Assembly (NCBI RefSeq): GCF_016889805.1
Contig: NZ_CP069535.1
Location: 1,364,001-1,428,000 of the forward strand
From: Rhodanobacter sp. FDAARGOS 1247
GTDB lineage: Bacteria > Pseudomonadota > Gammaproteobacteria > Xanthomonadales > Rhodanobacteraceae
Direction of reading: 5' to 3'
Length of the DNA stretch: 64,000 nt
The translations under genes and the position numbers were made by a program. The notes under the pieces are model-generated. The model made no database searches. It saw only the letters and a program-made list of their open reading frames with translations, and was not told the origin of the DNA. Within the stretch, counting starts at the first letter, position 1; each line of letters begins with the position of its first letter. Positions 1-64,000 of the stretch are shown piece after piece.

Positions 1-1298
1 AGCCCCTCTGGCAAAAATCCAATATCCGCATCGACGCGAAGATCATGAAGTTCCTCGCTGGCGACGACGTGATCCTCGACCGCGAGTTCTTCCTGCACGA
101 CATCACCGCCAGCAAGGCGCACGTCGAAGGCCTGGCCAACATCGGCGTGGTCAGCGCCGACGAGGCCGCGGCGCTGAAGTGCGAGCTGGATGCGCTGGCT
201 GCGGATTTCAGCGGCGGCGCCTTCGTGCTGGACGAGCGTTACGAAGACGGCCATTCGGCGATCGAGGCACGCCTCACCGAGCGCCTGGGCGACGCCGGTC
301 GCCGCGTGCACACCGGCCGCAGCCGCAACGACCAGATCCTGGTCGCCACGCGGCTGTGGCTGAAGGACAAGCTGGTCGCGCTGGAAAACCATTGCCGCGC
401 CATCGCTGAGGTCTGCCTCGATCGCGCCGCGCAACCGGCCGTGCCGTTGCCGGGTTACACCCACCTGCAGCGCGCGGTGGTGTCGTCCACCGCGATGTGG
501 TTTGCCGGCTTCGCCGAAGGCTTCATCGACAATGCCCTGCGCGCCCGGCAGACACTGGCGCTGATCGATGCCAACCCGCTGGGTACCGCCGCGGGTTACG
601 GCGTGAACCTGAAGCTCGACCGTGAACACACCACGCAGGCGCTGGGCTTCGCCCGCATGCAGGTCAGCCCGATCTACACCCAGTTGTCGCGCGGCAAGTT
701 CGAGATGGCGGTGCTGGAGGCGATCGGCGGCGCGCTGCTCGATCTGCGCCGGCTGGCCTGGGACCTGTCGCTGTTCACCACCGCCGAATTCAACTTCGTG
801 CAGCTGCCGTCCGAGTACACCACCGGCAGCTCGATCATGCCGAACAAGCGCAACCCCGACGTGATCGAGCTGCTGCGCGCCAGCTACGCCAGCGTGGCTG
901 CCGCGCGCACCGAGATCGAGCAGCTGCTGTCGCTGCCCTCCGGCTACCAGCGCGACCTGCAGTTCTCCAAGGGTTCGATTTTCCACGGCGTGCGCCACGG
1001 CCTGATGGCGCTGGAACTGGTGCCTGACTTGCTGGCGCGATTCGCCTGGAACGAAGCGGCCATGCGCGCGGCGATCGAACCGGCGATGTACGCCACCGAC
1101 GTGGCGATCGAGCAGGCCGCCGCCGGCGTGCCGTTCCGCGACGCGTATCGCGCCGCGGCGGAGTCGGCTGTATCAGCCGGCGAAGGACGTACACCGGAAA
1201 GCAGCCTGGCGCAGCGCGTGTCACCTGGTGCGGCCGCCGATCTTCGGCTGGACGAACTGGCCGCGCGACTCGCCGCGATTGCGCGCGTGGCAGACTGA
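1..1298 (+). CDS. argH: Argininosuccinate lyase, 5'-truncated by the window edge
   Basis: Last enzyme of arginine synthesis; it cleaves argininosuccinate to arginine and fumarate in the cytosol as a homotetramer. The reading frame is open from base 3, and the residues before the ATG at 45 ([13 protein letters not shown]) match the family N-terminus, so the true start lies upstream of the window. The fumarase/lyase signature [12 protein letters not shown], which carries the catalytic serine loop, is present around 829-858, and HTGRSRNDQ lies near the N-terminus. The frame ends at TGA 1296-1298. It is followed by proB and proA after one inserted gene, the arginine/proline block typical of Xanthomonadales. 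Confidence 0.97.
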
Positions 1299-1313
1299 GG
1301 CGACACTCGATCC

Positions 1314-2453
1314 ATGTCACGTCAGCACCCATCCAACAACTTCGACGCGGTGCGGTTGGTGGCTGCATCCACGGTGCTCTGTGCGCATCAGGCCGCATTG
1401 AGCGGGCGTCCGGAACCTCAGCCGTTTGGACTGCTGACGCTGGGCACCATGGGCGTCCTCGTGTTTTTCGCGGTCAGTGGCTACCTGGTGGCGCAAAGCT
1501 GGGACCGGGACCCGCATGTCCTGCGTTTCGCCGCCAAGCGTTTCCTGAGGGTATGGCCGGGGTTGGCCGTGGTCACGGTCGTCGCGGCACTGGTGCTGGG
1601 ACCTTTGGTCACGCAGACCCCTCTGGGTGACTACTTTCGCTCACCGGTCACCTGGGACTATTTTTCCCAGCTGTATTTTGGCATTCGCCTGTTCTTGCCT
1701 GGAGTATTCGAGCACGTATCGTTTCCGGGGGTGAATGGCTCGCTGTGGACCATTCCGATCGAAGTGCGCTGGTACGGCATTCTCATGCTGGCCGGACTGT
1801 GCGGTCTGCTGCGTCCCCGTTTTCGCTACCTGCTGCTGTTGCTGATCATCGGATATGCGGCTTACATCTTCTTGGTCTTCGACGTCCAGCACAATCCCCA
1901 GGCACGGTTCCTTCGGCCGGATTTTGGCTGCGAGTACGGCAGTTACTTCTGCTACGGCGTGCTGCTCTACCACTTCCGCGACATTTGGCGCAAACGCGGC
2001 CCGTGGATGACTGGCGCGCTCGTGGTGGCTGCCGCCGGAGCGGTGGCGCTGGACCACGGCTATACCGCGCTGTTCCTGCTTTTACCCTGGCTGGTCATCC
2101 GCCTTGGCACATTTTCCACCCCGGTGATACGCCGTTTCGGCCGTTTTGGAGACTTCTCCTACGGCATCTACATCTACGCGTACATGCTGCAGCAGCTGAC
2201 CTTGTCGCTGATGGGCATCCATCACCCGTACTGGTTGGGTCTGCTGGTGTCGGCCGTCTGTGTCATGGTTTGCGCGGTGCTTTCATGGCACTTCGTCGAA
2301 CGGCCGGCACTGGATCTCAAGCGCTATCTGCCCGGTGCGCTGCGCCCGGCAGGTGAAGAGACCAAGCCGGATGCAACGCCATCGTTGCAGGGCATCCCGG
2401 GTACAGGTGCTTCGGTTATTGCATTGCCTGCCTCCGGCGATCGCGCGCCATGA
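1314..2453 (+). CDS. Acyltransferase family 3 (OafA/YrhL-like) membrane protein
   Basis: A 379-residue multi-pass inner-membrane protein of the acyltransferase-3 family, which usually O-acetylates surface polysaccharides or other glycans. The N-terminus (NNFDAVRLVAASTVLCAHQ) carries the family pattern of an Arg-containing first helix followed by a His, and about ten hydrophobic segments follow, with FSYGIYIYAY near the end. It starts 16 bases after argH and its stop overlaps the proB start (ATGA, 2450-2453), so it is probably co-transcribed with the amino-acid genes although it has no obvious link to them. Its substrate cannot be read from the sequence. Confidence 0.88.
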   Translation: MSRQHPSNNFDAVRLVAASTVLCAHQAALSGRPEPQPFGLLTLGTMGVLVFFAVSGYLVAQSWDRDPHVLRFAAKRFLRVWPGLAVVTVVAALVLGPLVTQTPLGDYFRSPVTWDYFSQLYFGIRLFLPGVFEHVSFPGVNGSLWTIPIEVRWYGILMLAGLCGLLRPRFRYLLLLLIIGYAAYIFLVFDVQHNPQARFLRPDFGCEYGSYFCYGVLLYHFRDIWRKRGPWMTGALVVAAAGAVALDHGYTALFLLLPWLVIRLGTFSTPVIRRFGRFGDFSYGIYIYAYMLQQLTLSLMGIHHPYWLGLLVSAVCVMVCAVLSWHFVERPALDLKRYLPGALRPAGEETKPDATPSLQGIPGTGASVIALPASGDRAP

Positions 2454-3619
2454 AGACGTCGCGGGAAATCACCAGTCAGTCTCTGCCGCCGTGGCGCCGC
2501 GCCGTGCTGAAGGTGGGCAGCAACCTGCTTGCCGCCGATGGTGGCGGCCTCACGCCGCGCTACGCCGAAGCGCTGGCGGGTTTCATCGCGGCCAGTCATG
2601 CCGATCGCCGTGAAGTGGTGCTGGTGTCTTCCGGTGCGGTGGCGGCGGGACGGGCGTTGTTGCGGCAGCATGCGAGCGAAAGCGACGGGTTGGTCGCGCG
2701 GCAGGCGCTGGCGGCGCTGGGGCAGGCGCCGATGATCGCGCTGTGGCAGTCGTTGTCCGCGCGGCCGGTGGCGCAGGTGCTGCTGACCCATGACGACCTG
2801 CGCAACCGCCGTCGTTACCTCAACGCACGCGCCACGCTGCGCGAGCTGCTGCAGCTTGGCGTGCTGCCGGTGATCAACGAGAACGATACCGTGTCGGTGG
2901 ACGAGCTGAAGCTTGGCGACAACGACAACCTCGCCGCGATCGTGGCGGCGCTGGTCGACGCCGATCTGTTGCTGATCGCCTCCGACGTCGATGCGCTGTA
3001 CAGCGCCGACCCGCGCCGCGACCCGGCCGCCACGCCGATCACGCATGTGGCCGCGCTGACGCCGCAGATCCTGGCGATGGCCGGCGACAGCGGCAGCGTG
3101 GCCGGCACCGGCGGCATGCGCACGAAACTGGAAGCCGCGACCAAGGCTGCGGCCGCTGGCATTGCCACCGTGCTGTTCAGCGGTCGCGAGGCGGCCACCG
3201 TGCAGGCGCTGCGCGACGGCCAGCTGCGCGGCACCCTGATCGCCGCGTCGTCGAGCCGGATGCAGGCACGCAAATACTGGTTGCGCCATGCCTCGGCGGC
3301 CAGCGGACGGGTTCGCGTCCACGCGGGCGCGGCGCGCGCACTGGCCGGCGGTCGCGTCTCGCTGTTGCCCGGCGGCGTGCTGGATGCGCAGGGCGAGTTC
3401 CATCGCGGCGACCTGGTCGAGATCGTCGATGCCGACGGCCGCGCCATCGCACGCGGCATCAGCCAGTACGGCGCCGCCGAGGTGCGTCGACTGGCCGGCC
3501 GGCACAGCCGCGAGATCGACGGGGTGCTCGGCTACAGCTACGGCGACGAAGTGGTGCATCGCGACGACCTCATCACCATGGACAGCCCGGTCGCGCCGGG
3601 CCAGGAGATCAGCGCATGA
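2450..3619 (+). CDS. proB: Glutamate 5-kinase with PUA domain
   Basis: First step of proline synthesis: ATP-dependent phosphorylation of glutamate to glutamyl 5-phosphate. The 389-residue protein has an amino-acid-kinase domain (KVGSNLL near residue 22; ENDTVS and the NDNLAA Mg/substrate region in the middle) and a C-terminal PUA domain from about residue 290, the long bacterial form. The start ATG overlaps the preceding stop, and its own TGA overlaps the proA start (ATGA, 3616-3619), indicating translational coupling. Feedback inhibition by proline is known for the family but cannot be judged here. Confidence 0.97.
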
Positions 3620-4878
3620 GCACGATCAGGGAGCAGGCGCTGGCCTGTCGCGATGCCGCCCAGGTCGTCGCCGCGCTGGGCAGTGATGCGAAGCGGGCCC
3701 TGCTGCGCGACATGGCCGACGCACTGGAAGCGCGCTCCGCCGACGTGCTGCGGGCCAATGCGTGCGACATGCAGGCTGCCGCCGACAAGGGCGTGCAGGG
3801 CGCGATGCTCGATCGCCTGCGGCTGGACGAGACGCGGGTGGCCGGCATCGCCAGCGCACTGCGCGAGGTGGCCGAGCTGCCCGATCCGGTCGGCGTGACG
3901 ACCCGCCGCGAGACGCGGCCGAACGGCCTGTCGATCGAGCGCGTACGCATCCCGCTCGGCGTGATCGCGATGATCTACGAGGCGCGCCCCAACGTCACCG
4001 CCGACGCCGCTGCGCTGTGCCTGATGGCGGGCAACGCGGTGATCCTGCGCGGTGGTTCCGAGGCGATCCATTCCAACACCGCGATCGCCGGCGCGTTGAA
4101 GTCCGCCCTGGAAGCGCACGGCGTGCCTGCTGCCGCCCTGACCCTGGTCGAGGATCTGCGTCGCGAGACGATGGTGGAATTGCTGCAGCTGGTCGACATC
4201 GTCGACCTCGCGATTCCGCGCGGCGGCGAAGGCCTGATCCGCTTCGTGGCCGAGCACGCGCGCGTGCCGGTGATCAAGCACTACAAGGGCGTCTGCCATC
4301 TGTACGTGGATCGCGCCGCCGATCCCGAGCTCGCCTTGAACCTGCTGATCGACGGCAAGACCTCACGTCCCGGCGTGTGCAACGCGCTGGAAACCTTGCT
4401 GGTTCATCGGGATGTCGCCGCCAGCTTCCTGCCGCGCGCGGCGCAGGCCTTGCGCCAACGGGGCGTGGAACTGCGCGGCGACGACGCCAGTCGCGCCCTG
4501 CTACCCGACATCCAGCCCGCGACTGACGACGACTACGCCGCCGAATTCCTCGACCTGATCCTCGCCGTGCGCGTGGTCGACGATCTCGATGCAGCGATCG
4601 CCCACATCCGTCGCTACGGCTCCGACCACACCGAAGTCATCGCCACCGCCGATGAAGCCGTCGCGCAACGCTTCGTGCAGGCGATCCGCTCTGCCGTGGT
4701 GATGGTCAACGCCTCCTCCCGCTTCAGCGACGGTGGCGAACTGGGCCTCGGCGCCGAGATCGGCATTTCCACCACCCGCCTGCATGCCTACGGCCCGATG
4801 GGCGCCGAGGCGCTCACGGTGGAGCGCTTCGTGGTGCGCGGGGAAGGGCAGGTGCGCCATCCGCAGAGCCGGGTATAG
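3616..4878 (+). CDS. proA: Glutamate-5-semialdehyde dehydrogenase (gamma-glutamyl phosphate reductase)
   Basis: Second step of proline synthesis: NADPH-dependent reduction of glutamyl 5-phosphate. At 420 residues it is full length for the ALDH-superfamily ProA group. Visible motifs are YEARPNVT near residue 121, the catalytic-cysteine region [13 protein letters not shown], and the C-terminal [20 protein letters not shown]. It overlaps proB by four bases and ends the arginine/proline operon; the next gene (egtD) is convergent, with its stop 13 bases away. I see no clear terminator hairpin in that short gap. Confidence 0.97.
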
Positions 4879-4891
4879 AGCTATTCGCCCT

Positions 4892-5878
4892 TCAGGGCCC
4901 GACACGCCGGGGGGTGGCTTCCGCCAGCACGACACTGAAGAGTTGCTGCGCGTCGGTCCATTCCGCGACCGGTGTCCAGCCGCCGGCGCGCAACAGGACG
5001 CGGACGTCGCGCGTGCCGTACTTGATGCTGTTCTCGGTATGGATCGTTTCCCCTGCACGCATGCGGAACAGGTGGTCCGCGACTTCGAAGCCCAGGTCGC
5101 GCGTTGCCAGCAGATGCATCTCGATGCGCGCCTCGTCGTCATTCCAGATCGCGCGATGGCGAAACGCGCCGACCGGAATCGTTCCGCTCAGCTCGCGGTT
5201 GATCCGGTCGAGCAGATTCAGGTTGAACTGCGCCGTCACGCCGGCGGCATCGTCATACGCGGGAACGAGGACCTGCGGGTCCTTTATCCGATCCACGCCG
5301 ATCAGCAGCTGCGCGGCATCTCCGAGCGTGGTGGCCATTGTCCGCAGCAGATCCACCGCCTCGGGAGCCACGAAGTTGCCGATGGTCGAGCCGGGGAAGA
5401 ATCCCAGCCGCGGCGAGTGTCCCAGCCGGGGAAGCTGCATCGGCTTGGTGAAGTCGCCGACGACGGGATGTATCGGCAGGCCCGGGAACGAGCGCGAGAG
5501 TACCTGCAGGGATTCGTGGAGAAATTCCCCGGAGACGTCGATCGGTACATACGCTTCCGGCTCGATGGCCGAGAGCAGCAAGGGCGTCTTCGTCGAAGAA
5601 CCCGAACCGAATTCGATCACCACCCGGCCACGGCCCACCCTTTCGGCAATGTCCTTCGCGTGCCGTTCCAGGATGGAATGTTCCGTCCGCGTCGGGTGGT
5701 ACTCCGGCAACGTCGTGATGGCTTCGAAAAGCTCGGAGCCCCGATGGTCGTAGAGCCATCGCGCCGGCACGACTTTCTGCCGGGCGGACAGGCCGGCGAG
5801 CACTTCGGCGAGAAAGGCCGGGTCGGCCTTGGTGGCCGTGTTCAATGCCGGATCGCGTGTGGCGCAAACAAGATTCAT
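4892..5878 (-). CDS. egtD: L-histidine N-alpha-methyltransferase (EgtD family)
   Basis: Makes hercynine by three SAM-dependent methylations of histidine, the first step of ergothioneine synthesis. The 328-residue protein shows the EgtD landmarks: LYDHRGSELFEAITTLPEYHPTR, a SAM-binding EFGSGSSTKT, YVPIDVSGEFL, the substrate Asn in GSTIGNF, a Tyr in VPAYDD, and the Glu/Ser pair in TENSIKY. The residues that bind histidine in characterised EgtD therefore look conserved, so the family call is strong. No egtB or ovoA lies next to it; the upstream gene is corA, 93 bases away. Where hercynine goes next is not shown here. Confidence 0.9.
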   Translation of the reverse strand: MNLVCATRDPALNTATKADPAFLAEVLAGLSARQKVVPARWLYDHRGSELFEAITTLPEYHPTRTEHSILERHAKDIAERVGRGRVVIEFGSGSSTKTPLLLSAIEPEAYVPIDVSGEFLHESLQVLSRSFPGLPIHPVVGDFTKPMQLPRLGHSPRLGFFPGSTIGNFVAPEAVDLLRTMATTLGDAAQLLIGVDRIKDPQVLVPAYDDAAGVTAQFNLNLLDRINRELSGTIPVGAFRHRAIWNDDEARIEMHLLATRDLGFEVADHLFRMRAGETIHTENSIKYGTRDVRVLLRAGGWTPVAEWTDAQQLFSVVLAEATPRRVGP

Positions 5879-5971
5879 GTCAGTCTCAAGGTCGACGCTG
5901 GTCGACCGTCGGTAGTCAGCGAGGAGGCGGATGTCTTTCCTGCCCGGGTGATGAAGCGCAAAAAAAGCGGG

Positions 5972-6937
5972 CTATGGCAGCCATCCGAGCCTGCGGAAAC
6001 GCCAGTAGAGCCACACACAAATCGAGCCCATGACGCCCAGGACGACGAGATAGCCCCAGCCGGTGTGCGTCCCGGGCAGGTTGGCGAAATTCATCCCGTA
6101 GACGCCCGCGATCGCGGTGGGAACGCCGAGAATGCCCGCCCAGGCGGCGAGCTGCCGGGTGATGGCCGACTGCCGTTGCTGCTCGAGCAGGCTGCTGGCT
6201 TCCAGCGCCGTGCGGATGACATCGATGAGCCCCGTCGTCATGGCCTCGATGCGCACGAGGTTGTCCAGGACATCCCGGAAATACGGCTTGGAGGCGCTGG
6301 AAATACAAGGCACGTCGAGCGTCGACAGCTTGTTGCATACCTCCATCATCCGGGTGATGGCATGCTGGAAGTGGATCGCCTCGCGCCTGAGCTGGAAAAT
6401 GCGCGCGATCTCCGTACTGCCGAGCGAGTCGCACAGAAGCCGCTTTTCCATAAGCAGGATTTCGTCGGCGATCATCTGCACCACGGGGAAGTAGTCGTCC
6501 ACGATGAGATCGAGCACCTCGTGCACCACGAACTCCGGCTCCTTCACGTTGCGCTGCGTGATCCGGTGAATGCCTTCCCGCAGCTGGTGGCCGAACGTGC
6601 TTTCCATCCGGCAGACCGTGATGACCCGCTGTTCGGCCAGGAAAATGCCCACGTCGGCATACTGGATTTCGCTGGCGCCCAGCTCGGCCGCCTTCGCGAT
6701 GATGAAGACGTGATCCGCGTACAGGTCGAGCTTGGCGACCTGCGCGTCGCTCATCGAATCCTCGACGGCGAGCTCATGCAGGCCGAACACGCGCTGGAGC
6801 GCCGCGATTTCCTCGCCGCACGCATCGACCACGTCGATCCAGGCAAAAGCGCGCCCGGGCAGGCAAGGCGCCGTGCCATCCCACGGACTCCAGGCTGGCG
6901 CGTCCTGCCCGCCATGAATAGACGCGACGATGCTCAT
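5972..6937 (-). CDS. corA: CorA-family magnesium/cobalt transporter
   Basis: Pentameric inner-membrane channel for Mg2+ (also Co2+/Ni2+). The 321-residue protein has the long N-terminal cytoplasmic domain, the stalk helix, and two C-terminal TM helices joined by the signature YGMNFANLP, with the second TM ending in a basic tail RRLGWLP. The start ATG at 6937 is preceded by AAGGAA. It lies upstream of egtD on the same strand, but no functional link is evident. Confidence 0.93.
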   Translation of the reverse strand: MSIVASIHGGQDAPAWSPWDGTAPCLPGRAFAWIDVVDACGEEIAALQRVFGLHELAVEDSMSDAQVAKLDLYADHVFIIAKAAELGASEIQYADVGIFLAEQRVITVCRMESTFGHQLREGIHRITQRNVKEPEFVVHEVLDLIVDDYFPVVQMIADEILLMEKRLLCDSLGSTEIARIFQLRREAIHFQHAITRMMEVCNKLSTLDVPCISSASKPYFRDVLDNLVRIEAMTTGLIDVIRTALEASSLLEQQRQSAITRQLAAWAGILGVPTAIAGVYGMNFANLPGTHTGWGYLVVLGVMGSICVWLYWRFRRLGWLP

Positions 6938-7025
6938 GCTCGATGTTCCTTCAGGCCCATGTGCCTCCTTCGGTTACGTGCGATCCGAAAGTCCGGAACG
7001 GGACGAACGCGCACCGAAGCGCCGG

Positions 7026-7538
7026 CTAGGCCTTCGCCTCCGCACGGCGAGGCAGTACCCAGTCCGGCCTCACGAAATGGCAGGTATAGCCGTGCGGGAT
7101 CCGCTCGAGGTAGTCCTGATGCTCGGGCTCCGCTTCCCAGAAATCGCCGGCCGGCGCGATTTCGGTCACCACCTTTCCGGGCCACAGGCCCGAAGCCTCG
7201 ACGTCGGCGATCGTGTCCAAGGCGACAGCCTTCTGTTCGTCGCTGGTGAAAAAAATGGCCGAGCGATAGCTGCTGCCGCGGTCGTTTCCCTGGCGGTCGA
7301 GCGTGGTCGGATCGTGGATCTGGAAAAAGAACTCGAGCAGGCGGCGGTAGGTGGTCTGCGCAGGATCGAAGTTGATCTCGATGGCCTCGGCGTGGCTGCC
7401 GTGGTGGCGATAGGTGGCGTGCGGCACGTTGCCACCGGTGTAGCCGACGCGGGTCGACACGACCCCGGGGAGCTTGCGGATCAGGTCCTGCATGCCCCAG
7501 AAGCAGCCGCCGGCGAGTACAGCGCGTTCGGTAGTCAC
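7026..7538 (-). CDS. msrA: Peptide-methionine (S)-S-oxide reductase
   Basis: Reduces methionine-S-sulfoxide in proteins and as free amino acid. At 170 residues it carries the catalytic GCFWG motif with Cys12, and VGYTGG and the [10 protein letters not shown] segment typical of MsrA. It overlaps msrB by four bases (7535-7538), so the two stereospecific reductases are translated as a pair. Both recycle through thioredoxin in the family. The product looks cytosolic, with no signal peptide. Confidence 0.96.
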
Positions 7539-7981
7539 TGGATGTCCTCCACTTGATCGAGATAGGCGCCATAGCCTTGTGCTTCCATCTCGGCACGGGG
7601 CACGAAACGCAGCGAGGCCGAATTGATGCAGTAGCGCAAGCCGCCCCTGTCGCGCGGACCGTCCGGAAAGACATGGCCGAGATGGCTGTCGCCGTGCGCC
7701 GAACGCACTTCGGTCCGGATCATGCCGTAGGTGGTATCGCGCAGTTCGTTGACGTGTGCGGGTTCGATCGGCTTGGTGAAGCTCGGCCAGCCGCAGCCGG
7801 ACTCGAACTTGTCGGACGACGCGAACAGCGGCTCGCCGGACACCACGTCCACGTAGATGCCTGGTTCCTTGTTGTCGAGATACGCGCCGGTTCCCGGGCG
7901 CTCCGTCGCGCTCTCCTGGGTGACACGGAATTGCTCGGGCGTCAGCTTGGCGATCGCCTCGGGGTTCTTGTGGTAGTCCAT
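7535..7981 (-). CDS. msrB: Peptide-methionine (R)-S-oxide reductase, zinc-free type
   Basis: Reduces methionine-R-sulfoxide. The 148-residue protein has the catalytic cysteine in [11 protein letters not shown] (Cys118) and the recycling cysteine in SGCGWPSF (Cys63). The two CxxC zinc pairs of zinc-type MsrB are absent: the segment around [11 protein letters not shown] has no cysteine. This is a recognised subgroup, not a defect. AGGAGG sits just before the ATG at 7981. It is the first gene of the msrB-msrA pair; the 113-base gap upstream (7982-8094) should hold the promoter. Confidence 0.96.
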
Positions 7982-8094
7982 CAGTCCTCCTTCGATCCTG
8001 GCTGGATCATCATCGAGTTCACCAGATAATTCGTTTCGTCAGCACTGTTCGTTACGTTGTCGGGTCGACGACCGGGACGATTGCGGCCTGTCTG

Positions 8095-9360
8095 TCAGAC
8101 CCGTTCAAGCAAGGTCACCGTTCCCTGTCCGCCGTCGGCACAGACGCTGACGATGGCGCGCGAACCCACGGGATGCGACCACAGTTCCTTCACCGCCTGG
8201 CTCAGGTCGCGTGCACCGGTCGCCCCGAACGGATGGCCGATCGCGACCGACCCGCCATTGGGATTCACGCGCTCCCACGGAAAGGTCCCGAACTCGGCCT
8301 GCACGCCGGTCTTGGTGCGCACCCAGTCGGGTCGCTCGATCGCCGCGACGTTCGCCAGCACCTGGGCCGCGAACGCCTCGTGGATTTCCCACAGGTCGAT
8401 GTCCGCATAGCGCAGACCATTGCGCGCAAGCAGCCGCGGGATCGCGTAGGACGGCGCCATCAGCAGGCCTTCCGTATGGTGGTCGACCGCCGCCACTTCG
8501 TAGTCGACCAGGCGCAAATGCGGGGTGCCGTCCGGCAGCCGAGCGAGTCCTGCCTCGTTCGCGATCCAGCAGCCGGCGGCGCCGTCGGTGATCGGCGAGG
8601 AGTTGCCGGCAGTCAGGCTGCCCTGGCCGCTCGTCCGGTCGAACGCGGGTTTGAGCGCCGCGAGCTTTTCGGCCGAGGTATCGGCGCGCGGATTCGAATC
8701 GCGTTCGAGTTCCGGGAGCTTGATGACCAGGTCGTCGAAGAAGCCGCTGTTCCAGCCCGCCACCGCACGCTGATGGCTCAGCAACGCCCAGTCGTCCTGC
8801 GCCTGGCGGCTGATCTGCCACGCCTTGGCGGTCTCCTCCATGTGGTCACCCATGGTGCGCCCGGTAATGCGGTTGGCCCAGCCCTTGGTCGGCAGCACAT
8901 AGTCCTGCGGTGTCAGCGCCTGCAGGGCGGCCAGCGCCGCGGAGGGATCGCTGCCGAACAGGTCGGTCAGGCGTTTCGATGCTTCGGCCGTCAGTGCGAT
9001 CGGCGGGCGGCTCATGACTTCGCCGCCACCGACCATGGCCAGGTCGATGCCCCCGCCGAGCATCCCTGCCGCCGCGAACGCGGCGGTCATGCTGGTCGAG
9101 CAGGCCAGCACGACGGAGAAGGCGGGGACGTTGGGATTGAGTCCCGCATCGAGCCAGATTTCCCGCGCGATGTTGCTCCAGCCGAGGTTCGGGATCACCG
9201 ACCCCCAAACGACCAGGTCCGGCTCGGCGCGCGCCGCCATCGCTTTCACGACCGGCACCGACAGGCTGATCGCGTCGTAATTGGCGAGCGCACCGCCGCC
9301 ACGCCCGAAGGGCGTGCGGAGTCCGGCGGCGACGAAAACGGGTTGCGGGAAATGCTGCAT
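8095..9360 (-). CDS. Thiolase-family acetyl-CoA acyltransferase
   Basis: Thiolase-fold enzyme that cleaves or condenses acyl-CoA with acetyl-CoA. At 421 residues it shows the active-site cysteine in VVLACSTSM (Cys87), the substrate-loop region NSSPITDGAAG, HEAFAAQ, a C-terminal GHPFGATGAR and the second active cysteine in VCADGGQGT. The length fits the FadI-like long thiolases. No fadB/fadJ partner is adjacent. The start at 9360 is preceded by AGGAA. Whether it serves fatty-acid oxidation or another pathway cannot be decided from context. Confidence 0.9.
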   Translation of the reverse strand: MQHFPQPVFVAAGLRTPFGRGGGALANYDAISLSVPVVKAMAARAEPDLVVWGSVIPNLGWSNIAREIWLDAGLNPNVPAFSVVLACSTSMTAAFAAAGMLGGGIDLAMVGGGEVMSRPPIALTAEASKRLTDLFGSDPSAALAALQALTPQDYVLPTKGWANRITGRTMGDHMEETAKAWQISRQAQDDWALLSHQRAVAGWNSGFFDDLVIKLPELERDSNPRADTSAEKLAALKPAFDRTSGQGSLTAGNSSPITDGAAGCWIANEAGLARLPDGTPHLRLVDYEVAAVDHHTEGLLMAPSYAIPRLLARNGLRYADIDLWEIHEAFAAQVLANVAAIERPDWVRTKTGVQAEFGTFPWERVNPNGGSVAIGHPFGATGARDLSQAVKELWSHPVGSRAIVSVCADGGQGTVTLLERV

Positions 9361-9418
9361 GGGGAATTCCTGATGGTCGAATTTCGCGGGTTTCAGGCTA
9401 CCCGTTCGACATGGTGAT

Positions 9419-9868
9419 TCATTGTCGTTTTCTCCAGTGCCTCGACGGGCTGGCCGTGCGCGAATTCTTCGGCGCGCGGAGAGAAACGGATTGCAGGTAG
9501 GTGATGATCGATCGGCGTACGTCGGGATCGTCCAGTTCGATATACATCTTGCTGCCGGGCGCCATGTTCTGCGTGCCGCTCAGCCACTGGTCGAGTCTGG
9601 CCGGTGTCCAGATGCCGCCGAGTTTCTTCAAGGCGGGCGAGTAGTCGTATCCCTGGACGCTGGCCACCGCCCTTCCGACGACGTTGCGGTGGCGCGGGCC
9701 GATGCGATCCGTATCCACCGAGTGGCATCCACCACAGGTGTTCAGGTAGAGCGTCTGCCCGGCGGCAACATCATCCGGCGCTTTTCCAGCCCAGGCGGCC
9801 ATGCTCAGCAAGCCGGCAAACAGCAGGCTGCCCGATCGGATCGATGTGCGAAACAGCGATACCCTCAT
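9419..9868 (-). CDS. Periplasmic class I cytochrome c
   Basis: Small exported haem protein. Starting at the ATG at 9868 gives 149 residues with a clear signal peptide (MRVSLFRTSIRSG then a hydrophobic stretch ending AAWA), one CGGCH haem site about 48 residues in, and a downstream Met in NMAPGSKM as likely sixth ligand. An upstream in-frame start at 9943 would overlap the next gene and bury the signal peptide, so I rejected it. It lies 11 bases downstream of the ferritin-like gene and is probably co-transcribed. Its redox partner is unknown. Confidence 0.87.
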   Translation of the reverse strand: MRVSLFRTSIRSGSLLFAGLLSMAAWAGKAPDDVAAGQTLYLNTCGGCHSVDTDRIGPRHRNVVGRAVASVQGYDYSPALKKLGGIWTPARLDQWLSGTQNMAPGSKMYIELDDPDVRRSIITYLQSVSLRAPKNSRTASPSRHWRKRQ

Positions 9869-9879
9869 GTCCCGACTGC

Positions 9880-10443
9880 TCAACCGAATACGTAAGCCGT
9901 CGCCGGAATCGGCGTCCCCGCCGCGTTGTTGAGCGTGGTCCAATGGATGGCCTCGTCGGCGGAAATCGACGCGAACAATTTCGCGAGTTTGGGATCCTTG
10001 AGCGCCCTGATCTGGCCGATATACGCACTGGCGGCGCCGCGCTCGAGCATGGTCGCCAGCGCGACGACATCGGCCTCGTACTTGAGCGAACCAAGCTTGA
10101 GCTCGGCGATGTACTGGGTGTCCGTCCTTGGCTCGACGGGCTTGCCGCCGGCCGTTGCGACGAGTTTCGCCAACGAATCGCGATGCGCCTGATGGTGCCC
10201 CATGAAGACGAGCGCGAGCTTGAGCGTTGCAGGCGAAAGCAGTCCGCTCTTGCCCGCGAGGCGGTAGGCGGCGATGCCTTCGTGTTCGAGGGCAAGCGCG
10301 GTCTGGATGATGCCGACGTCGTTCGGACGAATCGTCGTGGTCGACATCGCTCTGCCGGCGAACAGGCTCGCGGCACCGACGCTGAGTGTCGCAACGCCCG
10401 CTCGCGCGAGGAACTTCCGCCGATCACCCTTTGGCTCATTCAT
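9880..10443 (-). CDS. Tat-exported ferritin-like domain protein
   Basis: A 187-residue protein with a twin-arginine signal (DRRKFLARAGVATLSVGAASLFAG) followed by a helical ferritin-like domain carrying Glu and His residues at metal-ligand-like positions (ALEHEGIAAYRL, FMGHHQAHRD, ISADEAIHW). The chosen start, ATG at 10443, has GAGGAGAAAGG directly upstream; the ATG at 10458 lacks a comparable site. It is paired with a cytochrome c. Function in iron or redox chemistry in the periplasm is an inference from the fold. Confidence 0.8.
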   Translation of the reverse strand: MNEPKGDRRKFLARAGVATLSVGAASLFAGRAMSTTTIRPNDVGIIQTALALEHEGIAAYRLAGKSGLLSPATLKLALVFMGHHQAHRDSLAKLVATAGGKPVEPRTDTQYIAELKLGSLKYEADVVALATMLERGAASAYIGQIRALKDPKLAKLFASISADEAIHWTTLNNAAGTPIPATAYVFG

Positions 10444-10992
10444 GGCCTTTCTCCTCATCGAGTCTCTGACATGGGAACCTGCCGTGGGCGGCGCTCATCG
10501 GAGCGCGTGCGTGCTGGCGAAGAACACCCACAGTGTGGTTGGCATGATGGCCTGTTGCCAGCGACCTTCGGTGTCTCGCACGCAACTTTGGACGAGGGCG
10601 CACGGTCATTGGACGAAGCCGCACGCGCGTGCGATCGCGTCGGGTTGCCTGGCGGCCGACGCCACGCGAGACTACCCATGTCGAATATCTTCGCCTGCCT
10701 GCTCGATGACTTTCAGGTCTGCGCCATATATGCGCAGCACTTCGTTTCGAGCGCGCTCCCTTCGGTTCCTGCATCGCGGATACAACGGTCGCTCCTTGAG
10801 GCTGGTTGCCGAGGGAGACGTCCGTCTTGATGGTGCGGTATCGCGCTTGGGGGCATCCTCTTTCCGAACGCGGCGGAAGGCTATTCGGTCAGCCTCATGT
10901 GGGTGTCGAGCTGTCCGGTTTCCGAATCAGACGTCAGGTTTTCCACCCCTCAACGTTTCCATCAAAGAGACAAATGACCGAGGAGGCATCCA
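10444..10992. other. Intergenic region of about 550 bases with an inverted repeat
   Basis: This divergent region separates the ferritin-like gene (-) from the MDR oxidoreductase gene (+). I found no convincing protein: the open frames here lack ribosome binding sites and recognisable domains. It holds the palindrome CTGCGC-(7)-GCGCAG at 10719-10737, a possible operator, and a good ribosome binding site GAGGAGG before the ATG at 10993. Confidence 0.5.
10719..10737. promoter_or_regulatory. Inverted repeat, possible operator
   Basis: Perfect 6-base arms CTGCGC/GCGCAG around an AT-rich 7-base centre CATATAT, in the gap upstream of an oxidoreductase gene that is followed by an AraC-type regulator. 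The symmetry and AT-rich centre suit a protein-binding site, but AraC proteins usually bind direct repeats, so the cognate factor is unknown. Confidence 0.3.
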
Positions 10993-11910
10993 ATGAAAGC
11001 GATCGTGGTGGTGGACCAGGCGGCGGGAACGGCCGGGATGAAACTGGTGGATCGGCCCGAGCCGCAGGCAGCGATCAACGACGTCGTCGTCGAGATCCAT
11101 GCATCGGGTTTCGTCGGGACCGAGTTGACCTGGCCCTCGACCTGGACCGATCGCCGCGACCATGACCGGACGCCATCGATCCCCGGCCACGAGCTGGCCG
11201 GCGTGGTCACCGCCCTCGGCTATGGCACGACGGGTCTGTCGGTGGGACAACGGGTGTTCGGCCTCGCGGACTGGTATCGCGACGGCACCCTGGCGGAGTA
11301 CGTGGCCATGGAGGCGCGCAACCTCGCACCGCTGCCGGGCGACGTCGATTTCTCGGTGGGCGCGAGCCTGCCGATCTCGGGCCTGACCGCGTGGCAGGGA
11401 CTGTTCGAGCACGGTCGCCTTCGGGCAGGGCAGAGCGTCATCGCGCACGGCGCGGCCGGTGCGGTCGGGTCGATGGTGACGCAGCTCGCACGAGAGGCCG
11501 GCGCCTACGTCATCGGCACCGGACGCGCGGCCGACCGTCAGAAGGCGCTCGACTTCGGCGCGAACGAATTCGTCGACCTCGAAAACGACACCCTGGAAGA
11601 CATCGGCGGGGTCGATCTGGTGTTCGATGTCATCGGCGGCGACATCCAGAAACGGTCCGCACGCCTGATCCGGGCCGGAGGGGTGCTGGTGACCGTCGTC
11701 GGGCCGCCCGAAGCACGCCCGGCCGATGGTCTGGCAGTCGACTTCGTGGTCGAGTCCGATCGTGTCCAGCTTGGTGAGATCGTCCAGCGGGTGCGAGACG
11801 GGCGGTTGCGGACGAACATCGGCAAAATCTCAACCCTCGACAACGCCGTTGCGACCTTCAACGCGACCGAGCGGCTCCATGGGAAGACGATCATCCGCGT
11901 CCGCCCGTGA
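10993..11910 (+). CDS. Zinc-independent MDR oxidoreductase (quinone oxidoreductase-like)
   Basis: A 305-residue medium-chain dehydrogenase/reductase. The N-terminal GroES-like domain has PGHELAGVV, and the Rossmann domain has HGAAGAVGSMVTQLA for NADP(H) binding and ends with the family tail LHGKTIIRV. Catalytic zinc ligands are not obvious, which points to the quinone/enone reductase branch. It opens a co-oriented group with an AraC regulator, OsmC and GST, consistent with detoxification of electrophiles; substrate unknown. Confidence 0.85.
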   Translation: MKAIVVVDQAAGTAGMKLVDRPEPQAAINDVVVEIHASGFVGTELTWPSTWTDRRDHDRTPSIPGHELAGVVTALGYGTTGLSVGQRVFGLADWYRDGTLAEYVAMEARNLAPLPGDVDFSVGASLPISGLTAWQGLFEHGRLRAGQSVIAHGAAGAVGSMVTQLAREAGAYVIGTGRAADRQKALDFGANEFVDLENDTLEDIGGVDLVFDVIGGDIQKRSARLIRAGGVLVTVVGPPEARPADGLAVDFVVESDRVQLGEIVQRVRDGRLRTNIGKISTLDNAVATFNATERLHGKTIIRVRP

Positions 11911-12067
11911 GAACTCGGCCTCCATGTCGAAGGAGACATCTGCGGCGAGGGTGTGGTTGTACGCCTTGGAGCACCCTCTTCCCTGGCGCGGCAAGGGCGC
12001 CGCGTCGTGCCCTGGTTGGCGGCAGCCCGATGGAACTCGATGAAACCCACGACATGATGGCACTCCC

Positions 12068-13108
12068 ATGAGAAGCTCCGATTTCGACCAATTGTTCAGG
12101 CGGGACTCGACCGCGTCGGCATCGTCCTGCCCACCAGCGGCGCTGGCGGAACGGATCCTCGATTCCATGGACGTCCGCGCCGAGGCGTTCGCGATATGCC
12201 GGATCGCCCGGGATGCGGCACTCGTCATTCCGGCCATTTCCGACCTGAAGATCATGTACGTGCTCAAGGGCACGTTGCATCTGCGCGTCGACGGCAACGA
12301 GCCGCTGGTGTCGCCGGCCGGCAGTGTCGTCCTGCTGCCCAAGAACCTGGCGCGTACGCTGACGGGCCAGGAAACCGTCAACCGGACGTACAACGCCCAG
12401 GACGTCATCCACATGGGGATACACAACCTCATGTACGTCGACGCGTTCGAGGGCGATGAACACGATATCCGCGTATTGTGCGGGCGGATCCAGATCGGCT
12501 TTGCGAACGATTTCGACGCGTTCGACGGCCTGGTGCAGCCGATAAGCGCCAGACCCGAGAACGATGCGTTTGTCCGAAGCGCATTTGAAACCATGCTCGA
12601 CGAAAGCCGGTTCCGCACGGCCGGCTCCCAGACTCTCGCCAACACCCTGATGAAGGCCTGTCTGGTCGAACTGCTGCGCCACGATCTCGATCAATTGCAC
12701 AACCCCGGCGGTTCGCCGTCGATCCTGCTGAAGCCCGGCGTGGGCCGGTCGGTCATCGCCATCCTCTCGCAGCCGTCGGCGATGCATACCGTGGCCTCGT
12801 TGGCCAAAGCTGCCTGCATGAGCCGGTCCGCCTTCGCGAAGGCCTTCGTGGAAACCACGGGCGCGACACCGATCGAATTCGTGGCGCGTGCGCGCCTGGC
12901 CAAGGCGCGTGACCTGATTGCAGCGACCGAGACTTCCATTGCATCGATCGCGACGGCCGTGGGTTTCGCCAGCCGCAGCCATTTCAGTTCGCGATTCCGC
13001 CAGCGCTACGGCGAGGATCCGACGGCGTATCGCAGGCGAGCCCGGCAAGAAGCGGACCCGACTTCCGGCGGCTCTTCGACAACGCTCGTTGGCGACTATC
13101 CAGCATGA
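12068..13108 (+). CDS. AraC-family transcriptional regulator with N-terminal cupin
   Basis: A 346-residue regulator with an N-terminal cupin-type sensor domain of the AraC-binding type (KIMYVLKGTLHLRVDG) and two C-terminal helix-turn-helix motifs from about residue 235 (ASLAKAACMSRSAFAKAF and TAVGFASRSHFSSRFRQRYG). It lies 157 bases after the MDR oxidoreductase and 28 bases before the OsmC gene. Regulators of this cupin class often control adjacent oxidoreductase genes, so the nearby MDR, OsmC and GST genes are the likely targets; the inducer is unknown. Confidence 0.9.
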   Translation: MRSSDFDQLFRRDSTASASSCPPAALAERILDSMDVRAEAFAICRIARDAALVIPAISDLKIMYVLKGTLHLRVDGNEPLVSPAGSVVLLPKNLARTLTGQETVNRTYNAQDVIHMGIHNLMYVDAFEGDEHDIRVLCGRIQIGFANDFDAFDGLVQPISARPENDAFVRSAFETMLDESRFRTAGSQTLANTLMKACLVELLRHDLDQLHNPGGSPSILLKPGVGRSVIAILSQPSAMHTVASLAKAACMSRSAFAKAFVETTGATPIEFVARARLAKARDLIAATETSIASIATAVGFASRSHFSSRFRQRYGEDPTAYRRRARQEADPTSGGSSTTLVGDYPA

Positions 13109-13136
13109 CTTCCCCAGGCCAATCGAGGTCGTTTGC

Positions 13137-13625
13137 ATGACCAGACATCCAGTGATCATCGAAGATACGGGGCTCGGACTGTTCCAGGTGGAAGTGCGCG
13201 CCCAGGGAACGTCGTTTCTTTCCGACGAACCGATCGCTTCGGGCGGCCTGGCTTCCGGCCCGGGGCCGTTCGATCTGCTCAGTGCCGCGCTCGGCGCATG
13301 CACGGTCATGACCGTGAAGCTCTATGCCCGGCGCAAGTCGATCGCCGTGTCCCACGTGCAGGTCGTGATCACGCACCAGCGCGATCCCGGATCGCGACGC
13401 GACGTGTTCGAACGCTCGATTTTCATCGATGCAGCGGTCACCGAAGACGAGATGAAACAGTTGCTCGCCGCGGCGGACCGCTGCCCGGTGAGCCGGACAT
13501 TGGGCGCAGGCGCGGACATCGTCTCGACCCATAGTCAGACGGCCATCGCCACCGGTCGACGCGCCGGGGACGAGACTTACATGCGCGCCATGGAACAGGC
13601 CTGCGACGAAGTCGCCACCGTCTGA
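13137..13625 (+). CDS. OsmC/Ohr-family protein
   Basis: A 162-residue OsmC-fold protein, a family of thiol-dependent peroxide/hydroperoxide reductases and relatives. Cysteines at the two characteristic places are visible in GACTVMT and in RCPVSRTL. The ATG at 13137 follows the AraC stop by 28 bases; longer in-frame starts would overlap the AraC gene. The product ends three bases before the GST start, so both are probably translated from one message. The exact substrate is not readable. Confidence 0.87.
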   Translation: MTRHPVIIEDTGLGLFQVEVRAQGTSFLSDEPIASGGLASGPGPFDLLSAALGACTVMTVKLYARRKSIAVSHVQVVITHQRDPGSRRDVFERSIFIDAAVTEDEMKQLLAAADRCPVSRTLGAGADIVSTHSQTAIATGRRAGDETYMRAMEQACDEVATV

Positions 13626-13628
13626 CCC

Positions 13629-14258
13629 ATGCTCGTCGTTCATCATCTCAGCCATTCGAGATCCCAGCGCATCCTCTGGCTTCTGGAAGAACTGGATGTG
13701 CCCTACGAGATCAGGTTATACGAGCGCGAAGGCAGGAGTCATCTGGCTCCGGAGGCATTGAAGGCGATCCATCCACTGGGGAAGTCCCCGGTGATCACCG
13801 ACGACGGCCGCACCGTGGCCGAGTCGGGCGCGATCGTCGATTACATCGTCCGCCGCCACGGCGAAGGCAGGCTCGCGCCGTCGCCGGACAGCTGGCTCTA
13901 CGACCAGTATGTGCAGTGGCTCCACTACGCCGAAGCGTCGGCAGCACTACCCTTGATCATGAAGGGACTGGTCTCGCACTTGGGCAACATGTGGCGCCCG
14001 CTCAAGCAGCACGTCGACATCGAGCTGGACACTCATTTGCGCTACATCGACCAGAGCCTGGAGGAGCGCGACTACCTCGTGGGAAACGCGTTCTCCGCGG
14101 CGGACGTGCAGATGAGCTTCATCGGTGAACTGGCGGCGATCCGGACCGACACGAGCCGGTTCCCGAATCTCGAAGCATGGGTCCGCCGATTCCAGCGCCG
14201 GCCGGCGTACCAGGCCGCCATCCGGCGCGGAGGCCCGTATGACCTTGGAAGCGGATGA
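13629..14258 (+). CDS. Glutathione S-transferase
   Basis: A 209-residue GST with a thioredoxin-fold N-terminal domain and a helical C-terminal domain. The N-terminus HHLSHSRSQRILWLLEEL resembles the bacterial GST branch with an active-site Ser/Arg pair, and SGAIVDYI with the preceding GKSPVI supplies the glutathione-binding region. It closes the MDR-AraC-OsmC-GST group. Conjugation of electrophiles is the family role; no specific substrate can be named. Confidence 0.9.
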   Translation: MLVVHHLSHSRSQRILWLLEELDVPYEIRLYEREGRSHLAPEALKAIHPLGKSPVITDDGRTVAESGAIVDYIVRRHGEGRLAPSPDSWLYDQYVQWLHYAEASAALPLIMKGLVSHLGNMWRPLKQHVDIELDTHLRYIDQSLEERDYLVGNAFSAADVQMSFIGELAAIRTDTSRFPNLEAWVRRFQRRPAYQAAIRRGGPYDLGSG

Positions 14259-14464
14259 TCGACATGCAGCGCCTCCGTTTCCCCTGAACAGCAACTCATG
14301 CCGCCATGGCCGACAACCGGGCGTTCCGGCCTTTCGCCTTGATGTTTTCCAACACTCTCGCCGCCGGCTTCAAAGGGATGGAACCCGCGATACATGGCCC
14401 GTCGCCACCTGCAACGGAAGAATCAGGTTCGGGCCACTCACGACCATGCCAATCGGAAGCAACC

Positions 14465-14848
14465 ATGAAACAGCCTATTGATGAAAACCTCGATGAAACC
14501 TTCATTGCGCGCCAGCGCGGGCGGCTGCTCAAACTGCGGGCGCAGCTCATTGCCGGTGGAGACGCAGCCGGTGCCGAGGAAGACACCTTGCAGATGGCCG
14601 CCGGTGACGAGCCCCAGGATGCCGTTGACGATGGCAACCGCCTCGAACAGCAGGCCAATGACGAGGCGCTGTTGGCGCACGACCTGGATCGGATCGCGGC
14701 CGTCGACCGCGCGCTGGAGAAAATGCGGGAGCATACGTATGGCCTGTCTGACGGCAATGGAGAACCCATCGGTCGTGCGCATCTGGAAGCCGTTCCCGAG
14801 GCGATCTTCACCGTGGATGAGCTCAATGCAAAGGCGCGCCAAAGGTGA
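14465..14848 (+). CDS. DksA/TraR-like protein lacking the zinc-finger cysteines
   Basis: The ATG at 14465 gives 127 residues: a helical, charged N-terminal half (coiled-coil-like, as in DksA/TraR) and a C-terminal segment ALEKMREHTYGLSDGNGEPI followed by HLEAVPEAIFTVDEL. This aligns by eye with the DksA/TraR zinc finger (YG-x-C-x2-C-GE ... A-x2-C-x2-C), but the four cysteines are replaced by Ser, Asn, Thr and Glu. Members without zinc are known, and a role in binding the RNA polymerase secondary channel is only inferred. The stop overlaps the GTG of the next gene. Confidence 0.7.
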   Translation: MKQPIDENLDETFIARQRGRLLKLRAQLIAGGDAAGAEEDTLQMAAGDEPQDAVDDGNRLEQQANDEALLAHDLDRIAAVDRALEKMREHTYGLSDGNGEPIGRAHLEAVPEAIFTVDELNAKARQR

Positions 14849-15216
14849 AGGGCCGACATGAGCATTCCGGGGTGACTCCGGCTGCCGTTGCCGAGGCGGC
14901 AGACATGCTGCTCGTCGCTGGCGAACGCCCGAGCCCCGACCGTGTACGGGCGTTGGTCGGCACGGGCTCGCATGACGTCATCGCCGGATTTCTGGACGTC
15001 TGGTGGGAGGACCTGGGGCGGCGCATCATCGCCCCAGCGGCCGATCCCTGGACGCCACCGCCGGAGGTCCAGCAAATCGCCGCGATGCTTTGGATACGGG
15101 CCACAGCGCACGCACGCGCCATGCTGGCTACTTCCCATGAGGAAGAACGCGAACGTTTGCTCGAAACGATTGCCCGGCTCGAAGCGAGGTTGCAGGATGC
15201 GTCTTCCGGCAACTAG
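14845..15216 (+). CDS. KfrA N-terminal-domain-like DNA-binding protein
   Basis: A 123-residue protein starting with GTG that overlaps the preceding stop (GTGA). Residues 10-60 match by eye the KfrA N-terminal helix-turn-helix region (VTPAAVAEAADMLLVAGERP, then VRALVGTGSHDVIAGFL), and the C-terminal third is a short Glu/Arg-rich helix. KfrA proteins on broad-host-range plasmids are long coiled-coil repressors; this one has almost no tail. The link with a DksA-like gene suggests an accessory or formerly mobile unit, which is an inference. Confidence 0.65.
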   Translation: MKGRHEHSGVTPAAVAEAADMLLVAGERPSPDRVRALVGTGSHDVIAGFLDVWWEDLGRRIIAPAADPWTPPPEVQQIAAMLWIRATAHARAMLATSHEEERERLLETIARLEARLQDASSGN

Positions 15217-15244
15217 CGATGAACCATCCGTCGAGACCTGCAGC

Positions 15245-15472
15245 ATGGCCAGGAAACGCGTGGCAGTGACAGCCGATATAGCCGATCCGATCATTCGGCT
15301 CCACAAAGGGCCGGAGGTGATTTTCGATGAAGATTTCTCGGATCACCTCGAAGGCATGCCTCCGCATCAGCGCAAGAAGTGGCTCGCAGACCGATCGGTT
15401 TTGCTGCTGGATGAATACGACGATGGCGCGTTTGATACCAACGGTGAACTCGATCCCTGGGAGCCCGACTAG
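15245..15472 (+). CDS. Small acidic hypothetical protein
   Basis: A 75-residue open frame starting at ATG 15245, 28 bases after the KfrA-like gene. It has a basic start (MARKRVAV), a middle FDEDFSDHLEGMPPHQRKKWL, and a strongly acidic end (LLDEYDDGAFDTNGELDPWEPD). No family is recognised and the ribosome binding site is weak. Position and codon use are compatible with a real gene in the same small group, but the call is tentative. Confidence 0.4.
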   Translation: MARKRVAVTADIADPIIRLHKGPEVIFDEDFSDHLEGMPPHQRKKWLADRSVLLLDEYDDGAFDTNGELDPWEPD

Positions 15473-15754
15473 GGAGATGTGCCAGTGCGCCCAAACGCAC
15501 GACGCAGCGCGTCACCAAAATGCCTGTTTGATCCGAACAACATAGCTGTCCGCTGAAAGTAGCCTGCGCGGGTGTCCGGCCATGCAGAAAGCCGCAGCGC
15601 TCACAGTCCGCGGAAGATTTGCGTCCCTGGCATGACGAGGCCGCCATCGCTCGGGAGTCACCCTTGCCTCACTCTCGATAACGAGCCCTGATCGCCCGGC
15701 CCCATGTCCGCTTCGGGTGGAAAGCGAGCATGGGCGATGAATGTGTCAGATCGG

Positions 15755-17032
15755 TCAGCCTTGACTCCACGCCCGCACTGCCTCCGCAAACGCCAGGCAA
15801 TCCGCAAACCGGTTGTACAGCGGCGCGGGGGAGATGCGGATGACGTCGGGTTCGCGCCAGTCGCCGATGATGCCGTTGGCCATCAGGTATTCGAACAGGG
15901 CGCGGCCGCGCTCGCGGCCGCCGATCACGCGGATCGACAGTTGGGCGCCGCGGCGGGCGGGAGCGGCGGGCGTCACCACCTGCAGCACGTTACCGAGCCG
16001 GGTCTGCACCAGCCATTCGAGATAACCGGTGAGCTGCAGGGATTTCTCGCGCAGCATGCCGATGCCGGCGCGGCGGAAGATCTGCAGCGACACGCGCAGC
16101 GGGGCCAGCGCGAGGATCGGCGGGTTGGAGAGCTGCCAGCCATCGGCGCCGGCGGTGGGCTGGAACTCGGGGCCCATCTGGAAACGAGTGGTCTTGTCGT
16201 GACCCCACCAGCCGGCGAAGCGCGGCAGCACGGCGGTGGCGTGGCGTTCATGCACGAAGGCGCCGCCGACGGCGCCGGGGCCGCTGTTGAGATATTTGTA
16301 ACTGCACCAGATCGCGAAGTCGGCGCCGCTGTCGTGCAACTGCAGCGGCAGGTTGCCGACGGCGTGGGCGAGGTCGAAGCCGACGACGCAACCATGCTTG
16401 TGCCCCAGTGCAGTGATCACCTCGATGTCGAACGCCTGGCCGGTGCGGTATTGCACGCCGGGCAGCATCACCAGGGCGATGCGCGAGCCGTGTTCGGCCA
16501 GCGCGCGTTCGATCGCGGCGAGCGAGGTGGTGCCGTTGGCTTCGTCGGGCTGCAGCTCGATCAGCGCGGTGGCCGGGTCGAAGCCGTGGAAGCGGATCTG
16601 CGATTCCACCGCGTAACGGTCGGTGGGAAACGCGCCGCCCTCGATCAGGATCGCCGGGCGCGCGGCGGTGGGGCGGTAGAAGCTGACCATCATCAGGTGC
16701 AGGTTCACGCCCAGGGTGTTCATCGCCACCACTTCGACGGGTAGCGCGCCGACCACGGCAGCGAGGTCGTCGCGCACGAACTCGTGGTAGTCCATCCACG
16801 GCAGGCGGCCCTTGAAGTGGCCTTCGACACCGAGTTCGCCCCAGTAGTCCAGTTCCGCGTTGACCGCTTCGCGCACCGCGCGCGGCTGCAGGCCCAGCGA
16901 GTTGCCGCAGAAGTACACGCTTTCGTGGCCTTCGTGCGGCGGGATCAGGAACTCGTCGCGGAACGCGCGCAGAGGATCGGCGGCGTCGCGGGCGTTGGCC
17001 CAGTCGTGGGTGGCTTCGAACGTGACGGACAT
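15755..17032 (-). CDS. kynU: Kynureninase
   Basis: PLP enzyme that cleaves kynurenine or 3-hydroxykynurenine to (3-hydroxy)anthranilate and alanine. The 425-residue protein has the PLP lysine in WCSYKYLNSGPG (Lys246), FDLAHAVGNLPL for the cofactor Asp and His, and the N-terminal YFCGNSLGLQP typical of KynU. It lies downstream of genes for a secreted unknown and ACMSD on the same strand, separated from them by a palindromic repeat, so it probably belongs to the same tryptophan-degradation locus. Kynurenine monooxygenase and 3-HAA dioxygenase are not in this window. Confidence 0.96.
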   Translation of the reverse strand: MSVTFEATHDWANARDAADPLRAFRDEFLIPPHEGHESVYFCGNSLGLQPRAVREAVNAELDYWGELGVEGHFKGRLPWMDYHEFVRDDLAAVVGALPVEVVAMNTLGVNLHLMMVSFYRPTAARPAILIEGGAFPTDRYAVESQIRFHGFDPATALIELQPDEANGTTSLAAIERALAEHGSRIALVMLPGVQYRTGQAFDIEVITALGHKHGCVVGFDLAHAVGNLPLQLHDSGADFAIWCSYKYLNSGPGAVGGAFVHERHATAVLPRFAGWWGHDKTTRFQMGPEFQPTAGADGWQLSNPPILALAPLRVSLQIFRRAGIGMLREKSLQLTGYLEWLVQTRLGNVLQVVTPAAPARRGAQLSIRVIGGRERGRALFEYLMANGIIGDWREPDVIRISPAPLYNRFADCLAFAEAVRAWSQG

Positions 17033-17100
17033 CGGGATTCTCTTGGAGTCGGAGCCTCCGGCTGCTTTCAGGGGAGGTCGGGTGAGGCGAGGAGCCAGAG

Positions 17101-17142
17101 CGACCCCACCCCAACCCTCCCCTGCGTTGCAGGGGAGGGAGC
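17101..17142. repeat. GC-rich palindromic repeat, single hairpin
   Basis: Perfect 11-base arms CCCTCCCCTGC/GCAGGGGAGGG with a GTT loop at 17115-17139, preceded by GACCCCACCCCAA. It is one copy of a repeat family seen between and inside genes across the window, here between kynU and the secreted unknown. Confidence 0.85.
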
Positions 17143-17150
17143 GGTACGAG

Positions 17151-17669
17151 TTACTTCAATTGCGCGGCGAGGGCGGCGCAGCCCTTGTCGAAATCGGCTT
17201 TCCAGGCGGCGCCGGCCTGGGTTTCGCTGGGGCGCATGCAGCGCAGCTGGATGGCGTGGCCGTTCTTGAACCAGTAGTGCTCGGTGTAGCTGAAGGCGGT
17301 GCCGTTTTCCTGCGCGGTGTAGATGTTGCTGTTGGGACCGGGCGGCGTGTCGGCGACCTTGTAACCGGGCAGCGCCATCGCCTTGGCGGTGGCTTCGCTG
17401 CGGTACTGGTTGAAGCTGTTGACGTCGGTGACCTGCTTCACCGTGACGGTGACGCGGGCGAGGCTGATCTTGCCGGTGGGCGAGGGGTCGGGCACCTGGA
17501 ACACGTGGGCTTCGGGGTCGCCCTGGGTTTCCATGATGCCCAGCCAGCTGTCGGGCGTGCTGAAGGTGACGGTGCCGTCGGCCATGCTGACGTCGGTGGC
17601 GTGCACGCCCGTGGCAAGCAGGGTGGCGGCGAACGCGATGGCGAGGGTGGTGCTGCGCAGGAGGTTCAT
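17151..17669 (-). CDS. Secreted protein of unknown function between ACMSD and kynureninase
   Basis: A 172-residue protein with a standard signal peptide (MNLLRSTTLAIAFAATLLATGVHA) and a soluble domain of about 148 residues rich in short beta-like stretches, with two cysteines (LRCMRP and KGCAAL) that could form a disulfide. Its ATG overlaps the ACMSD stop (17666-17669), so it is translated with that enzyme. I do not recognise the family. Its conserved-looking place in a kynurenine locus is unexplained. The frame continues open far upstream only as antisense-type noise. Confidence 0.75.
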   Translation of the reverse strand: MNLLRSTTLAIAFAATLLATGVHATDVSMADGTVTFSTPDSWLGIMETQGDPEAHVFQVPDPSPTGKISLARVTVTVKQVTDVNSFNQYRSEATAKAMALPGYKVADTPPGPNSNIYTAQENGTAFSYTEHYWFKNGHAIQLRCMRPSETQAGAAWKADFDKGCAALAAQLK

Positions 17670-18700
17670 GCGGATGCCTTCGAAAGGGAATCGGGAGCGA
17701 AGCGATGGAGAGGCAGGCCCAGCCATTCCAGCGCGGTGCCGTGGAACAGCCGCGCGCGGTCGGTGTCGTCCAGGCCCAGCGCCTCGATGCCGCTGCCGGG
17801 TTCCTGCTCCCCCAGCGGGAAAGGATAGTCGGTGCCCAGCATCACCTGGTGTGCACCGGTCACATCCAGCAGATAGCGCAGCGCCTGATCGTCGTGCACG
17901 CAGGAGTCGAAATAGAAACGTTTGAGGTATTCGCGGGGGTTGCGCGGATTGTCGGTGGCGACCAGGTCCGGGCGCATCTTGAAGCCGTGCTCGATGCGGC
18001 CGATGGTCGAAGGGAAACTGCCGCCGCCGTGGGCCAGCATCACGCGCAGTTTCGGCAGGCGTTCCAGCACGCCGCCGAAGGCCAGGCAGCAGGCGGCGCG
18101 CGATTGCTCGGCCGGCATGCCGACCAGCCACGGCATCCAGTATTTCGGCATGCTGGCCATGCCCATCATGTCCCACGGATGCACCAGGATCGCCGCGCCG
18201 AGGTCGGCGGCGGCCTCGAAGAAGGGGAACAGCTCGGGCGCGTCCAGGTTCCAGTCGCCACAGTGCGAGCCGATCTGCACGCCCTGCAGGCCCAGCTCGT
18301 CGATGCAGCGCTCCAGTTCGCGGATGGCCAGGTCCGGGGCCTGCAGCGGCACCGTGCCGATGCCGGCGTAATGGCGCGGGTAGTCGCGGCACAGCCCGGC
18401 CATGTGGTTGTTCAGATGGCGATGCAGTTCCAGCGCCTGGTGGCCCGGTGCCCAGTACGAAAACAGCACCGGCACGGTGGAGATCACCTGCACGTCGACG
18501 CCGAAGCGGGCGTAGTCGTCGATGCGGGTCTGCGGGTCGAAGGCCGAATCCCACACTTCGCGGAAGAAGCGGCTGTCCTTGTAGATGCGGTGTCGCCCGT
18601 CGGTATGGGTCATCACCGGAAAGCGGTCGTCGCCGTACTTGGCGGCCAGGTTCGGCCAGTCGCGGGGCAGGATGTGCGCGTGGGTATCGATCTTGAGCAT
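17666..18700 (-). CDS. nbaD: 2-amino-3-carboxymuconate-6-semialdehyde decarboxylase (ACMSD)
   Basis: Amidohydrolase-fold decarboxylase that removes CO2 from ACMS and diverts the kynurenine pathway from quinolinate/NAD towards complete oxidation. At 344 residues it shows the N-terminal zinc motif DTHAHILP, the ACMSD-type WPNLAAKYGDDRFPVM, a metal His in HPWDMMGM, AHGGGSFP and the late Asp in LGTDYPFPLGE. It lies upstream of a secreted unknown (4-base overlap) and of kynU. The partner 3-hydroxyanthranilate dioxygenase is not nearby. Confidence 0.93.
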   Translation of the reverse strand: MLKIDTHAHILPRDWPNLAAKYGDDRFPVMTHTDGRHRIYKDSRFFREVWDSAFDPQTRIDDYARFGVDVQVISTVPVLFSYWAPGHQALELHRHLNNHMAGLCRDYPRHYAGIGTVPLQAPDLAIRELERCIDELGLQGVQIGSHCGDWNLDAPELFPFFEAAADLGAAILVHPWDMMGMASMPKYWMPWLVGMPAEQSRAACCLAFGGVLERLPKLRVMLAHGGGSFPSTIGRIEHGFKMRPDLVATDNPRNPREYLKRFYFDSCVHDDQALRYLLDVTGAHQVMLGTDYPFPLGEQEPGSGIEALGLDDTDRARLFHGTALEWLGLPLHRFAPDSLSKASA

Positions 18701-18766
18701 CCGCGCAGTGTAAAACCTCCGCGCCGCGGCGTCGCGCCGCAGTGCGGAGGCGTGCGGCGGGATGGT

Positions 18767-20848
18767 TTACGGAGCCGGCACGCTGTCGGAGCGGCTGCGG
18801 TTCATCACGTGGGCCAGGGTGTTGATGTTGTCCACCAGGCGGTCGCTGATCCGCGCCAGCAGGTCGGCGGCGACGCGGTCGTCGCTTTCCCGTACCGAAC
18901 CGACCAGGGCGCGCTGCATGGCGCGCAGGTCGGGCAGGGCATCGGCCGCACGCTGTTCGCGCAGTGCGCTGGCGAGAATTTGCAGGCTTCCGGCCGCCTG
19001 TTCGACGAAGCGGCCCAGGGCCGCCTGGTCCAGGGGGGGGAGATCGTCGAGGGTGGCCTCCAGCGTCATCGCGGTGCGCGCCAGCCGGTTGCCGTTGGCG
19101 AACAGCGCGCGAGCCAGTGCCAGCAGTTCGGGCGGCGTGGCCGGTTCGGTGCGCATGCGGTCGATCGAGGCCTGCGCGTTGGTGCGGGCGGTGCGCGCCG
19201 CGGTGCGCGTGTCGCGATGGGCGGCAGTCTGCGCGGGTTGCGCCAACGCGTGCAGGTAGCTGGCATAGGCATCCAGCATCACCGCCAGCGCAGCACGGGC
19301 GCGACCGCGCTCCCAGGTCGGCCACGCCACGTAGGCGAGCAAGGCCATGCCGCAACCCAGGGCAGTGTTGATCACCCGGTCCGACACCGCCAGGCCGGGA
19401 TTGACTCCCTCGAACGACAGCAGGATCACCACGGTGCCGGTCAGCGTCGCCACCGCGATGCCGTAGTGGGCGCCGGCGAGATAGCGGAAGGCCATGCACA
19501 GCACCGCCATCAGGGCCAGGTGCGCCCACGGTTCGTCGGGCGTGATGTGCAGCAGCACCGTGGTCAGCACCAGGCCCAGCACGGTGCCGAGCACGCGCAG
19601 CAGGCCGAAATTGAAGGTGGCGGCGAAGTCGGGCCGCAGCACGATCGCCGCGGTCATCGGCAGCCAGTAGCCGTGCGGCAGCTGCAGCAGGCGCGAGACC
19701 CACAAGGCGACGCTGAGGCAGACCGCCATGCGCACGGCATGCCGGAACGCCACCGAACGCGGGGTGAGGCTGGCGCGCAAGGTGGCCAGGGCGGAGCTGC
19801 TGCGCAGGGCCTTCGGCAGGCGGGTTTCCGCCGCGCTGGCACGCAGCTCGCCGCGGCTGCCGGCCCAGTCGGCGTTGCGCACGGCGGCGGCCAGCTGGCC
19901 GGCCAGCGCATGGATGTGTGCGGCCAGTCCGTCGAGCGTGCCGCCGCCGTCGAGCAGCGCGTGCTCGCTGGCGCGCAAGGTCTGCAGCGCACGAGCGGCC
20001 TGCTCGGGCGACTCGCCCTGTTCCAGCGCGCTGGCAATGGCCGCCAGCACCCGCGCGGCGTCGTCGCGGAACAGGCCGTGGATCGCCGGGTTGGCATGCA
20101 ACTCGATCATCGCGGTGAGTTCCAGCCGGATCCGCTCGGCCAGTTCCAGCAGCACGCCGAAGGCCTCCATCGCCCGGCCATGCGCGCGGTGGCGACCCAG
20201 CAGGGTCTGCTGCAGCGTGGTCATCGCCTCGGTCAGCGCCGGCACCTCGGCATCGTCGTGGTTCTGTTGCCGGGCCAGCGCGGCAAGTCCGCTGTAGACA
20301 TTGGCCAGTGCCAGACGCTCCGGCCAGTAGCGCTGCAGCGGCCATGCGGCCAGCGAAAACGAGGTCAGCAGCAGGCCACCGGCGAAGATCAGGGCGGCGC
20401 CGCCAAAGGCGTGCTCCAGCGAGGTCGGCGTGGAGGCGGTGATCACCAGCAGGATCATGCTGGTCATGCCGACCCGCGCGGTATCGGTGCCGAACACCAC
20501 CAGCAACCCGCCAAAAAAGCCGCAGGCGGCCGTGGCGATCAGGATGGGCAGCAGCTGGCCACCGATCAGGAAGCCGACCAGCGCGGCGAGCCCGGCCGCC
20601 AGCGACGCCAGCAGCAGCTGGCGCATGCGCTGGCGATACGGCCCCGGCTGGTCGGAGAACATCGTGTCCAGCGCACCGGCGGCCACGCCCAGGCCGATCT
20701 GCGGATAGCCGGTGGCCATGCCCACGGCCAGCGGCAGCACCACCGCCGCGGTATTGCGCACCACCACCCGCCACGGCACGTCCGGCCGCTTGATGACGGT
20801 CAGGCTTTCGATCGCGTGGGCGCGTAGCGAATAACCGCTGGAGGGCAT
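18767..20848 (-). CDS. FUSC/YccS-family inner-membrane protein
   Basis: A 693-residue protein with two blocks of about six TM helices (residues 35-170 and about 370-500), each followed by a long helical cytoplasmic region. This is the layout of the YccS/AaeB-like FUSC family associated with efflux of aromatic acids such as fusaric acid. The repeated RNTAA/RHAVRMAVC entries into the two membrane blocks support an internal duplication. It lies upstream of the ACMSD-kynU genes on the same strand with a 66-base gap, which makes transport of an aromatic tryptophan-derived acid plausible but unproven. Confidence 0.83.
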   Translation of the reverse strand: MPSSGYSLRAHAIESLTVIKRPDVPWRVVVRNTAAVVLPLAVGMATGYPQIGLGVAAGALDTMFSDQPGPYRQRMRQLLLASLAAGLAALVGFLIGGQLLPILIATAACGFFGGLLVVFGTDTARVGMTSMILLVITASTPTSLEHAFGGAALIFAGGLLLTSFSLAAWPLQRYWPERLALANVYSGLAALARQQNHDDAEVPALTEAMTTLQQTLLGRHRAHGRAMEAFGVLLELAERIRLELTAMIELHANPAIHGLFRDDAARVLAAIASALEQGESPEQAARALQTLRASEHALLDGGGTLDGLAAHIHALAGQLAAAVRNADWAGSRGELRASAAETRLPKALRSSSALATLRASLTPRSVAFRHAVRMAVCLSVALWVSRLLQLPHGYWLPMTAAIVLRPDFAATFNFGLLRVLGTVLGLVLTTVLLHITPDEPWAHLALMAVLCMAFRYLAGAHYGIAVATLTGTVVILLSFEGVNPGLAVSDRVINTALGCGMALLAYVAWPTWERGRARAALAVMLDAYASYLHALAQPAQTAAHRDTRTAARTARTNAQASIDRMRTEPATPPELLALARALFANGNRLARTAMTLEATLDDLPPLDQAALGRFVEQAAGSLQILASALREQRAADALPDLRAMQRALVGSVRESDDRVAADLLARISDRLVDNINTLAHVMNRSRSDSVPAP

Positions 20849-20920
20849 GGATATCGGGTCGCGGTGACGTCGGAAGGTTGATTCTGCACTACGCGGGCGC
20901 AGGTCGTGGCGGGCAGCCGC

Positions 20921-21274
20921 TCAGTCGTCCGTGCCGGCGTCCGCTGGCATGCCGTCTTCGTCGAAGGCGCCCAGCCGCTCGCTGACGCGTGGATCGTTGC
21001 GGTAGCGCTTGCGCAGTGTCTTGAGCTCGTGCGGCAATGCGTTGCAGCGCAGCTCGTCCATCCGGCGATTGACCTCGACATCGCGCGCGGAGCCATCACC
21101 GCCGAACTCGCCTGCGAAATGCAGGCAGCTTTCGCTGCGTTCGATGAACTTCGTCACCGGCCGGGGCCAGTCCGCGTCGCCCGCACTGGCGGGCAACGCG
21201 GAAACCGCCTGGATGACCAGCGCGGCGAACAGCAGGGCAAGCCTGCTGCCTGGCCCGCGCCGGTTCGTCGGCAT
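20921..21274 (-). CDS. Small secreted hypothetical protein
   Basis: A 117-residue product when started at ATG 21274, which places a signal peptide at the N-terminus (MPTNRRGPGSRLALLFAALVIQAVSALPASA). The mature part is highly charged, has two cysteines (ESCLHF and LRCNAL) and ends in an acidic tail (GMPADAGTDD). No family recognised. It follows the efpL gene by eight bases and could be co-transcribed with it. An upstream start at 21325 would overlap efpL and hide the signal. Confidence 0.65.
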   Translation of the reverse strand: MPTNRRGPGSRLALLFAALVIQAVSALPASAGDADWPRPVTKFIERSESCLHFAGEFGGDGSARDVEVNRRMDELRCNALPHELKTLRKRYRNDPRVSERLGAFDEDGMPADAGTDD

Positions 21275-21282
21275 CAGGGGAT

Positions 21283-21846
21283 TCAGGCGCGCCCGGCGAA
21301 CTCGCCGGTGAGCGTGTTCACCCACACCTTCTCGTCGTTGCTGATGTACTCCGGCACCTGCACTTCGATGCCGGTGTTGAGCTTCGCCGGCTTGTTGCGC
21401 TTGGTGGCGCTGGAGCCCTTCATTTCCGGGGCCGTGTCGACCACGGTCAGCACGATGCTGGTGGGCACCTGCAGGCCGACCGGCGAGTCGTCGATCACCT
21501 GCACGTAATAGCCTTCGGTGTCCTCGACGATGTAGCCGGCGTTGTCGCCGACCAGTTCGGGCGAGAGCAGGTACTGGGTGTAATCCTCCGCATCCATGAA
21601 GACGAACGCGTCGCCATCCATGTACGAGAAGTTTGCCGCGCGGCGAACCAGGTCCATCTCGCGCAACTCGTCATCGGCACGCAGGCTGAGATCGAACTTG
21701 CGTGCGCCGGGGATCGAATACAGGGTGAAGCGGAAGGTGACGTTGCCGCCACGCGCGCTGGGCGAGCTGCGCTCGATGTCACGCACCTGGTAGACGGTGC
21801 CGTCGTGCTCGACCACGTTGCCTTTCTTGACGTCGGAAGCTTTCAT
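21283..21846 (-). CDS. efpL: Elongation factor P-like protein EfpL (YeiP)
   Basis: EF-P paralogue that rescues ribosomes stalled on proline-rich and certain other motifs. The 187-residue protein has the three-domain EF-P layout. Its tip loop reads [10 protein letters not shown] with an Arg (Arg32) in place of the modified lysine of EF-P, the hallmark of the EfpL/YeiP branch, which works without post-translational modification. The C-terminal domain ends [13 protein letters not shown]. The canonical efp gene is not in this window. Confidence 0.93.
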
Positions 21847-21952
21847 AAGTCAGGAGTGAGTTCAGAGGAGTGAGAAGTGAGAGAAGAGCAAAGGCGTGTG
21901 GTGAAGCGGCATGAGGCGAGTTCTCTCTCACTCCTCTCCACTCACTCCTCGC
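21847..21952. repeat. Imperfect long inverted repeat of GGAGTGAG-type blocks
   Basis: The gap between efpL and the SDR gene holds purine-rich GGAGTGAG blocks on the left (21852-21888) and their pyrimidine-rich complements (CTCTCACTCCTCTCCACTC) on the right (21923-21948). They could form a long imperfect stem on a message from the SDR gene. It might act as a transcription barrier between the two genes or be a separate repeat family. Confidence 0.55.
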
Positions 21953-22720
21953 TTATTTGGGTTGCAGCCGCACCGCGCCATCCAGCCGGATCGTCTCGCC
22001 ATTGATATAGCGATTGCCCAGGATGAAGGCGACGGTGCTGGCGTATTCGTTGGGCTGGCCCAGGCGCGACGGGAACGGGATCGAGGCGGACAGCGACTGC
22101 CGCACGGACTCGGGCATGCCGTCGACCATCGGGGTCCAGAAGATGCCCGGGGCGATGGTCGCCACGCGGATGCCGAAGCGGGCCAGTTCGCGCGCCATCG
22201 GCAGGGTCATGCCGACCACGCCGCCTTTAGATGCCGAGTAGGCGGCCTGGCCGATCTGGCCTTCGTAGGCGGCGACGGAAGCGGTGTTGATGATCACGCC
22301 GCGCTCGCCGTCCTCGCCCGCCTCGTTGTTCTGCATCAGCGCGGCGCCGGCTTTGGCCACGTTGAAGCTGCCGACCAGATTCACCATCACGGTGCCGGAG
22401 AAGGTGGCCAGCGGCATCGCGCCTTCCTTGCCCAGCACGCGCCCCGCGCCCAGGATGCCGGCGCAGTTGATCACCACGTTGAGCCCGCCCATCGCGTGGT
22501 GCGCGGCGGCGACGTTGGTGGCCACGCCGTCCTCGGAGGTGACGTCGGTGCGGAAGAAGCAGGCGGCGTCACCCAGTTCCTTCGCGGCGGCGTGGCCCTT
22601 GTCCTCGTTGACGTCGAACAGCGCGACCTGGCCGCCGTGGGCGACGAAATGCTGCGCTACCGCATGGCCGAGGCCGGAAGCCCCGCCGGTGATGATTGCC
22701 TTGACCTGATCGAGCTGCAT
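21953..22720 (-). CDS. Short-chain dehydrogenase, 3-hydroxyacyl-CoA dehydrogenase type
   Basis: A 255-residue SDR with TGGASGLG for NAD binding, NCAGILG, the catalytic Ser in NTASVAAYEG and YSASKGG (Tyr/Lys). The sequence style, including the TDVTSEDGV region and the short C-terminus, matches the HSD10-like 3-hydroxy-2-methylbutyryl/3-hydroxyacyl-CoA dehydrogenases used in fatty-acid or isoleucine degradation. AAGGA precedes the ATG at 22720. No beta-oxidation partner is adjacent. Confidence 0.9.
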   Translation of the reverse strand: MQLDQVKAIITGGASGLGHAVAQHFVAHGGQVALFDVNEDKGHAAAKELGDAACFFRTDVTSEDGVATNVAAAHHAMGGLNVVINCAGILGAGRVLGKEGAMPLATFSGTVMVNLVGSFNVAKAGAALMQNNEAGEDGERGVIINTASVAAYEGQIGQAAYSASKGGVVGMTLPMARELARFGIRVATIAPGIFWTPMVDGMPESVRQSLSASIPFPSRLGQPNEYASTVAFILGNRYINGETIRLDGAVRLQPK

Positions 22721-22921
22721 GGGAAATCCTTGCTACCAGTGCCGAAAAACCGCCATGGTAGCCGACCGGCGCCTGCGACTGCAGGCTGAACATCAAAGCC
22801 TGTCGCGACAGGGGATTCACGCGGCGTTGGGGTGACTCCGGCCATGTTGGCGTCGAACCGCCAGGCAGGTCTTTCCGTAGTCGTCACGACGGTTCTTTCC
22901 AACCAACGCAAGGGCGCAACC

Positions 22922-23326
22922 ATGAACATGAAAAAGCTGCTGAGTCTTTCTGTGGCATGTGGCGTGGGGCTGATGCTGGCCAGCGGCTCCGTGCTGGCAC
23001 AGGATCACGGCCGGGGTCACGGCCATGGCCACGATCGCGACCGACATGGCTACAACGATCGCGACCGACATGGCTACAACGACCATCGCGGCCATGATCA
23101 CGGTCATTACTCGAACTGGCGCGACCGCGGCCGCCACGAAGGCTGGTACCGACGCGGTGGCTACCTGCCGGTGGAATACCGCACCCGTTACGTGGTGACC
23201 GACTGGCGTCACGACCGTCTGCGTCCGCCGCCCCGCGGCTACCACTGGGTGCGCAGCGACAACGGTGACTTCCTGCTGGTGGCGATCGCCACCGGAGCGA
23301 TTGTTGATTTGCTGCTCAACCAGTAA
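22922..23326 (+). CDS. RcnB-family periplasmic protein with His-rich region
   Basis: A 134-residue secreted protein: signal peptide MNMKKLLSLSVACGVGLMLASGSVLA, then a His/Asp/Arg-rich linker containing two tandem copies of DRDRHGYN, then the RcnB-like core (WYRRGGYLPVEYRTR, RPPPRGYHWV, DFLLVAIATGAIVDLLL). RcnB of E. coli is a periplasmic factor in nickel/cobalt homeostasis; metal binding here is inferred from the His-rich stretch. It stands alone and ends before a strong terminator. Confidence 0.87.
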   Translation: MNMKKLLSLSVACGVGLMLASGSVLAQDHGRGHGHGHDRDRHGYNDRDRHGYNDHRGHDHGHYSNWRDRGRHEGWYRRGGYLPVEYRTRYVVTDWRHDRLRPPPRGYHWVRSDNGDFLLVAIATGAIVDLLLNQ

Positions 23327-23350
23327 GCCGGTTCGTTCGTGATGCATGAA

Positions 23351-23383
23351 GGCGTGCCCGCTATCGCGGGCACGCCTTTTTTT
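23351..23383 (+). terminator. Rho-independent terminator after the RcnB-like gene
   Basis: Perfect 11-base stem GGCGTGCCCGC/GCGGGCACGCC with a four-base loop TATC, followed by seven T residues on the plus strand. It lies 24 bases after the stop codon. The minus strand has no T-run after the stem, so it mainly serves the plus-strand gene. Confidence 0.93.
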
Positions 23384-23398
23384 ATGGCGGTACCGCTC

Positions 23399-23977
23399 CT
23401 AAGCGCTTCGGCCCTGGTCTTCCAGCAGCGAATGCAATGGCGCCGACGGAAGCCGGGGAAACGGCGTGACGGCGATGGGCGGATTCGCCGCAGGCTGCAG
23501 CTCCTTCTGCCATACGCCCACATCCCACCATTGCCCCAGCTTGTAACCGCACTGGCGCCACACGCCGGCGGCAGTGAAACCCATCGACTCGTGCATCGCC
23601 ACGCTGGCCGTGCCGGGCAGGGTGATCACGCCGACGGCCTGGGTGATGCCCTGCAGGCGCATCACGTCCAGCAGCACGCCATAGAGCTTGCGGGCGATGC
23701 CGCGGCGGTGTGCGTCGGCGCGCACGTAGATCGAGGTCTCGGCGATCCAGTCGTAGGCGGCGCGTTCGCGGAAGCGGCCGGCGTAGGCGTAAGCCAGTAC
23801 GTCGCCGGCTTCTTCCCAGACCAGCCACGGGTAGTGCTTGAGGCGTGCACGAAGGCGTTCGCGCATGGCGTCCACGCCGGGCAGTTCGGTTTCGAAGGTG
23901 GCCACGCCGTCGCTGATCGACGGCGCGTAGATCGCGTGGATGGTGGCGGCGTCGTCGTCGTGGGCGGTGCGGATCAT
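23399..23977 (-). CDS. GNAT acetyltransferase of the phosphinothricin/methionine-sulfoximine type
   Basis: A 192-residue N-acetyltransferase. The N-terminus DAATIHAIYAPSISDGVATFET and the body WIAETSIYVRADAHRRGIARKLY (acetyl-CoA loop RRGIAR) with VWRQCGYKLGQWWDVGVWQ are typical of the PAT/YncA family, which acetylates phosphinothricin-like compounds or methionine sulfone/sulfoximine. It is the last gene of a four-gene co-oriented group and has an extra C-terminal tail of about 25 residues. The natural substrate is unknown. Confidence 0.88.
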   Translation of the reverse strand: MIRTAHDDDAATIHAIYAPSISDGVATFETELPGVDAMRERLRARLKHYPWLVWEEAGDVLAYAYAGRFRERAAYDWIAETSIYVRADAHRRGIARKLYGVLLDVMRLQGITQAVGVITLPGTASVAMHESMGFTAAGVWRQCGYKLGQWWDVGVWQKELQPAANPPIAVTPFPRLPSAPLHSLLEDQGRSA

Positions 23978-23990
23978 GAGATTGGCGCCT

Positions 23991-24593
23991 TCAGCAGTTC
24001 TCGTATTTCCAGTGGCGTTTCTTGCCTTCGGCCAGCCACTCCAGCGTGGTGGCGAGGCGTTTCTGGCGGGTGGCGTCGGTCTTCGCCTCGGTTATCCACT
24101 CGACGTATTCGCGCTGCGCGCCGGGGCCGAAGCCTTCGTACGTCTTGCGGGCCGCCGCGTGCTTCTTTTGCGCAAGCAGGGTGGCCAGGTCCTCCGGCAG
24201 GGTTGGCGCGGGTTTCGCAGCGGCCTTCGGGCGTGACTTCTTCACGCCCGCTTCGTTCAACGCCATCGCCTTTTTCAAGAAGGTGGCGAGCTGCCTGTCC
24301 GTGGGCAGATCCTTCAGCGAAGCGAGCTTGCCGAACTGCCCCATGCCGTCCTCGTCGCTGCCACCGGTGACTTCCTTCGACAGCCAGAAACCGAAGCTGC
24401 AGTGCTGCTTGAACGCGGCCATCATGCACATCGGTGCGGCCTTGTAACTGAAGAACGGCATGCCCCACTTGATGCCTTCCTCCACCTCCGGACAGGCGGT
24501 GTGCACGCGCTCGCGCAGGTGTTCGAGGATCGGCCGGGCGAACTCGGCGGACTTCGCGAAATAGGCATCGATGCGCGGATCATGGTTCGCCAT
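23991..24593 (-). CDS. YdeI/DUF1801 family protein
   Basis: A 200-residue cytosolic protein with an N-terminal DUF1801 domain (ILEHLRERVHTACPEVEEGIKWGMPFF...) and a C-terminal OmdA-type segment (YEGFGPGAQREYVEWITEAK ... RHWKYENC) joined by an Ala/Lys/Pro-rich linker. The combination is the YdeI family, described in Bacillus as linked to antimicrobial-peptide response, but the biochemical role is not known. It sits eight bases from the upstream GNAT gene and is likely in the same operon. Confidence 0.82.
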   Translation of the reverse strand: MANHDPRIDAYFAKSAEFARPILEHLRERVHTACPEVEEGIKWGMPFFSYKAAPMCMMAAFKQHCSFGFWLSKEVTGGSDEDGMGQFGKLASLKDLPTDRQLATFLKKAMALNEAGVKKSRPKAAAKPAPTLPEDLATLLAQKKHAAARKTYEGFGPGAQREYVEWITEAKTDATRQKRLATTLEWLAEGKKRHWKYENC

Positions 24594-24601
24594 GGCTCAC
24601 C

Positions 24602-25090
24602 TCACAGGTCGCGGATGAAGAAGCGGTCGCAACTGAAATGCCCGGTGCCGCCCATCGGGGCGCACAACGCGGTGAAGCCGCTGCGCTTGTACAGCGCCTG
24701 CGCCGCGTCCATGCCGGTCAGCGTTTCCAGGTAGCAACGGCGAAAGCCGTGCGCGCGGGCCGCGTCGAGGCAGCGCTGCATCATCGCCGTGCCGGCGCCG
24801 ATGCCGCGCGCGGCGGGCAGGAAGTACATCTTGCGCAGCTCGCACACGTCCGGCTCCGCGTTCTGCAAGGGCGCGACGCCACCGCCGCCGATCACCGTGC
24901 CGTCGCGCTCGACCACGAAATAGCTGCTGCGCGGTTGTGCGTAGGACTGGTACATCGTGTCCACCTCGGCGTCGTGGATCGCGAAGCCGGGGCCGTCGGC
25001 GCCGAACTCGGGCATCACGGCGCGGATGATCGCGGCCATGGCTGCGTTGTCGCTGGATTCGATGGGGCGGATCAGGAACGTGTCGGTCAT
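24602..25090 (-). CDS. GNAT-family N-acetyltransferase
   Basis: A 162-residue single-domain GNAT: beta/alpha core with LRKMYFLPAARGIGAGTAMM (acetyl-CoA pyrophosphate loop RGIGAG) and CYLETLTGMDAAQALYKRSGF for the last half. It overlaps the amidohydrolase stop by four bases (25087-25090), so translation is coupled. No substrate can be assigned from sequence. Confidence 0.87.
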   Translation of the reverse strand: MTDTFLIRPIESSDNAAMAAIIRAVMPEFGADGPGFAIHDAEVDTMYQSYAQPRSSYFVVERDGTVIGGGGVAPLQNAEPDVCELRKMYFLPAARGIGAGTAMMQRCLDAARAHGFRRCYLETLTGMDAAQALYKRSGFTALCAPMGGTGHFSCDRFFIRDL

Positions 25091-26406
25091 GGGGTGGCTG
25101 CGGGAGTCAGATAGGGGAGGCCGGCCTTCATCACGAAGACCGGGTGTTGCAGGGCGTCGATCTGCGTACTCGGATCGCCGCGGAACGCGGCAAGGTCGGC
25201 CGCCAGGCCGGGCGCGATGCGACCGAAGCGCTGCGACTGGCGCAGGATCTTCGCCGCCACGTTGGTGGCCGCGTGCAGTGCCTGGACCGGAGTCATGCCG
25301 TCGGCCACCATCGCCGCCGGCTCGCGCCAGTTGTCGCCGTGGCGGAACACGCCGACGTCGCTGCCGTTGCCGATCGTGACCCCCAGTTTCAAGGCGGTGC
25401 GGAAGGCGTGTTCGGCTTCGCGCATGCGCTCTGTCGGTTCACTCTTGCCGGGCACGTAATGCTGGAAATATTCGGCGGTGGCCTCGACCGCGGTGAGCGT
25501 GGGCTCGTAGGCGGTGCCATGTTGCTTCATCAGCTTGAAGGTGGCCTCGCTGGCGCCGTAGCCGTGTTCCACGCTGTCCACGCCGGCTTCCACCGCCATG
25601 CGCACGCCGGCGTCGCTGGCCGCGTGCACGGCCACCGGGCGGCCGATCTGGTGCGCGGTGTCGATCAGCGCCTTCAGTTCGGCGGGAGTGAAGGTGGGTG
25701 CGGTGGCGCCGTCCGGGCCGACGCGGTAGTCGCCGTAGATCTTGATCCAGTCGGCGCCGCGCGCGGCCTGTTCGCGCACGGCCGCCATCGCCTGGTCGAC
25801 GCCGCTGACTTCCTGCGCGCCGCCGGGCAGGGTGATGTCCGGACGGAAGCCACGCGGGCCGGGACCGTAGCTGGCGGTGGCGACGATCGCGCGGGTGGCC
25901 ACGAACAATCGCGGGCCGGGGATCAGGCCTTCCTCGATCGCGCGCTTCACCGAGACATCGGCAAAGCCGGCGCCTTCGGTGCCCAGGTCGCGCAGCGTGG
26001 TGAAGCCGGCGAGCAAGGTGTCGCGCGCGTGTCTTGCCGCCAGCAGCGTGCGGTAGTCCTGCGGCTCGGTCAGCACCTGGTCGTTCCACAGCGTCTCGTT
26101 GTACGGATGCAGGAACAGATGCGAGTGCAGGTCGATCAGCCCGGGCGTGAGCGTGGCGCCGGGCAGTTCGACGCGGCGGGCGTCGGTGGGCGCGTCGATC
26201 GACTTGGACGGGCCGACCGCGGCGATGATGCCGTCATGCACCAGCACGGCCCAGCCTGCATGCGCGGCATCGCCGTCGGCGGTCCAGACACGTTCGGGCA
26301 GCAGCAACCAGTCGCCCTTCGGCGTGGCGGCACCGGCGGACAGGCTGCAAAACAGGATCAGCAGTGCCGCCGCCGTTCGCCACCAGGTCATCAGGCTCGT
26401 GCGCAT
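25087..26406 (-). CDS. Exported amidohydrolase (prolidase/imidazolonepropionase-like)
   Basis: A 439-residue metal-dependent hydrolase with an N-terminal signal sequence (LMTWWRTAAALLILFCSLSAGAA). The amidohydrolase ligands are visible: DLHSHLFLHP, a Lys in DWIKIYGDY that may be carbamylated, AVHAASD, VEHGYG and a late Asp in IGNGSDVG, giving a binuclear site typical of the Xaa-Pro dipeptidase-like and carboxypeptidase-like amidohydrolases. Periplasmic dipeptide or cyclic-amide hydrolysis is likely. It is first in a four-gene minus-strand group. Confidence 0.85.
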   Translation of the reverse strand: MRTSLMTWWRTAAALLILFCSLSAGAATPKGDWLLLPERVWTADGDAAHAGWAVLVHDGIIAAVGPSKSIDAPTDARRVELPGATLTPGLIDLHSHLFLHPYNETLWNDQVLTEPQDYRTLLAARHARDTLLAGFTTLRDLGTEGAGFADVSVKRAIEEGLIPGPRLFVATRAIVATASYGPGPRGFRPDITLPGGAQEVSGVDQAMAAVREQAARGADWIKIYGDYRVGPDGATAPTFTPAELKALIDTAHQIGRPVAVHAASDAGVRMAVEAGVDSVEHGYGASEATFKLMKQHGTAYEPTLTAVEATAEYFQHYVPGKSEPTERMREAEHAFRTALKLGVTIGNGSDVGVFRHGDNWREPAAMVADGMTPVQALHAATNVAAKILRQSQRFGRIAPGLAADLAAFRGDPSTQIDALQHPVFVMKAGLPYLTPAATP

Positions 26407-26467
26407 CGCTTCATCTCGTCGACCGAAAGCCGATGATAGTGATCGCGATAGGGATTTCGCGAGTGGC

Positions 26468-27370
26468 TCAGGTCACGGCCGTCCGTGCGCGGGTGACCCG
26501 GCTGGCGGTTTCCTTGTGCAGCTGTGCGGCGAGCCAGGCGCCGGTGGCGACCAGCAGGTCGAGGTCGATGCCGGTTTCCAGCCCTAAGCCGTGCAGCATG
26601 TAGACCACGTCCTCGCTGGCCACGTTGCCGGTGGCGCCCTTCGCGTACGGGCAGCCGCCGGTGCCGGAAACGGCGCTGTCGACCACGCGCACGCCTTCTT
26701 CCAGGCAGGCCAGGATGTTCGCCAGCGCCTGACCGTAGGTGTCGTGGAAATGGACGGCCAGCGCCGCCATCGGCACCTCCTGCGCCACCGCGTGCAGCAT
26801 CGCGCGCGCCTTGGCCGGCGTGCCCACGCCGATGGTGTCGCCCAGCGAGATTTCATGGCAGCCCAGTTCGTGCAGGCGACGCGCCACGCGTACCACGTCG
26901 CTGACCGGCACCTCGCCCTGGTACGGGCAGCCGAGCACGGTGGAGACGTAGCCGCGCACCTGCACGCCGTCGGCGCGTGCCTGTTCCATCACAGGGATGA
27001 AACGTTCGATGGATTCGTCGATCGAGGCGTTGATGTTCTTGCGGTTGAACGCTTCGGAGGCAGCGGTGAACACGGCGATCTCGGTGGCGCCGACTTCGCG
27101 CGCACGCGCGTAGCCCTGCAGGTTCGGCACCAGCACCGGATAGCTCACGCCCGGCAGCTTGCGGATGCGGGTGAACACCTCGGCGGCGTCGGCCAGTTGC
27201 GGCACCCATTTAGGGCTGACGAAACTGGTCGCCTCGATGGTCTTGAGGCCAGTGGCAGAGAGCCGGTCGATCAGCGCGATCTTCACCTCGGCCGGCAGCA
27301 GGGTCTTCTCGTTCTGCAGGCCGTCGCGGGCGCCGACTTCGACGATGCGGACGTGGTTGGAGGTGTTCAT
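26468..27370 (-). CDS. liuE: Hydroxymethylglutaryl-CoA lyase
   Basis: Cleaves HMG-CoA to acetyl-CoA and acetoacetate, the last step of leucine catabolism. The 300-residue TIM-barrel enzyme shows VGARDGLQNE at the N-terminus, the metal-binding HFHDTYGQALAN and the signature SGTGGCPYAKGATGNVASEDV with the catalytic cysteine. GGAG lies before the ATG at 27370. It follows the biotin-carboxylase subunit gene on the same strand across a repeat-filled 150-base gap. Confidence 0.95.
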   Translation of the reverse strand: MNTSNHVRIVEVGARDGLQNEKTLLPAEVKIALIDRLSATGLKTIEATSFVSPKWVPQLADAAEVFTRIRKLPGVSYPVLVPNLQGYARAREVGATEIAVFTAASEAFNRKNINASIDESIERFIPVMEQARADGVQVRGYVSTVLGCPYQGEVPVSDVVRVARRLHELGCHEISLGDTIGVGTPAKARAMLHAVAQEVPMAALAVHFHDTYGQALANILACLEEGVRVVDSAVSGTGGCPYAKGATGNVASEDVVYMLHGLGLETGIDLDLLVATGAWLAAQLHKETASRVTRARTAVT

Positions 27371-27394
27371 GAAAAAGCTCCGGAGGACATCATT

Positions 27395-27511
27395 TCCCTT
27401 CTCCCCCTGGGAGAAGGTGCCCCGAAGGGGCGGATGAGGGTGCGGGGCCGAAATGGACTCTCTGACCTGCCCGAACCCTCACCCCAACCCCTCTCCCATT
27501 GGGAGAGGGGC
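27395..27511. repeat. Cluster of three GC-rich hairpins
   Basis: Three stems lie between liuE and liuD: CCTTCTCCC/GGGAGAAGG (27397-27417), GCCCC/GGGGC (27419-27431) and CCCCTCTCCC/GGGAGAGGGG (27488-27510). The stretch after the first stem (GGTGCCCCGAAGGGGCGGATGAGGG) resembles the element found inside ileS and metH, so this is a related variant. It may modulate expression within the operon. Confidence 0.85.
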
Positions 27512-27520
27512 TTAAAAAGC

Positions 27521-29509
27521 TCACTCGGCGAAGCGCACCAGCACGGCATCCGCCTCGACAAACTCGCCTTGCATGGCGTTGATGCTTTCGATGGTGCCGG
27601 CGCGCGGCGCCTTCAAGGCCAGTTCCATCTTCATCGCTTCCATCACCAGCAGTTCCTGGCCCTGTTCGACCACCTCGCCGGCCTTGGCCTTCACCAGCAC
27701 GATGCGGCCCGGCATGGGCGCGATGATCTGGTTGCCGCCGGCGGCGTCGGTCGCTTCCCACGCGAAGGCGGCGGTGCGGCTGAAGCTGTAGCGCTGGCCA
27801 TCGGCGTCGTGCAGCAGCACGTGGGCGGCATCGACGTGCAACGGCACGCGTTGCGACTCGTCGTCGAAGCGGGCGCTGAGGCAGTCGTCCAGCAGGCGTG
27901 CGCCGCGCACTTCGCAGGCGGCTTCGCCGCGGCGCAGCTGGTAGTCGCCGGCGTGGCCGTGGGCTTCGATGTCGTAGCGTTGTTCGCGCCAGGTCAGTGC
28001 GACGATGCGCTTGCCGGCGTGACCGATGCGCCAGGCGTCGGCGCGGGCCCAGGGCGAATGGGGATCGGACGCAGCGCCGCGGATGCTGGCCTCGTCGTGG
28101 AGCAGGGCGGCAGTGGCGGCGGCGAACAGCACGGTGTCGCCCGGCACCACGTCGCCGACCAGGAACTCTTCGAGATGGCGATCGAGATAACCGGTGTCGA
28201 TGCGGCCTTCGATCACGGCGGGATGGCGCACCAGCCGTTCGAGGAAACCGATGTTGGATTTCGGGCCGATGATCTCGCTGGCGGCCAGCGCCTCGCGCAT
28301 GCGCTGCAGCGCCTTCGGGCGATCCTCGTCCCACACGATCAGCTTGGCGATCATCGGATCGTAGAAGATCGTCACCGTGTCGCCTTCGATCACGCCGCCG
28401 TCGAGGCGCACGTGCTGCGAAGGACTCGGCAGGCGCAGCGTCTGCAGCTTGCCGGAGCCGGGCAGGAAGTTCTGGTCCGGGTCTTCCGCGTAGAGGCGTA
28501 CCTCGATCGCGTGGCCGCGCGAAACCACGTCTTGCTGGGCCAGCGGCAGCGGTTCGCCATCGGCGATGCGCAACTGCCACTCCACCAGGTCCACGCCGTG
28601 GGTCAGCTCGGTGACCGGGTGCTCGACCTGCAGGCGGGTGTTCATTTCCATGAAGTGGAAATCGCCGGCAGGGCCGACGATGAACTCCACCGTGCCGGCG
28701 CCCACGTAGTTCACCGCGCGCGCGGCGGCCACGGCGGCCTCGCCCATGGCGGCGCGCTTTTCCGGGGTGAGGAAGGGCGAGGGCGTTTCCTCCAGCACCT
28801 TCTGGTAGCGGCGCTGCGCGGAGCATTCGCGCTCGCCCAGGTGGATGATGTTGCCGTGGCGGTCGCCAAAGATCTGGAATTCGATGTGGCGCGGATGCTC
28901 CACGTAGCGCTCCAGCAGCATCGAGGCGTCGCCGAAGGCGGCCTGCGCCACGCGCTGGGCGGTGGCAAGCGCCTCGGGGAATTCGGCGTCCGAGCGCACG
29001 ATCTGCATGCCCTTGCCACCGCCGCCGGCCGAGGGCTTGATGATCAGCGGGTAACCAACCTGGTGCGCCTGTTCGGCGAGAAAGGCATTGTCCTGCTGGT
29101 CGCCGCTGTAGCCGGGCACCAGCGGCACGGCATGTTTGGCCATCAGCTGCTTGGCGGCGGCTTTCGAACCCATCGCGTCGATGCTTTCGGGATCGGGGCC
29201 GATGAACACGATGCCGGCGTCCTTGCAGGCGCGCGAGAACGCGGTGTTCTCCGACAGGAAGCCGTAGCCGGGGTGGATCGCCTGCGCGCCGCTCTTTTTC
29301 GCGGCGTCGAGGATCGCGTCGATGCGCAGGTAGGAATCAGCCGGCAACGGACCGCCGATCGGCCAGGCCTCGTCGGCCAGCCGCACGTGCTGCGCGTCCT
29401 TGTCCGCCTCCGAATACACCGCGACGGTGTGGATGCCCAGCCGCCGGCAGGTGCGGATCACGCGGCAGGCGATCTCGCCACGGTTGGCGATCAGTACGCG
29501 TTCGAACAT
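27521..29509 (-). CDS. liuD: Methylcrotonyl-CoA carboxylase biotin-containing (alpha) subunit
   Basis: A 662-residue biotin carboxylase/BCCP fusion. The start at ATG 29509 (MFERVLIANRGEIACRVIRT) has AAGGAGT upstream; a longer frame adds unrelated residues. It contains the ATP-grasp carboxylase domain (PSAGGGGKGMQIV, MEMNTRLQVEHPVTE) and a C-terminal biotinyl domain with the lysine in MEAMKME (about residue 627). With HMG-CoA lyase and an enoyl-CoA hydratase beside it, the leucine-degradation assignment is likely; the carboxyltransferase (beta) subunit is not in the window. Propionyl- or geranyl-CoA carboxylase alpha subunits look similar. Confidence 0.88.
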   Translation of the reverse strand: MFERVLIANRGEIACRVIRTCRRLGIHTVAVYSEADKDAQHVRLADEAWPIGGPLPADSYLRIDAILDAAKKSGAQAIHPGYGFLSENTAFSRACKDAGIVFIGPDPESIDAMGSKAAAKQLMAKHAVPLVPGYSGDQQDNAFLAEQAHQVGYPLIIKPSAGGGGKGMQIVRSDAEFPEALATAQRVAQAAFGDASMLLERYVEHPRHIEFQIFGDRHGNIIHLGERECSAQRRYQKVLEETPSPFLTPEKRAAMGEAAVAAARAVNYVGAGTVEFIVGPAGDFHFMEMNTRLQVEHPVTELTHGVDLVEWQLRIADGEPLPLAQQDVVSRGHAIEVRLYAEDPDQNFLPGSGKLQTLRLPSPSQHVRLDGGVIEGDTVTIFYDPMIAKLIVWDEDRPKALQRMREALAASEIIGPKSNIGFLERLVRHPAVIEGRIDTGYLDRHLEEFLVGDVVPGDTVLFAAATAALLHDEASIRGAASDPHSPWARADAWRIGHAGKRIVALTWREQRYDIEAHGHAGDYQLRRGEAACEVRGARLLDDCLSARFDDESQRVPLHVDAAHVLLHDADGQRYSFSRTAAFAWEATDAAGGNQIIAPMPGRIVLVKAKAGEVVEQGQELLVMEAMKMELALKAPRAGTIESINAMQGEFVEADAVLVRFAE

Positions 29510-29571
29510 GTGGACTCCTTGGCTGGGGCAAAGCCCCGGAAACTTAGCAGATGCGCGGTGCGGCAAGGGCG

Positions 29572-30060
29572 CTATTCGCCTTCCCAGTAGTCGTGCGCGT
29601 CGCCGGGCACGCCGATGTGGCGGAAAGCCCGGGGCTCGCCGGCGACGAAGGCGCCGAACTTGCCCGAGTCGGGGTATTCGCATATCTCCAGCGGTTCCAT
29701 CGTGCTCACCGCCAGGTAGCGCAGCTCGGTGGTGCCGGTGTTGATGATCTGGTGCGCGGTTTCCGGTCCGCCCGGCGGGCAGGCCACCACGTCACCCGCG
29801 CGCAGCGGGTAGCGCGCGTCGCCGTGGCGCAGTTCACCGCTGCCCTCGAGGATGAAGAACATCTCCTCGTCGTTGCGGTGGCTGTGGAACGGGCAGGCGC
29901 GCTTGCCGGGCGCCACCACGGTGAGCCGGTAACCCAACTTCCGGGCGCCGATGTGGCGGGCGATTTCGCCCTTGCGCAAGTCGTAGCGCGTGGCGATGTC
30001 GCCCTGCAGCGCGACGGCCTGGACGACGACTTCATCGATGTTGAGCACGGGTCTGGTCAT
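29572..30060 (-). CDS. Cupin-domain protein within the leucine-catabolism genes
   Basis: A 162-residue single-cupin protein. The metal-binding cupin motif is present as CPFHSHRNDEEMFFILEGSGEL, and the second motif contains PGGPETAHQIIN. It lies between the genes for the enoyl-CoA hydratase (28 bases away) and the carboxylase subunit (63 bases away) on the same strand. The family has many functions (isomerase, dioxygenase, sensor), and no role in leucine breakdown is known to me, so function is open. Confidence 0.8.
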   Translation of the reverse strand: MTRPVLNIDEVVVQAVALQGDIATRYDLRKGEIARHIGARKLGYRLTVVAPGKRACPFHSHRNDEEMFFILEGSGELRHGDARYPLRAGDVVACPPGGPETAHQIINTGTTELRYLAVSTMEPLEICEYPDSGKFGAFVAGEPRAFRHIGVPGDAHDYWEGE

Positions 30061-30087
30061 GTGGATTCCTGGCGGGGCGTCGGCGAG

Positions 30088-30879
30088 TCAGCCGATGGTC
30101 CAAGCCGGTGCGCGCTTGTCGAGGAAGGCGCCGAGTCCGTGCTGGCCTTCGGGCGAGACGCGCAGGCGGGCGATCAGCGCGGCGTTTTCGGTATCGATGC
30201 GTTCGGCTTCGGCCGGATCGGCGCCGCCGATGCGCAGGGCCAGCCGCTTGGCCTCGCGCTGGGCCAGCGGACCAGCCTTGGCCAGGAAATGCAGCTGGCG
30301 TTCGATCGCCTCGTCCAGTTCGCTGCCGGTCGACACCGCATGCAGCAGGCCGATCCGGTGCGCCTCGGCGGCGTCGAAGACCTCGCCGCTGACGAACAGC
30401 CGGCGTGCCTCGCGCAGGCCGATCGCGGCGATCACGTAGGGCGAGATCACCGCCGGCACCAGGCCCAGCTTCACTTCGGACAGCGCGAACTTGGCGGTGT
30501 CCACGCCGATCGCGATGTCGCAGCAGGCGACCAGGCCCACGCCGCCGCCATACGCGGCGCCGTTGACCCGCGCGATGGTCGGCTTGGACAGGAACTGCAG
30601 GTTGCGCATCAGCCGCGCCAGGCGCAGCGAATCTTCGCGGTTTTCCTGTTCGCTGGCGCCGGCCATGCCGCGCATCCAGTTCAGGTCGGCGCCGGCGGAG
30701 AAGCAGCTGCCGTTGCCGGTCAGCACCACCGCGCGCACGGCCGGATCGGCATCGGCCTGGGCCAGCGCCTCGGTTAGCGCGGCGATCAGGGCGTCGTCGA
30801 ACGCGTTGTGGATCTGCGGGCGGTTCAGCGTGAGCCAGGCGACCGCGCCGCGGCGTTCGCTGAGGATGGAATCGGTCAT
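30088..30879 (-). CDS. liuC: Enoyl-CoA hydratase/isomerase, probable methylglutaconyl-CoA hydratase
   Basis: A 263-residue crotonase-fold enzyme. The oxyanion-hole regions are visible in FSAGADLNWM and GAAYGGGVGLVACCDIAIG, with a Glu in FALSEVKLGLVPAVISPYV. LNRPQIHNAFD is the N-terminal signature. Placement ahead of the carboxylase and HMG-CoA lyase genes argues for methylglutaconyl-CoA hydration (LiuC), though crotonases are hard to assign by sequence alone. It is the first gene of this minus-strand group and diverges from feoA. Confidence 0.82.
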   Translation of the reverse strand: MTDSILSERRGAVAWLTLNRPQIHNAFDDALIAALTEALAQADADPAVRAVVLTGNGSCFSAGADLNWMRGMAGASEQENREDSLRLARLMRNLQFLSKPTIARVNGAAYGGGVGLVACCDIAIGVDTAKFALSEVKLGLVPAVISPYVIAAIGLREARRLFVSGEVFDAAEAHRIGLLHAVSTGSELDEAIERQLHFLAKAGPLAQREAKRLALRIGGADPAEAERIDTENAALIARLRVSPEGQHGLGAFLDKRAPAWTIG

Positions 30880-30961
30880 CAGGTCGTCCCCGCAAATAAC
30901 GCGATGATAAACGTTGTCGCAGGGGTGGCCCGGGGTGCTGCAGCCATATCGACAAAAGGAC

Positions 30962-30986
30962 TACAATGCGAATTGTTCTTATTTGA
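30962..30986 (+). promoter_or_regulatory. Probable -10 box and Fur-type site upstream of feoA
   Basis: TACAAT at 30962-30967 fits a sigma-70 -10 box. It overlaps an imperfect AT-rich inverted repeat, AATGCGAATTGTTCTTATT (30965-30983), that matches about 9 of 14 key positions of the Fur 7-1-7 consensus by eye. Repressor binding here would block feoA-feoB when iron is plentiful. No good -35 box is visible. Confidence 0.5.
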
Positions 30987-30997
30987 GATTTTCGCCC

Positions 30998-31243
30998 GTG
31001 CGTCTGTCCGAATTGCCCAAGGGTGCCCCCGCCGTGGTCGACCGCGTGCACGATGCGCATGCGGCCGATCCGATCGCGCAGCGCTTGCGCGACCTTGGCT
31101 TTGTCGACGGCGAGCCGGTGCGGGTGGTGGCGGTGGGGCCGATGGGCGGCGATCCGGTGCTGATCCAGATCGGCTTCACCCGCTTCGCGCTGCGCAAGGC
31201 CGAGGCCAGCCGGGTCAGCGTGCGCAGCGAGGCGGCGGCATGA
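30998..31243 (+). CDS. feoA: Ferrous iron transport protein A
   Basis: An 81-residue SH3-like cytosolic protein that supports FeoB. The GTG at 30998 gives the expected FeoA start MRLSELPKG; an upstream in-frame start would run through the promoter. The core LGFVDGEPVRVV and the end FALRKAEASRV are typical. Its stop overlaps the feoB start (ATGA, 31240-31243). Confidence 0.92.
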   Translation: MRLSELPKGAPAVVDRVHDAHAADPIAQRLRDLGFVDGEPVRVVAVGPMGGDPVLIQIGFTRFALRKAEASRVSVRSEAAA

Positions 31244-33078
31244 GCGCGTCGACCCTGCGCATTGCCCTGGTCGGCAATCCCAACTGCGGCAAGACGGCCT
31301 TGTTCAACCTGCTCACCGGTGGCCGGCAGAAGGTGGCGAACTATGCCGGCGTCACCGTGGAGCGCAAGGAAGGCCGCTTCGCCGCGCCGTCCGGCCGGGT
31401 GCTGCAGATCCTGGATCTGCCGGGCACCTACAGCCTGGACGCGAACAGCCCGGACGAAATGATCACCCGCGATGTCTGCGCCGGCAATTATCCGGGCGAG
31501 GCGGTGCCGGACCTGATCGTCTGCGTGGCCGACGCCACCAACCTGCGCCTGCACCTGCGCTTCGTGCTGGAGGTGAAGCGCCTCGGCCGGCCGGTGGTGC
31601 TGGCGCTGAACATGATGGACACCGCCCGCCAGCGCGGCATCGTGATCGACGTGCCCGAATTGCAGCGTCGGCTGGGCCTGCCAGTGGTCGAAACGGTCGC
31701 GGTGAAGCGCGGCGGCGCGCAGGCGCTGATCGAGCGTGTCGATGGCGAGGTTCCCGCGGCCGCGCCGGTGCAGCCCGATGACGCGGCCAGCCGCGCCGAC
31801 CTGCATGCGCAGGTGCGCGAACTGCTGGCGGCCACGGTGACCATGCCGCGCGCTACCGCCGCGATCGACGACACGCTGGACCGCTGGGCGCTGCATCCGG
31901 TGTTCGGCCTGGCGATCCTCGCGGTGGTGATGTTCCTGGTGTTCCAGGCGGTGTACTCGATCGGCAAGCCGATGACCGACGCGATCGCCGACGGCTTCGA
32001 CTGGATGGGCGGACACGCCGCCACCCTGATGCCGGCCGGGCCGCTGCAAAGCCTGGTCACCGACGGCCTGTTCGGCGGCCTGGGCACGGTGCTGGGTTTC
32101 CTGCCAGAAATCCTGGTGCTGTTCCTGTTCATCATCGTGCTGGAGGAGTCGGGCTACCTGCCGCGGGCCGCGTTCCTGCTGGATCGGCTGATGCTGTCGG
32201 TGGGGCTGACCGGACGCTCGTTCATCCCGCTGCTATCCAGCTTCGCCTGCGCGATCCCCGGCATCATGGGCACGCGCAGCATCACCGATCCGCGCGACCG
32301 GCTCACCACCATCCTGATCGCGCCGTTGATGACGTGTTCGGCGCGGCTGCCGGTGTATGCGCTGCTGATCGGCGCGTTCATCCCGATCCGCTACGTGTTC
32401 GGCGTGTTCAACCTGCAGGGCGTGGTGCTGTTCGCGTTGTACCTGGCCGGCATCCTTGGCGCGATGCTGGTCGGCTGGGTGATGAAGCACATCCGCCGCG
32501 ACAAGAGCGAGCACGCGCTGATGATGGAGCTGCCCTCGTACCGCGTGCCCAAGCTGCGCGACGTGGCGATCGGCCTGTACGAGCGCGGCATGATCTTCCT
32601 GAAGCGGCTGACCGGCGTGATCCTTGGCCTGACCGTGCTGATGTGGTTCCTGTCGACCTTCCCCGGTGCGCCCGAAGGCGCCACCCGGCCGGCGATCGAA
32701 TACAGCTTCGCCGGTTACATCGGGCGCGGCCTGCAGTACATCTTCGCGCCGATCGGCTTCAACTGGCAGATCAGCCTGGCGCTGATCCCGGCGTTCGCCG
32801 CCCGCGAGACGGCGGTGGCGGCGCTGGCCACGGTCTATCTGGTCGGCGGCGAAGCGGCCGGCGGGCTGGGTCATGCGCTGGCCGGGCAGATCTCGCTGGC
32901 CAGCGCGCTGTCGCTGCTGGTGTGGTTCGCGTACGCGCCGCAATGCATGTCCACGCTGGCGATCATCAAGCGCGAGACCGATTCCTGGCGCAACGTGGCG
33001 ATCTCGTTCGGCTACATGTTCGTGATGGCCTACGCCGCGTCGTTCATCGTCTACCAGGTGGCGAGGGTGCTCGCATGA
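31240..33078 (+). CDS. feoB: Ferrous iron transporter B
   Basis: Inner-membrane Fe(II) permease with an N-terminal G domain. The 612-residue protein has the G1 motif GNPNCGKT (residues 12-19), a DLPGTYSLD G3 region and NMMD for G4, followed by about ten TM segments including the two gate regions (LPRAAFLLDRLM... and ARETAVAALATVYLVGG). It is shorter than the E. coli protein but typical of the compact FeoB forms in this group. It overlaps feoA and the next small gene by four bases each, so three genes form one operon. Confidence 0.96.
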   Translation: MSASTLRIALVGNPNCGKTALFNLLTGGRQKVANYAGVTVERKEGRFAAPSGRVLQILDLPGTYSLDANSPDEMITRDVCAGNYPGEAVPDLIVCVADATNLRLHLRFVLEVKRLGRPVVLALNMMDTARQRGIVIDVPELQRRLGLPVVETVAVKRGGAQALIERVDGEVPAAAPVQPDDAASRADLHAQVRELLAATVTMPRATAAIDDTLDRWALHPVFGLAILAVVMFLVFQAVYSIGKPMTDAIADGFDWMGGHAATLMPAGPLQSLVTDGLFGGLGTVLGFLPEILVLFLFIIVLEESGYLPRAAFLLDRLMLSVGLTGRSFIPLLSSFACAIPGIMGTRSITDPRDRLTTILIAPLMTCSARLPVYALLIGAFIPIRYVFGVFNLQGVVLFALYLAGILGAMLVGWVMKHIRRDKSEHALMMELPSYRVPKLRDVAIGLYERGMIFLKRLTGVILGLTVLMWFLSTFPGAPEGATRPAIEYSFAGYIGRGLQYIFAPIGFNWQISLALIPAFAARETAVAALATVYLVGGEAAGGLGHALAGQISLASALSLLVWFAYAPQCMSTLAIIKRETDSWRNVAISFGYMFVMAYAASFIVYQVARVLA

Positions 33079-33377
33079 GCACGAGTTTGCTGCTGCAGTA
33101 CATGGTGATCGGCCTGGCCGTGCTGGCCAGTGTGTGGATCGTGCTGCGCAAGCTGGCCCGGAAGACGACCAACCGCTGGATGGCCGCCGCGTCGATCCAC
33201 TTCAGCCAGCCCGGCCGCAGCGCCCTGGCACGGGCGTTCGGCCGCCGCCTGCAGCCAACCGAAGCCACCGGCGATTGCAGCGATGGTTGTAGCACCTGCG
33301 GCGCCTGCGGGCCGAAACCGCCGGCCGCGGCGCGTCCCGGCGAGCCGATGCCGCTGGAGTTTCGTCCGCGGCAGTGA
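33075..33377 (+). CDS. Small FeoB-associated membrane protein with Cys-rich segment
   Basis: A 100-residue product whose ATG overlaps the feoB stop. It has one TM helix (residues 5-24, LLLQYMVIGLAVLASVWIV), a basic stretch and then a Cys-rich motif CSDGCSTCGACG near residue 70. It takes the place held by FeoC in enterobacteria but is unrelated in sequence. The cysteines could bind iron or an Fe-S cluster; this is an inference. It resembles the uncharacterised DUF6587-type proteins found after feoB in Xanthomonadales. Confidence 0.8.
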   Translation: MSTSLLLQYMVIGLAVLASVWIVLRKLARKTTNRWMAAASIHFSQPGRSALARAFGRRLQPTEATGDCSDGCSTCGACGPKPPAAARPGEPMPLEFRPRQ

Positions 33378-33393
33378 CGCGTTTGGCGTCTTG

Positions 33394-33493
33394 CTCCCTC
33401 CCCTGCGAGCAGGGGAAGGTCGGGGTGGGGTCGCTCTTCGCCAAAGTCAAAAGCGCCCCCCTCCCAACCTCCCCCTGCGCGCAGGGGGAGGAG
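33394..33493. repeat. Paired GC-rich palindromic repeat (doublet)
   Basis: Left stem CCCCTGC/GCAGGGG at 33401-33416 and right stem CCTCCCCCTGCG/CGCAGGGGGAGG at 33469-33492 flank a spacer containing GGGGTGGGGTCGCTCTT and TCAAAAGCG. The same two-stem arrangement recurs at 39671 and 62017. It lies downstream of the feo operon. Confidence 0.88.
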
Positions 33494-33514
33494 CCAACAC
33501 TCGGGACCGGGCAC

Positions 33515-33538
33515 GAAAAAGCCGGCTTGCGCCGGCTT
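33515..33538 (-). terminator. Rho-independent terminator of rpsT
   Basis: On the minus strand the stem AGCCGGC/GCCGGCT with a GCAA loop is followed by a run of five T residues (the A-run at 33516-33520 on the plus strand). It lies about 28 bases beyond the rpsT stop. Confidence 0.88.
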
Positions 33539-33565
33539 CTCGTGCAACGTGGATCGCGCCCCGGC

Positions 33566-33829
33566 TTACGCCAGTTCGCGGATCTTCGCGTTGAGGCGGC
33601 TCTTGTGGCGGGCGGCCTTGTTCTTGTGGATCAGGCCGCGGGCGGCGTAGCGATCCATCACCGGCTGGGCGGCGGTGAAGGCGGCAACGGCGGCTGCCTT
33701 GTCCTTGGCCTCGATGGCCTTGACGACCTTCTTCAGGGCGGTGCGGACCATGGAACGTGCGCTGATGTTGCGCAGGCGGCGCTGTTCGGACTGGCGCGCG
33801 CGCTTCTTCGCGGACTTGATGTTGGCCAA
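33566..33829 (-). CDS. rpsT: 30S ribosomal protein S20
   Basis: An 87-residue primary-binding protein of the 30S subunit. The family N-terminus [12 protein letters not shown] begins right after a TTG at 33829, with GGAG about nine bases upstream, so TTG is the start codon, as in E. coli rpsT, where the weak UUG start is part of autoregulation. An ATG 45 bases upstream would add a non-family extension and lie before the start site predicted from the promoter. The protein is Lys/Arg/Ala-rich throughout and ends [11 protein letters not shown]. It diverges from murJ. Confidence 0.95.
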
Positions 33830-33873
33830 GGTAGAACTCCGGAATGCAGGGTTGAGGTTGGAAAAAGACGCCA

Positions 33874-33902
33874 ATTATGCGGGCGATTCGCCGATGCGTC
33901 AA
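33874..33902 (-). promoter_or_regulatory. Sigma-70 promoter of rpsT
   Basis: On the minus strand, TTGACG (33902-33897), a 17-base spacer and CATAAT (33879-33874) form a near-consensus promoter. Transcription should begin about 38 bases upstream of the TTG start codon of rpsT, which excludes the ATG further upstream. Confidence 0.85.
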
Positions 33903-34049
33903 TCATTTACGCCGCCGGAATGGGCCGGCGGGGGCGTGTCGCCATCGGGGTGTCGCCATTCTGCCATATCCGGGCTGTCATCCGGCCCGCACGGGCTGTC
34001 AGACTGTGCGCCCTGCGCGATCGGCGCCCCAGGCAGAAACCAGGCACTC

Positions 34050-35660
34050 ATGAAGTCACCCAGCATGCTCCGCGGACTGCTCTCGTTCAGCAGCATGACG
34101 ATGATTTCGCGGGTACTGGGCCTGATGCGCGACATCTCGATGAGCCACGTGTTCGGCGCCACGGTCGCCACCGACGCGTTCGTGGTGGCGTTCCGCATCC
34201 CCAACTTCATGCGCCGGCTGTTCGCCGAAGGGTCGTTCTCCACCGCCTTCGTGCCGGTCTTCACCGAGGTGAAGGAAACCGGCAGTCACGATGACCTGAA
34301 GCGACTGATGGCGACCGTGGCCGGCACCCTGGGCGGCGTGCTGCTGGTGGTGACGGCGCTGGGGCTGATCTTCGCGCCGCAGCTTGCCACCGCCTTCATC
34401 CCCGGCGCGCTGGACCAGCCGCACAAGTTCGACCTGACCACCGAGCTGGTGCGCTGGATGTTCCCGTTCCTGCTGTTCGTGTCGCTGACCGCACTGGCCG
34501 GCGGTGCGCTGAACAGCTTCCATCGCTTCGCGATGCCGGCGCTGGCGCCGGTCATCCTCAATGTCTGCATGATCGTGGCGGCGCTGTGGATCGCGCCGCA
34601 CCTGCATGTGCCGATCCTGGCGATGGGCTGGGCGGTGCTGCTGGCCGGCGTGCTGCAGTTGCTGTTCCTGCTGCCGGCCCTGCGCCAGCTGGACCTGCTG
34701 GTGCTGCCGCGCTGGGGCTGGCGCCATCCGCAGGTCAGGAAAATCATGCGGCTGATGGTGCCCACGCTGTTCGGCTCGTCGGTGGCCCAGATCAACCTGC
34801 TGCTGGACACCATCGTGGTGTCGCTGCTGGTGACCGGGTCGCAGACCTGGCTGTGGCAGTCGACGCGCTTCCTCGAACTGCCGCTGGGCGTGTTCGGCGT
34901 CGCGCTGGGCACGGTGATCCTGCCGTCGCTGTCGCGTCACCACGTGGGCACCGATCGGGCCGGATTTTCGAAGGCGCTGGACTGGGGGCTGCGCATCACG
35001 CTGCTGATCGCGGTGCCGGCGGCGATCGCGCTGGCGCTGCTGGCCGAACCGCTGGTGGCCACGCTGTTCCAGAACGGCCAGTACACCGCCTTCGACACCC
35101 GCATGACCGCCGCCGCCGTGCTGGCGCTCAGCTGCGGTCTGCCGGCCTATGCGCTGGTCAAGGTGGTGCTGCCGGCGTTCTATGCGCGCCAGGACACCCG
35201 CACGCCGGTGAAGGCGGGCGTGGCCTCGCTGGTGATCAACATGATCTTCAACGGCTTGCTGATCGCGTTGTTCTTCGAGCTGTGGGCACCGGCATCGGTG
35301 AAGCAGGGCAGCTGGCTGGACGGCATCGCCCAGGTGCCCGGCCTGCACGTGGGCCTGGCGCTGGCCAGTGCGCTGGCCAGCTACGTGAACTTCATGCTGC
35401 TGTGGCGCTGGCTCAAGCGCGCCGGCGTGTACCAGCGGCAGCCCGGCTGGGCGCGGCACTGGCTGCGGTTGGGCTCGTCCTGCCTGGCGATGGCTGCCGT
35501 GCTGCTGCTGGGCCGCTGGCTGTGGCCGGAATGGGTGCACGGCGTTTCGGTGGCCACCCGGCTGTGGCGCCTGGCCGTGCTGGTGGTCGCGGGGGCGGGC
35601 ACTTATGTCGCGGTGCTGTTTGCCGGCGGCTTCCGCCTGCGCGATCTGCGCGGGGCGTGA
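34050..35660 (+). CDS. murJ: Lipid II flippase MurJ
   Basis: A 536-residue MOP-superfamily flippase that moves the peptidoglycan precursor across the inner membrane. Starting at ATG 34050 gives the family N-terminus SMTMISRVLGLMRDI with FRIPNFMRRLFAEGSFSTAFVPVF, the highly conserved first-helix region. About 13-14 hydrophobic segments follow. It leads the block murJ-ribF-ileS-lspA-ispH, next to divergent rpsT, a common gammaproteobacterial order. Confidence 0.96.
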   Translation: MKSPSMLRGLLSFSSMTMISRVLGLMRDISMSHVFGATVATDAFVVAFRIPNFMRRLFAEGSFSTAFVPVFTEVKETGSHDDLKRLMATVAGTLGGVLLVVTALGLIFAPQLATAFIPGALDQPHKFDLTTELVRWMFPFLLFVSLTALAGGALNSFHRFAMPALAPVILNVCMIVAALWIAPHLHVPILAMGWAVLLAGVLQLLFLLPALRQLDLLVLPRWGWRHPQVRKIMRLMVPTLFGSSVAQINLLLDTIVVSLLVTGSQTWLWQSTRFLELPLGVFGVALGTVILPSLSRHHVGTDRAGFSKALDWGLRITLLIAVPAAIALALLAEPLVATLFQNGQYTAFDTRMTAAAVLALSCGLPAYALVKVVLPAFYARQDTRTPVKAGVASLVINMIFNGLLIALFFELWAPASVKQGSWLDGIAQVPGLHVGLALASALASYVNFMLLWRWLKRAGVYQRQPGWARHWLRLGSSCLAMAAVLLLGRWLWPEWVHGVSVATRLWRLAVLVVAGAGTYVAVLFAGGFRLRDLRGA

Positions 35661-35709
35661 GCCGCGCCTGCGCGATTATCGGCGGGCGTCCGGCCGTTAT
35701 ACTCAGGCG

Positions 35710-36663
35710 ATGATGAAACTTTCCAGGGATGTCGCGGGCCCTTGCCTGACGCCGCGCGGCAGTGTGATGGTGGTCGGCGCATTCGATGGCCTGCACCGTG
35801 GCCACCAGGCCTTGCTGGCGCAGGTGCGCGAACGTGCCCAGGCGCTTGGCTGCAGCCCCGTGGTGGTGAGCTTCGAGCCGCTGCCCCGGGCGTTCTTCTC
35901 GCCCGAACCGGTGCCGCGGCTGTCCAGCGTGCGCGAAAAACTGCGCGGCTTTGCCGCCGCCGGCCTGGAACAGGCCCTGCTGCTGCGCTTCAACCGGGCG
36001 CTGACCGCGATGTCGGCCGAGGATTTCGTGCGGCGGGTGCTGGTCGAGCGCCTGGCTGCGCGCGAGGTCTGGGTGGGTGGCGACTTCCGCTTCGGCCACA
36101 AGCGCGGCGGCGACGTGGCCTTGCTGGAGCGCATGGGCGCCGAACTGGGCTTCAGCGCCTGCACCATGCCGGTGATCCAACTGGAGGGCGAACGGGTTTC
36201 GGCCAGCCGCGTGCGCGCCCTGCTGGCCGCGGGCGATTTCACCGGCGCCGAGCCACTGCTGGGCCGTCCGTTCGTGATCGACGGCAAGGTCGAATACGGC
36301 AACCAGCTTGGCCGCACGCTGGGCTATCCCACCGCCAACATCCACCTGCAACAGCGGGTCAGCCCGATCCAGGGCATCTTCGCGGTGCGCGTGGGTCTGG
36401 GCGAGAGCGAGTGCAGCTGGCCCGGCGTGGCCAGCCTCGGCGTGCGCCCCACGGTGAACCAGGTCAGCCAGCCGCTGCTGGAAGTGCACCTGTTCGACTT
36501 CGACGGCGACCTGTACGGCCAGCGCATGGCGGTGGAGTTCGTGGCCAAACTGCGCGACGAGCAGAAGTTCGACGGGCTGGAACCGCTGAAGGCGCAGATG
36601 GCGCTGGACTCACGGCGGGCGCGCGAGCTGCTGGGCATGAACCCGCGGCTGGTCGATGCGTGA
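35710..36663 (+). CDS. ribF: Bifunctional riboflavin kinase/FAD synthetase
   Basis: Makes FMN and then FAD. The 317-residue protein has the nucleotidyltransferase domain (GAFDGLHRGHQALL near residue 20; GGDFRFGHKRGG; ERVSASRVRALL) and the C-terminal riboflavin kinase domain (GRTLGYPTANI, PGVASLGVRPTV). The ATG at 35710 is chosen because upstream in-frame starts would fall inside murJ or the short gap. It lies 49 bases after murJ in the same direction. Confidence 0.95.
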   Translation: MMKLSRDVAGPCLTPRGSVMVVGAFDGLHRGHQALLAQVRERAQALGCSPVVVSFEPLPRAFFSPEPVPRLSSVREKLRGFAAAGLEQALLLRFNRALTAMSAEDFVRRVLVERLAAREVWVGGDFRFGHKRGGDVALLERMGAELGFSACTMPVIQLEGERVSASRVRALLAAGDFTGAEPLLGRPFVIDGKVEYGNQLGRTLGYPTANIHLQQRVSPIQGIFAVRVGLGESECSWPGVASLGVRPTVNQVSQPLLEVHLFDFDGDLYGQRMAVEFVAKLRDEQKFDGLEPLKAQMALDSRRARELLGMNPRLVDA

Positions 36664-36753
36664 GACGGCTTCCGGCAGGCGCAGGTATCGTTTAACTTTG
36701 AACTCTTTGTCCGCGCTGGCGGACGGCAACGCTTCCATTACGGCACCCAGGCA

Positions 36754-39660
36754 ATGACCCACGATTACAAGAGCACGATCAACCTGCCGCAGACGGACTT
36801 TCCGATGCGCGGCGATTTGCCGAAACGCGAGCCGGGCTGGCTGGCGGAGTGGGAGCGGGTGGGGCGCTATGCGCAGATCCAGCAGAAGACCGCGCACCGC
36901 GACAGCGTGTTCGTGCTGCATGACGGCCCGCCGTACGCGAACGGCCCGATCCACATCGGCCATGCGGTGAACAAGATCCTCAAGGACATCGTGGTCAAGT
37001 CCAAGCTGCTGGCCGGCCAGCGCGCGCCTTACGTGCCGGGCTGGGACTGCCACGGCCTGCCGATCGAGATCGCGGTGGAGAAGAAGTTCGGCAAGCCGGG
37101 CGACAAGCTCGACGCGGCGGCGTTCCGGCAGAAGTGCCGCGAATACGCCGCCGAGCAGGTCGACACCCAGCGCAACGACTTCAAGCGCCTGGGCGTGCTG
37201 GGCGACTGGGACCACCCGTACCGCTCGATGGATTTTCGCTTCGAGGCCGACATGCTGCGCGCGCTGGCGCGGATCGTTTCCAACGGCCACGTGCTGCGCG
37301 GCGCCAAGCCGGTGTACTGGTGCTTCGACTGCGCCTCGGCGCTGGCCGAGGCGGAGATCGAATACGCCGACAAGGTCTCGCCCGCCGTCGACGTCGCCTA
37401 TGACGCGCTGGATGCGAAGGCGCTGGCGAAGAAGTTCGGCGTGGATGCGGGCGACGCCATCGTGGCCATCCCGATCTGGACCACCACGCCGTGGACGCTG
37501 CCGGAAAGCCAGGCGGTGTCGCTGGGCGCCGGGCTGGAATACGCGCTGATCGAGGGCCCGCAACGCGATGGCCGGCGCGTGCTGCTGGTGGTCGCCAGTG
37601 CGCTGGCCGACAAGGCCGCGCAGCGCTACAACATCTCCCTTCCCCCGCAGGCGGGGGAAGGTGCCCGAAGGGCGGATGGGGGCGCTCTTCATGTACTGGG
37701 CCATGCCGAAGGCAAGGCGCTGGAAGGCTTCAAGCTGCAACACCCGTTCTACCCGCGCGAAGTGCCGGTGATCCTGGGCGACCACGTGTCGGCCGACGAC
37801 GGCACCGGCGCCGTGCACACCTCGCCCGATCACGGCGTGGAGGATTTCGTGGTGGCCCGCGAGTACGGCATCGGCCTGCTCAACTACATCGAACCGCGCG
37901 GCACCTATCGCATCGACACACCGCAAGCGGACAGCCTCGCGCTGGGCGGCATGCACATCTGGAAGGCCAACGAGGCGCTGGTCGACCTGCTGCGCCAGCG
38001 TGGCGTGTTGCTGGCGTTCTCGAAGATCGAGCACAGCTACCCGCACTGCTGGCGGCACAAGACGCCGGTGATCTACCGCACCACGCCGCAGTGGTTCATC
38101 TCGATGGAGCAGCAGGACCTGCGCCAGACGGCGCTCACCTCGATCAAGTCCGTGCGCTGGGTGCCGGGCTGGGGCGAGGAGCGCATCGCCGGCATGGTCG
38201 CCGGGCGGCCGGACTGGTGCATCTCGCGCCAGCGCACCTGGGGCGTGCCGATCGCGCTGTTCGTGCACAAGGCGACGCAGGAAGCGCATCCGCATTCGGT
38301 CGAATTGCTGGAGCAGGTCGCGCAGAAGGTGGAGCAGGGCGGCATCGATGCCTGGTTCACCCTGGATGCGGCCGAGCTGCTTGGCGACGACGCGCAGGAT
38401 TACGAGAAAGTCACCGACGTGCTCGATGTCTGGTTCGACTCCGGCGTCACCCACTACACCGTGATCGACCAGCGTCCCGAACTGCAGCAGGGCGCGGCCA
38501 CGCATTACAAGGTGATGTACCTGGAAGGTTCCGACCAGCATCGCGGCTGGTTCCAGTCGTCGCTGCTGACCTCGGCGGCGATCCACGGCCGCGCGCCCTA
38601 CAACGAAGTGCTGACCCATGGCTTCGCGGTCGACGCGAACGGCCGCAAGATGTCCAAGTCGCTGGGCAACGTGGTGGCACCGCAGAAGGTGATGGACACG
38701 CTGGGCGCCGACGTGCTGCGCCTGTGGGTGGCCTCGGCCGATTACCGCAACGAGATGACCGTCTCCGACGAGATCCTGAAGCGCGTGTCGGACAGCTACC
38801 GGCGCATCCGCAACACCGCGCGTTTCCTGCTCGGCAACCTCGACGGTTTCGATCCGGCCACGCACCTGCTGCCGGTGGCGGACAGCCTGCTGCTCGACCA
38901 GTGGGCCGTGCAGCAGGCGCATGACGTGCAGCAGGCGGTGACCGCCGCGTACGAGCGCAACGACTATCCAGACGTCATCGCGCGCATCCAGAACTTCTGC
39001 ACCAACGAACTGGGCGCGCTGTACCTGGACATCACCAAGGACCGGCTCTACACCATGCCCACCGACAGCCGCGGTCGGCGCAGCGCGCAAGGCGCGATGT
39101 ACCGCATCGCCGAGGCGCTGGTGCGCTGGCTGGCACCGGTGCTGAGCTTCACCGCCGAGGAAATCTGGCAGCAGTTGCCGGGCGAGCGCGGTGACAGCGT
39201 GCTGTTCGAAACCTGGTACGACGGCCTGAGCGCGGCCCAGGCTTCGCCGGAACAGCGGCGCTGGTGGACCGACCTGCTTGCGATCCGCGATGCGTCCTCG
39301 CGCGTGCTCGAAGGCATGCGCAAGGCCGAGCGGATCGGCGCGGCGCTGGAGGCGAAGCTGGTGGTCCACGCCGACGGGGCGCTTTCGACCCGCTACGCCG
39401 AGGCCGCCGACGAGCTGCGCTTCTTCTTCATCACCTCCGACTTCACCCTGGCCCCGCTCGCCCCGCGTGCGGACGACGCGGTGAAGGTGGAGCTGGATGG
39501 CGCCGAAGCCTGGGTTTCCGCCAGCGTCAGCGGCGCAGCCAAATGCGTACGCTGCTGGCACCGCCGCGACGACGTGGGTAGCCACGCCGCGCATCCCGAA
39601 TTGTGCGACCGCTGCATCAGCAACATCGAAGGGCCGGGCGAGGATCGCCGCTGGTTCTGA
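36754..39660 (+). CDS. ileS: Isoleucyl-tRNA synthetase with an in-frame repeat insertion
   Basis: A 968-residue class I synthetase charging tRNA-Ile. HIGH is at residues 67-70 ([10 protein letters not shown]), KMSKS at 632-636, and a C-terminal zinc ribbon CVRCWHRR...CDRCISNI is present. Residues about 294-310 ([16 protein letters not shown]) come from a palindromic repeat at 37636-37689 that sits in the CP1 editing domain before [12 protein letters not shown], a place where other IleS proteins have no such sequence as far as I know. The frame is intact, so the enzyme should be functional; this is required in any case because no second ileS is visible. Confidence 0.97.
37636..37689 (+). repeat. 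Palindromic repeat inserted in frame in ileS
   Basis: Stem CTTCCCCCGC/GCGGGGGAAG at 37639-37660 with an AG loop, followed by GGTGCCCGAAGGGCGGATGGGGGC. About 46 consecutive bases match the element in metH (59857 onward, opposite strand) with one difference in the loop. It is read as [16 protein letters not shown]. Confidence 0.92.
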
Positions 39661-39670
39661 TTTGCGCTGT

Positions 39671-39784
39671 GCCCCCTCCCCTGCGCAGCAGGGGAGGGCC
39701 GGGGTGGGGTCGCTCTTGATCTGAATCTCGCAAGATCAAAAGCACCCCCTTCCAACCTCCCCCTGCGTTGCAGGGGGAGGAGCC
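39671..39784. repeat. Paired GC-rich palindromic repeat (doublet)
   Basis: The left stem CCCTCCCCTGC/GCAGGGGAGGG and right stem CCTCCCCCTGC/GCAGGGGGAGG flank a spacer with GGGGTGGGGTCGCTCTTGATC and GATCAAAAGC, themselves partly complementary. It fills the gap between ileS and lspA and ends about 23 bases before the lspA ATG. Confidence 0.9.
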
Positions 39785-39806
39785 ATTCCCAATCGAGTTT
39801 CCGTTC

Positions 39807-40307
39807 ATGATCAGCCAACGCAACGCACTTCCCTGGCTCTGGCTCTCCGCGCTTGTCATCGCGCTCGACCAGCTCAGCAAATGGTGGGCGCTGCACGCGC
39901 TGCAGCCGATGGGCGTGCCGCACCCGGTGATTCCCGGTTTCCTCAACTGGACGCTGGCCTTCAACAAGGGCGCCGCCTTCAGCTTCCTGGCCAGCGGTGC
40001 GGGCTGGCAGCGCTGGTTCTTCGTGGCGCTGGCGCTGGTGATCAGCGCGGTGCTGGTGACCTGGCTGGCGCGCACGCCGCGCCGCGACTGGCGCACCAGC
40101 CTGCCGCTGGCGCTGATCGTGGGCGGTGCGATCGGCAACCTGATCGACCGGCTGCATGCCGCGCAGGTCACCGACTTCATCCACGTGTACTTCCGCCAGT
40201 GGGATTACCCGGTGTTCAACCTGGCCGATTGCGGCATCACGGTCGGCGCGGTGATGCTGGTCGTGTTCGGCCTGTTCGCCGGCAAGCCGGCGGACGGCGT
40301 GCGATAA
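39807..40307 (+). CDS. lspA: Lipoprotein signal peptidase (SPase II)
   Basis: Cleaves signal peptides of diacylglyceryl-modified prolipoproteins in the inner membrane. The 166-residue protein from ATG 39807 has four TM helices and the two catalytic aspartates, Asp114 in GNLIDRL and Asp141 in FNLADCGI; the NKGAAFSFL motif is also present. The frame is open a little upstream through the palindromic repeat, but only a TTG start lies there and it would add a non-family peptide. Confidence 0.95.
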   Translation: MISQRNALPWLWLSALVIALDQLSKWWALHALQPMGVPHPVIPGFLNWTLAFNKGAAFSFLASGAGWQRWFFVALALVISAVLVTWLARTPRRDWRTSLPLALIVGGAIGNLIDRLHAAQVTDFIHVYFRQWDYPVFNLADCGITVGAVMLVVFGLFAGKPADGVR

Positions 40308-40345
40308 TTCGCCGCTGCAGCCTTTCGCATCTGCGAAGCGCACTC

Positions 40346-40377
40346 CTCCATCTCCCCATGCTGCGCAGGGGGAGGGA
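40346..40377. repeat. Degenerate palindromic repeat, single copy
   Basis: CTCCCC ... GGGGGAG around ATGCTGCGCA in the lspA-ispH gap. It resembles the right half of the doublets elsewhere in the window but with an imperfect stem. Confidence 0.6.
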
Positions 40378-40394
40378 CAAGGTCACGAGTTCCC

Positions 40395-41354
40395 ATGGAT
40401 ATCCTGCTTGCCAACCCCCGCGGCTTCTGCGCCGGCGTCGATCGCGCCATTGCCATCGTCGAGCGCGCGCTGGAATCGTACGGTGCGCCGATCTATGTCC
40501 GGCATGAAGTGGTGCACAACCGTTACGTGGTCGACAAGCTGCATGCCGACGGCGCGGTGTTCGTCGAGGAGCTGCACGAAGTGCCCGATGGCGCCACGGT
40601 GATCTTCAGCGCGCACGGCGTGTCGCAGGCGGTGCGCGAGGAGGCCGATCAGCGGCACCTGAAAGTGTTCGACGCCACCTGTCCGCTGGTCACCAAGGTG
40701 CACATGGAAGTGGCGCGGCTGGGTCGCATCGGTCGCAGCGTGGTGCTGATCGGCCACGCCGGGCATCCGGAAGTGGAAGGGACGATGGGGCAGTGGAATC
40801 CGGCCAACAGCGGCGAGATCCTGCTGGTCGAGTCGCTGGAAGACGTCGCCACGCTGGCGCCCGCGTTCCCACAGCTGTTGTCCTACGTCACCCAGACCAC
40901 GCTGTCGGTGGACGACACCAAGGCGATCATCGAAGCCCTGCGGCTGAAGTTTCCCGACATCGAAGGGCCGCGCAAGGACGACATCTGCTACGCCACGCAG
41001 AACCGCCAGGACGCCGTGCGTCGGCTGGCCGACGCGGTCGACCTGATGCTGGTGGTCGGCTCGGTCAACAGCTCCAACTCCAACCGCTTGCGCGAGCTGG
41101 CCGAGAAGCAGGGCGTTCGTTCGTTCCTGATCGACGGCGCCGAACACATCGAGCGCAGCTGGCTGGATGGCGTGAGCCGCATCGGCCTCACCGCCGGCGC
41201 CTCCGCGCCAGAGAAGCTGGTGCGCGACGTGATTGCCCGCCTGCAGTCGTGGGGCGCCGGCGCGGTGCGCGAGCTGGACGGCGAACCGGAAAACATCACC
41301 TTCGCCCTGCCCAAGGAACTGCGCGTGGTCGGCGACAACAGCTCCAGCCTCTGA
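40395..41354 (+). CDS. ispH: 4-hydroxy-3-methylbut-2-enyl diphosphate reductase
   Basis: Last enzyme of the MEP isoprenoid pathway; it makes IPP and DMAPP with a [4Fe-4S] cluster. The 319-residue protein has the three cluster cysteines Cys12 (GFCAGV), Cys96 (DATCPLV) and Cys198 ([10 protein letters not shown]), plus HEVVHN, SAHGVS and [11 protein letters not shown] for substrate binding. It closes the murJ-ribF-ileS-lspA-ispH block; the FKBP gene (fkpB) often found between lspA and ispH in other gammaproteobacteria is absent. Confidence 0.97.
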
Positions 41355-41396
41355 CTGGCGGCGCGTGCGGCCCGTAGGGCGCTCACCGCCTGCCGC

Positions 41397-41426
41397 TTGC
41401 GCCACCCCGCCGCGACAACGTAAAAT
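41397..41426 (+). promoter_or_regulatory. Promoter of tRNA-Thr
   Basis: TTGCGC at 41397-41402 and TAAAAT at 41421-41426 are separated by 18 bases, with the tRNA beginning 13 bases after the -10 box. Confidence 0.6.
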
Positions 41427-41438
41427 CCGCGGCTCTTT

Positions 41439-41514
41439 GCCGGAATAGCTCAGTTGGTAGAGCGGCGCATTCGTAATGCGTAGGTCGCAGGTTCGACTCC
41501 TGTTTCCGGCACCA
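41439..41514 (+). tRNA. tRNA-Thr (anticodon CGT)
   Basis: A 76-base cloverleaf including the encoded CCA. Acceptor arms GCCGGAA/TTCCGGC pair fully, the D-loop reads AGCTCAGTTGGTAGAGC, the anticodon loop is TTCGTAA within GCGCA/TGCGT, and the T-arm contains GGTTCGACTCC. The anticodon CGU reads ACG codons. Confidence 0.97.
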
Positions 41515-41521
41515 GAACTCC

Positions 41522-41551
41522 AAAGGCCCGCGCAAGCGGGCCTTTGCTTTT
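41522..41551 (+). terminator. Rho-independent terminator after tRNA-Thr
   Basis: Perfect 10-base stem AAAGGCCCGC/GCGGGCCTTT with a GCAA tetraloop, followed by GCTTTT. It begins eight bases after the tRNA and separates it from the pilin genes. Confidence 0.88.
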
Positions 41552-41701
41552 CCGGAGCGGGCCCCGCCGCCCGTGATCCCCGTCACCCTTTCCGGCGCGC
41601 CGGCGGCCGCTTGTCGGCCAATCCCTACCGCTGGTCGGCTGGGGGCTGGCTGGCGCGGGCGGCATGGGTACAGTGCGCTCAGGGGTATCAGGGAGAATTC
41701 C

Positions 41702-42289
41702 ATGCAAGTCTTGTCGTGTCAGCGAGCCGTCTCGCTGGTCGCATCGCCCGGGTCGGCGCGCCGCACACAGCGCGGCTTCACGCTGGTCGAGCTGATGATC
41801 ACGCTCACCATCGCCGTGGTGCTGCTGATGATCGCGGTGCCGAGCTTCAAGAATCTGACCTTGTCGAACAAGCTCACCACGAGCGCCAACGACATCGTCC
41901 ACGCAATCAGCGTGGCGCGCATGGAGGCGATCAAGCGCAACTCCAGCACGCAGCTTTGCAGCGATTCGTCCAGCGCGAACTCGAGCACTGACCTGGGCAA
42001 GGCATGTGGCACTGAGACCGGCGCGGTGTGGGCAATGAGTGGTACCGGGGTCAGCCAGGTACTGGCGGGTGCTCCGGGCCTGGTCGCGCCGCTTCAGCTG
42101 AAGGGCAACGCGACGGCTTTGAGCTTCACCGCGCAAGGGCTGGCGCGCAAGGTCGGCACCACCACCCTCTATGAAGGCACCGTGGCGGATATCTGCACCA
42201 GCCAGATGACCAGCAGCAATCATCGGGTGATCACGATGACGGCCGGTTCGATTCTCGCCACCACCACTACCTCGGGAACTTGCCCCTAG
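41702..42289 (+). CDS. fimT: Type IV minor pseudopilin, FimT/GspH family
   Basis: A 195-residue pseudopilin. The prepilin site is QRG|FTLVELMITLTIAVVLLMIAV, with Glu at +5 after the cleavage point, and a GspH-type globular domain follows with several cysteines (TQLCSDSS, GKACGT, ADICTS). GGGAG precedes the ATG at 41702. First gene of the operon fimT-pilV-pilW-pilX-pilY1-pilE. FimT proteins in related bacteria are minor pilins implicated in DNA uptake and pilus assembly. Confidence 0.9.
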   Translation: MQVLSCQRAVSLVASPGSARRTQRGFTLVELMITLTIAVVLLMIAVPSFKNLTLSNKLTTSANDIVHAISVARMEAIKRNSSTQLCSDSSSANSSTDLGKACGTETGAVWAMSGTGVSQVLAGAPGLVAPLQLKGNATALSFTAQGLARKVGTTTLYEGTVADICTSQMTSSNHRVITMTAGSILATTTTSGTCP

Positions 42290-42291
42290 TG

Positions 42292-42813
42292 ATGAACATG
42301 ACGACTGATTTCATGCCCAACCGTCCGGCGCGGAAGTCCGCGGCCGGCAAGCGCTCCCTGCAATCCGGTGTCGGCCTGATCGAGGTGCTGGTCGCCGTGC
42401 TGGTGCTCTCCATCGCCTTCCTCGGCATCGCCGCCCTGCAGGCGATGTCGCTGTCCACCAACAACAGCGCCATGGCGCGCTCCATGGCGACGATCTCCAG
42501 CTATTCGATCCTCGATGCCATGCGGGCGGACATGGCGGCAGCTCAAAGTGGCAGCTACAACCGCACCGGTACGTCAGCGGTGAAGGCCAGTGCCTGTCCC
42601 GCAGGGACGGGTTCGCTGGCCAACTACCAGATCAGCCAGTGGTGCGGTCAGCTGGGCAAGGCCTTGGGCACGGCTGACACGACCAAGGGCGACATCAGTT
42701 GCACTGCGGTGGACAAGAGCGCGAACTGCACCGTCACCATCAGTTTCGACGACAGCCGCGCCGGAGTCGGTGGCAGCAACGTGCAGCAAGTCATCACCAG
42801 GGCCATGCTATGA
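42292..42813 (+). CDS. pilV: Type IV minor pilin PilV
   Basis: A 173-residue minor pilin with the site QSG|VGLIEVLVAVLVLSIAFLG (Glu +5) and a C-terminal part with four to five cysteines. Three starts are possible near the preceding stop (GTG 42289, ATG 42292, ATG 42298); I chose 42292 as the first ATG. Its stop overlaps the pilW start (42810-42813). It is part of the priming complex for pilus assembly together with PilW, PilX and PilY1. Confidence 0.9.
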   Translation: MNMTTDFMPNRPARKSAAGKRSLQSGVGLIEVLVAVLVLSIAFLGIAALQAMSLSTNNSAMARSMATISSYSILDAMRADMAAAQSGSYNRTGTSAVKASACPAGTGSLANYQISQWCGQLGKALGTADTTKGDISCTAVDKSANCTVTISFDDSRAGVGGSNVQQVITRAML

Positions 42814-43841
42814 GCCGCAACCCCATGTTCAAACGCGACTACGGCCGGTCCCTTCGATCGTCACAGGGTTTCACCCTGATCGAACTGATGGTGGCCATGC
42901 TGCTGGGCCTGATCGTGATCGGCGGCGTGGTCAGCGTGTTCATCGCCAACCAGCGCACCTATCGCACCAATCAGGCGCTCGGTGACGTGCAGGATGGTTC
43001 GCGCACGGCGTTCGAGATGATGGCGCGCGACATCCGCGATGCCGGGCTCAACGGCTGCAACAACAATGGTCGCGTGGCCAATGTTCTCAACGCTCGTCCT
43101 GGTGGTACTGCAACGGCGCAATGGTGGGCGAACTGGGACAACGCGCTGATCGGTTACGACCACAGCCAGACCGACGCAGCCGTGGCCAACGGCACGGCGG
43201 AGAAGGCGAGGGTGAACGGCACCGATTCGCTGATGCTGCTAAGGGCGGAAGGCTCCGGCGTCACCGTGAAGCTCAATACCGAACCGGCGGCCACGTTCAC
43301 CATCAACGAATCCAGTTCGGATTTGCAGGCGGGTGACGTGATCATGGTGTGCGACCCGGATCATGCCGCCTTGGTGCAGATCACTTCCCTGGCCAGCGGC
43401 ACCATCACCCACGCTGCCAGCGGATCGCCGGGCAACTGCAACACCGACTTGAGCTTCCCCACGGTGTGCTCCAGCACCAGCAGCTATGTGTTCACTCCCA
43501 ACGCGCAGATCAGCAAGCTGGCTGCAGTCGACTGGTATGTCGGCGTGAATCCGTTGGGTGGCAGTTCCTTGTACCGCATCGGACTGGAGAACGTTGCCGG
43601 CGTCCCCACCCCGAAAGCCCAGGAAATGGTTCGTGACGTCACCGGCATGACGCTCGCTTATCACCAGTCCGGCAACGCCACTTTCGTCCCCGCTTCCACG
43701 GCCGGCATCAACTGGGCCCTGGTCGACGCCGTGCGGGTAACCCTCACCCTGGAAAGCGTCGACAAGAAATCCGGTACCGACGCCAAGCCGATCTCGCGAA
43801 CCTTCACCGCCACCACCACCGTACGCAACCGGGTGATCTGA
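42810..43841 (+). CDS. pilW: Type IV minor pilin PilW
   Basis: A 343-residue prepilin-like protein with SQG|FTLIELMVAMLLGLIVIGGVV as processing site and helix, then RDIRDAGLNGCNNNG, characteristic of PilW. It overlaps pilV by four bases and is followed after a single base by pilX. It bridges pilin and PilY1 assembly in the family. Confidence 0.92.
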   Translation: MSRNPMFKRDYGRSLRSSQGFTLIELMVAMLLGLIVIGGVVSVFIANQRTYRTNQALGDVQDGSRTAFEMMARDIRDAGLNGCNNNGRVANVLNARPGGTATAQWWANWDNALIGYDHSQTDAAVANGTAEKARVNGTDSLMLLRAEGSGVTVKLNTEPAATFTINESSSDLQAGDVIMVCDPDHAALVQITSLASGTITHAASGSPGNCNTDLSFPTVCSSTSSYVFTPNAQISKLAAVDWYVGVNPLGGSSLYRIGLENVAGVPTPKAQEMVRDVTGMTLAYHQSGNATFVPASTAGINWALVDAVRVTLTLESVDKKSGTDAKPISRTFTATTTVRNRVI

Positions 43842-43842
43842 C

Positions 43843-44430
43843 ATGAAACCTGCCCGTTTTTCCGGCCTTTCTGTTTCTGCCCGGCACCAGCACGGCGTGG
43901 CCCTGGTGGTGGCACTGCTGCTGCTGATCGTGATCACCCTGGTCGGCCTGGCCGCGGTGCGCGGCACGATCATGCAGCAGCGCATGGCGTCCAACCAGTT
44001 CGATCGGCAGATCGCCTTCCAGAGCGCGGAGGCAGCGATGCGTGCCGCGCAGGCATTGGTAGCTACCAATCCGGGCGACATTGCGCGCAACTGCCAGGCC
44101 GGTGGCGTGTATTGCCAGGGCAACCCGTTCGATGATCCGAACCTGGATCAGACCAAGATCATCACCGTCCCTTCGGGTACGGCCGCCGGCCAGTTCGCCA
44201 AGAGCAGCCTGGCGGTCAGCCAGCCGCAATACGTGATCGAGAACATGGGCAACTGGTACGACCCCAGTACCAGCACCGGGTACGGGCAGAGCGCCAATGC
44301 GCACAACTATGGCGCCCAGGGAACGTCCACCACCTCGGTGTACTACCGCGTGACCGCGCGCAGCGGCAATCCCGCGACGGTTGGTGATCGTGCCGTGGTG
44401 ACCTTGCAGTCCATGATCAAGCGGGGCTGA
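43843..44430 (+). CDS. pilX: Type IV minor pilin PilX
   Basis: A 195-residue protein with the PilX N-terminal region HQHGVALVVALLLLIVITLVGLAAVRGT followed by QQRMASNQFDRQIAFQSAEAAMRAAQ, the PilX signature. Glu +5 is lacking, as is usual for the GspK/PilX type. It precedes pilY1 by 67 bases. Confidence 0.92.
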   Translation: MKPARFSGLSVSARHQHGVALVVALLLLIVITLVGLAAVRGTIMQQRMASNQFDRQIAFQSAEAAMRAAQALVATNPGDIARNCQAGGVYCQGNPFDDPNLDQTKIITVPSGTAAGQFAKSSLAVSQPQYVIENMGNWYDPSTSTGYGQSANAHNYGAQGTSTTSVYYRVTARSGNPATVGDRAVVTLQSMIKRG

Positions 44431-44497
44431 CCTGCCGTTTCACCTTGACCCGGCGCATGGGCCTTTCCATGACGCATCCTTCGAGAGCGCTATCGTC

Positions 44498-47400
44498 ATG
44501 AACACATCCTTCCGTCCACGCAGCAAGTCCGCCGGCTTTTTCAGCCGCCTGCTGTATACCGGCCTGTCGATCTGGATGCTGGGTGCGGTGTATACGCCGG
44601 CCCTGGCGGCCGTCACCGTGGACCAGTCACCACTGATCATCCAGCGCTCGCTGCCACCGAACGTCACGCTGATGCTGGACGATTCGGGGTCGATGGATTG
44701 GGACTTCATGCCGGACTGGGATTATCTGGATACGAATCTCGATCCTCTGCGCAACGCGGCGAAGAACGGCGTCTATTACAACCCCGACATCACCTACGCA
44801 CCGCCTCTCAAGGCGGATGGTACGTCCTATCCGAATTCCCCAAGTCTGACTGGGGCCTACAAGGACGGTTTTCGCGATACCAGCACGACTGACGTGACGC
44901 AGTATGCCAGTCCGTCTGTGAGCAACAGCTATTTCAAGTATTACACGCAGTTCACCTTCACCAGTACCAGTACCTATACGACGAGCACGCTGGGCTGTGA
45001 TGACGGCGACTCTCTGCGGACTTCGACTCCCAATAAGGGAAAGTGCGAGCACTACAGCAGGAGGAATGGTTACAGCTACTACAACCCTTACTATGTCTGC
45101 AACCAAGGGGACAGCGGGCCGGATAGCAGCAACGTCTGCACGACCACGACCTATAGCTACAAGTACTACTTTACCTACACCACTGGTGCGAGCGATACGA
45201 AACATTATGTGGGTGCGTCGGGAGACTGTGCTGTGTTGCCCACGGCCAGCAAGGCCGTCTGCGATGATTCTGCGACGGTACAGCAGAATGTGGCCAATTG
45301 GTTCTCTTATTACCGCACTCGCATGCTGATGGCCAAGAGCGGCCTGATGAGCGCGTTCTCGACCATGGACACCACCTTCCGCGTCGGCTTTGGTTCCATC
45401 AATGGCAATAACAATGACGGCTTGCCGTCCGATTCTGCTACGTACAACTCCAGGGAAATCGCGCAGGTTGCTCCTTTCGGCAACGATTATTCCGCCAAAC
45501 AGAAGAACAAGTTCTGGAGCTGGTTGAACGACATCAGTCCGGGCAGCGGCACGCCCCTGCGCCTTTCGCTGGATGCCGTGGGCCAATACTACCAATCAGC
45601 CCAGCCCTGGAAGGGTATGGAGTCCGATCCCGACTATACGACTGCCGCTGCCAGTGCACAGCTTGCATGTCGTCAGTCGTATACCATTCTGACAACCGAC
45701 GGTTTCTGGAATGGTGGCACTCCGAGTGGCATTGGCGATACGGATGGAACTGATGGCCCTACCGTTACTGGTCCAAATGACCAGACCCTGACTTATGCGT
45801 CGGTATTGCCGTTTGCTGATGGAATCGGGACGACTGCGGTCGACACTCAGCCCGCTACCTGCGATGACTACAGGTACGTTCTGACACCACCCGATGGGAG
45901 CCACTCGAAGTACTACTGCTATCGTGCCAGCAGAGGCAGCGAGACAACCCCTGTATGTGGTAGCCGTGGTTACTCGCTCAGTAGCGACCGTGGTACCTGC
46001 AGCAAGACCACTACCACCGGCAAGCACTACGCCGACACACTTGCCGATGTGGCGATGAAATACTGGAAGGCCGATCTACAACCGGATATCTCCAACGAAG
46101 TGCCGACCAATGCCGAGGACAAGGCGTTCTGGCAACACATGGCGACCTTCACGCTGGGACTGGGTTTCTCGCCGGTGGACAGCAAAGATACTGACGGAAC
46201 CAGCGACGACACGGCTCTGGACATTCCGCGCATAGCTGCATGGGCCAATGGTGACGCCACCAAGGCCATCACTGACTTCTCATGGCCCCAGCCGTCCAGT
46301 GACAGCCTGAACAACATCGCCGACCTGGCTCACGCGGCGGTCAACGGCCACGGCGGTTTCTACTCGGCCAAGAGCCCGGAAGAATTTGCCAACGGCCTGA
46401 AGGACGCGCTGAAGCGTGCCTCGGAGCGCGTGGGCACCGGCGCCAGCCTGGCGGCGAATTCCACCCAGTTGCAGACCGGTACGGTCGCCTACCAGGCCAA
46501 CTACTGGACGGCCAAATGGAAGGGTGACCTGAAGGCGCTGGCGGTGAGCTCGGACGGCACCATCGCGGGTACGCCGGACTGGAACGCCGCCACCAAGTTG
46601 CCGGCAACTTCCAGCCGGAACATCAAGACCTACAACCCGACCGCGGCCGCAGGTAGCCAGTTCGTGGCTTTCGAGGTCGCCTCGGATGGCACGCTGCCTG
46701 CGCTTTCCACGGCGCAGAACACCGCGCTGAGCGCGGTGGCTGGTACGGCGACCAACGAGAGCAACCTGATCAACTATCTGCGAGGCGACTCGGCGAACGA
46801 GCAGACCAACGGCGGCAGCTACCGCAACCGGGACAGCGCCATCGGCGACATCGTCAATTCGCAGCCGGTCTACGTGGGTGCCCCCAATCCCAACCAGTTC
46901 TACACGGAGTCATTTACCGGTTCGAACGTGTTCTCGACCTATGCGAGCAACAACGCCAGCCGCGCGGGCGCAATCTATGTGGCGTCGAATGACGGCATGC
47001 TGCATTCATTCAATGCGAGCACGGGCGCGGAGAATTTCGCCTACCTGCCCGGCGCGGTGATCACTTCCGGCGTCAGCGCCTTGGCCAGCGTCGATTACGG
47101 TGGTTCGGTGGCGCATGGCTTCTTCAACGATGGCGAGTTGACCGTAGGCGATGCCTATATCGGCAGCACGCCGGGCTGGAAGACCGTGCTGGTGGGTACC
47201 ACCGGTCGCGGCGTGGCCAAGACGGTCTATGCGCTGGATGTCACCGACCCGGCCGACGTGAAGTTCCTGTGGGAGCGTTCGGCAGCCGATGGCAAGACCG
47301 ACAGCAACTACATTGGCCAGATGACCGGCAAGCCGGTGATCGCGCAGAGCGCCAACGGCACTTGGGCGGTATTGATCGGCAACGGCTACAACAGTGCTGC

Positions 47401-48364
47401 GGGAAAATCGGCGCTGCTGCAGTTCGATCTGGCTGACGGCACCTTGCACGTGCACGCCACCACCGATACCAGTGGCCTCGCCGCTCCGGCTGTATGGATG
47501 GATCCCTCCGGCAATGGCGTCAGCACGGTGGCCTACGCGGGCGACGCCAACGGCAACCTGTGGTCGTTCGCGATCAATACCAGCGCCGGCACCAGCAGCA
47601 CCGCCACGCCTACCAGCGCTGGCGTCAAGCTGTTCACCGCGGTGGATGACGATGGCAATGCCCAGCCGATCACCGGCGGCATGCTGGCAGGCAAGGACCC
47701 GGCCACCGGCAACACCTGGGTGTTCTTCGGCACGGGTCGATACCTGACCACGACTGACCTGGCCGATACCAGTACGCAGAGCTGGTACGGACTGATCGTA
47801 CAGTCGGGCACCGACGGTCTGGCGGTCACCTCCGACATGACCCGTGCGGACGATCTGGCGAAGCGCAGCATCACCGCCGAGGTCGATGATGGGCGCACCG
47901 AGACGACACTTGCCCAGGCTACGGCCGCCGGCACGTCGATCGAAGGGAAGTCTGGCTGGTACATGGACCTGACTTCGCCGGTCAACGGCGCCGAGGGCGA
48001 ACGCATGGTCACGCCCAACCAGTTCCAGGGCAACCTGTTGCTGGGTACCACGCGCATCCCGAAGGCCAGCGATCCCTGCAACCCGTCCGGCCAGGGCTGG
48101 ATCATGTCGATCGATCCTTTCACCGGCACCAATCCGGATGGTCCGTTCTTCGATGCCAATAACGACGGCAAGGTGGATTCGTCCGACTCGATCAACGGCA
48201 CGCCAGTGGCGGGCATCGGCTACAGTTCGCTGCCGAACAACCCGATCTTTGTCGGCAGCACCATGTTGGTCAGTTTCGACAACGGCACCACCAGCAGCAA
48301 GAAGACGTCGAGCTCGACCGGACAAATCCAGCGCGTCTCCTGGCGAGAGCTGATCGCCCAGTAA
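44498..48364 (+). CDS. pilY1: Type IV pilus tip adhesin/assembly protein PilY1
   Basis: A 1288-residue secreted pilus-tip protein. It has a signal region (FFSRLLYTGLSIWMLGAVYTPALA), a von Willebrand-type MIDAS DDSGSMD at residues 61-67, two Ser/Thr/Tyr-rich inserts with cysteines (about 130-250 and 400-505), a conserved LRGDS (RGD at 762-764), a C-terminal beta-propeller (YVASNDGMLHSF ... YLPGAVI) and a calcium loop DANNDGKVDSSD near 1218-1229. Such domains regulate pilus extension and host or surface adhesion. The inserts read as lower in GC than the flanks and are probably the variable part. Confidence 0.95.
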   Translation: MNTSFRPRSKSAGFFSRLLYTGLSIWMLGAVYTPALAAVTVDQSPLIIQRSLPPNVTLMLDDSGSMDWDFMPDWDYLDTNLDPLRNAAKNGVYYNPDITYAPPLKADGTSYPNSPSLTGAYKDGFRDTSTTDVTQYASPSVSNSYFKYYTQFTFTSTSTYTTSTLGCDDGDSLRTSTPNKGKCEHYSRRNGYSYYNPYYVCNQGDSGPDSSNVCTTTTYSYKYYFTYTTGASDTKHYVGASGDCAVLPTASKAVCDDSATVQQNVANWFSYYRTRMLMAKSGLMSAFSTMDTTFRVGFGSINGNNNDGLPSDSATYNSREIAQVAPFGNDYSAKQKNKFWSWLNDISPGSGTPLRLSLDAVGQYYQSAQPWKGMESDPDYTTAAASAQLACRQSYTILTTDGFWNGGTPSGIGDTDGTDGPTVTGPNDQTLTYASVLPFADGIGTTAVDTQPATCDDYRYVLTPPDGSHSKYYCYRASRGSETTPVCGSRGYSLSSDRGTCSKTTTTGKHYADTLADVAMKYWKADLQPDISNEVPTNAEDKAFWQHMATFTLGLGFSPVDSKDTDGTSDDTALDIPRIAAWANGDATKAITDFSWPQPSSDSLNNIADLAHAAVNGHGGFYSAKSPEEFANGLKDALKRASERVGTGASLAANSTQLQTGTVAYQANYWTAKWKGDLKALAVSSDGTIAGTPDWNAATKLPATSSRNIKTYNPTAAAGSQFVAFEVASDGTLPALSTAQNTALSAVAGTATNESNLINYLRGDSANEQTNGGSYRNRDSAIGDIVNSQPVYVGAPNPNQFYTESFTGSNVFSTYASNNASRAGAIYVASNDGMLHSFNASTGAENFAYLPGAVITSGVSALASVDYGGSVAHGFFNDGELTVGDAYIGSTPGWKTVLVGTTGRGVAKTVYALDVTDPADVKFLWERSAADGKTDSNYIGQMTGKPVIAQSANGTWAVLIGNGYNSAAGKSALLQFDLADGTLHVHATTDTSGLAAPAVWMDPSGNGVSTVAYAGDANGNLWSFAINTSAGTSSTATPTSAGVKLFTAVDDDGNAQPITGGMLAGKDPATGNTWVFFGTGRYLTTTDLADTSTQSWYGLIVQSGTDGLAVTSDMTRADDLAKRSITAEVDDGRTETTLAQATAAGTSIEGKSGWYMDLTSPVNGAEGERMVTPNQFQGNLLLGTTRIPKASDPCNPSGQGWIMSIDPFTGTNPDGPFFDANNDGKVDSSDSINGTPVAGIGYSSLPNNPIFVGSTMLVSFDNGTTSSKKTSSSTGQIQRVSWRELIAQ

Positions 48365-48372
48365 AGGACTGA

Positions 48373-48888
48373 ATGATGAAATCGCTCTCGAATCAAGGCA
48401 GTTGTTTCTCGAACCTCGGGTCGCCGACGACCCGGGGTCACGGTGGATCGCGTCGCATTGGCGGCTTCACCCTGATGGAGCTGATGATCACGGTGGTGAT
48501 CATCGCGATCCTCGCGGCGATCGCGTGGCCGATCTACAGCAAGTACGTGGTCAAGACCAGGCGGGTGGCTGCGGAGGGTTGCCTGTCGGAGTACGCGAAC
48601 TACATGGAGCGGTATTACACCACCCACCTGCGCTACAACAACGATGGTGCTACGCCCCCGGTTGCCAACACCAAGGATCTGGCCAGTCTGAGTTGTGCCG
48701 GCAATTCGCAGACCGGTCGCTTCTATACCTACGACCTGCCGGCGACATCACTGACTGTGTCTGCTTACGTACTGACGGCTACGCCGCAGGGCGTGCAGGC
48801 CACAGGCGACACGAAATGCGGCAAGCTGTCGCTGGATCAGACCGGTGCGCGCAGTGCCGACGGCACCGACCCGGGCTCATGCTGGTGA
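48373..48888 (+). CDS. pilE: Type IV pilin-like protein PilE
   Basis: A 171-residue minor pilin with IGG|FTLMELMITVVIIAILAAIAWPIYSKYV and a C-terminal domain with four cysteines, ending CGKLSLDQTGA...GSCW as in PilE proteins of this operon. The unprocessed leader of about 30 residues is long, and a second ATG lies three bases downstream of the first. Last gene of the operon; a terminator follows. Confidence 0.9.
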   Translation: MMKSLSNQGSCFSNLGSPTTRGHGGSRRIGGFTLMELMITVVIIAILAAIAWPIYSKYVVKTRRVAAEGCLSEYANYMERYYTTHLRYNNDGATPPVANTKDLASLSCAGNSQTGRFYTYDLPATSLTVSAYVLTATPQGVQATGDTKCGKLSLDQTGARSADGTDPGSCW

Positions 48889-48945
48889 CGAGGAACGCGA
48901 CGCGCGCATGACGGTGCGTTGCACGGTTAGATAGCGCTTCGACCA

Positions 48946-48983
48946 CCGGCCTTCCGCTGCAACAGCGGAGGGCCGGTTTCTTT
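48946..48983 (+). terminator. Terminator of the minor pilin operon
   Basis: Stem CCGGCCTTCCGCTG/AGCGGAGGGCCGG (one mismatch) followed by TTTCTTT, 57 bases after the pilE stop. Confidence 0.85.
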
Positions 48984-49168
48984 ATGGGCTGTCGCCAGCC
49001 GCTTTCCTCGAGCTGCCAAGCCGGACACGAACCGTCGCGATGCGGAGGCGGTGGACGGTGGTCCGCCCTGCGGGGTGTCGTGGGTTTGCGTGAATCCGGC
49101 ATTGTTCGCCATGCGAGCGCGGCGGGATGTGTTGCGCTGGCGCCGTGGCAATGCTTTGATCGACGGTC

Positions 49169-50446
49169 ATGAGCCAGACTGATACCCATCGCGCCATCGA
49201 TACCGTGTGGCGAAGCGAATCCGCGCGGTTGATCGCGGGGCTGACCCGCATGTTGCGTGACGTGGGGCTGGCCGAGGAGCTGGCGCAGGATGCCCTGGTG
49301 ACGGCGCTGGAGCAGTGGCCGCGCAGCGGTGTGCCGGAAAACCCCGGCGCCTGGCTGATGACCACGGCCAAACACCGCGCGATCGACCGACTGCGTCGCA
49401 GCAAGCTGCTGGAGCGCAAGCATGCGCAGCTGGTGCATGAGCTGGAGCATGAGCAGGAGCACGCCCACGCGGCGGCGGAGGCGGCGCTGGATGATCCGTT
49501 CGGCGACGACCTGCTGCGGCTGATCTTCGTCGCCTGCCATCCGCTGCTGTCGATGGAGGCCCGCGTGGCGCTGACCCTGCGCCTGCTCGGCGGCCTCAGC
49601 ACCGAGGAAATCGCGCGCGCCTTCCTGATTCCCGAGCCCACCATCGCGCAGCGCATCGTGCGGGCCAAGCGCAGCCTGGCCAAGGCCGAGGTGGCCTACG
49701 AGGTACCAAGGGGCGACGAGCTGCACGAACGCCTTTCCGCCGTGCTCGGGGTGATCTACCTGATCTTCAACGAAGGCTATTCGGCCACTACCGGCGATGA
49801 CTGGATGCGACCTGCGTTGTGCGATGACGCGCTGCGGCTGGGGCGCGTGCTGACCGGTCTGATGCCGCGCGAAGCCGAGGTGCACGGGTTGCTCGCACTG
49901 ATGGAAATCCAGGCCTCGCGTTCCGCCGCCCGCGTGGATGCGCAGGGCGAACCGATCCTGCTGCTGGAACAGGACCGCAACCTGTGGGATCACCTGCGTA
50001 TCCGCCGGGGACTGGCTGCGCTGGAGCAGGCGGGCAGGCTGGGTGGCGCCGAGGGTCCGTATGCGCTGCAGGCGGCGATTGCCGCGTGTCACGCGCGCGC
50101 CTCGACCAGCGAGCAGACGGACTGGGATGGCATCGCCGGCCTGTACGCGACGCTGGCCGAAGTGGCGCCTTCGCCCATCGTCGAGCTCAACCGGGCGGTG
50201 GCGGTGGGCATGGCGGCGGGCGCCGCCGCCGGGTTGGCGCTGGCGGATGGGCTGGTCGACGAGCCGAGCCTGCAGAAGTACCACCTGCTGCAGGCCGTGC
50301 GCGGCGACCTGCTCGAACGGCTCGGCCGTCGTGGCGAGGCGAAGGAGGCGTTCGAACAGGCGGCCGCGCTGACCATGAACCGGCGCGAACGCGAGTTGAT
50401 GCTCGGTCGCGCCCGCCTCTGCGCAGGCGACCCGCCACCGGCGTGA
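49169..50446 (+). CDS. ECF RNA polymerase sigma factor, ECF42-type with C-terminal extension
   Basis: A 425-residue sigma factor. Region 2 (LAEELAQDALVTALEQWP ... WLMTTAKHRAIDRLRR) and region 4 (TLRLLGGLSTEEIARAFLI ... RIVRAKRSL) are followed by a helical extension of about 230 residues (YLIFNEGYSAT, LLEQDRNLWD, LNRAVAVGMA), the TPR-like tail of the ECF42 group. That group is normally encoded beside a small DGPF/YCII-like protein; none is adjacent here. No anti-sigma factor is visible. The upstream gap (48984-49168) shows no promoter I can name. Confidence 0.9.
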   Translation: MSQTDTHRAIDTVWRSESARLIAGLTRMLRDVGLAEELAQDALVTALEQWPRSGVPENPGAWLMTTAKHRAIDRLRRSKLLERKHAQLVHELEHEQEHAHAAAEAALDDPFGDDLLRLIFVACHPLLSMEARVALTLRLLGGLSTEEIARAFLIPEPTIAQRIVRAKRSLAKAEVAYEVPRGDELHERLSAVLGVIYLIFNEGYSATTGDDWMRPALCDDALRLGRVLTGLMPREAEVHGLLALMEIQASRSAARVDAQGEPILLLEQDRNLWDHLRIRRGLAALEQAGRLGGAEGPYALQAAIAACHARASTSEQTDWDGIAGLYATLAEVAPSPIVELNRAVAVGMAAGAAAGLALADGLVDEPSLQKYHLLQAVRGDLLERLGRRGEAKEAFEQAAALTMNRRERELMLGRARLCAGDPPPA

Positions 50447-50567
50447 GCCGGCGACACCGCCCATCCTGCCGCGCGCCTGCACGCCGTGATGGATTCCTGC
50501 CGGCGGCCGTGCTGAAGTAGGCCGGAAGGGGAGTCCTCGTCCACGCGTACGGGACACTGGCGGACGA

Positions 50568-53500
50568 ATGAACAATCAGGAACAGGCCCGCGCCGAACTC
50601 AGGGAACGCTTCTACCGGAGCGTGGCGGAAACCCTCGCGCTGTTGCATGCCAAGCCCGATCGCGATCGCGAAGGAGTCATGCAGACCATCGCCGGCATCC
50701 TGGCGTCGACCATGGATCTGCCGCTGGTCTGGATTGGCCGGCGCGAGTCGGCCAGCGATGCGGTCCAGGTGCTGACCGCGGCCGGCCCGGCGGCGGCTTA
50801 CGCGACGGCGCTCAAGCTCAGCGCGGATGCCTCCCACCCTGGTGGCCGTGGCCCGGTGGGCATCGTGTTGCGGCAGGAGCAGGCTCGCGCCACCTCGGTC
50901 GATGCGCCGGAGTTCCGGCCGTGGCGCGAGGCGGCACAACCCTGGGGTTTCGGCTCCTGCATCGCGGCTGCGGCGAGGACGCGCGATCATGGCCAACTGG
51001 TGCTGGTGGCCTATTCCGGTGACGGTGGCCCGAGCCTGAGCGCGGAACTGCTCGACTGGGAGCAACGGCTGGTCGATGAACTGGCCCGCTTCTGGGACCA
51101 TCACATGCTGCTCCAGCGCAGCCTGCGGATGAGCCGCTACCGCGATGCGCAGCGCACGATCCAGCGCGCGCTGCTGGAACAGCCCGATCCCGAGGCGGTC
51201 TACCGCACGCTGGCGCAGGCACTGGCCGGGATCGCCGGCGCGGCCGCGGTCGACGTGTTCGCCGCCGATGGCGAGGACGGCCTGTTGCGCCGGGTGGCCC
51301 TGGTCGGCCCGCTCGCCGAGGTCATGCTGGCCTTGCCGCTGCCGCCGCTGCGCATGGACGCCGGCGCGGTGCCGGCACCCACGCTGGCCTTCATGCAGGG
51401 CGCGCCGGTGATCCGGCGGCTGGGCGCGTCGCCGGCCGATGCCGATGTCTGCGGCGACTTGCCCGCGCACGCAGGGGCGCTGGGTTGCTGGCCGCTGTTT
51501 TCCGCGCCGAACGACACTGCCGCGATGCGGGTGCCGGCCGGCGTATTTGCCGTGGCCACCGTCGAGCCGGATGCGTTCGACGACGAGATGTGCCGCCTGC
51601 TGGACGAGATCGCCGACGCCGCCGGGCTGGCCCTGAAGCAGCATGCCCAGCGCGACGCCCTGCTGCAGGAGCAGCAGCGGCAGACCTACCTGGCCCTGCA
51701 TGACGACCTCACCGGGCTGCCCAACCGGCGCGCGCTGGATCAATACCTCGACAAGGTGCTGGCGCAGGCGCGCCGGCACTCCCGCCAGGTCGCCGTGGGC
51801 CTGCTCGACCTGGACGACCTGAAGCCGATCAACGATCTTTGCGGCCACGCGGTGGGCGATCGCATCCTGATCGAGGTGGCGAGCCGTTTTCAGCAGGTGT
51901 TGCGCGCCAACGATTACGTGGCGCGCCTGGGCGGCGACGAGTTCGTGCTGGTGTTCGGCGATCTGGAGGACGAGTCCGACCTGGACGAGCTGCTCGGGCG
52001 CGTCGACGCTGTACTGCGCCGGGCGATACGTATCGACGATGCGGTGTTTTCGGTCGCTGCCAGCCTGGGCATCGCGATGTATTCCAGCCAGACGATCGCC
52101 ACCGGCGAACAATTGCTGCGGCGCGCCGACCAGGCGATGTACCAGGTCAAGGCGCGCAAGCGCAGCCGTTCGCGCTGGTGGGGCATGGCCTTGCCCGAAG
52201 GCCAGCGGGATCACACGGTCGAGCTCGACGTGGTCGCCACCCCTTATGGCGATCATGCCGGCGACCTGCTGCAGGCCTGCCGGGAAATCTGGGAGCGCCA
52301 GCTGCCGGCGGTGGTGGAGCAGTTCCACGCCGGGTTGCGCCTGCACGAAGGCATTGCCCGGCTGCTCGACGTGCTGCCGGCGGCCGACCTGGAAACCTTG
52401 AAGCTCCGCATCCTGCAGCACCTGCAGTTCCTGTTGCGGCCGGACCTGGATGTGGACACCCATCGCAAGCGGGCCAGCCGGACCGGCCTGTTCCACGCCG
52501 GTTGCGGACTGGAGGAGGTGTGGTTGCTGGAGGCGATCGAGCAGTTGCGCGACATCCTGGCGATGCAGCTGGGCGGCAGCGGCCCGAACGATCGCCGCGC
52601 ACTGGCGATCCTGTTGCAGCGTCTTGGCATGGAGCGCCAATGGCAGCTGGAGAGCATGCGCGAGCTGCAGCGTCGCCGGGTCGCCCTGCTGGCCCGGGTG
52701 AATGCGCTGGCGTGGTCGGCCGAAGGCTATCTCGAACTGATCCAGGGCGTGGTCGATGCGCTGGTGTCGCATCGGGAAATCGCCGCCTGCGCGGTGGGCC
52801 GCCCCGACGCGTCGGGCGAGTTGACTTACGAGGCGGTGGCCGGTGTCGCCTTCGCCGAATACCTGCATGCACTGGGCACCGGCAAGGCCATGCCGATTCG
52901 GGTGCAGGCCGGCAGCCCGGACGGCGAGGGGCCGAGCGGGCGGGCCTGGCGCAGCGCGACCATCCAGCGCTGCACGCACTATGGCAGCGATCCGTCGATG
53001 CTCGGCTGGCGCGACATCGCGCTGAGCCTGGGCGTGGTTTCCAACGTGGCGATTCCGCTGTCGCCGGTGCCGGCGACGCCGGCCGTGCTGCTTACCCTGT
53101 ACAGCCCGTATGCCGGCGGTTTCCAGGGCGAGGATCAACAAGCCTTCGTCGGCCAGATCAAGAGCGTGCTCGATCTTGCGCTGGCCCGCCTGGCGCCGCC
53201 GCGGCAGGGCACCGAGCTGCTGCCGTTCTTCGTGCGCGAGCGCTGGCGTGCGCTGGTCGCGACCGACGCGCTGCAGATGCACTACCAGCCGCTGATCCGC
53301 CTGGCCGACGGCTCGGTCGGCGAGTTCGAGGCGCTGGCGCGCCTGCGCGACGACGACGGCGAGCTGCTGTCGCCGGCGCGCTTTCTTCCCGCGCTGGGCG
53401 CCGACGATCTGCTGGCGCTGTTCGGCCAGGGCGTGCGGCAGGCGCTGGCCTGCCGCGAGGCGCTGCTGCAGGCCGGCCACCCGCTGGACATGTCGGTGAA

Positions 53501-54290
53501 TGTGCCCGCGGCGGCGCTGGAGGACGTGCGCTACGCCGGGATGCTGTCCGGCCTGCTGGCCGGCAGCGGCTGCCCGCCGCCGTCACTGCTGCTGGAAATA
53601 CTCGAGTCGCCGATCGGCACCGAACACGACGTGGTGTTGCATGGCCCCGGCATGCAGTCGCTGCGGGCGCTGGGCATACGCCTGGTCGAGGACGATCTGG
53701 GCGCCGGCTACAGTTCGCTGATCCGCCTGCGCCAGTGGCCGTTCGACCGCATCAAGATCGATCAGGCCATCGTGCTGCAGGCGCGACAGGACCCGCTGGG
53801 CACCTTGCGCTTCATCCGCCAGCTGATCCGCATCGGGCACGACCTGCAACTGGAGGTGGTGGTCGAGGGGCTGGAGTCCGCCGAGCTGTTCGAGGCCGCC
53901 GCCATCCTGGGCGCGGACTTCGGCCAGGGTTATGCGCTGGCGCGTCCGATGCCGGCCGATGCGCTGGCGAGCTGGCTGGTCGGCCATCGGCATCCGCCGC
54001 GCCGGGGTGGGCCGCGAACCGGGCTCGGTGCGCTGGCCGGCGAGTTGCGCTGGGAAGAACAGTTCGTGGCGCTGCCGCCGGAGCCGGCGTTCTGGGCAAG
54101 GCATGCCGGGGGCGACTGCGATCCGGGCGAGTACCTGCACGGCGCGAACCTGGGCGCGGCGCTGAACGCGAGTCATCAGGCGATGCACGAGGCAGCCCTG
54201 GCCGGTCCGCTGGACCCGGTCTATCGCCGTCGACGCGAGGCTTTCCTCGCCCTGCTGGTCGAACACGTGCTGGATCGGGAAGCCGGCTGA
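50568..54290 (+). CDS. Large multi-sensor GGDEF-EAL cyclic-di-GMP protein
   Basis: A 1240-residue soluble protein. Reading order: GAF-like region (about 20-180), second GAF-like region (about 185-360), GGDEF domain with HDDLTGLPNRRALD and intact RLGGDEF (about 455), a helical region of about 180 residues containing RTGLFHAGCGLEEVW, a third GAF-like region (about 720-880), an EAL domain (FEALAR near 920; DDLGAGYSSL; KIDQ; VVEGLE) and a 100-residue tail. The diguanylate cyclase site looks intact. EAL motifs are partly altered (LLLEILES for the usual ELTES), so phosphodiesterase activity is uncertain. No TM helix, so it is cytosolic. Confidence 0.9.
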   Translation: MNNQEQARAELRERFYRSVAETLALLHAKPDRDREGVMQTIAGILASTMDLPLVWIGRRESASDAVQVLTAAGPAAAYATALKLSADASHPGGRGPVGIVLRQEQARATSVDAPEFRPWREAAQPWGFGSCIAAAARTRDHGQLVLVAYSGDGGPSLSAELLDWEQRLVDELARFWDHHMLLQRSLRMSRYRDAQRTIQRALLEQPDPEAVYRTLAQALAGIAGAAAVDVFAADGEDGLLRRVALVGPLAEVMLALPLPPLRMDAGAVPAPTLAFMQGAPVIRRLGASPADADVCGDLPAHAGALGCWPLFSAPNDTAAMRVPAGVFAVATVEPDAFDDEMCRLLDEIADAAGLALKQHAQRDALLQEQQRQTYLALHDDLTGLPNRRALDQYLDKVLAQARRHSRQVAVGLLDLDDLKPINDLCGHAVGDRILIEVASRFQQVLRANDYVARLGGDEFVLVFGDLEDESDLDELLGRVDAVLRRAIRIDDAVFSVAASLGIAMYSSQTIATGEQLLRRADQAMYQVKARKRSRSRWWGMALPEGQRDHTVELDVVATPYGDHAGDLLQACREIWERQLPAVVEQFHAGLRLHEGIARLLDVLPAADLETLKLRILQHLQFLLRPDLDVDTHRKRASRTGLFHAGCGLEEVWLLEAIEQLRDILAMQLGGSGPNDRRALAILLQRLGMERQWQLESMRELQRRRVALLARVNALAWSAEGYLELIQGVVDALVSHREIAACAVGRPDASGELTYEAVAGVAFAEYLHALGTGKAMPIRVQAGSPDGEGPSGRAWRSATIQRCTHYGSDPSMLGWRDIALSLGVVSNVAIPLSPVPATPAVLLTLYSPYAGGFQGEDQQAFVGQIKSVLDLALARLAPPRQGTELLPFFVRERWRALVATDALQMHYQPLIRLADGSVGEFEALARLRDDDGELLSPARFLPALGADDLLALFGQGVRQALACREALLQAGHPLDMSVNVPAAALEDVRYAGMLSGLLAGSGCPPPSLLLEILESPIGTEHDVVLHGPGMQSLRALGIRLVEDDLGAGYSSLIRLRQWPFDRIKIDQAIVLQARQDPLGTLRFIRQLIRIGHDLQLEVVVEGLESAELFEAAAILGADFGQGYALARPMPADALASWLVGHRHPPRRGGPRTGLGALAGELRWEEQFVALPPEPAFWARHAGGDCDPGEYLHGANLGAALNASHQAMHEAALAGPLDPVYRRRREAFLALLVEHVLDREAG

Positions 54291-54312
54291 GCGGGGCTTG
54301 CGCCGGCGCGCG

Positions 54313-54957
54313 TCATTCCGCTTGGGCGCGCTTGTTGCGGACGCGCTTCCTGCTGCCGGTGACGCGCGCGTTTTCCGGCGCTCTGATCGCTCCGGCGTCT
54401 TTCATCTGCTCCATCCACGACAAGGCGTCGAGGTAGGCCAGGAAGTGCTGGAGATAGCCGGGCGAGAGTTCGCGCATCAGGGTGAGCGAGCGATGCACCA
54501 GGCTGCCGGAATTGAGCGGGCCGGCGTTGGCCGGCACCTGCTCCAGCGATTGCCGCAGCTGGCCGCGGGCACGCACGCGCGTCCACAGGTTCCTGAATTC
54601 GCCCAGTGACTCCAGCACGGGCAGGGCCGTTAGCGCCGGCACGTTGCCGGTGGCGGCGGAGTCGGCGCGAACCGCGGCGATTTCCTCGACCAGCCGGCCC
54701 AGCGCGCCAGGCCTGGATGGCTGGGCGAATGCCGTGGCGCCGTCGGGTGCGCCTGTCGAGTGCTCGACTTCGTTCGCATAGGCATCGACCAGGCTGGCCA
54801 GCCGTTCGTCCAGCATGCGGCGCGCCGTGCCCTGCTGATTTGCCGCGTGCCGCTCCAGCGCGTCGATGAGCTGGAAGCGGACGGGGTCCAGCCGATCGGC
54901 CTGCCGCTCGCGCCACGCGTCGAGCATCGCCCGGGTTCGCGAGCAGGTATCAGTCAC
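54313..54957 (-). CDS. DUF2894-like protein, partner of a MotAB-like motor
   Basis: A 214-residue soluble, helical, charged protein. The GTG at 54957 overlaps the stop of the MotB-like gene by eight bases; an ATG at 54927 is an alternative. It carries QLIDALERHAANQQGTARRMLDERLASLVDAY, a central Gly/Ala stretch, LGEFRNLWTRVRAR, and a very basic C-terminus (GSRKRVRNKRAQ). It matches my memory of the DUF2894 proteins found beside DUF802 and DUF3348 genes. Function unknown; the basic tail might bind nucleic acid or the motor tail. Confidence 0.75.
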   Translation of the reverse strand: MTDTCSRTRAMLDAWRERQADRLDPVRFQLIDALERHAANQQGTARRMLDERLASLVDAYANEVEHSTGAPDGATAFAQPSRPGALGRLVEEIAAVRADSAATGNVPALTALPVLESLGEFRNLWTRVRARGQLRQSLEQVPANAGPLNSGSLVHRSLTLMRELSPGYLQHFLAYLDALSWMEQMKDAGAIRAPENARVTGSRKRVRNKRAQAE

Positions 54958-55588
54958 GGGGCGTGGCCGGCTGCTTCGGGATCGGCGACATCTCCACGCG
55001 CCGATTGCGCGCGCGTCCGTCCTCGTCGACATTCGGACTCACCGGCTGCTGCGCGCCGAACGCGGCGGCAAACACCGCGGAAGCGGGCAGGCCATCGGCG
55101 ATCAGGGCGCGCGTCACGGTCAGGGCACGCTGAGCGGACAGCTCCCAGTTGTCGGCGAACTGGCGATTGCCGCCGCTGATCGGCCGGTCGTCGGTGAAGC
55201 CGCTGACCATCAGGATTTCATGGCGCGAAGCGAGATACGCGGCGAGCGGCGCGGCCAGGCTTTTCAGCAGTTCGCGGCCCGCGGGTTGCAGCTGGTCGGA
55301 GTTCAGCGCGAACAGCACGCTGCCGCGGATGCCGATGCGTCCGTTGACCAGGGTGACCCGACCGGCGGCCAGCGGCACGGCCAGCGCCTGCTCCAGCGTG
55401 ATGCGGCGCTGCGCCTCGATCTGGCGCTGGCGCACTTCCTCCTGCAACTTGCTGGACAGCTGCAGCTGCATGCCGATCACGCCCACCAGGATCAGCACGA
55501 ACACGCCGAGCAACACCGACATCAGGTCGCCGAAGGCGGCCCAGATCGGCGCGCCCGTTTCCTCGACGCCATCGGTCTCCCCGCTCAT
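54950..55588 (-). CDS. MotB/ZorB-like inner-membrane protein with OmpA domain
   Basis: A 212-residue protein: short cytoplasmic N-terminus, one TM helix (IWAAFGDLMSVLLGVFVLILVGVIG, residues 15-39) with Asp21 at its start, where MotB and ZorB carry the proton-binding Asp, a helical stretch, then an OmpA-type peptidoglycan-binding domain (VSGFTDDRPISGGN ... LSAQRALTVTRAL ... ARNRRVEM). It overlaps the preceding channel gene by four bases (55585-55588). The layout is that of a stator B subunit anchored to the cell wall. Confidence 0.88.
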   Translation of the reverse strand: MSGETDGVEETGAPIWAAFGDLMSVLLGVFVLILVGVIGMQLQLSSKLQEEVRQRQIEAQRRITLEQALAVPLAAGRVTLVNGRIGIRGSVLFALNSDQLQPAGRELLKSLAAPLAAYLASRHEILMVSGFTDDRPISGGNRQFADNWELSAQRALTVTRALIADGLPASAVFAAAFGAQQPVSPNVDEDGRARNRRVEMSPIPKQPATPRD

Positions 55589-57672
55589 GCGGTTTCGGCT
55601 CCGGCGCTGGCGGCAAGCTGCTGCATCTCGCCGATGATCTGCTTCTGCGACAGCATGCTGAGGTCGATGACTTCCCTGGCCTGCGCCACGTAATAGGCCA
55701 GCTGTTCGTCACTGCGCGCCAGCGACTTGTCCAGCGCCGCCTGGATGCCGAGCAGGCGATCCAACAGCATGTCGTTGGCGGTGCCGAAGCTGTGCACCGC
55801 ACCGGCGAACATTTCGCCCAGGCTGGCCACCTCGGTCGCACTGCTGCTGACCTGGGCGGCCACCGCGCCGAGCTTGCCAGTTTCGTTTTCCACGTGCTCG
55901 GTGAAGCGGCCGCTGACCCGTTCCAGCAGGTCCGCCGAGGTGGCCACCAGTGCATCGACGGCGGTCCGCTGTTCGGTGGAAGCGTGGTTCACGGCGTCGA
56001 GCAAGGTGTCCAGCGTGGCCAGCAGGCGGCTGCGTTCCTCCAGCATGGCGTTGTCGCGGACCATGCTGTCGGACAGCTTCTGGCGCAGCTCGGCGACCAC
56101 TTCGGCCGCGGCGCGAGGCGCCTCGGAGGCCGCCTGCACCAGCCGGGAAATCTCGGCGATGGTGTCGCTGGCGTGGGCGCGGGTCTGCGCCGAGATGTCC
56201 TGCGCGGTGCTGGCCAGGGTGTCGCAGATCTGCTGCTGGCGGCTGGCGGTCTGCTCGCCTGCAAGCTCCCATTGCCGGCCCAGGGCGGCGGTCATCGCCG
56301 CGAGCTGCTCGGCCCACTGCGCCAGGCGTGCGCTGTCCCGCTGTTCCAGGGCCGTCTGCAGGTCGGCGTGCGACTGCTGCACGATGCGCACCAGCGACGT
56401 CGCGTGTTCCTCGAAGCTCGCAGCCGCACCGCTGATGGCCTGCTGGTTGCGTGCGACCAGGTTCTCGTTGGTGGCCTGCTGCGTCGACAGCGCCGTGCTC
56501 CACGCTGCCGCCGTGCTGTCCGCGGTGGCGTCCAGTCGCGCAGAGACGCTTTCGACCAGGCTGGCCGAGCGCTGCTCGAAGGTCTCGGCGAAGCGCTCCA
56601 GCGTGCGATGCAGCTCCGCGTTCAGCGCTCCGTTTGACTGGCGCTGCGCGTCCAGCGCATCGCGCCAGCGTTCCGCCAGCTCTTGGGTGCTCGCAGCGAG
56701 CCCGCTCGACACGCCGTCCAGCTGCTGCTGCACGGCCCGGCTCACGCTGTCGTGCAGCGCGGCCGTTTCGCGCGCCAGGCCCGCCATCGTGGCTTCCATC
56801 GCCGGCTGCAGCGCGGCGCCGACGGCCCTCGCGTTCGCCGCCACGCTGTCCTGCATGGCGGCCTCGATGGCAAGGGCCAGGCGCGCGTGCGTCGCCTCGG
56901 CGGCGGCGTTGAAGCTTTGCTGGCTGGCCAGTTGGCGCTCGCTGGCGGCAAGTCCCTGTTGCTCGATGGCCGTCATCATCGCCTGCAGGCGATCGACCAG
57001 CGCCGGCATCAGTTCGGTCTGTTGCTGCAGCAACTGGAACGAGGCTTCGCGCTGGTGGCTCTGCGAATGGACACGCAGGGTCGTGGCGATCTTCGTGTCC
57101 AGCGCTTGCACCGCCTGCAGGCGTTCGCGCCGGCACAGCGCGGAAAGCAGGCCCAGCATCGCCGAACTCGCCACGCCCGCGATCGAGGTGCCGAACGCGA
57201 AACCCAGGCCCTTGACCGGCGCGGCCAGCGACTCGCGGATGGCCTGCAGGTCGGTGGCGCTTTCCAGCGCCATGCCGGTGCCGCGCAGCGTCGCCATCAT
57301 GCCCAGCAAGGTGCCCAGCATGCCCAGCAACACCAGCAGGCCCACCAGGTACGGCGTCAGCACCGGCACCGGCAGGGCCACGCGGCCACCCTCGATGCGC
57401 AGGCGCGTGGCGTTGCGCAGGCTCGGGTGCAGCTCCGCGAGCCAGTCAGCCAGGTGGTCCGGCGTGGCGGACAGCCCGCTGACGGCGTGCGTCAGGGTCG
57501 AGCTGGCCTGCCGATAACGATGCAATTCCAGGGCGCCGGCCAGGTAGCACGCGGCAATCAGCGCCGCGACCGCAGCGCCCGCCGGATTGGAACCGAGATA
57601 GCCGGCGCCGATCCAGCAGACCACGGCGAGGCCTGCGCAGAACACGGCGAGGTGGAGAAAATTTCTGAACAT
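55585..57672 (-). CDS. DUF802 protein: MotA/TolQ/ExbB-like channel subunit with long coiled-coil tail
   Basis: A 695-residue protein from ATG 57672 (GGGAAG upstream). Four TM segments fall at about 5-26, 30-48, 105-127 and 152-178. The last two, with LLGMLGTLLGMMATLRGTG and APVKGLGFAFGTSIAGVASSAM, carry the MotA/TolQ/ExbB proton-channel pattern. Residues from 190 to the end are Ala/Gln/Glu-rich coiled coil with repeats of about 50 residues (ERWRDALDAQRQSN, AAWSTALSTQQATN and similar), the DUF802 repeat. This is the architecture of ZorA, a motor subunit with a long intracellular tail. Confidence 0.85.
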   Translation of the reverse strand: MFRNFLHLAVFCAGLAVVCWIGAGYLGSNPAGAAVAALIAACYLAGALELHRYRQASSTLTHAVSGLSATPDHLADWLAELHPSLRNATRLRIEGGRVALPVPVLTPYLVGLLVLLGMLGTLLGMMATLRGTGMALESATDLQAIRESLAAPVKGLGFAFGTSIAGVASSAMLGLLSALCRRERLQAVQALDTKIATTLRVHSQSHQREASFQLLQQQTELMPALVDRLQAMMTAIEQQGLAASERQLASQQSFNAAAEATHARLALAIEAAMQDSVAANARAVGAALQPAMEATMAGLARETAALHDSVSRAVQQQLDGVSSGLAASTQELAERWRDALDAQRQSNGALNAELHRTLERFAETFEQRSASLVESVSARLDATADSTAAAWSTALSTQQATNENLVARNQQAISGAAASFEEHATSLVRIVQQSHADLQTALEQRDSARLAQWAEQLAAMTAALGRQWELAGEQTASRQQQICDTLASTAQDISAQTRAHASDTIAEISRLVQAASEAPRAAAEVVAELRQKLSDSMVRDNAMLEERSRLLATLDTLLDAVNHASTEQRTAVDALVATSADLLERVSGRFTEHVENETGKLGAVAAQVSSSATEVASLGEMFAGAVHSFGTANDMLLDRLLGIQAALDKSLARSDEQLAYYVAQAREVIDLSMLSQKQIIGEMQQLAASAGAETA

Positions 57673-57682
57673 GACTTCCCGG

Positions 57683-58390
57683 TTAGCAGGTGCGAAGGGC
57701 TGCAAGCAGACCTTCGACGGGTTGAAAACGAACATCCAGTTCGGCGAGCAGCACGCTCTGCCGGTCCTGGCGAAAGACCTCCAGCCAGGCGCCAGGCGAG
57801 GTCGGGGTGGCCTGCGCCGAGGCAGCCTGGTGCAGGCGCTCGAAGTGTTCCCCGAGCAGGGCAGGCACGTGGGCCAGCAGCGACTGCTCGCGCGGGCTCA
57901 GCGCCGCTTCCATGGCGGCGTCCACGGCCGCCAGTCGCGCCATCGCGACCGACTTCCCGGCCAGCGTGTCGCGCAGGCGGCCGCGCAGCTCGCCGGTGGC
58001 AGCCTGCATCGACCGCTGCAGGGACAGATGGCGCTGACGGAACATCGGGTAGTCGACGGCTTCCGATGCATCGGCTTCCCCCGCCTCGCCGCCGGCGCGC
58101 CGCGGCGGGCCGGCCGGCACGCGGTCGCCGACGATGGTGCCGGCCAGCGAGCGGCGTATCCGGGTGCATTCGCGCTCCTCGCTGCCTGAGTCGTGTGCGC
58201 CGGAGTCGGTCGCGGCAGGCTTCCCGTCGAGCGCGGTGGACAGGGCAATCGCGTGGCTCCAGTCCAGCCACCGGCCCAGGTGGTCGGCGAGCGATGGCGG
58301 GGAGGGCGGAACGTCGGCGTCCACCAGGTTCGCCAGCAGGCGAATGAACGTCGGGCCATGGATCGGGGGCCGTTGAGGAGCTTGCACCAT
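57683..58390 (-). CDS. DUF3348-like protein, first gene of the motor operon
   Basis: A 235-residue soluble protein starting at ATG 58390. Visible features are GPTFIRLLANLVDADVP with DHLGRWLDWSHAIALS at the N-terminus, a Gly/Ala/acidic low-complexity middle (about residues 70-120) and a helical C-terminal half (YPMFRQRHLSLQRSMQAA ... LGEHFERLHQ ... LLAELDVRFQPVEGLLAAL). It agrees with my memory of DUF3348. It is followed after ten bases by the channel gene. No enzymatic motif is visible; a cytosolic adaptor is the simplest guess. Confidence 0.75.
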   Translation of the reverse strand: MVQAPQRPPIHGPTFIRLLANLVDADVPPSPPSLADHLGRWLDWSHAIALSTALDGKPAATDSGAHDSGSEERECTRIRRSLAGTIVGDRVPAGPPRRAGGEAGEADASEAVDYPMFRQRHLSLQRSMQAATGELRGRLRDTLAGKSVAMARLAAVDAAMEAALSPREQSLLAHVPALLGEHFERLHQAASAQATPTSPGAWLEVFRQDRQSVLLAELDVRFQPVEGLLAALRTC

Positions 58391-58561
58391 GCGTTTCGCT
58401 TGAGAAAACCGCCAGTTTACATGCTGCCGGGGCCGCGGCTGTCGCCGCGATCCGTGCTGCGGTGATGGGCCCGGTGGATGTCTCGTGCGCAAGCGAAAGA
58501 AGCCATCGCTGCAGATGGCTTCAGATGAATCAGGAGGTGGCGGGCGAGGCGGGGACCGTTG

Positions 58562-58582
58562 TGCGACACCTGCCGTATGAAG
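58562..58582. repeat. Partial duplicate of the adjacent tRNA-Val gene
   Basis: Twenty of 21 bases (TGCGACACCTGCCGTATGAAG) match the tRNA-Val gene at 58703-58723, covering the anticodon stem-loop and variable region, in the same orientation. The single difference lies in the anticodon loop. The rest of a tRNA is not preserved. Confidence 0.7.
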
Positions 58583-58677
58583 TGCCCGTTGCTACGCGCA
58601 CGCTGCGCTTTTTATGGCACCCACTTTCGAGGTGCCCAAACGACGAAACCGGCCACGGGGCCGGTTTCCTGTAACGA

Positions 58678-58752
58678 TGGTGGGCGATGCAAGGATCGAA
58701 CTTGCGACACCTGCCGTGTGAAGGCAGTGCTCTACCGCTGAGCTAATCGCCC
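58678..58752 (-). tRNA. tRNA-Val (anticodon CAC)
   Basis: On the minus strand the 75-base cloverleaf has acceptor arms GGGCGAT/ATCGCCC, D-arm AGCTCAGCGGTAGAGC, anticodon stem CTGCC/GGCAG with loop TTCACAC, T-arm GTTCGATCC, and an encoded ACCA end. The anticodon CAC reads GUG codons. Confidence 0.96.
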
Positions 58753-58766
58753 GCCGAGAACGCGCA

Positions 58767-58795
58767 ATTTTAGGGATAGTCGCGGGGCGGGTCAA
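58767..58795 (-). promoter_or_regulatory. Promoter of tRNA-Val
   Basis: On the minus strand TTGACC (58795-58790), a 17-base spacer and TAAAAT (58772-58767) form a near-consensus sigma-70 promoter, with the tRNA beginning 15 bases further on. Confidence 0.88.
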
Positions 58796-58888
58796 TGCCT
58801 TTTGCAGCGACGGCCGTCGCGACGGTCACGGGGCCTTGGGGTGGCCTTGCTAGACTTGCGCCCCTGTCTTCCGCCCAGGCGCGCCGCC

Positions 58889-59230
58889 GTGCTTCTTTTC
58901 AGCCCCCATTTCGATCACATCCTCCACGCGCTGCAGCAGTTCGAGCTGACGCCGTGGAAGATGGTCGGTTTCGCCGGCACCCTGCTGTTCACCAGCCGCT
59001 GGTTCGTGCAGCTCTACTACACGCGCAAGTACAAGCGCGTGGTGATGCCGCTGGCGTTCTGGTGGCTTTCGGTATGCGGCAGCGTGCTGCTGCTGACGTA
59101 CTTCACCCTGGGCAAGAACGACTCGGTGGGCATCATCTCGAATTTCTTCCCGGTCTTCGTGTCGGTCTACAACCTCATCGTGCACCTGCGCCACCGCAAG
59201 CACAGCATGACCGGCGACGCGACCGCGTAG
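58889..59230 (+). CDS. LAB_N (lipid A biosynthesis N-terminal) domain membrane protein
   Basis: A 113-residue protein with about three TM helices. The GTG at 58889 gives LLFSPHFDHILHALQQFELTPWKMVGF, and the core FAGTLLFTSRWFVQLYYTRKYKRVVMPLAFWWLS is typical of the LAB_N domain found alone or near glycosyltransferase genes (it occurs at the N-terminus of some LpxB proteins). Charged C-terminus HLRHRKHSM. The function in lipid A or undecaprenyl-linked glycan traffic is not established. It converges with metH, leaving one base between the two stop codons. Confidence 0.82.
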   Translation: MLLFSPHFDHILHALQQFELTPWKMVGFAGTLLFTSRWFVQLYYTRKYKRVVMPLAFWWLSVCGSVLLLTYFTLGKNDSVGIISNFFPVFVSVYNLIVHLRHRKHSMTGDATA

Positions 59231-59231
59231 A

Positions 59232-62012
<2,781 letters not shown>

Positions 62013-62016
62013 GCTG

Positions 62017-62139
62017 TTGCTCCCTCCCCTGCGTGCAGGGGAGGGTTGGGGAGGGGTAAGGCTTTTGATCTGGTTTTTGAGACGGAAGTCAAAAGCGTGA
62101 CCCCCACCCAACCTCCCCCTGCAAGCAGGGGGAGGAGCG
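62017..62139. repeat. Paired GC-rich palindromic repeat (doublet) between the two metH genes
   Basis: Left stem CCCTCCCCTGC/GCAGGGGAGGG (62022-62045, GT loop) and right stem CCTCCCCCTGC/GCAGGGGGAGG (62112-62135, AA loop) flank a spacer with CTTTTGATC and TCAAAAGCG. The left stem contains the ribosome binding site of the downstream metH gene. Confidence 0.92.
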
Positions 62140-62148
62140 ACGGTGCGT

Positions 62149-63225
62149 TCATGCGGCCTCCGCGTCACGCGCAGGCAACGTCCTTGGCGCGCAATCGCGC
62201 ACAGCTTCGGCGATCGCCTTGATGTGCGCCGGCGTCGTCCCGCAACAGCCACCGACCAGGTTCAGCAAACCATCGCGGGCGAAGCTGCCGATCACGCCGG
62301 CCATGTGTTCGGGTGTTTCGTCGTATTCGCCGAAGGCATTGGGCAGGCCGGCATTCGGGTGCGTGCTGACGTAGCTTTCGGCGAGGTTGGCCAGGGTCTG
62401 CACATGCGGGCGCAGGTCCTCGGCGCCCAGTGCGCAGTTGAAGCCCACCGACAGCGGGCGCGCATGGCGCACCGAGTAGTAGAACGCTTCCGCAGTCTGA
62501 CCCGAGAGCGTGCGACCGGAGCGGTCGGTGATGGTGCCGGAGATCATCACCGGCAGGCGCGCCCCGCGCTGGTGGAACAGTTCGGCGAGGGCGAACAGCG
62601 CGGCTTTCGCATTCAGCGTGTCGAAGATCGTCTCGACCATGATCACGTCGGCGCCGCCGTCGATCAGGCCATTGGCGGACTCGGTGTAGTTCGCCGCCAG
62701 TTCCTCGAAGGTGACGTTGCGGAAGCCGGGATCGTTGACGTCGGGCGACAGCGAGGCGGTGCGGCTGGTCGGGCCGAGTACGCCGATCACGAAGCGCGGC
62801 TTGTCCGGGGTCTTCGCGGTCATCGCATCGCAGGCGGCGCGGGCCAGCTTGGCGCCTTCGAGATTCAATTCGCGCGCCAGGTGCTGCAGGTGATAGTCGG
62901 CCTGGCTGATCCGGGTGGAGTTGAAGGTGTTGGTTTCGATCAGGTCGGCGCCGGCTTCGAGATAAGCGTCGTGCACGCCGCGGATGATGTCCGGCCGGGT
63001 CAGCGTGAGCAGGTCGTTGTTGCCCTTGAGGTCGCAACTGCCGGCGTGGTCGTGCGCGTGGCCATCGTGTCCGTGTTCGAAGCGTTCGCCGCGGAAGCCG
63101 CTTTCGTCCAGCTCGTGTGCCTGCAGCATGGTGCCCATGCCGCCGTCGAGGATCAGGATGCGCTGGCGCAGTGCGTGCTCCAGCAAGGCGACGCGTTCGG
63201 GGTGGAGCCAGGGGAGGGTGCTCAT
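62149..63225 (-). CDS. Methionine synthase, homocysteine S-methyltransferase part (first metH gene)
   Basis: A 358-residue (beta/alpha)8 barrel that binds zinc and homocysteine. The zinc cysteines appear in VGFNCALG and VGGCCGTTP, with DGGMGTMLQ at the N-terminus and the conserved [10 protein letters not shown]. Before that motif there is an unusual His-rich stretch ([14 protein letters not shown], about residues 49-62). It ends 137 bases before the second metH gene. Separate genes for the two halves are normal in Xanthomonadales, so this is not a broken gene. Confidence 0.95.
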
Positions 63226-63242
63226 CGAACTTCCTTGCAGGT

Positions 63243-64000
63243 TCAGGCCGGCTTGCGCGCCAGCAGGCTGATCACTTCGAAATGCGGCGCCTTGCGCTCG
63301 CGGCTGAGCCGGTTGCAGCTCAGCACGTCGAGCCTGGCGGCCCGGGCGTAGCCGTCCAGTTGATCGCTGCTGAAGCCGAGGTTGCGATGGTCGAACGGTT
63401 CGACCGCCTTGCCGTGGTCGTGCTTGCCCAGGGTGACGGCGAGCAGGCGGCCGCCCGGGCGCAGCAGGCGCGCGGCTTCCGCCACCGCCTTGGCGGGGTG
63501 TTCGGCATAGGTCAGCGCGTGCAGCATCAGCACCAGGTCGAAGCGCTGGTCGCCCAGCTCCAGCGCGTGCATGTCGCCCTGGATCACGCGCACGTTGGTG
63601 AAGGCCTGCAGGCGTTTCGCGGCGGCCTCGACCACGCGCTCGCTGGAATCCACGCAGACGATGGAGTGCGCGTGGGGCGCCAGCAATTCCGCGGTGATGC
63701 CGTCGCCGGAGGCGATGTCCAGCACGTCGCCGGTGCCCAGCAATTGCAGCAGCGAGCGGGCCAGGGTTTCCCAGGTGCGGCCGGGCGAGTAGTGGCGCTC
63801 CATGTCGCCGGCCACGGTGTCGGCCCAGCCTTCCTCGCGGGCTCGGTTGGCCAGCACGCCGGGCAGCCGGGCGGCATCCTCGCGCAGCAGGGCGTCGTCG
63901 ATGCTGGCGCGCAGCGAGGCGAGCAGGTCATGCTGCGCCCCGTCGCCTTCGTTGTTGGCGCGGTAATAGGCGGAGACGCCGGCGCGACGATCGCGCACCA
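63243..64000 (-). CDS. ArsR-type regulator fused to a SAM methyltransferase-like domain (SahR-like), truncated
   Basis: The visible 252 or so residues end at 63243 and run off the window end, so the N-terminal winged helix is mostly missing. The C-terminal class I methyltransferase fold is clear: [16 protein letters not shown] for SAM/SAH binding, [22 protein letters not shown] and [14 protein letters not shown]. ArsR proteins with such domains next to metH include SahR, which senses S-adenosylhomocysteine and controls the methionine cycle. It is 18 bases upstream of the first metH gene on the same strand and probably regulates it. Confidence 0.75.

Follow-up and report, generated by a model that had tools for sequence, protein, structure and literature searches.

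Zorya types I and II, the closest systems with a reported mechanism, are said in PMC11890865 to rely on a ZorA5ZorB2 assembly, on peptidoglycan binding by ZorB, on an Asp residue and on the ZorA tail, each of which is reported there as shown or needed; the same source describes the ZorE nickase of type II as needed and as recruited by ZorAB. Zorya type III was defined and phage-tested in 2021 with the system of Stenotrophomonas nitritireducens (PMC8565338), and no type III structure or mechanism was found in the literature listings searched. Here we describe a four-gene operon of Rhodanobacter sp. FDAARGOS 1247 within a window of 64,000 nucleotides (contig NZ_CP069535.1, positions 1,364,001 to 1,428,000). 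It is a system of this already described type and not a new class, and its interest lies in the start element and in the stepwise tail of a known defence type. We consider it highly probable, as one joint claim, that the operon is a Zorya type III anti-phage system and that it works on the motor principle discussed below. Phage protection is in print for the S. nitritireducens relative (PMC8565338), and the window operon is identified from its sequence.

The operon and its assignment to Zorya type III

An ORF check placed four minus-strand reading frames at window positions 54313-58390 in the order DUF3348, zorA, zorB and DUF2894 (Table 1), with intergenic spacing of +10, then -4, then -8 bases, as in the first-pass annotation. 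The start of zorA was taken as the ATG at 57672; a longer ORF reaching 57735 would overlap the DUF3348 gene. The DUF3348-like and DUF2894-like labels of the two outer proteins held in Pfam (E values in Table 1), which also matched DUF802 in the channel protein (1.3e-27) and an OmpA domain in ZorB (PF00691, 2.2e-18).

Table 1 Features of the four-gene operon and its upstream flank (window coordinates)
Feature	Position	Strand	Evidence or remark
zor gene 1, DUF3348 protein, 235 aa	57683..58390	-	PF11828 7.7e-84; PADLOC ZorG3 2.9e-91
zorA, 695 aa, four-TM MotA/ExbB/ZorA-type channel subunit with long tail	55585..57672	-	PADLOC ZorA3
zorB, 212 aa, TM helix with Asp21, then OmpA-type peptidoglycan-binding domain	54950..55588	-	PADLOC ZorB3 7.1e-113
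zor gene 4, DUF2894 protein, 214 aa, GTG start	54313..54957	-	PF11445 7.6e-60; PADLOC ZorF3 2.3e-74
DUF802 repeat 1, ZorA tail	56554..56712	-	PF05650 match G000:C1:1420554-1420712, 7.3e-17
DUF802 repeat 2, ZorA tail	56389..56547	-	PF05650 match G000:C1:1420389-1420547, 2.7e-15
Start element TGTAAACT-N5-TTTT	58405..58421	-	31 bases 5' of first ATG
tRNA-Val(CAC), integration-hotspot flank	58678..58752	-	ARAGORN and Rfam; insertion site in sister genomes
Degenerate partial tRNA-Val 3'-half copy, att-like remnant	58540..58582	-	blastn-short core, extended by eye

All four proteins matched the PADLOC models of Zorya type III over nearly their whole length, and ZorA3 scored E 0 and 1179 bits against the channel protein. 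These matches bear out the earlier reading of a motor of the ZorA/ZorB type accompanied by two soluble proteins and, between the two roles then offered, that of a defence system lacking ZorC, ZorD and ZorE; the accompanying statement that no function was known does not stand, as the system belongs to a type that was named and phage-tested in 2021 (PMC8565338). None of zorC, zorD and zorE was found among the four operon proteins (Pfam and PADLOC) or at the adjoining genes, and the NCBIfam model NF033915 (antiphage_ZorA_2) gave the window ZorA 33.2 bits, under its curated cut-off of 100. We use DUF names for the two soluble proteins because papers and PADLOC-DB label them oppositely: DUF3348 is ZorF and DUF2894 is ZorG in the papers, and PADLOC-DB 2.0.0 has them reversed (DUF3348 as ZorG, DUF2894 as ZorF).

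The comparison set consisted of the window and 94 loci (95 sequences, of which three come from genomes already represented). All four genes occurred in this order and on one strand in 91 of the 95, and the remaining four (L155, L162, L224 and L100) were truncated by a contig end. With corrected zorA starts, the 4-base zorA/zorB overlap was kept in 85/90 loci and the +10 gap ahead of zorA in 67/90. Layouts were atypical in three loci, and the zorA lengths there are unsure: zorA and zorB lie 1 kb apart in L211, 277 bases precede zorA in L208, and zorA is broken in L217.

Distribution and insertion sites

Since the loci had been collected with DUF3348 as the query, the scan of the whole order serves as an independent test of co-occurrence. 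DUF3348 and DUF2894 were detected in the same 90 of 299 genomes (order-wide lists compared by eye), 85 of which also had a DUF802 match; together with the gene order kept in 91/95 sequences, this answers the co-occurrence in other genomes on which the first-pass annotation had staked its reading. The system was not found in the other 209 of the 299 genomes, and within the genus DUF3348 was present in 15/45 genomes and not found in 30/45. Elsewhere in the class 8/369 genomes were positive, four of these being from the own order. Positive genomes of the order carried a single copy in 89/90 cases, and G289 had a second, partial match below the cut-off.

Insertion sites are many. The 14 loci of the genus with usable flanks fell into eight neighbourhoods; merging L097 and L106, whose upstream flanks are partly similar, gives seven. 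In the wider set 86 upstream flanks formed 59 groups and 87 downstream flanks formed 51, at one similarity threshold of our own choosing. Species within Xanthomonas, Achromobacter, Paraburkholderia and Caballeronia share insertion sites. In a quick-method tree of the ZorA core and ZorB (85 rows), the copy of Rhodanobacter sp. PCA2 (L219) grouped with S. nitritireducens and S. acidaminiphila (SH-aLRT 100), a placement that comes from a draft genome in which binning or assembly error is possible.

The window operon sits between tRNA-Val(CAC) and a GGDEF/EAL gene, which is its downstream neighbour; upstream, a LAB_N protein and metH halves accompany the tRNA. In sister genomes (e.g., G043, G004, G019, G009, G028 and G020) the two flanks lie ~80 to 640 bases apart. 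The GGDEF/EAL gene was considered as a component of the system and rejected; it counts as a flank because it is retained in genomes from which the operon is absent. Other cargo at the tRNA-Val site included integrases (above the Pfam cut-off in L079 and L092, below it in L083), terminases (L079 and L111) and a RelE-type toxin with an HTH partner (L080), but ordinary genes were present too, among them those for a peptidase (L094) and a Wzt_C protein (L087). Further copies of the 3' half of the tRNA, most of them beginning at tRNA position 30, were present in 15 of 28 stretches; that of L087 is short and that of the window degenerate, with 58562-58582 matching tRNA-Val positions 30-50 (blastn-short). 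No integrase was found within the four-gene cassette. L194 and L220 have a downstream flank similar to that of the window, yet no tRNA there.

Carriage as phage-borne cargo was also considered and rejected, with no match in viral_contigs or phages. Plasmid records matched in 27 cases, 20 of them called non-mobilizable, and the best 20 of the 27 were replicons of 0.59-3.2 Mb from Caballeronia, Paraburkholderia and Burkholderia. With regard to defence islands, for which the first-pass annotation had proposed an enrichment survey, 96 of the 143 neighbour proteins of 12 Rhodanobacter copies were scanned and 13 PADLOC families matched. One amino-acid transporter model accounted for four neighbour proteins, and the other 12 families (AbiLi, AriA and a type II nicking enzyme among them) matched one protein each, several perhaps the same protein. 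The indication that the Rhodanobacter copies belong to defence islands is weak.

The putative motor, its soluble partners and rival readings

The channel protein has hydrophobic segments at 5-23, 32-50, 109-127 and 158-176 followed by a tail of ~500 residues, and ZorB has a strong segment at 22-40 with Asp21 immediately ahead and a weak one at 161-179 within its OmpA domain. Both agree with the earlier description of a four-TM channel with a long tail and of a MotB-like partner with an Asp at the start of its TM helix. Asp21, whose conservation among homologues had been named as decisive, is invariant in 91/91 sequences (the window included, three being second copies of the same genomes), and so are W16, F19, L22, M23, L26, L27 and G28. 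In ZorA, T121, T162, S163 and S170 are kept in at least 97% and align to polar residues of the solved ZorA 8vvn_C. A profile of the ZorA core (residues 1-260, 32 sequences) matched 8vvn_C at 4.4e-5 over 109-185, so that the match of the core to ZorA that had been put forward as a test was found at the level of a sequence profile; the window ZorA as a single sequence gave no match in the PDB. ZorB matched the solved 8vvn_B at 3.4e-4, and MotB/PomB chains score better.

The proposed kinship to MotA, TolQ and ExbB came through in part. At E 0.1, Pfam gave no MotA/ExbB match to the channel protein, only DUF802 and a sub-threshold apolipoprotein hit, and the relation to the MotA/ExbB family is suggested by the ZorA models and by the profile match to the solved ZorA. 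Comparison of the window with the sister species (L076) gave dN/dS values of 0.16 for zorA and 0.12 for zorB, and 0.48 and 0.43 for the DUF3348 and DUF2894 genes.

The AlphaFold2 model of the DUF3348 protein is all-helical (pLDDT 85, pTM 0.80), and that of the DUF2894 protein is helical with low global confidence (pLDDT 79, pTM 0.48). Profile searches of the PDB returned no convincing solved relative of either, and neither showed a nuclease or other enzyme family in Pfam, NCBIfam and PDB profile searches. In DUF2894 the net charge of the last 25 residues has a median of +6 (also +6 in the window), against -2 for the rest of the protein, and is +4 or above in 87/90 sequences; the corresponding median for DUF3348 is 0. 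This basic C-terminus is a feature that is new here. As profile searches gave no solved relative, it is the charge that would point to a DNA-binding role of DUF2894.

By homology, the mechanics of types I and II, motor and tail signalling, probably also hold in type III. ZorA (probably five copies) and ZorB (two) would form an ion-driven motor in the inner membrane, tethered to peptidoglycan by the OmpA domain of ZorB. A disturbance of the wall at phage DNA entry would open an ion path via Asp21 and make ZorA turn, and the movement or shape change would be passed along the bundled ZorA tail, the conserved tip of which would engage the DUF3348 and DUF2894 proteins. Because neither protein shows a nuclease or other enzyme family, we propose that DUF3348 may be a helical adaptor on the ZorA tail and that DUF2894 may be a nucleic-acid-binding arm that, with its basic C-terminus, would block or trap incoming phage DNA near the membrane. 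Both partner roles are tentative.

The chief rival to recruitment at the tail tip and a DNA arm is an ion leak, in which the ZorAB channel would open on infection, the membrane potential would collapse and the cell would stop; DUF3348 and DUF2894 would then be gatekeepers or sensors rather than effectors. The lack of an enzyme family in both proteins would suit such a role, and the type III paper proposes them as regulators of ZorAB (PMC8565338). However, type II requires an effector, the ZorE nickase that ZorAB recruits (PMC11890865), a long tail with a conserved tip would be superfluous for a mere leak, and the basic end of DUF2894 suggests contact with nucleic acid or membrane. We hold the leak to be unlikely, and the tip-recruitment reading of the soluble partners is kept as the working one. 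It is also conceivable that the operon encodes a housekeeping envelope machine for wall or membrane maintenance that is called defence for its ZorA/ZorB resemblance, as the first-pass annotation had allowed. The sites shared within lineages of Xanthomonas, Achromobacter, Paraburkholderia and Caballeronia suit a resident role, as do the single copy in nearly all positive genomes of the order and the few defence genes beside the Rhodanobacter copies. Nonetheless, we disfavour a housekeeping role, and regard it as very improbable, because presence is patchy (not found in 30/45 genomes of the genus and 209/299 of the order) and the sites are many, seven or eight among 14 loci of one genus. The L219 copy inside the S. 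nitritireducens/S. acidaminiphila group (subject to the same binning or assembly caveat) and the published protection of cells by a relative (PMC8565338) likewise argue against a housekeeping role.

Tail length, start element and comparison with known systems

ZorA measured 690-701 residues in 37/88 distinct full-length sequences (corrected starts) and more than 705 in 49/88, up to 1229; the other two had 625 and 662. In the 13 long ZorA proteins checked, the main extra length lies at a single place, after window residue 362 or 473. Tail repeats were scored as the highest self-identity over 60 residues at a fixed offset. In 42/49 long proteins this score exceeded 27, the maximum of the 37 short ones (median 20); the other seven were L219, L174, L193, L201, L209, L227 and L216. 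Paraburkholderia, Caballeronia, Cupriavidus, a Pandoraea bin and one Dyella have a repeated unit of 87 residues, most Achromobacter have one of 131, and Xanthomonas has one of 62 (or 124); the unit is 102 residues long in Stenotrophomonas, 84 in Luteimonas, and 51 and 40 elsewhere, with weaker repeats in Xanthomonas (self-identity 32-42) and Stenotrophomonas (31-33). Mean conservation was 0.92-0.93 in the pore (101-125 and 151-175), 0.56-0.67 in the mid-tail (326-475) and 0.86-0.91 at 501-575 and 651-675, in a profile built with too-late ZorA starts in six loci (L154, L186, L191, L198, L204 and L215).

ZorA tails are lengthened by tandem in-frame units while pore and tail tip are conserved, a pattern that is new here, and the tail may be read as a rod of free length that joins the pore to a docking tip. 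The periods 40, 51, 62, 84, 87, 102 and 131 can be made up of 11-residue units plus one to three heptads, and period 103 (L211) cannot; the fit is purely arithmetical and may be due to chance.

Upstream of the DUF3348 gene, an element of the approximate form TGTAAA(A/C)T-N(4-8)-T(3-7) was present in 91 of 92 distinct loci under a loose pattern (the exception being L104) and in 83/92 under a strict one. It starts a median of 31 bases before the start codon (quartiles 29-32). No -35 box was seen: four or more matches to TTGACA occurred in 3/91 loci, against ~10% in shuffled sequence. With TTTT, the element occurs once in the 3.92 Mb genome, at the window site of Table 1. Among the genomes of families f1 and f2 of the order, 71/90 with DUF3348 contain it vs. 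13/64 without (Fisher 3e-13), by a hand tally of a table that mostly does not list match positions. The 145 genomes of families f3-f12, which have no DUF3348, lie outside that tally; many of them have several matches, and the element is unspecific there because a reversed control pattern matches as often. The shared start element of type III loci is new here as a candidate motif recognised by comparing loci.

Reiterative transcription at the start is known for pyrBI and codBA, and UTP-sensitive stuttering promoters have a T-run near the first transcribed bases, which is also where the T-run of the type III element would fall. A bold extension, to which we give little credence, is that the element is a -35-less promoter whose transcript starts at the 3-7 U, that stuttering ties expression to the UTP pool, and that the tail is a ruler lengthened by lineages in whole coiled-coil units. 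If this were true, Zorya III would sense both the wall and the nucleotide pool, and phage infection would disturb the latter. Our literature search returned nothing combining Zorya with reiterative transcription, and none among the matches listed joined reiterative transcription, phage defense and UTP. For Burkholderia cenocepacia under phage infection, PMC12584637 reports that of Zorya I and of Zorya III only the leading gene or two changed in expression, and the systems that its authors single out there as active do not include Zorya III.

It is a serious possibility, if somewhat short of an even chance, that the start element is instead an operator for an unlinked host regulator, with the T-run inside the binding site; such an operator would be compatible with the other explanations. 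The element is kept in 91/92 loci amid variable surrounding bases, no -35 box lies upstream of it, and in loci with the usual spacing the cassette holds no extra gene, all of which would suit an operator. On the other hand, TAAA(A/C)T resembles a -10 hexamer, which would put the T-run close to where transcription is expected to begin. The distance between element and start codon varies little, as fits a transcription start, and with a single genomic site a host regulator would have no other targets of that form.

The comparison yields three handles on the system, namely a start element unique in the genome, the basic DUF2894 arm and natural ZorA proteins of 625 to 1229 residues. This range of lengths sits on one conserved pore and tip, and the natural tails permit a direct test of a passive lever against a measured reach.

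When compared with flagellar MotA/MotB and PomA/PomB, the window operon likewise has a B subunit with an OmpA domain and a TM Asp but differs from MotA/MotB in a ZorA that has no Pfam MotA/ExbB match at E 0.1 and bears a tail of ~500 residues. Zorya I and II are nearer in architecture: they have a ZorA/ZorB motor, an Asp in the ZorB TM helix, an OmpA-type ZorB domain and a long ZorA tail, and profile similarity to the window proteins is present, if weak. They carry ZorC/ZorD or ZorE, whereas the window operon has DUF3348 and DUF2894. The closest counterpart is Zorya type III itself. The phage-tested system of S. nitritireducens DSM 12575, which is locus L200 of our set, encodes these four proteins in identical order, all on one strand, and shares the -4 ZorA/ZorB overlap, the +10 first gap and the start element. 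Its proteins are 42-70% identical to those of the window over the best segment (DUF3348 49%, ZorA 51%, ZorB 70% and DUF2894 42%), and its ZorA has 798 aa with a weak 102-residue repeat, whereas that of the window has 695 aa.

Start element before the DUF3348 gene

An element of the same type as that upstream of the window's DUF3348 gene also precedes this gene in the compared loci (L148-L227), and it is conserved in both Beta- and Gammaproteobacteria. Our whole-genome pattern search returned a single occurrence in the window's own genome. No -35 box was found at the element in the window or in the L148-L227 upstream stretches.

Features flanking the Zorya type III operon (window positions)
Feature	Position	Strand	Remark
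GAF-GGDEF-protoglobin-GAF-EAL protein gene	50568-54290	+	operon flank; domain search
Start element	58405-58421		upstream of DUF3348 gene; pattern like TGTAAA(A/C)T-N(4-8)-T(3-7)
tRNA-Val	58678-58752		comparable sites in L077-L095, L111-L114
Cobalamin-dependent methionine synthase, split over two ORFs	59232-63225	-	homocysteine methyltransferase half; pterin/B12/activation half

Operon flanks

Some Rhodanobacter genomes (e.g., G028) carry repeat units of ~126 bases, each consisting of the tRNA-Val 3' half and the terminator behind it. These repeated halves are att-like copies at an integration hotspot. The GGDEF/EAL gene lies on the other flank; certain sister genomes, G013, G018 and G039 among them, have a second copy of it alongside.

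Outlying matches, ZorA tail and naming

The L155 contig, binned as Acidobacteriaceae, carries a DUF3348 gene with 57% identity to that of the window, and its upstream stretch closely resembles those of Burkholderiaceae; this gene would reflect either transfer or a binning error. Among control genomes, Corynebacterium glutamicum gave a DUF2894 profile match above the cut-off, far from the remaining matches.

The ZorA tail is lengthened by tandem in-frame units of 40-131 residues that differ by lineage (e.g., loci L173, L192, L156, L223), with pore and tip unchanged. The ZorF and ZorG labels are interchanged between PADLOC-DB 2.0.0 (models PDLC00652-PDLC00658) and PMC8565338 and PMC11890865.
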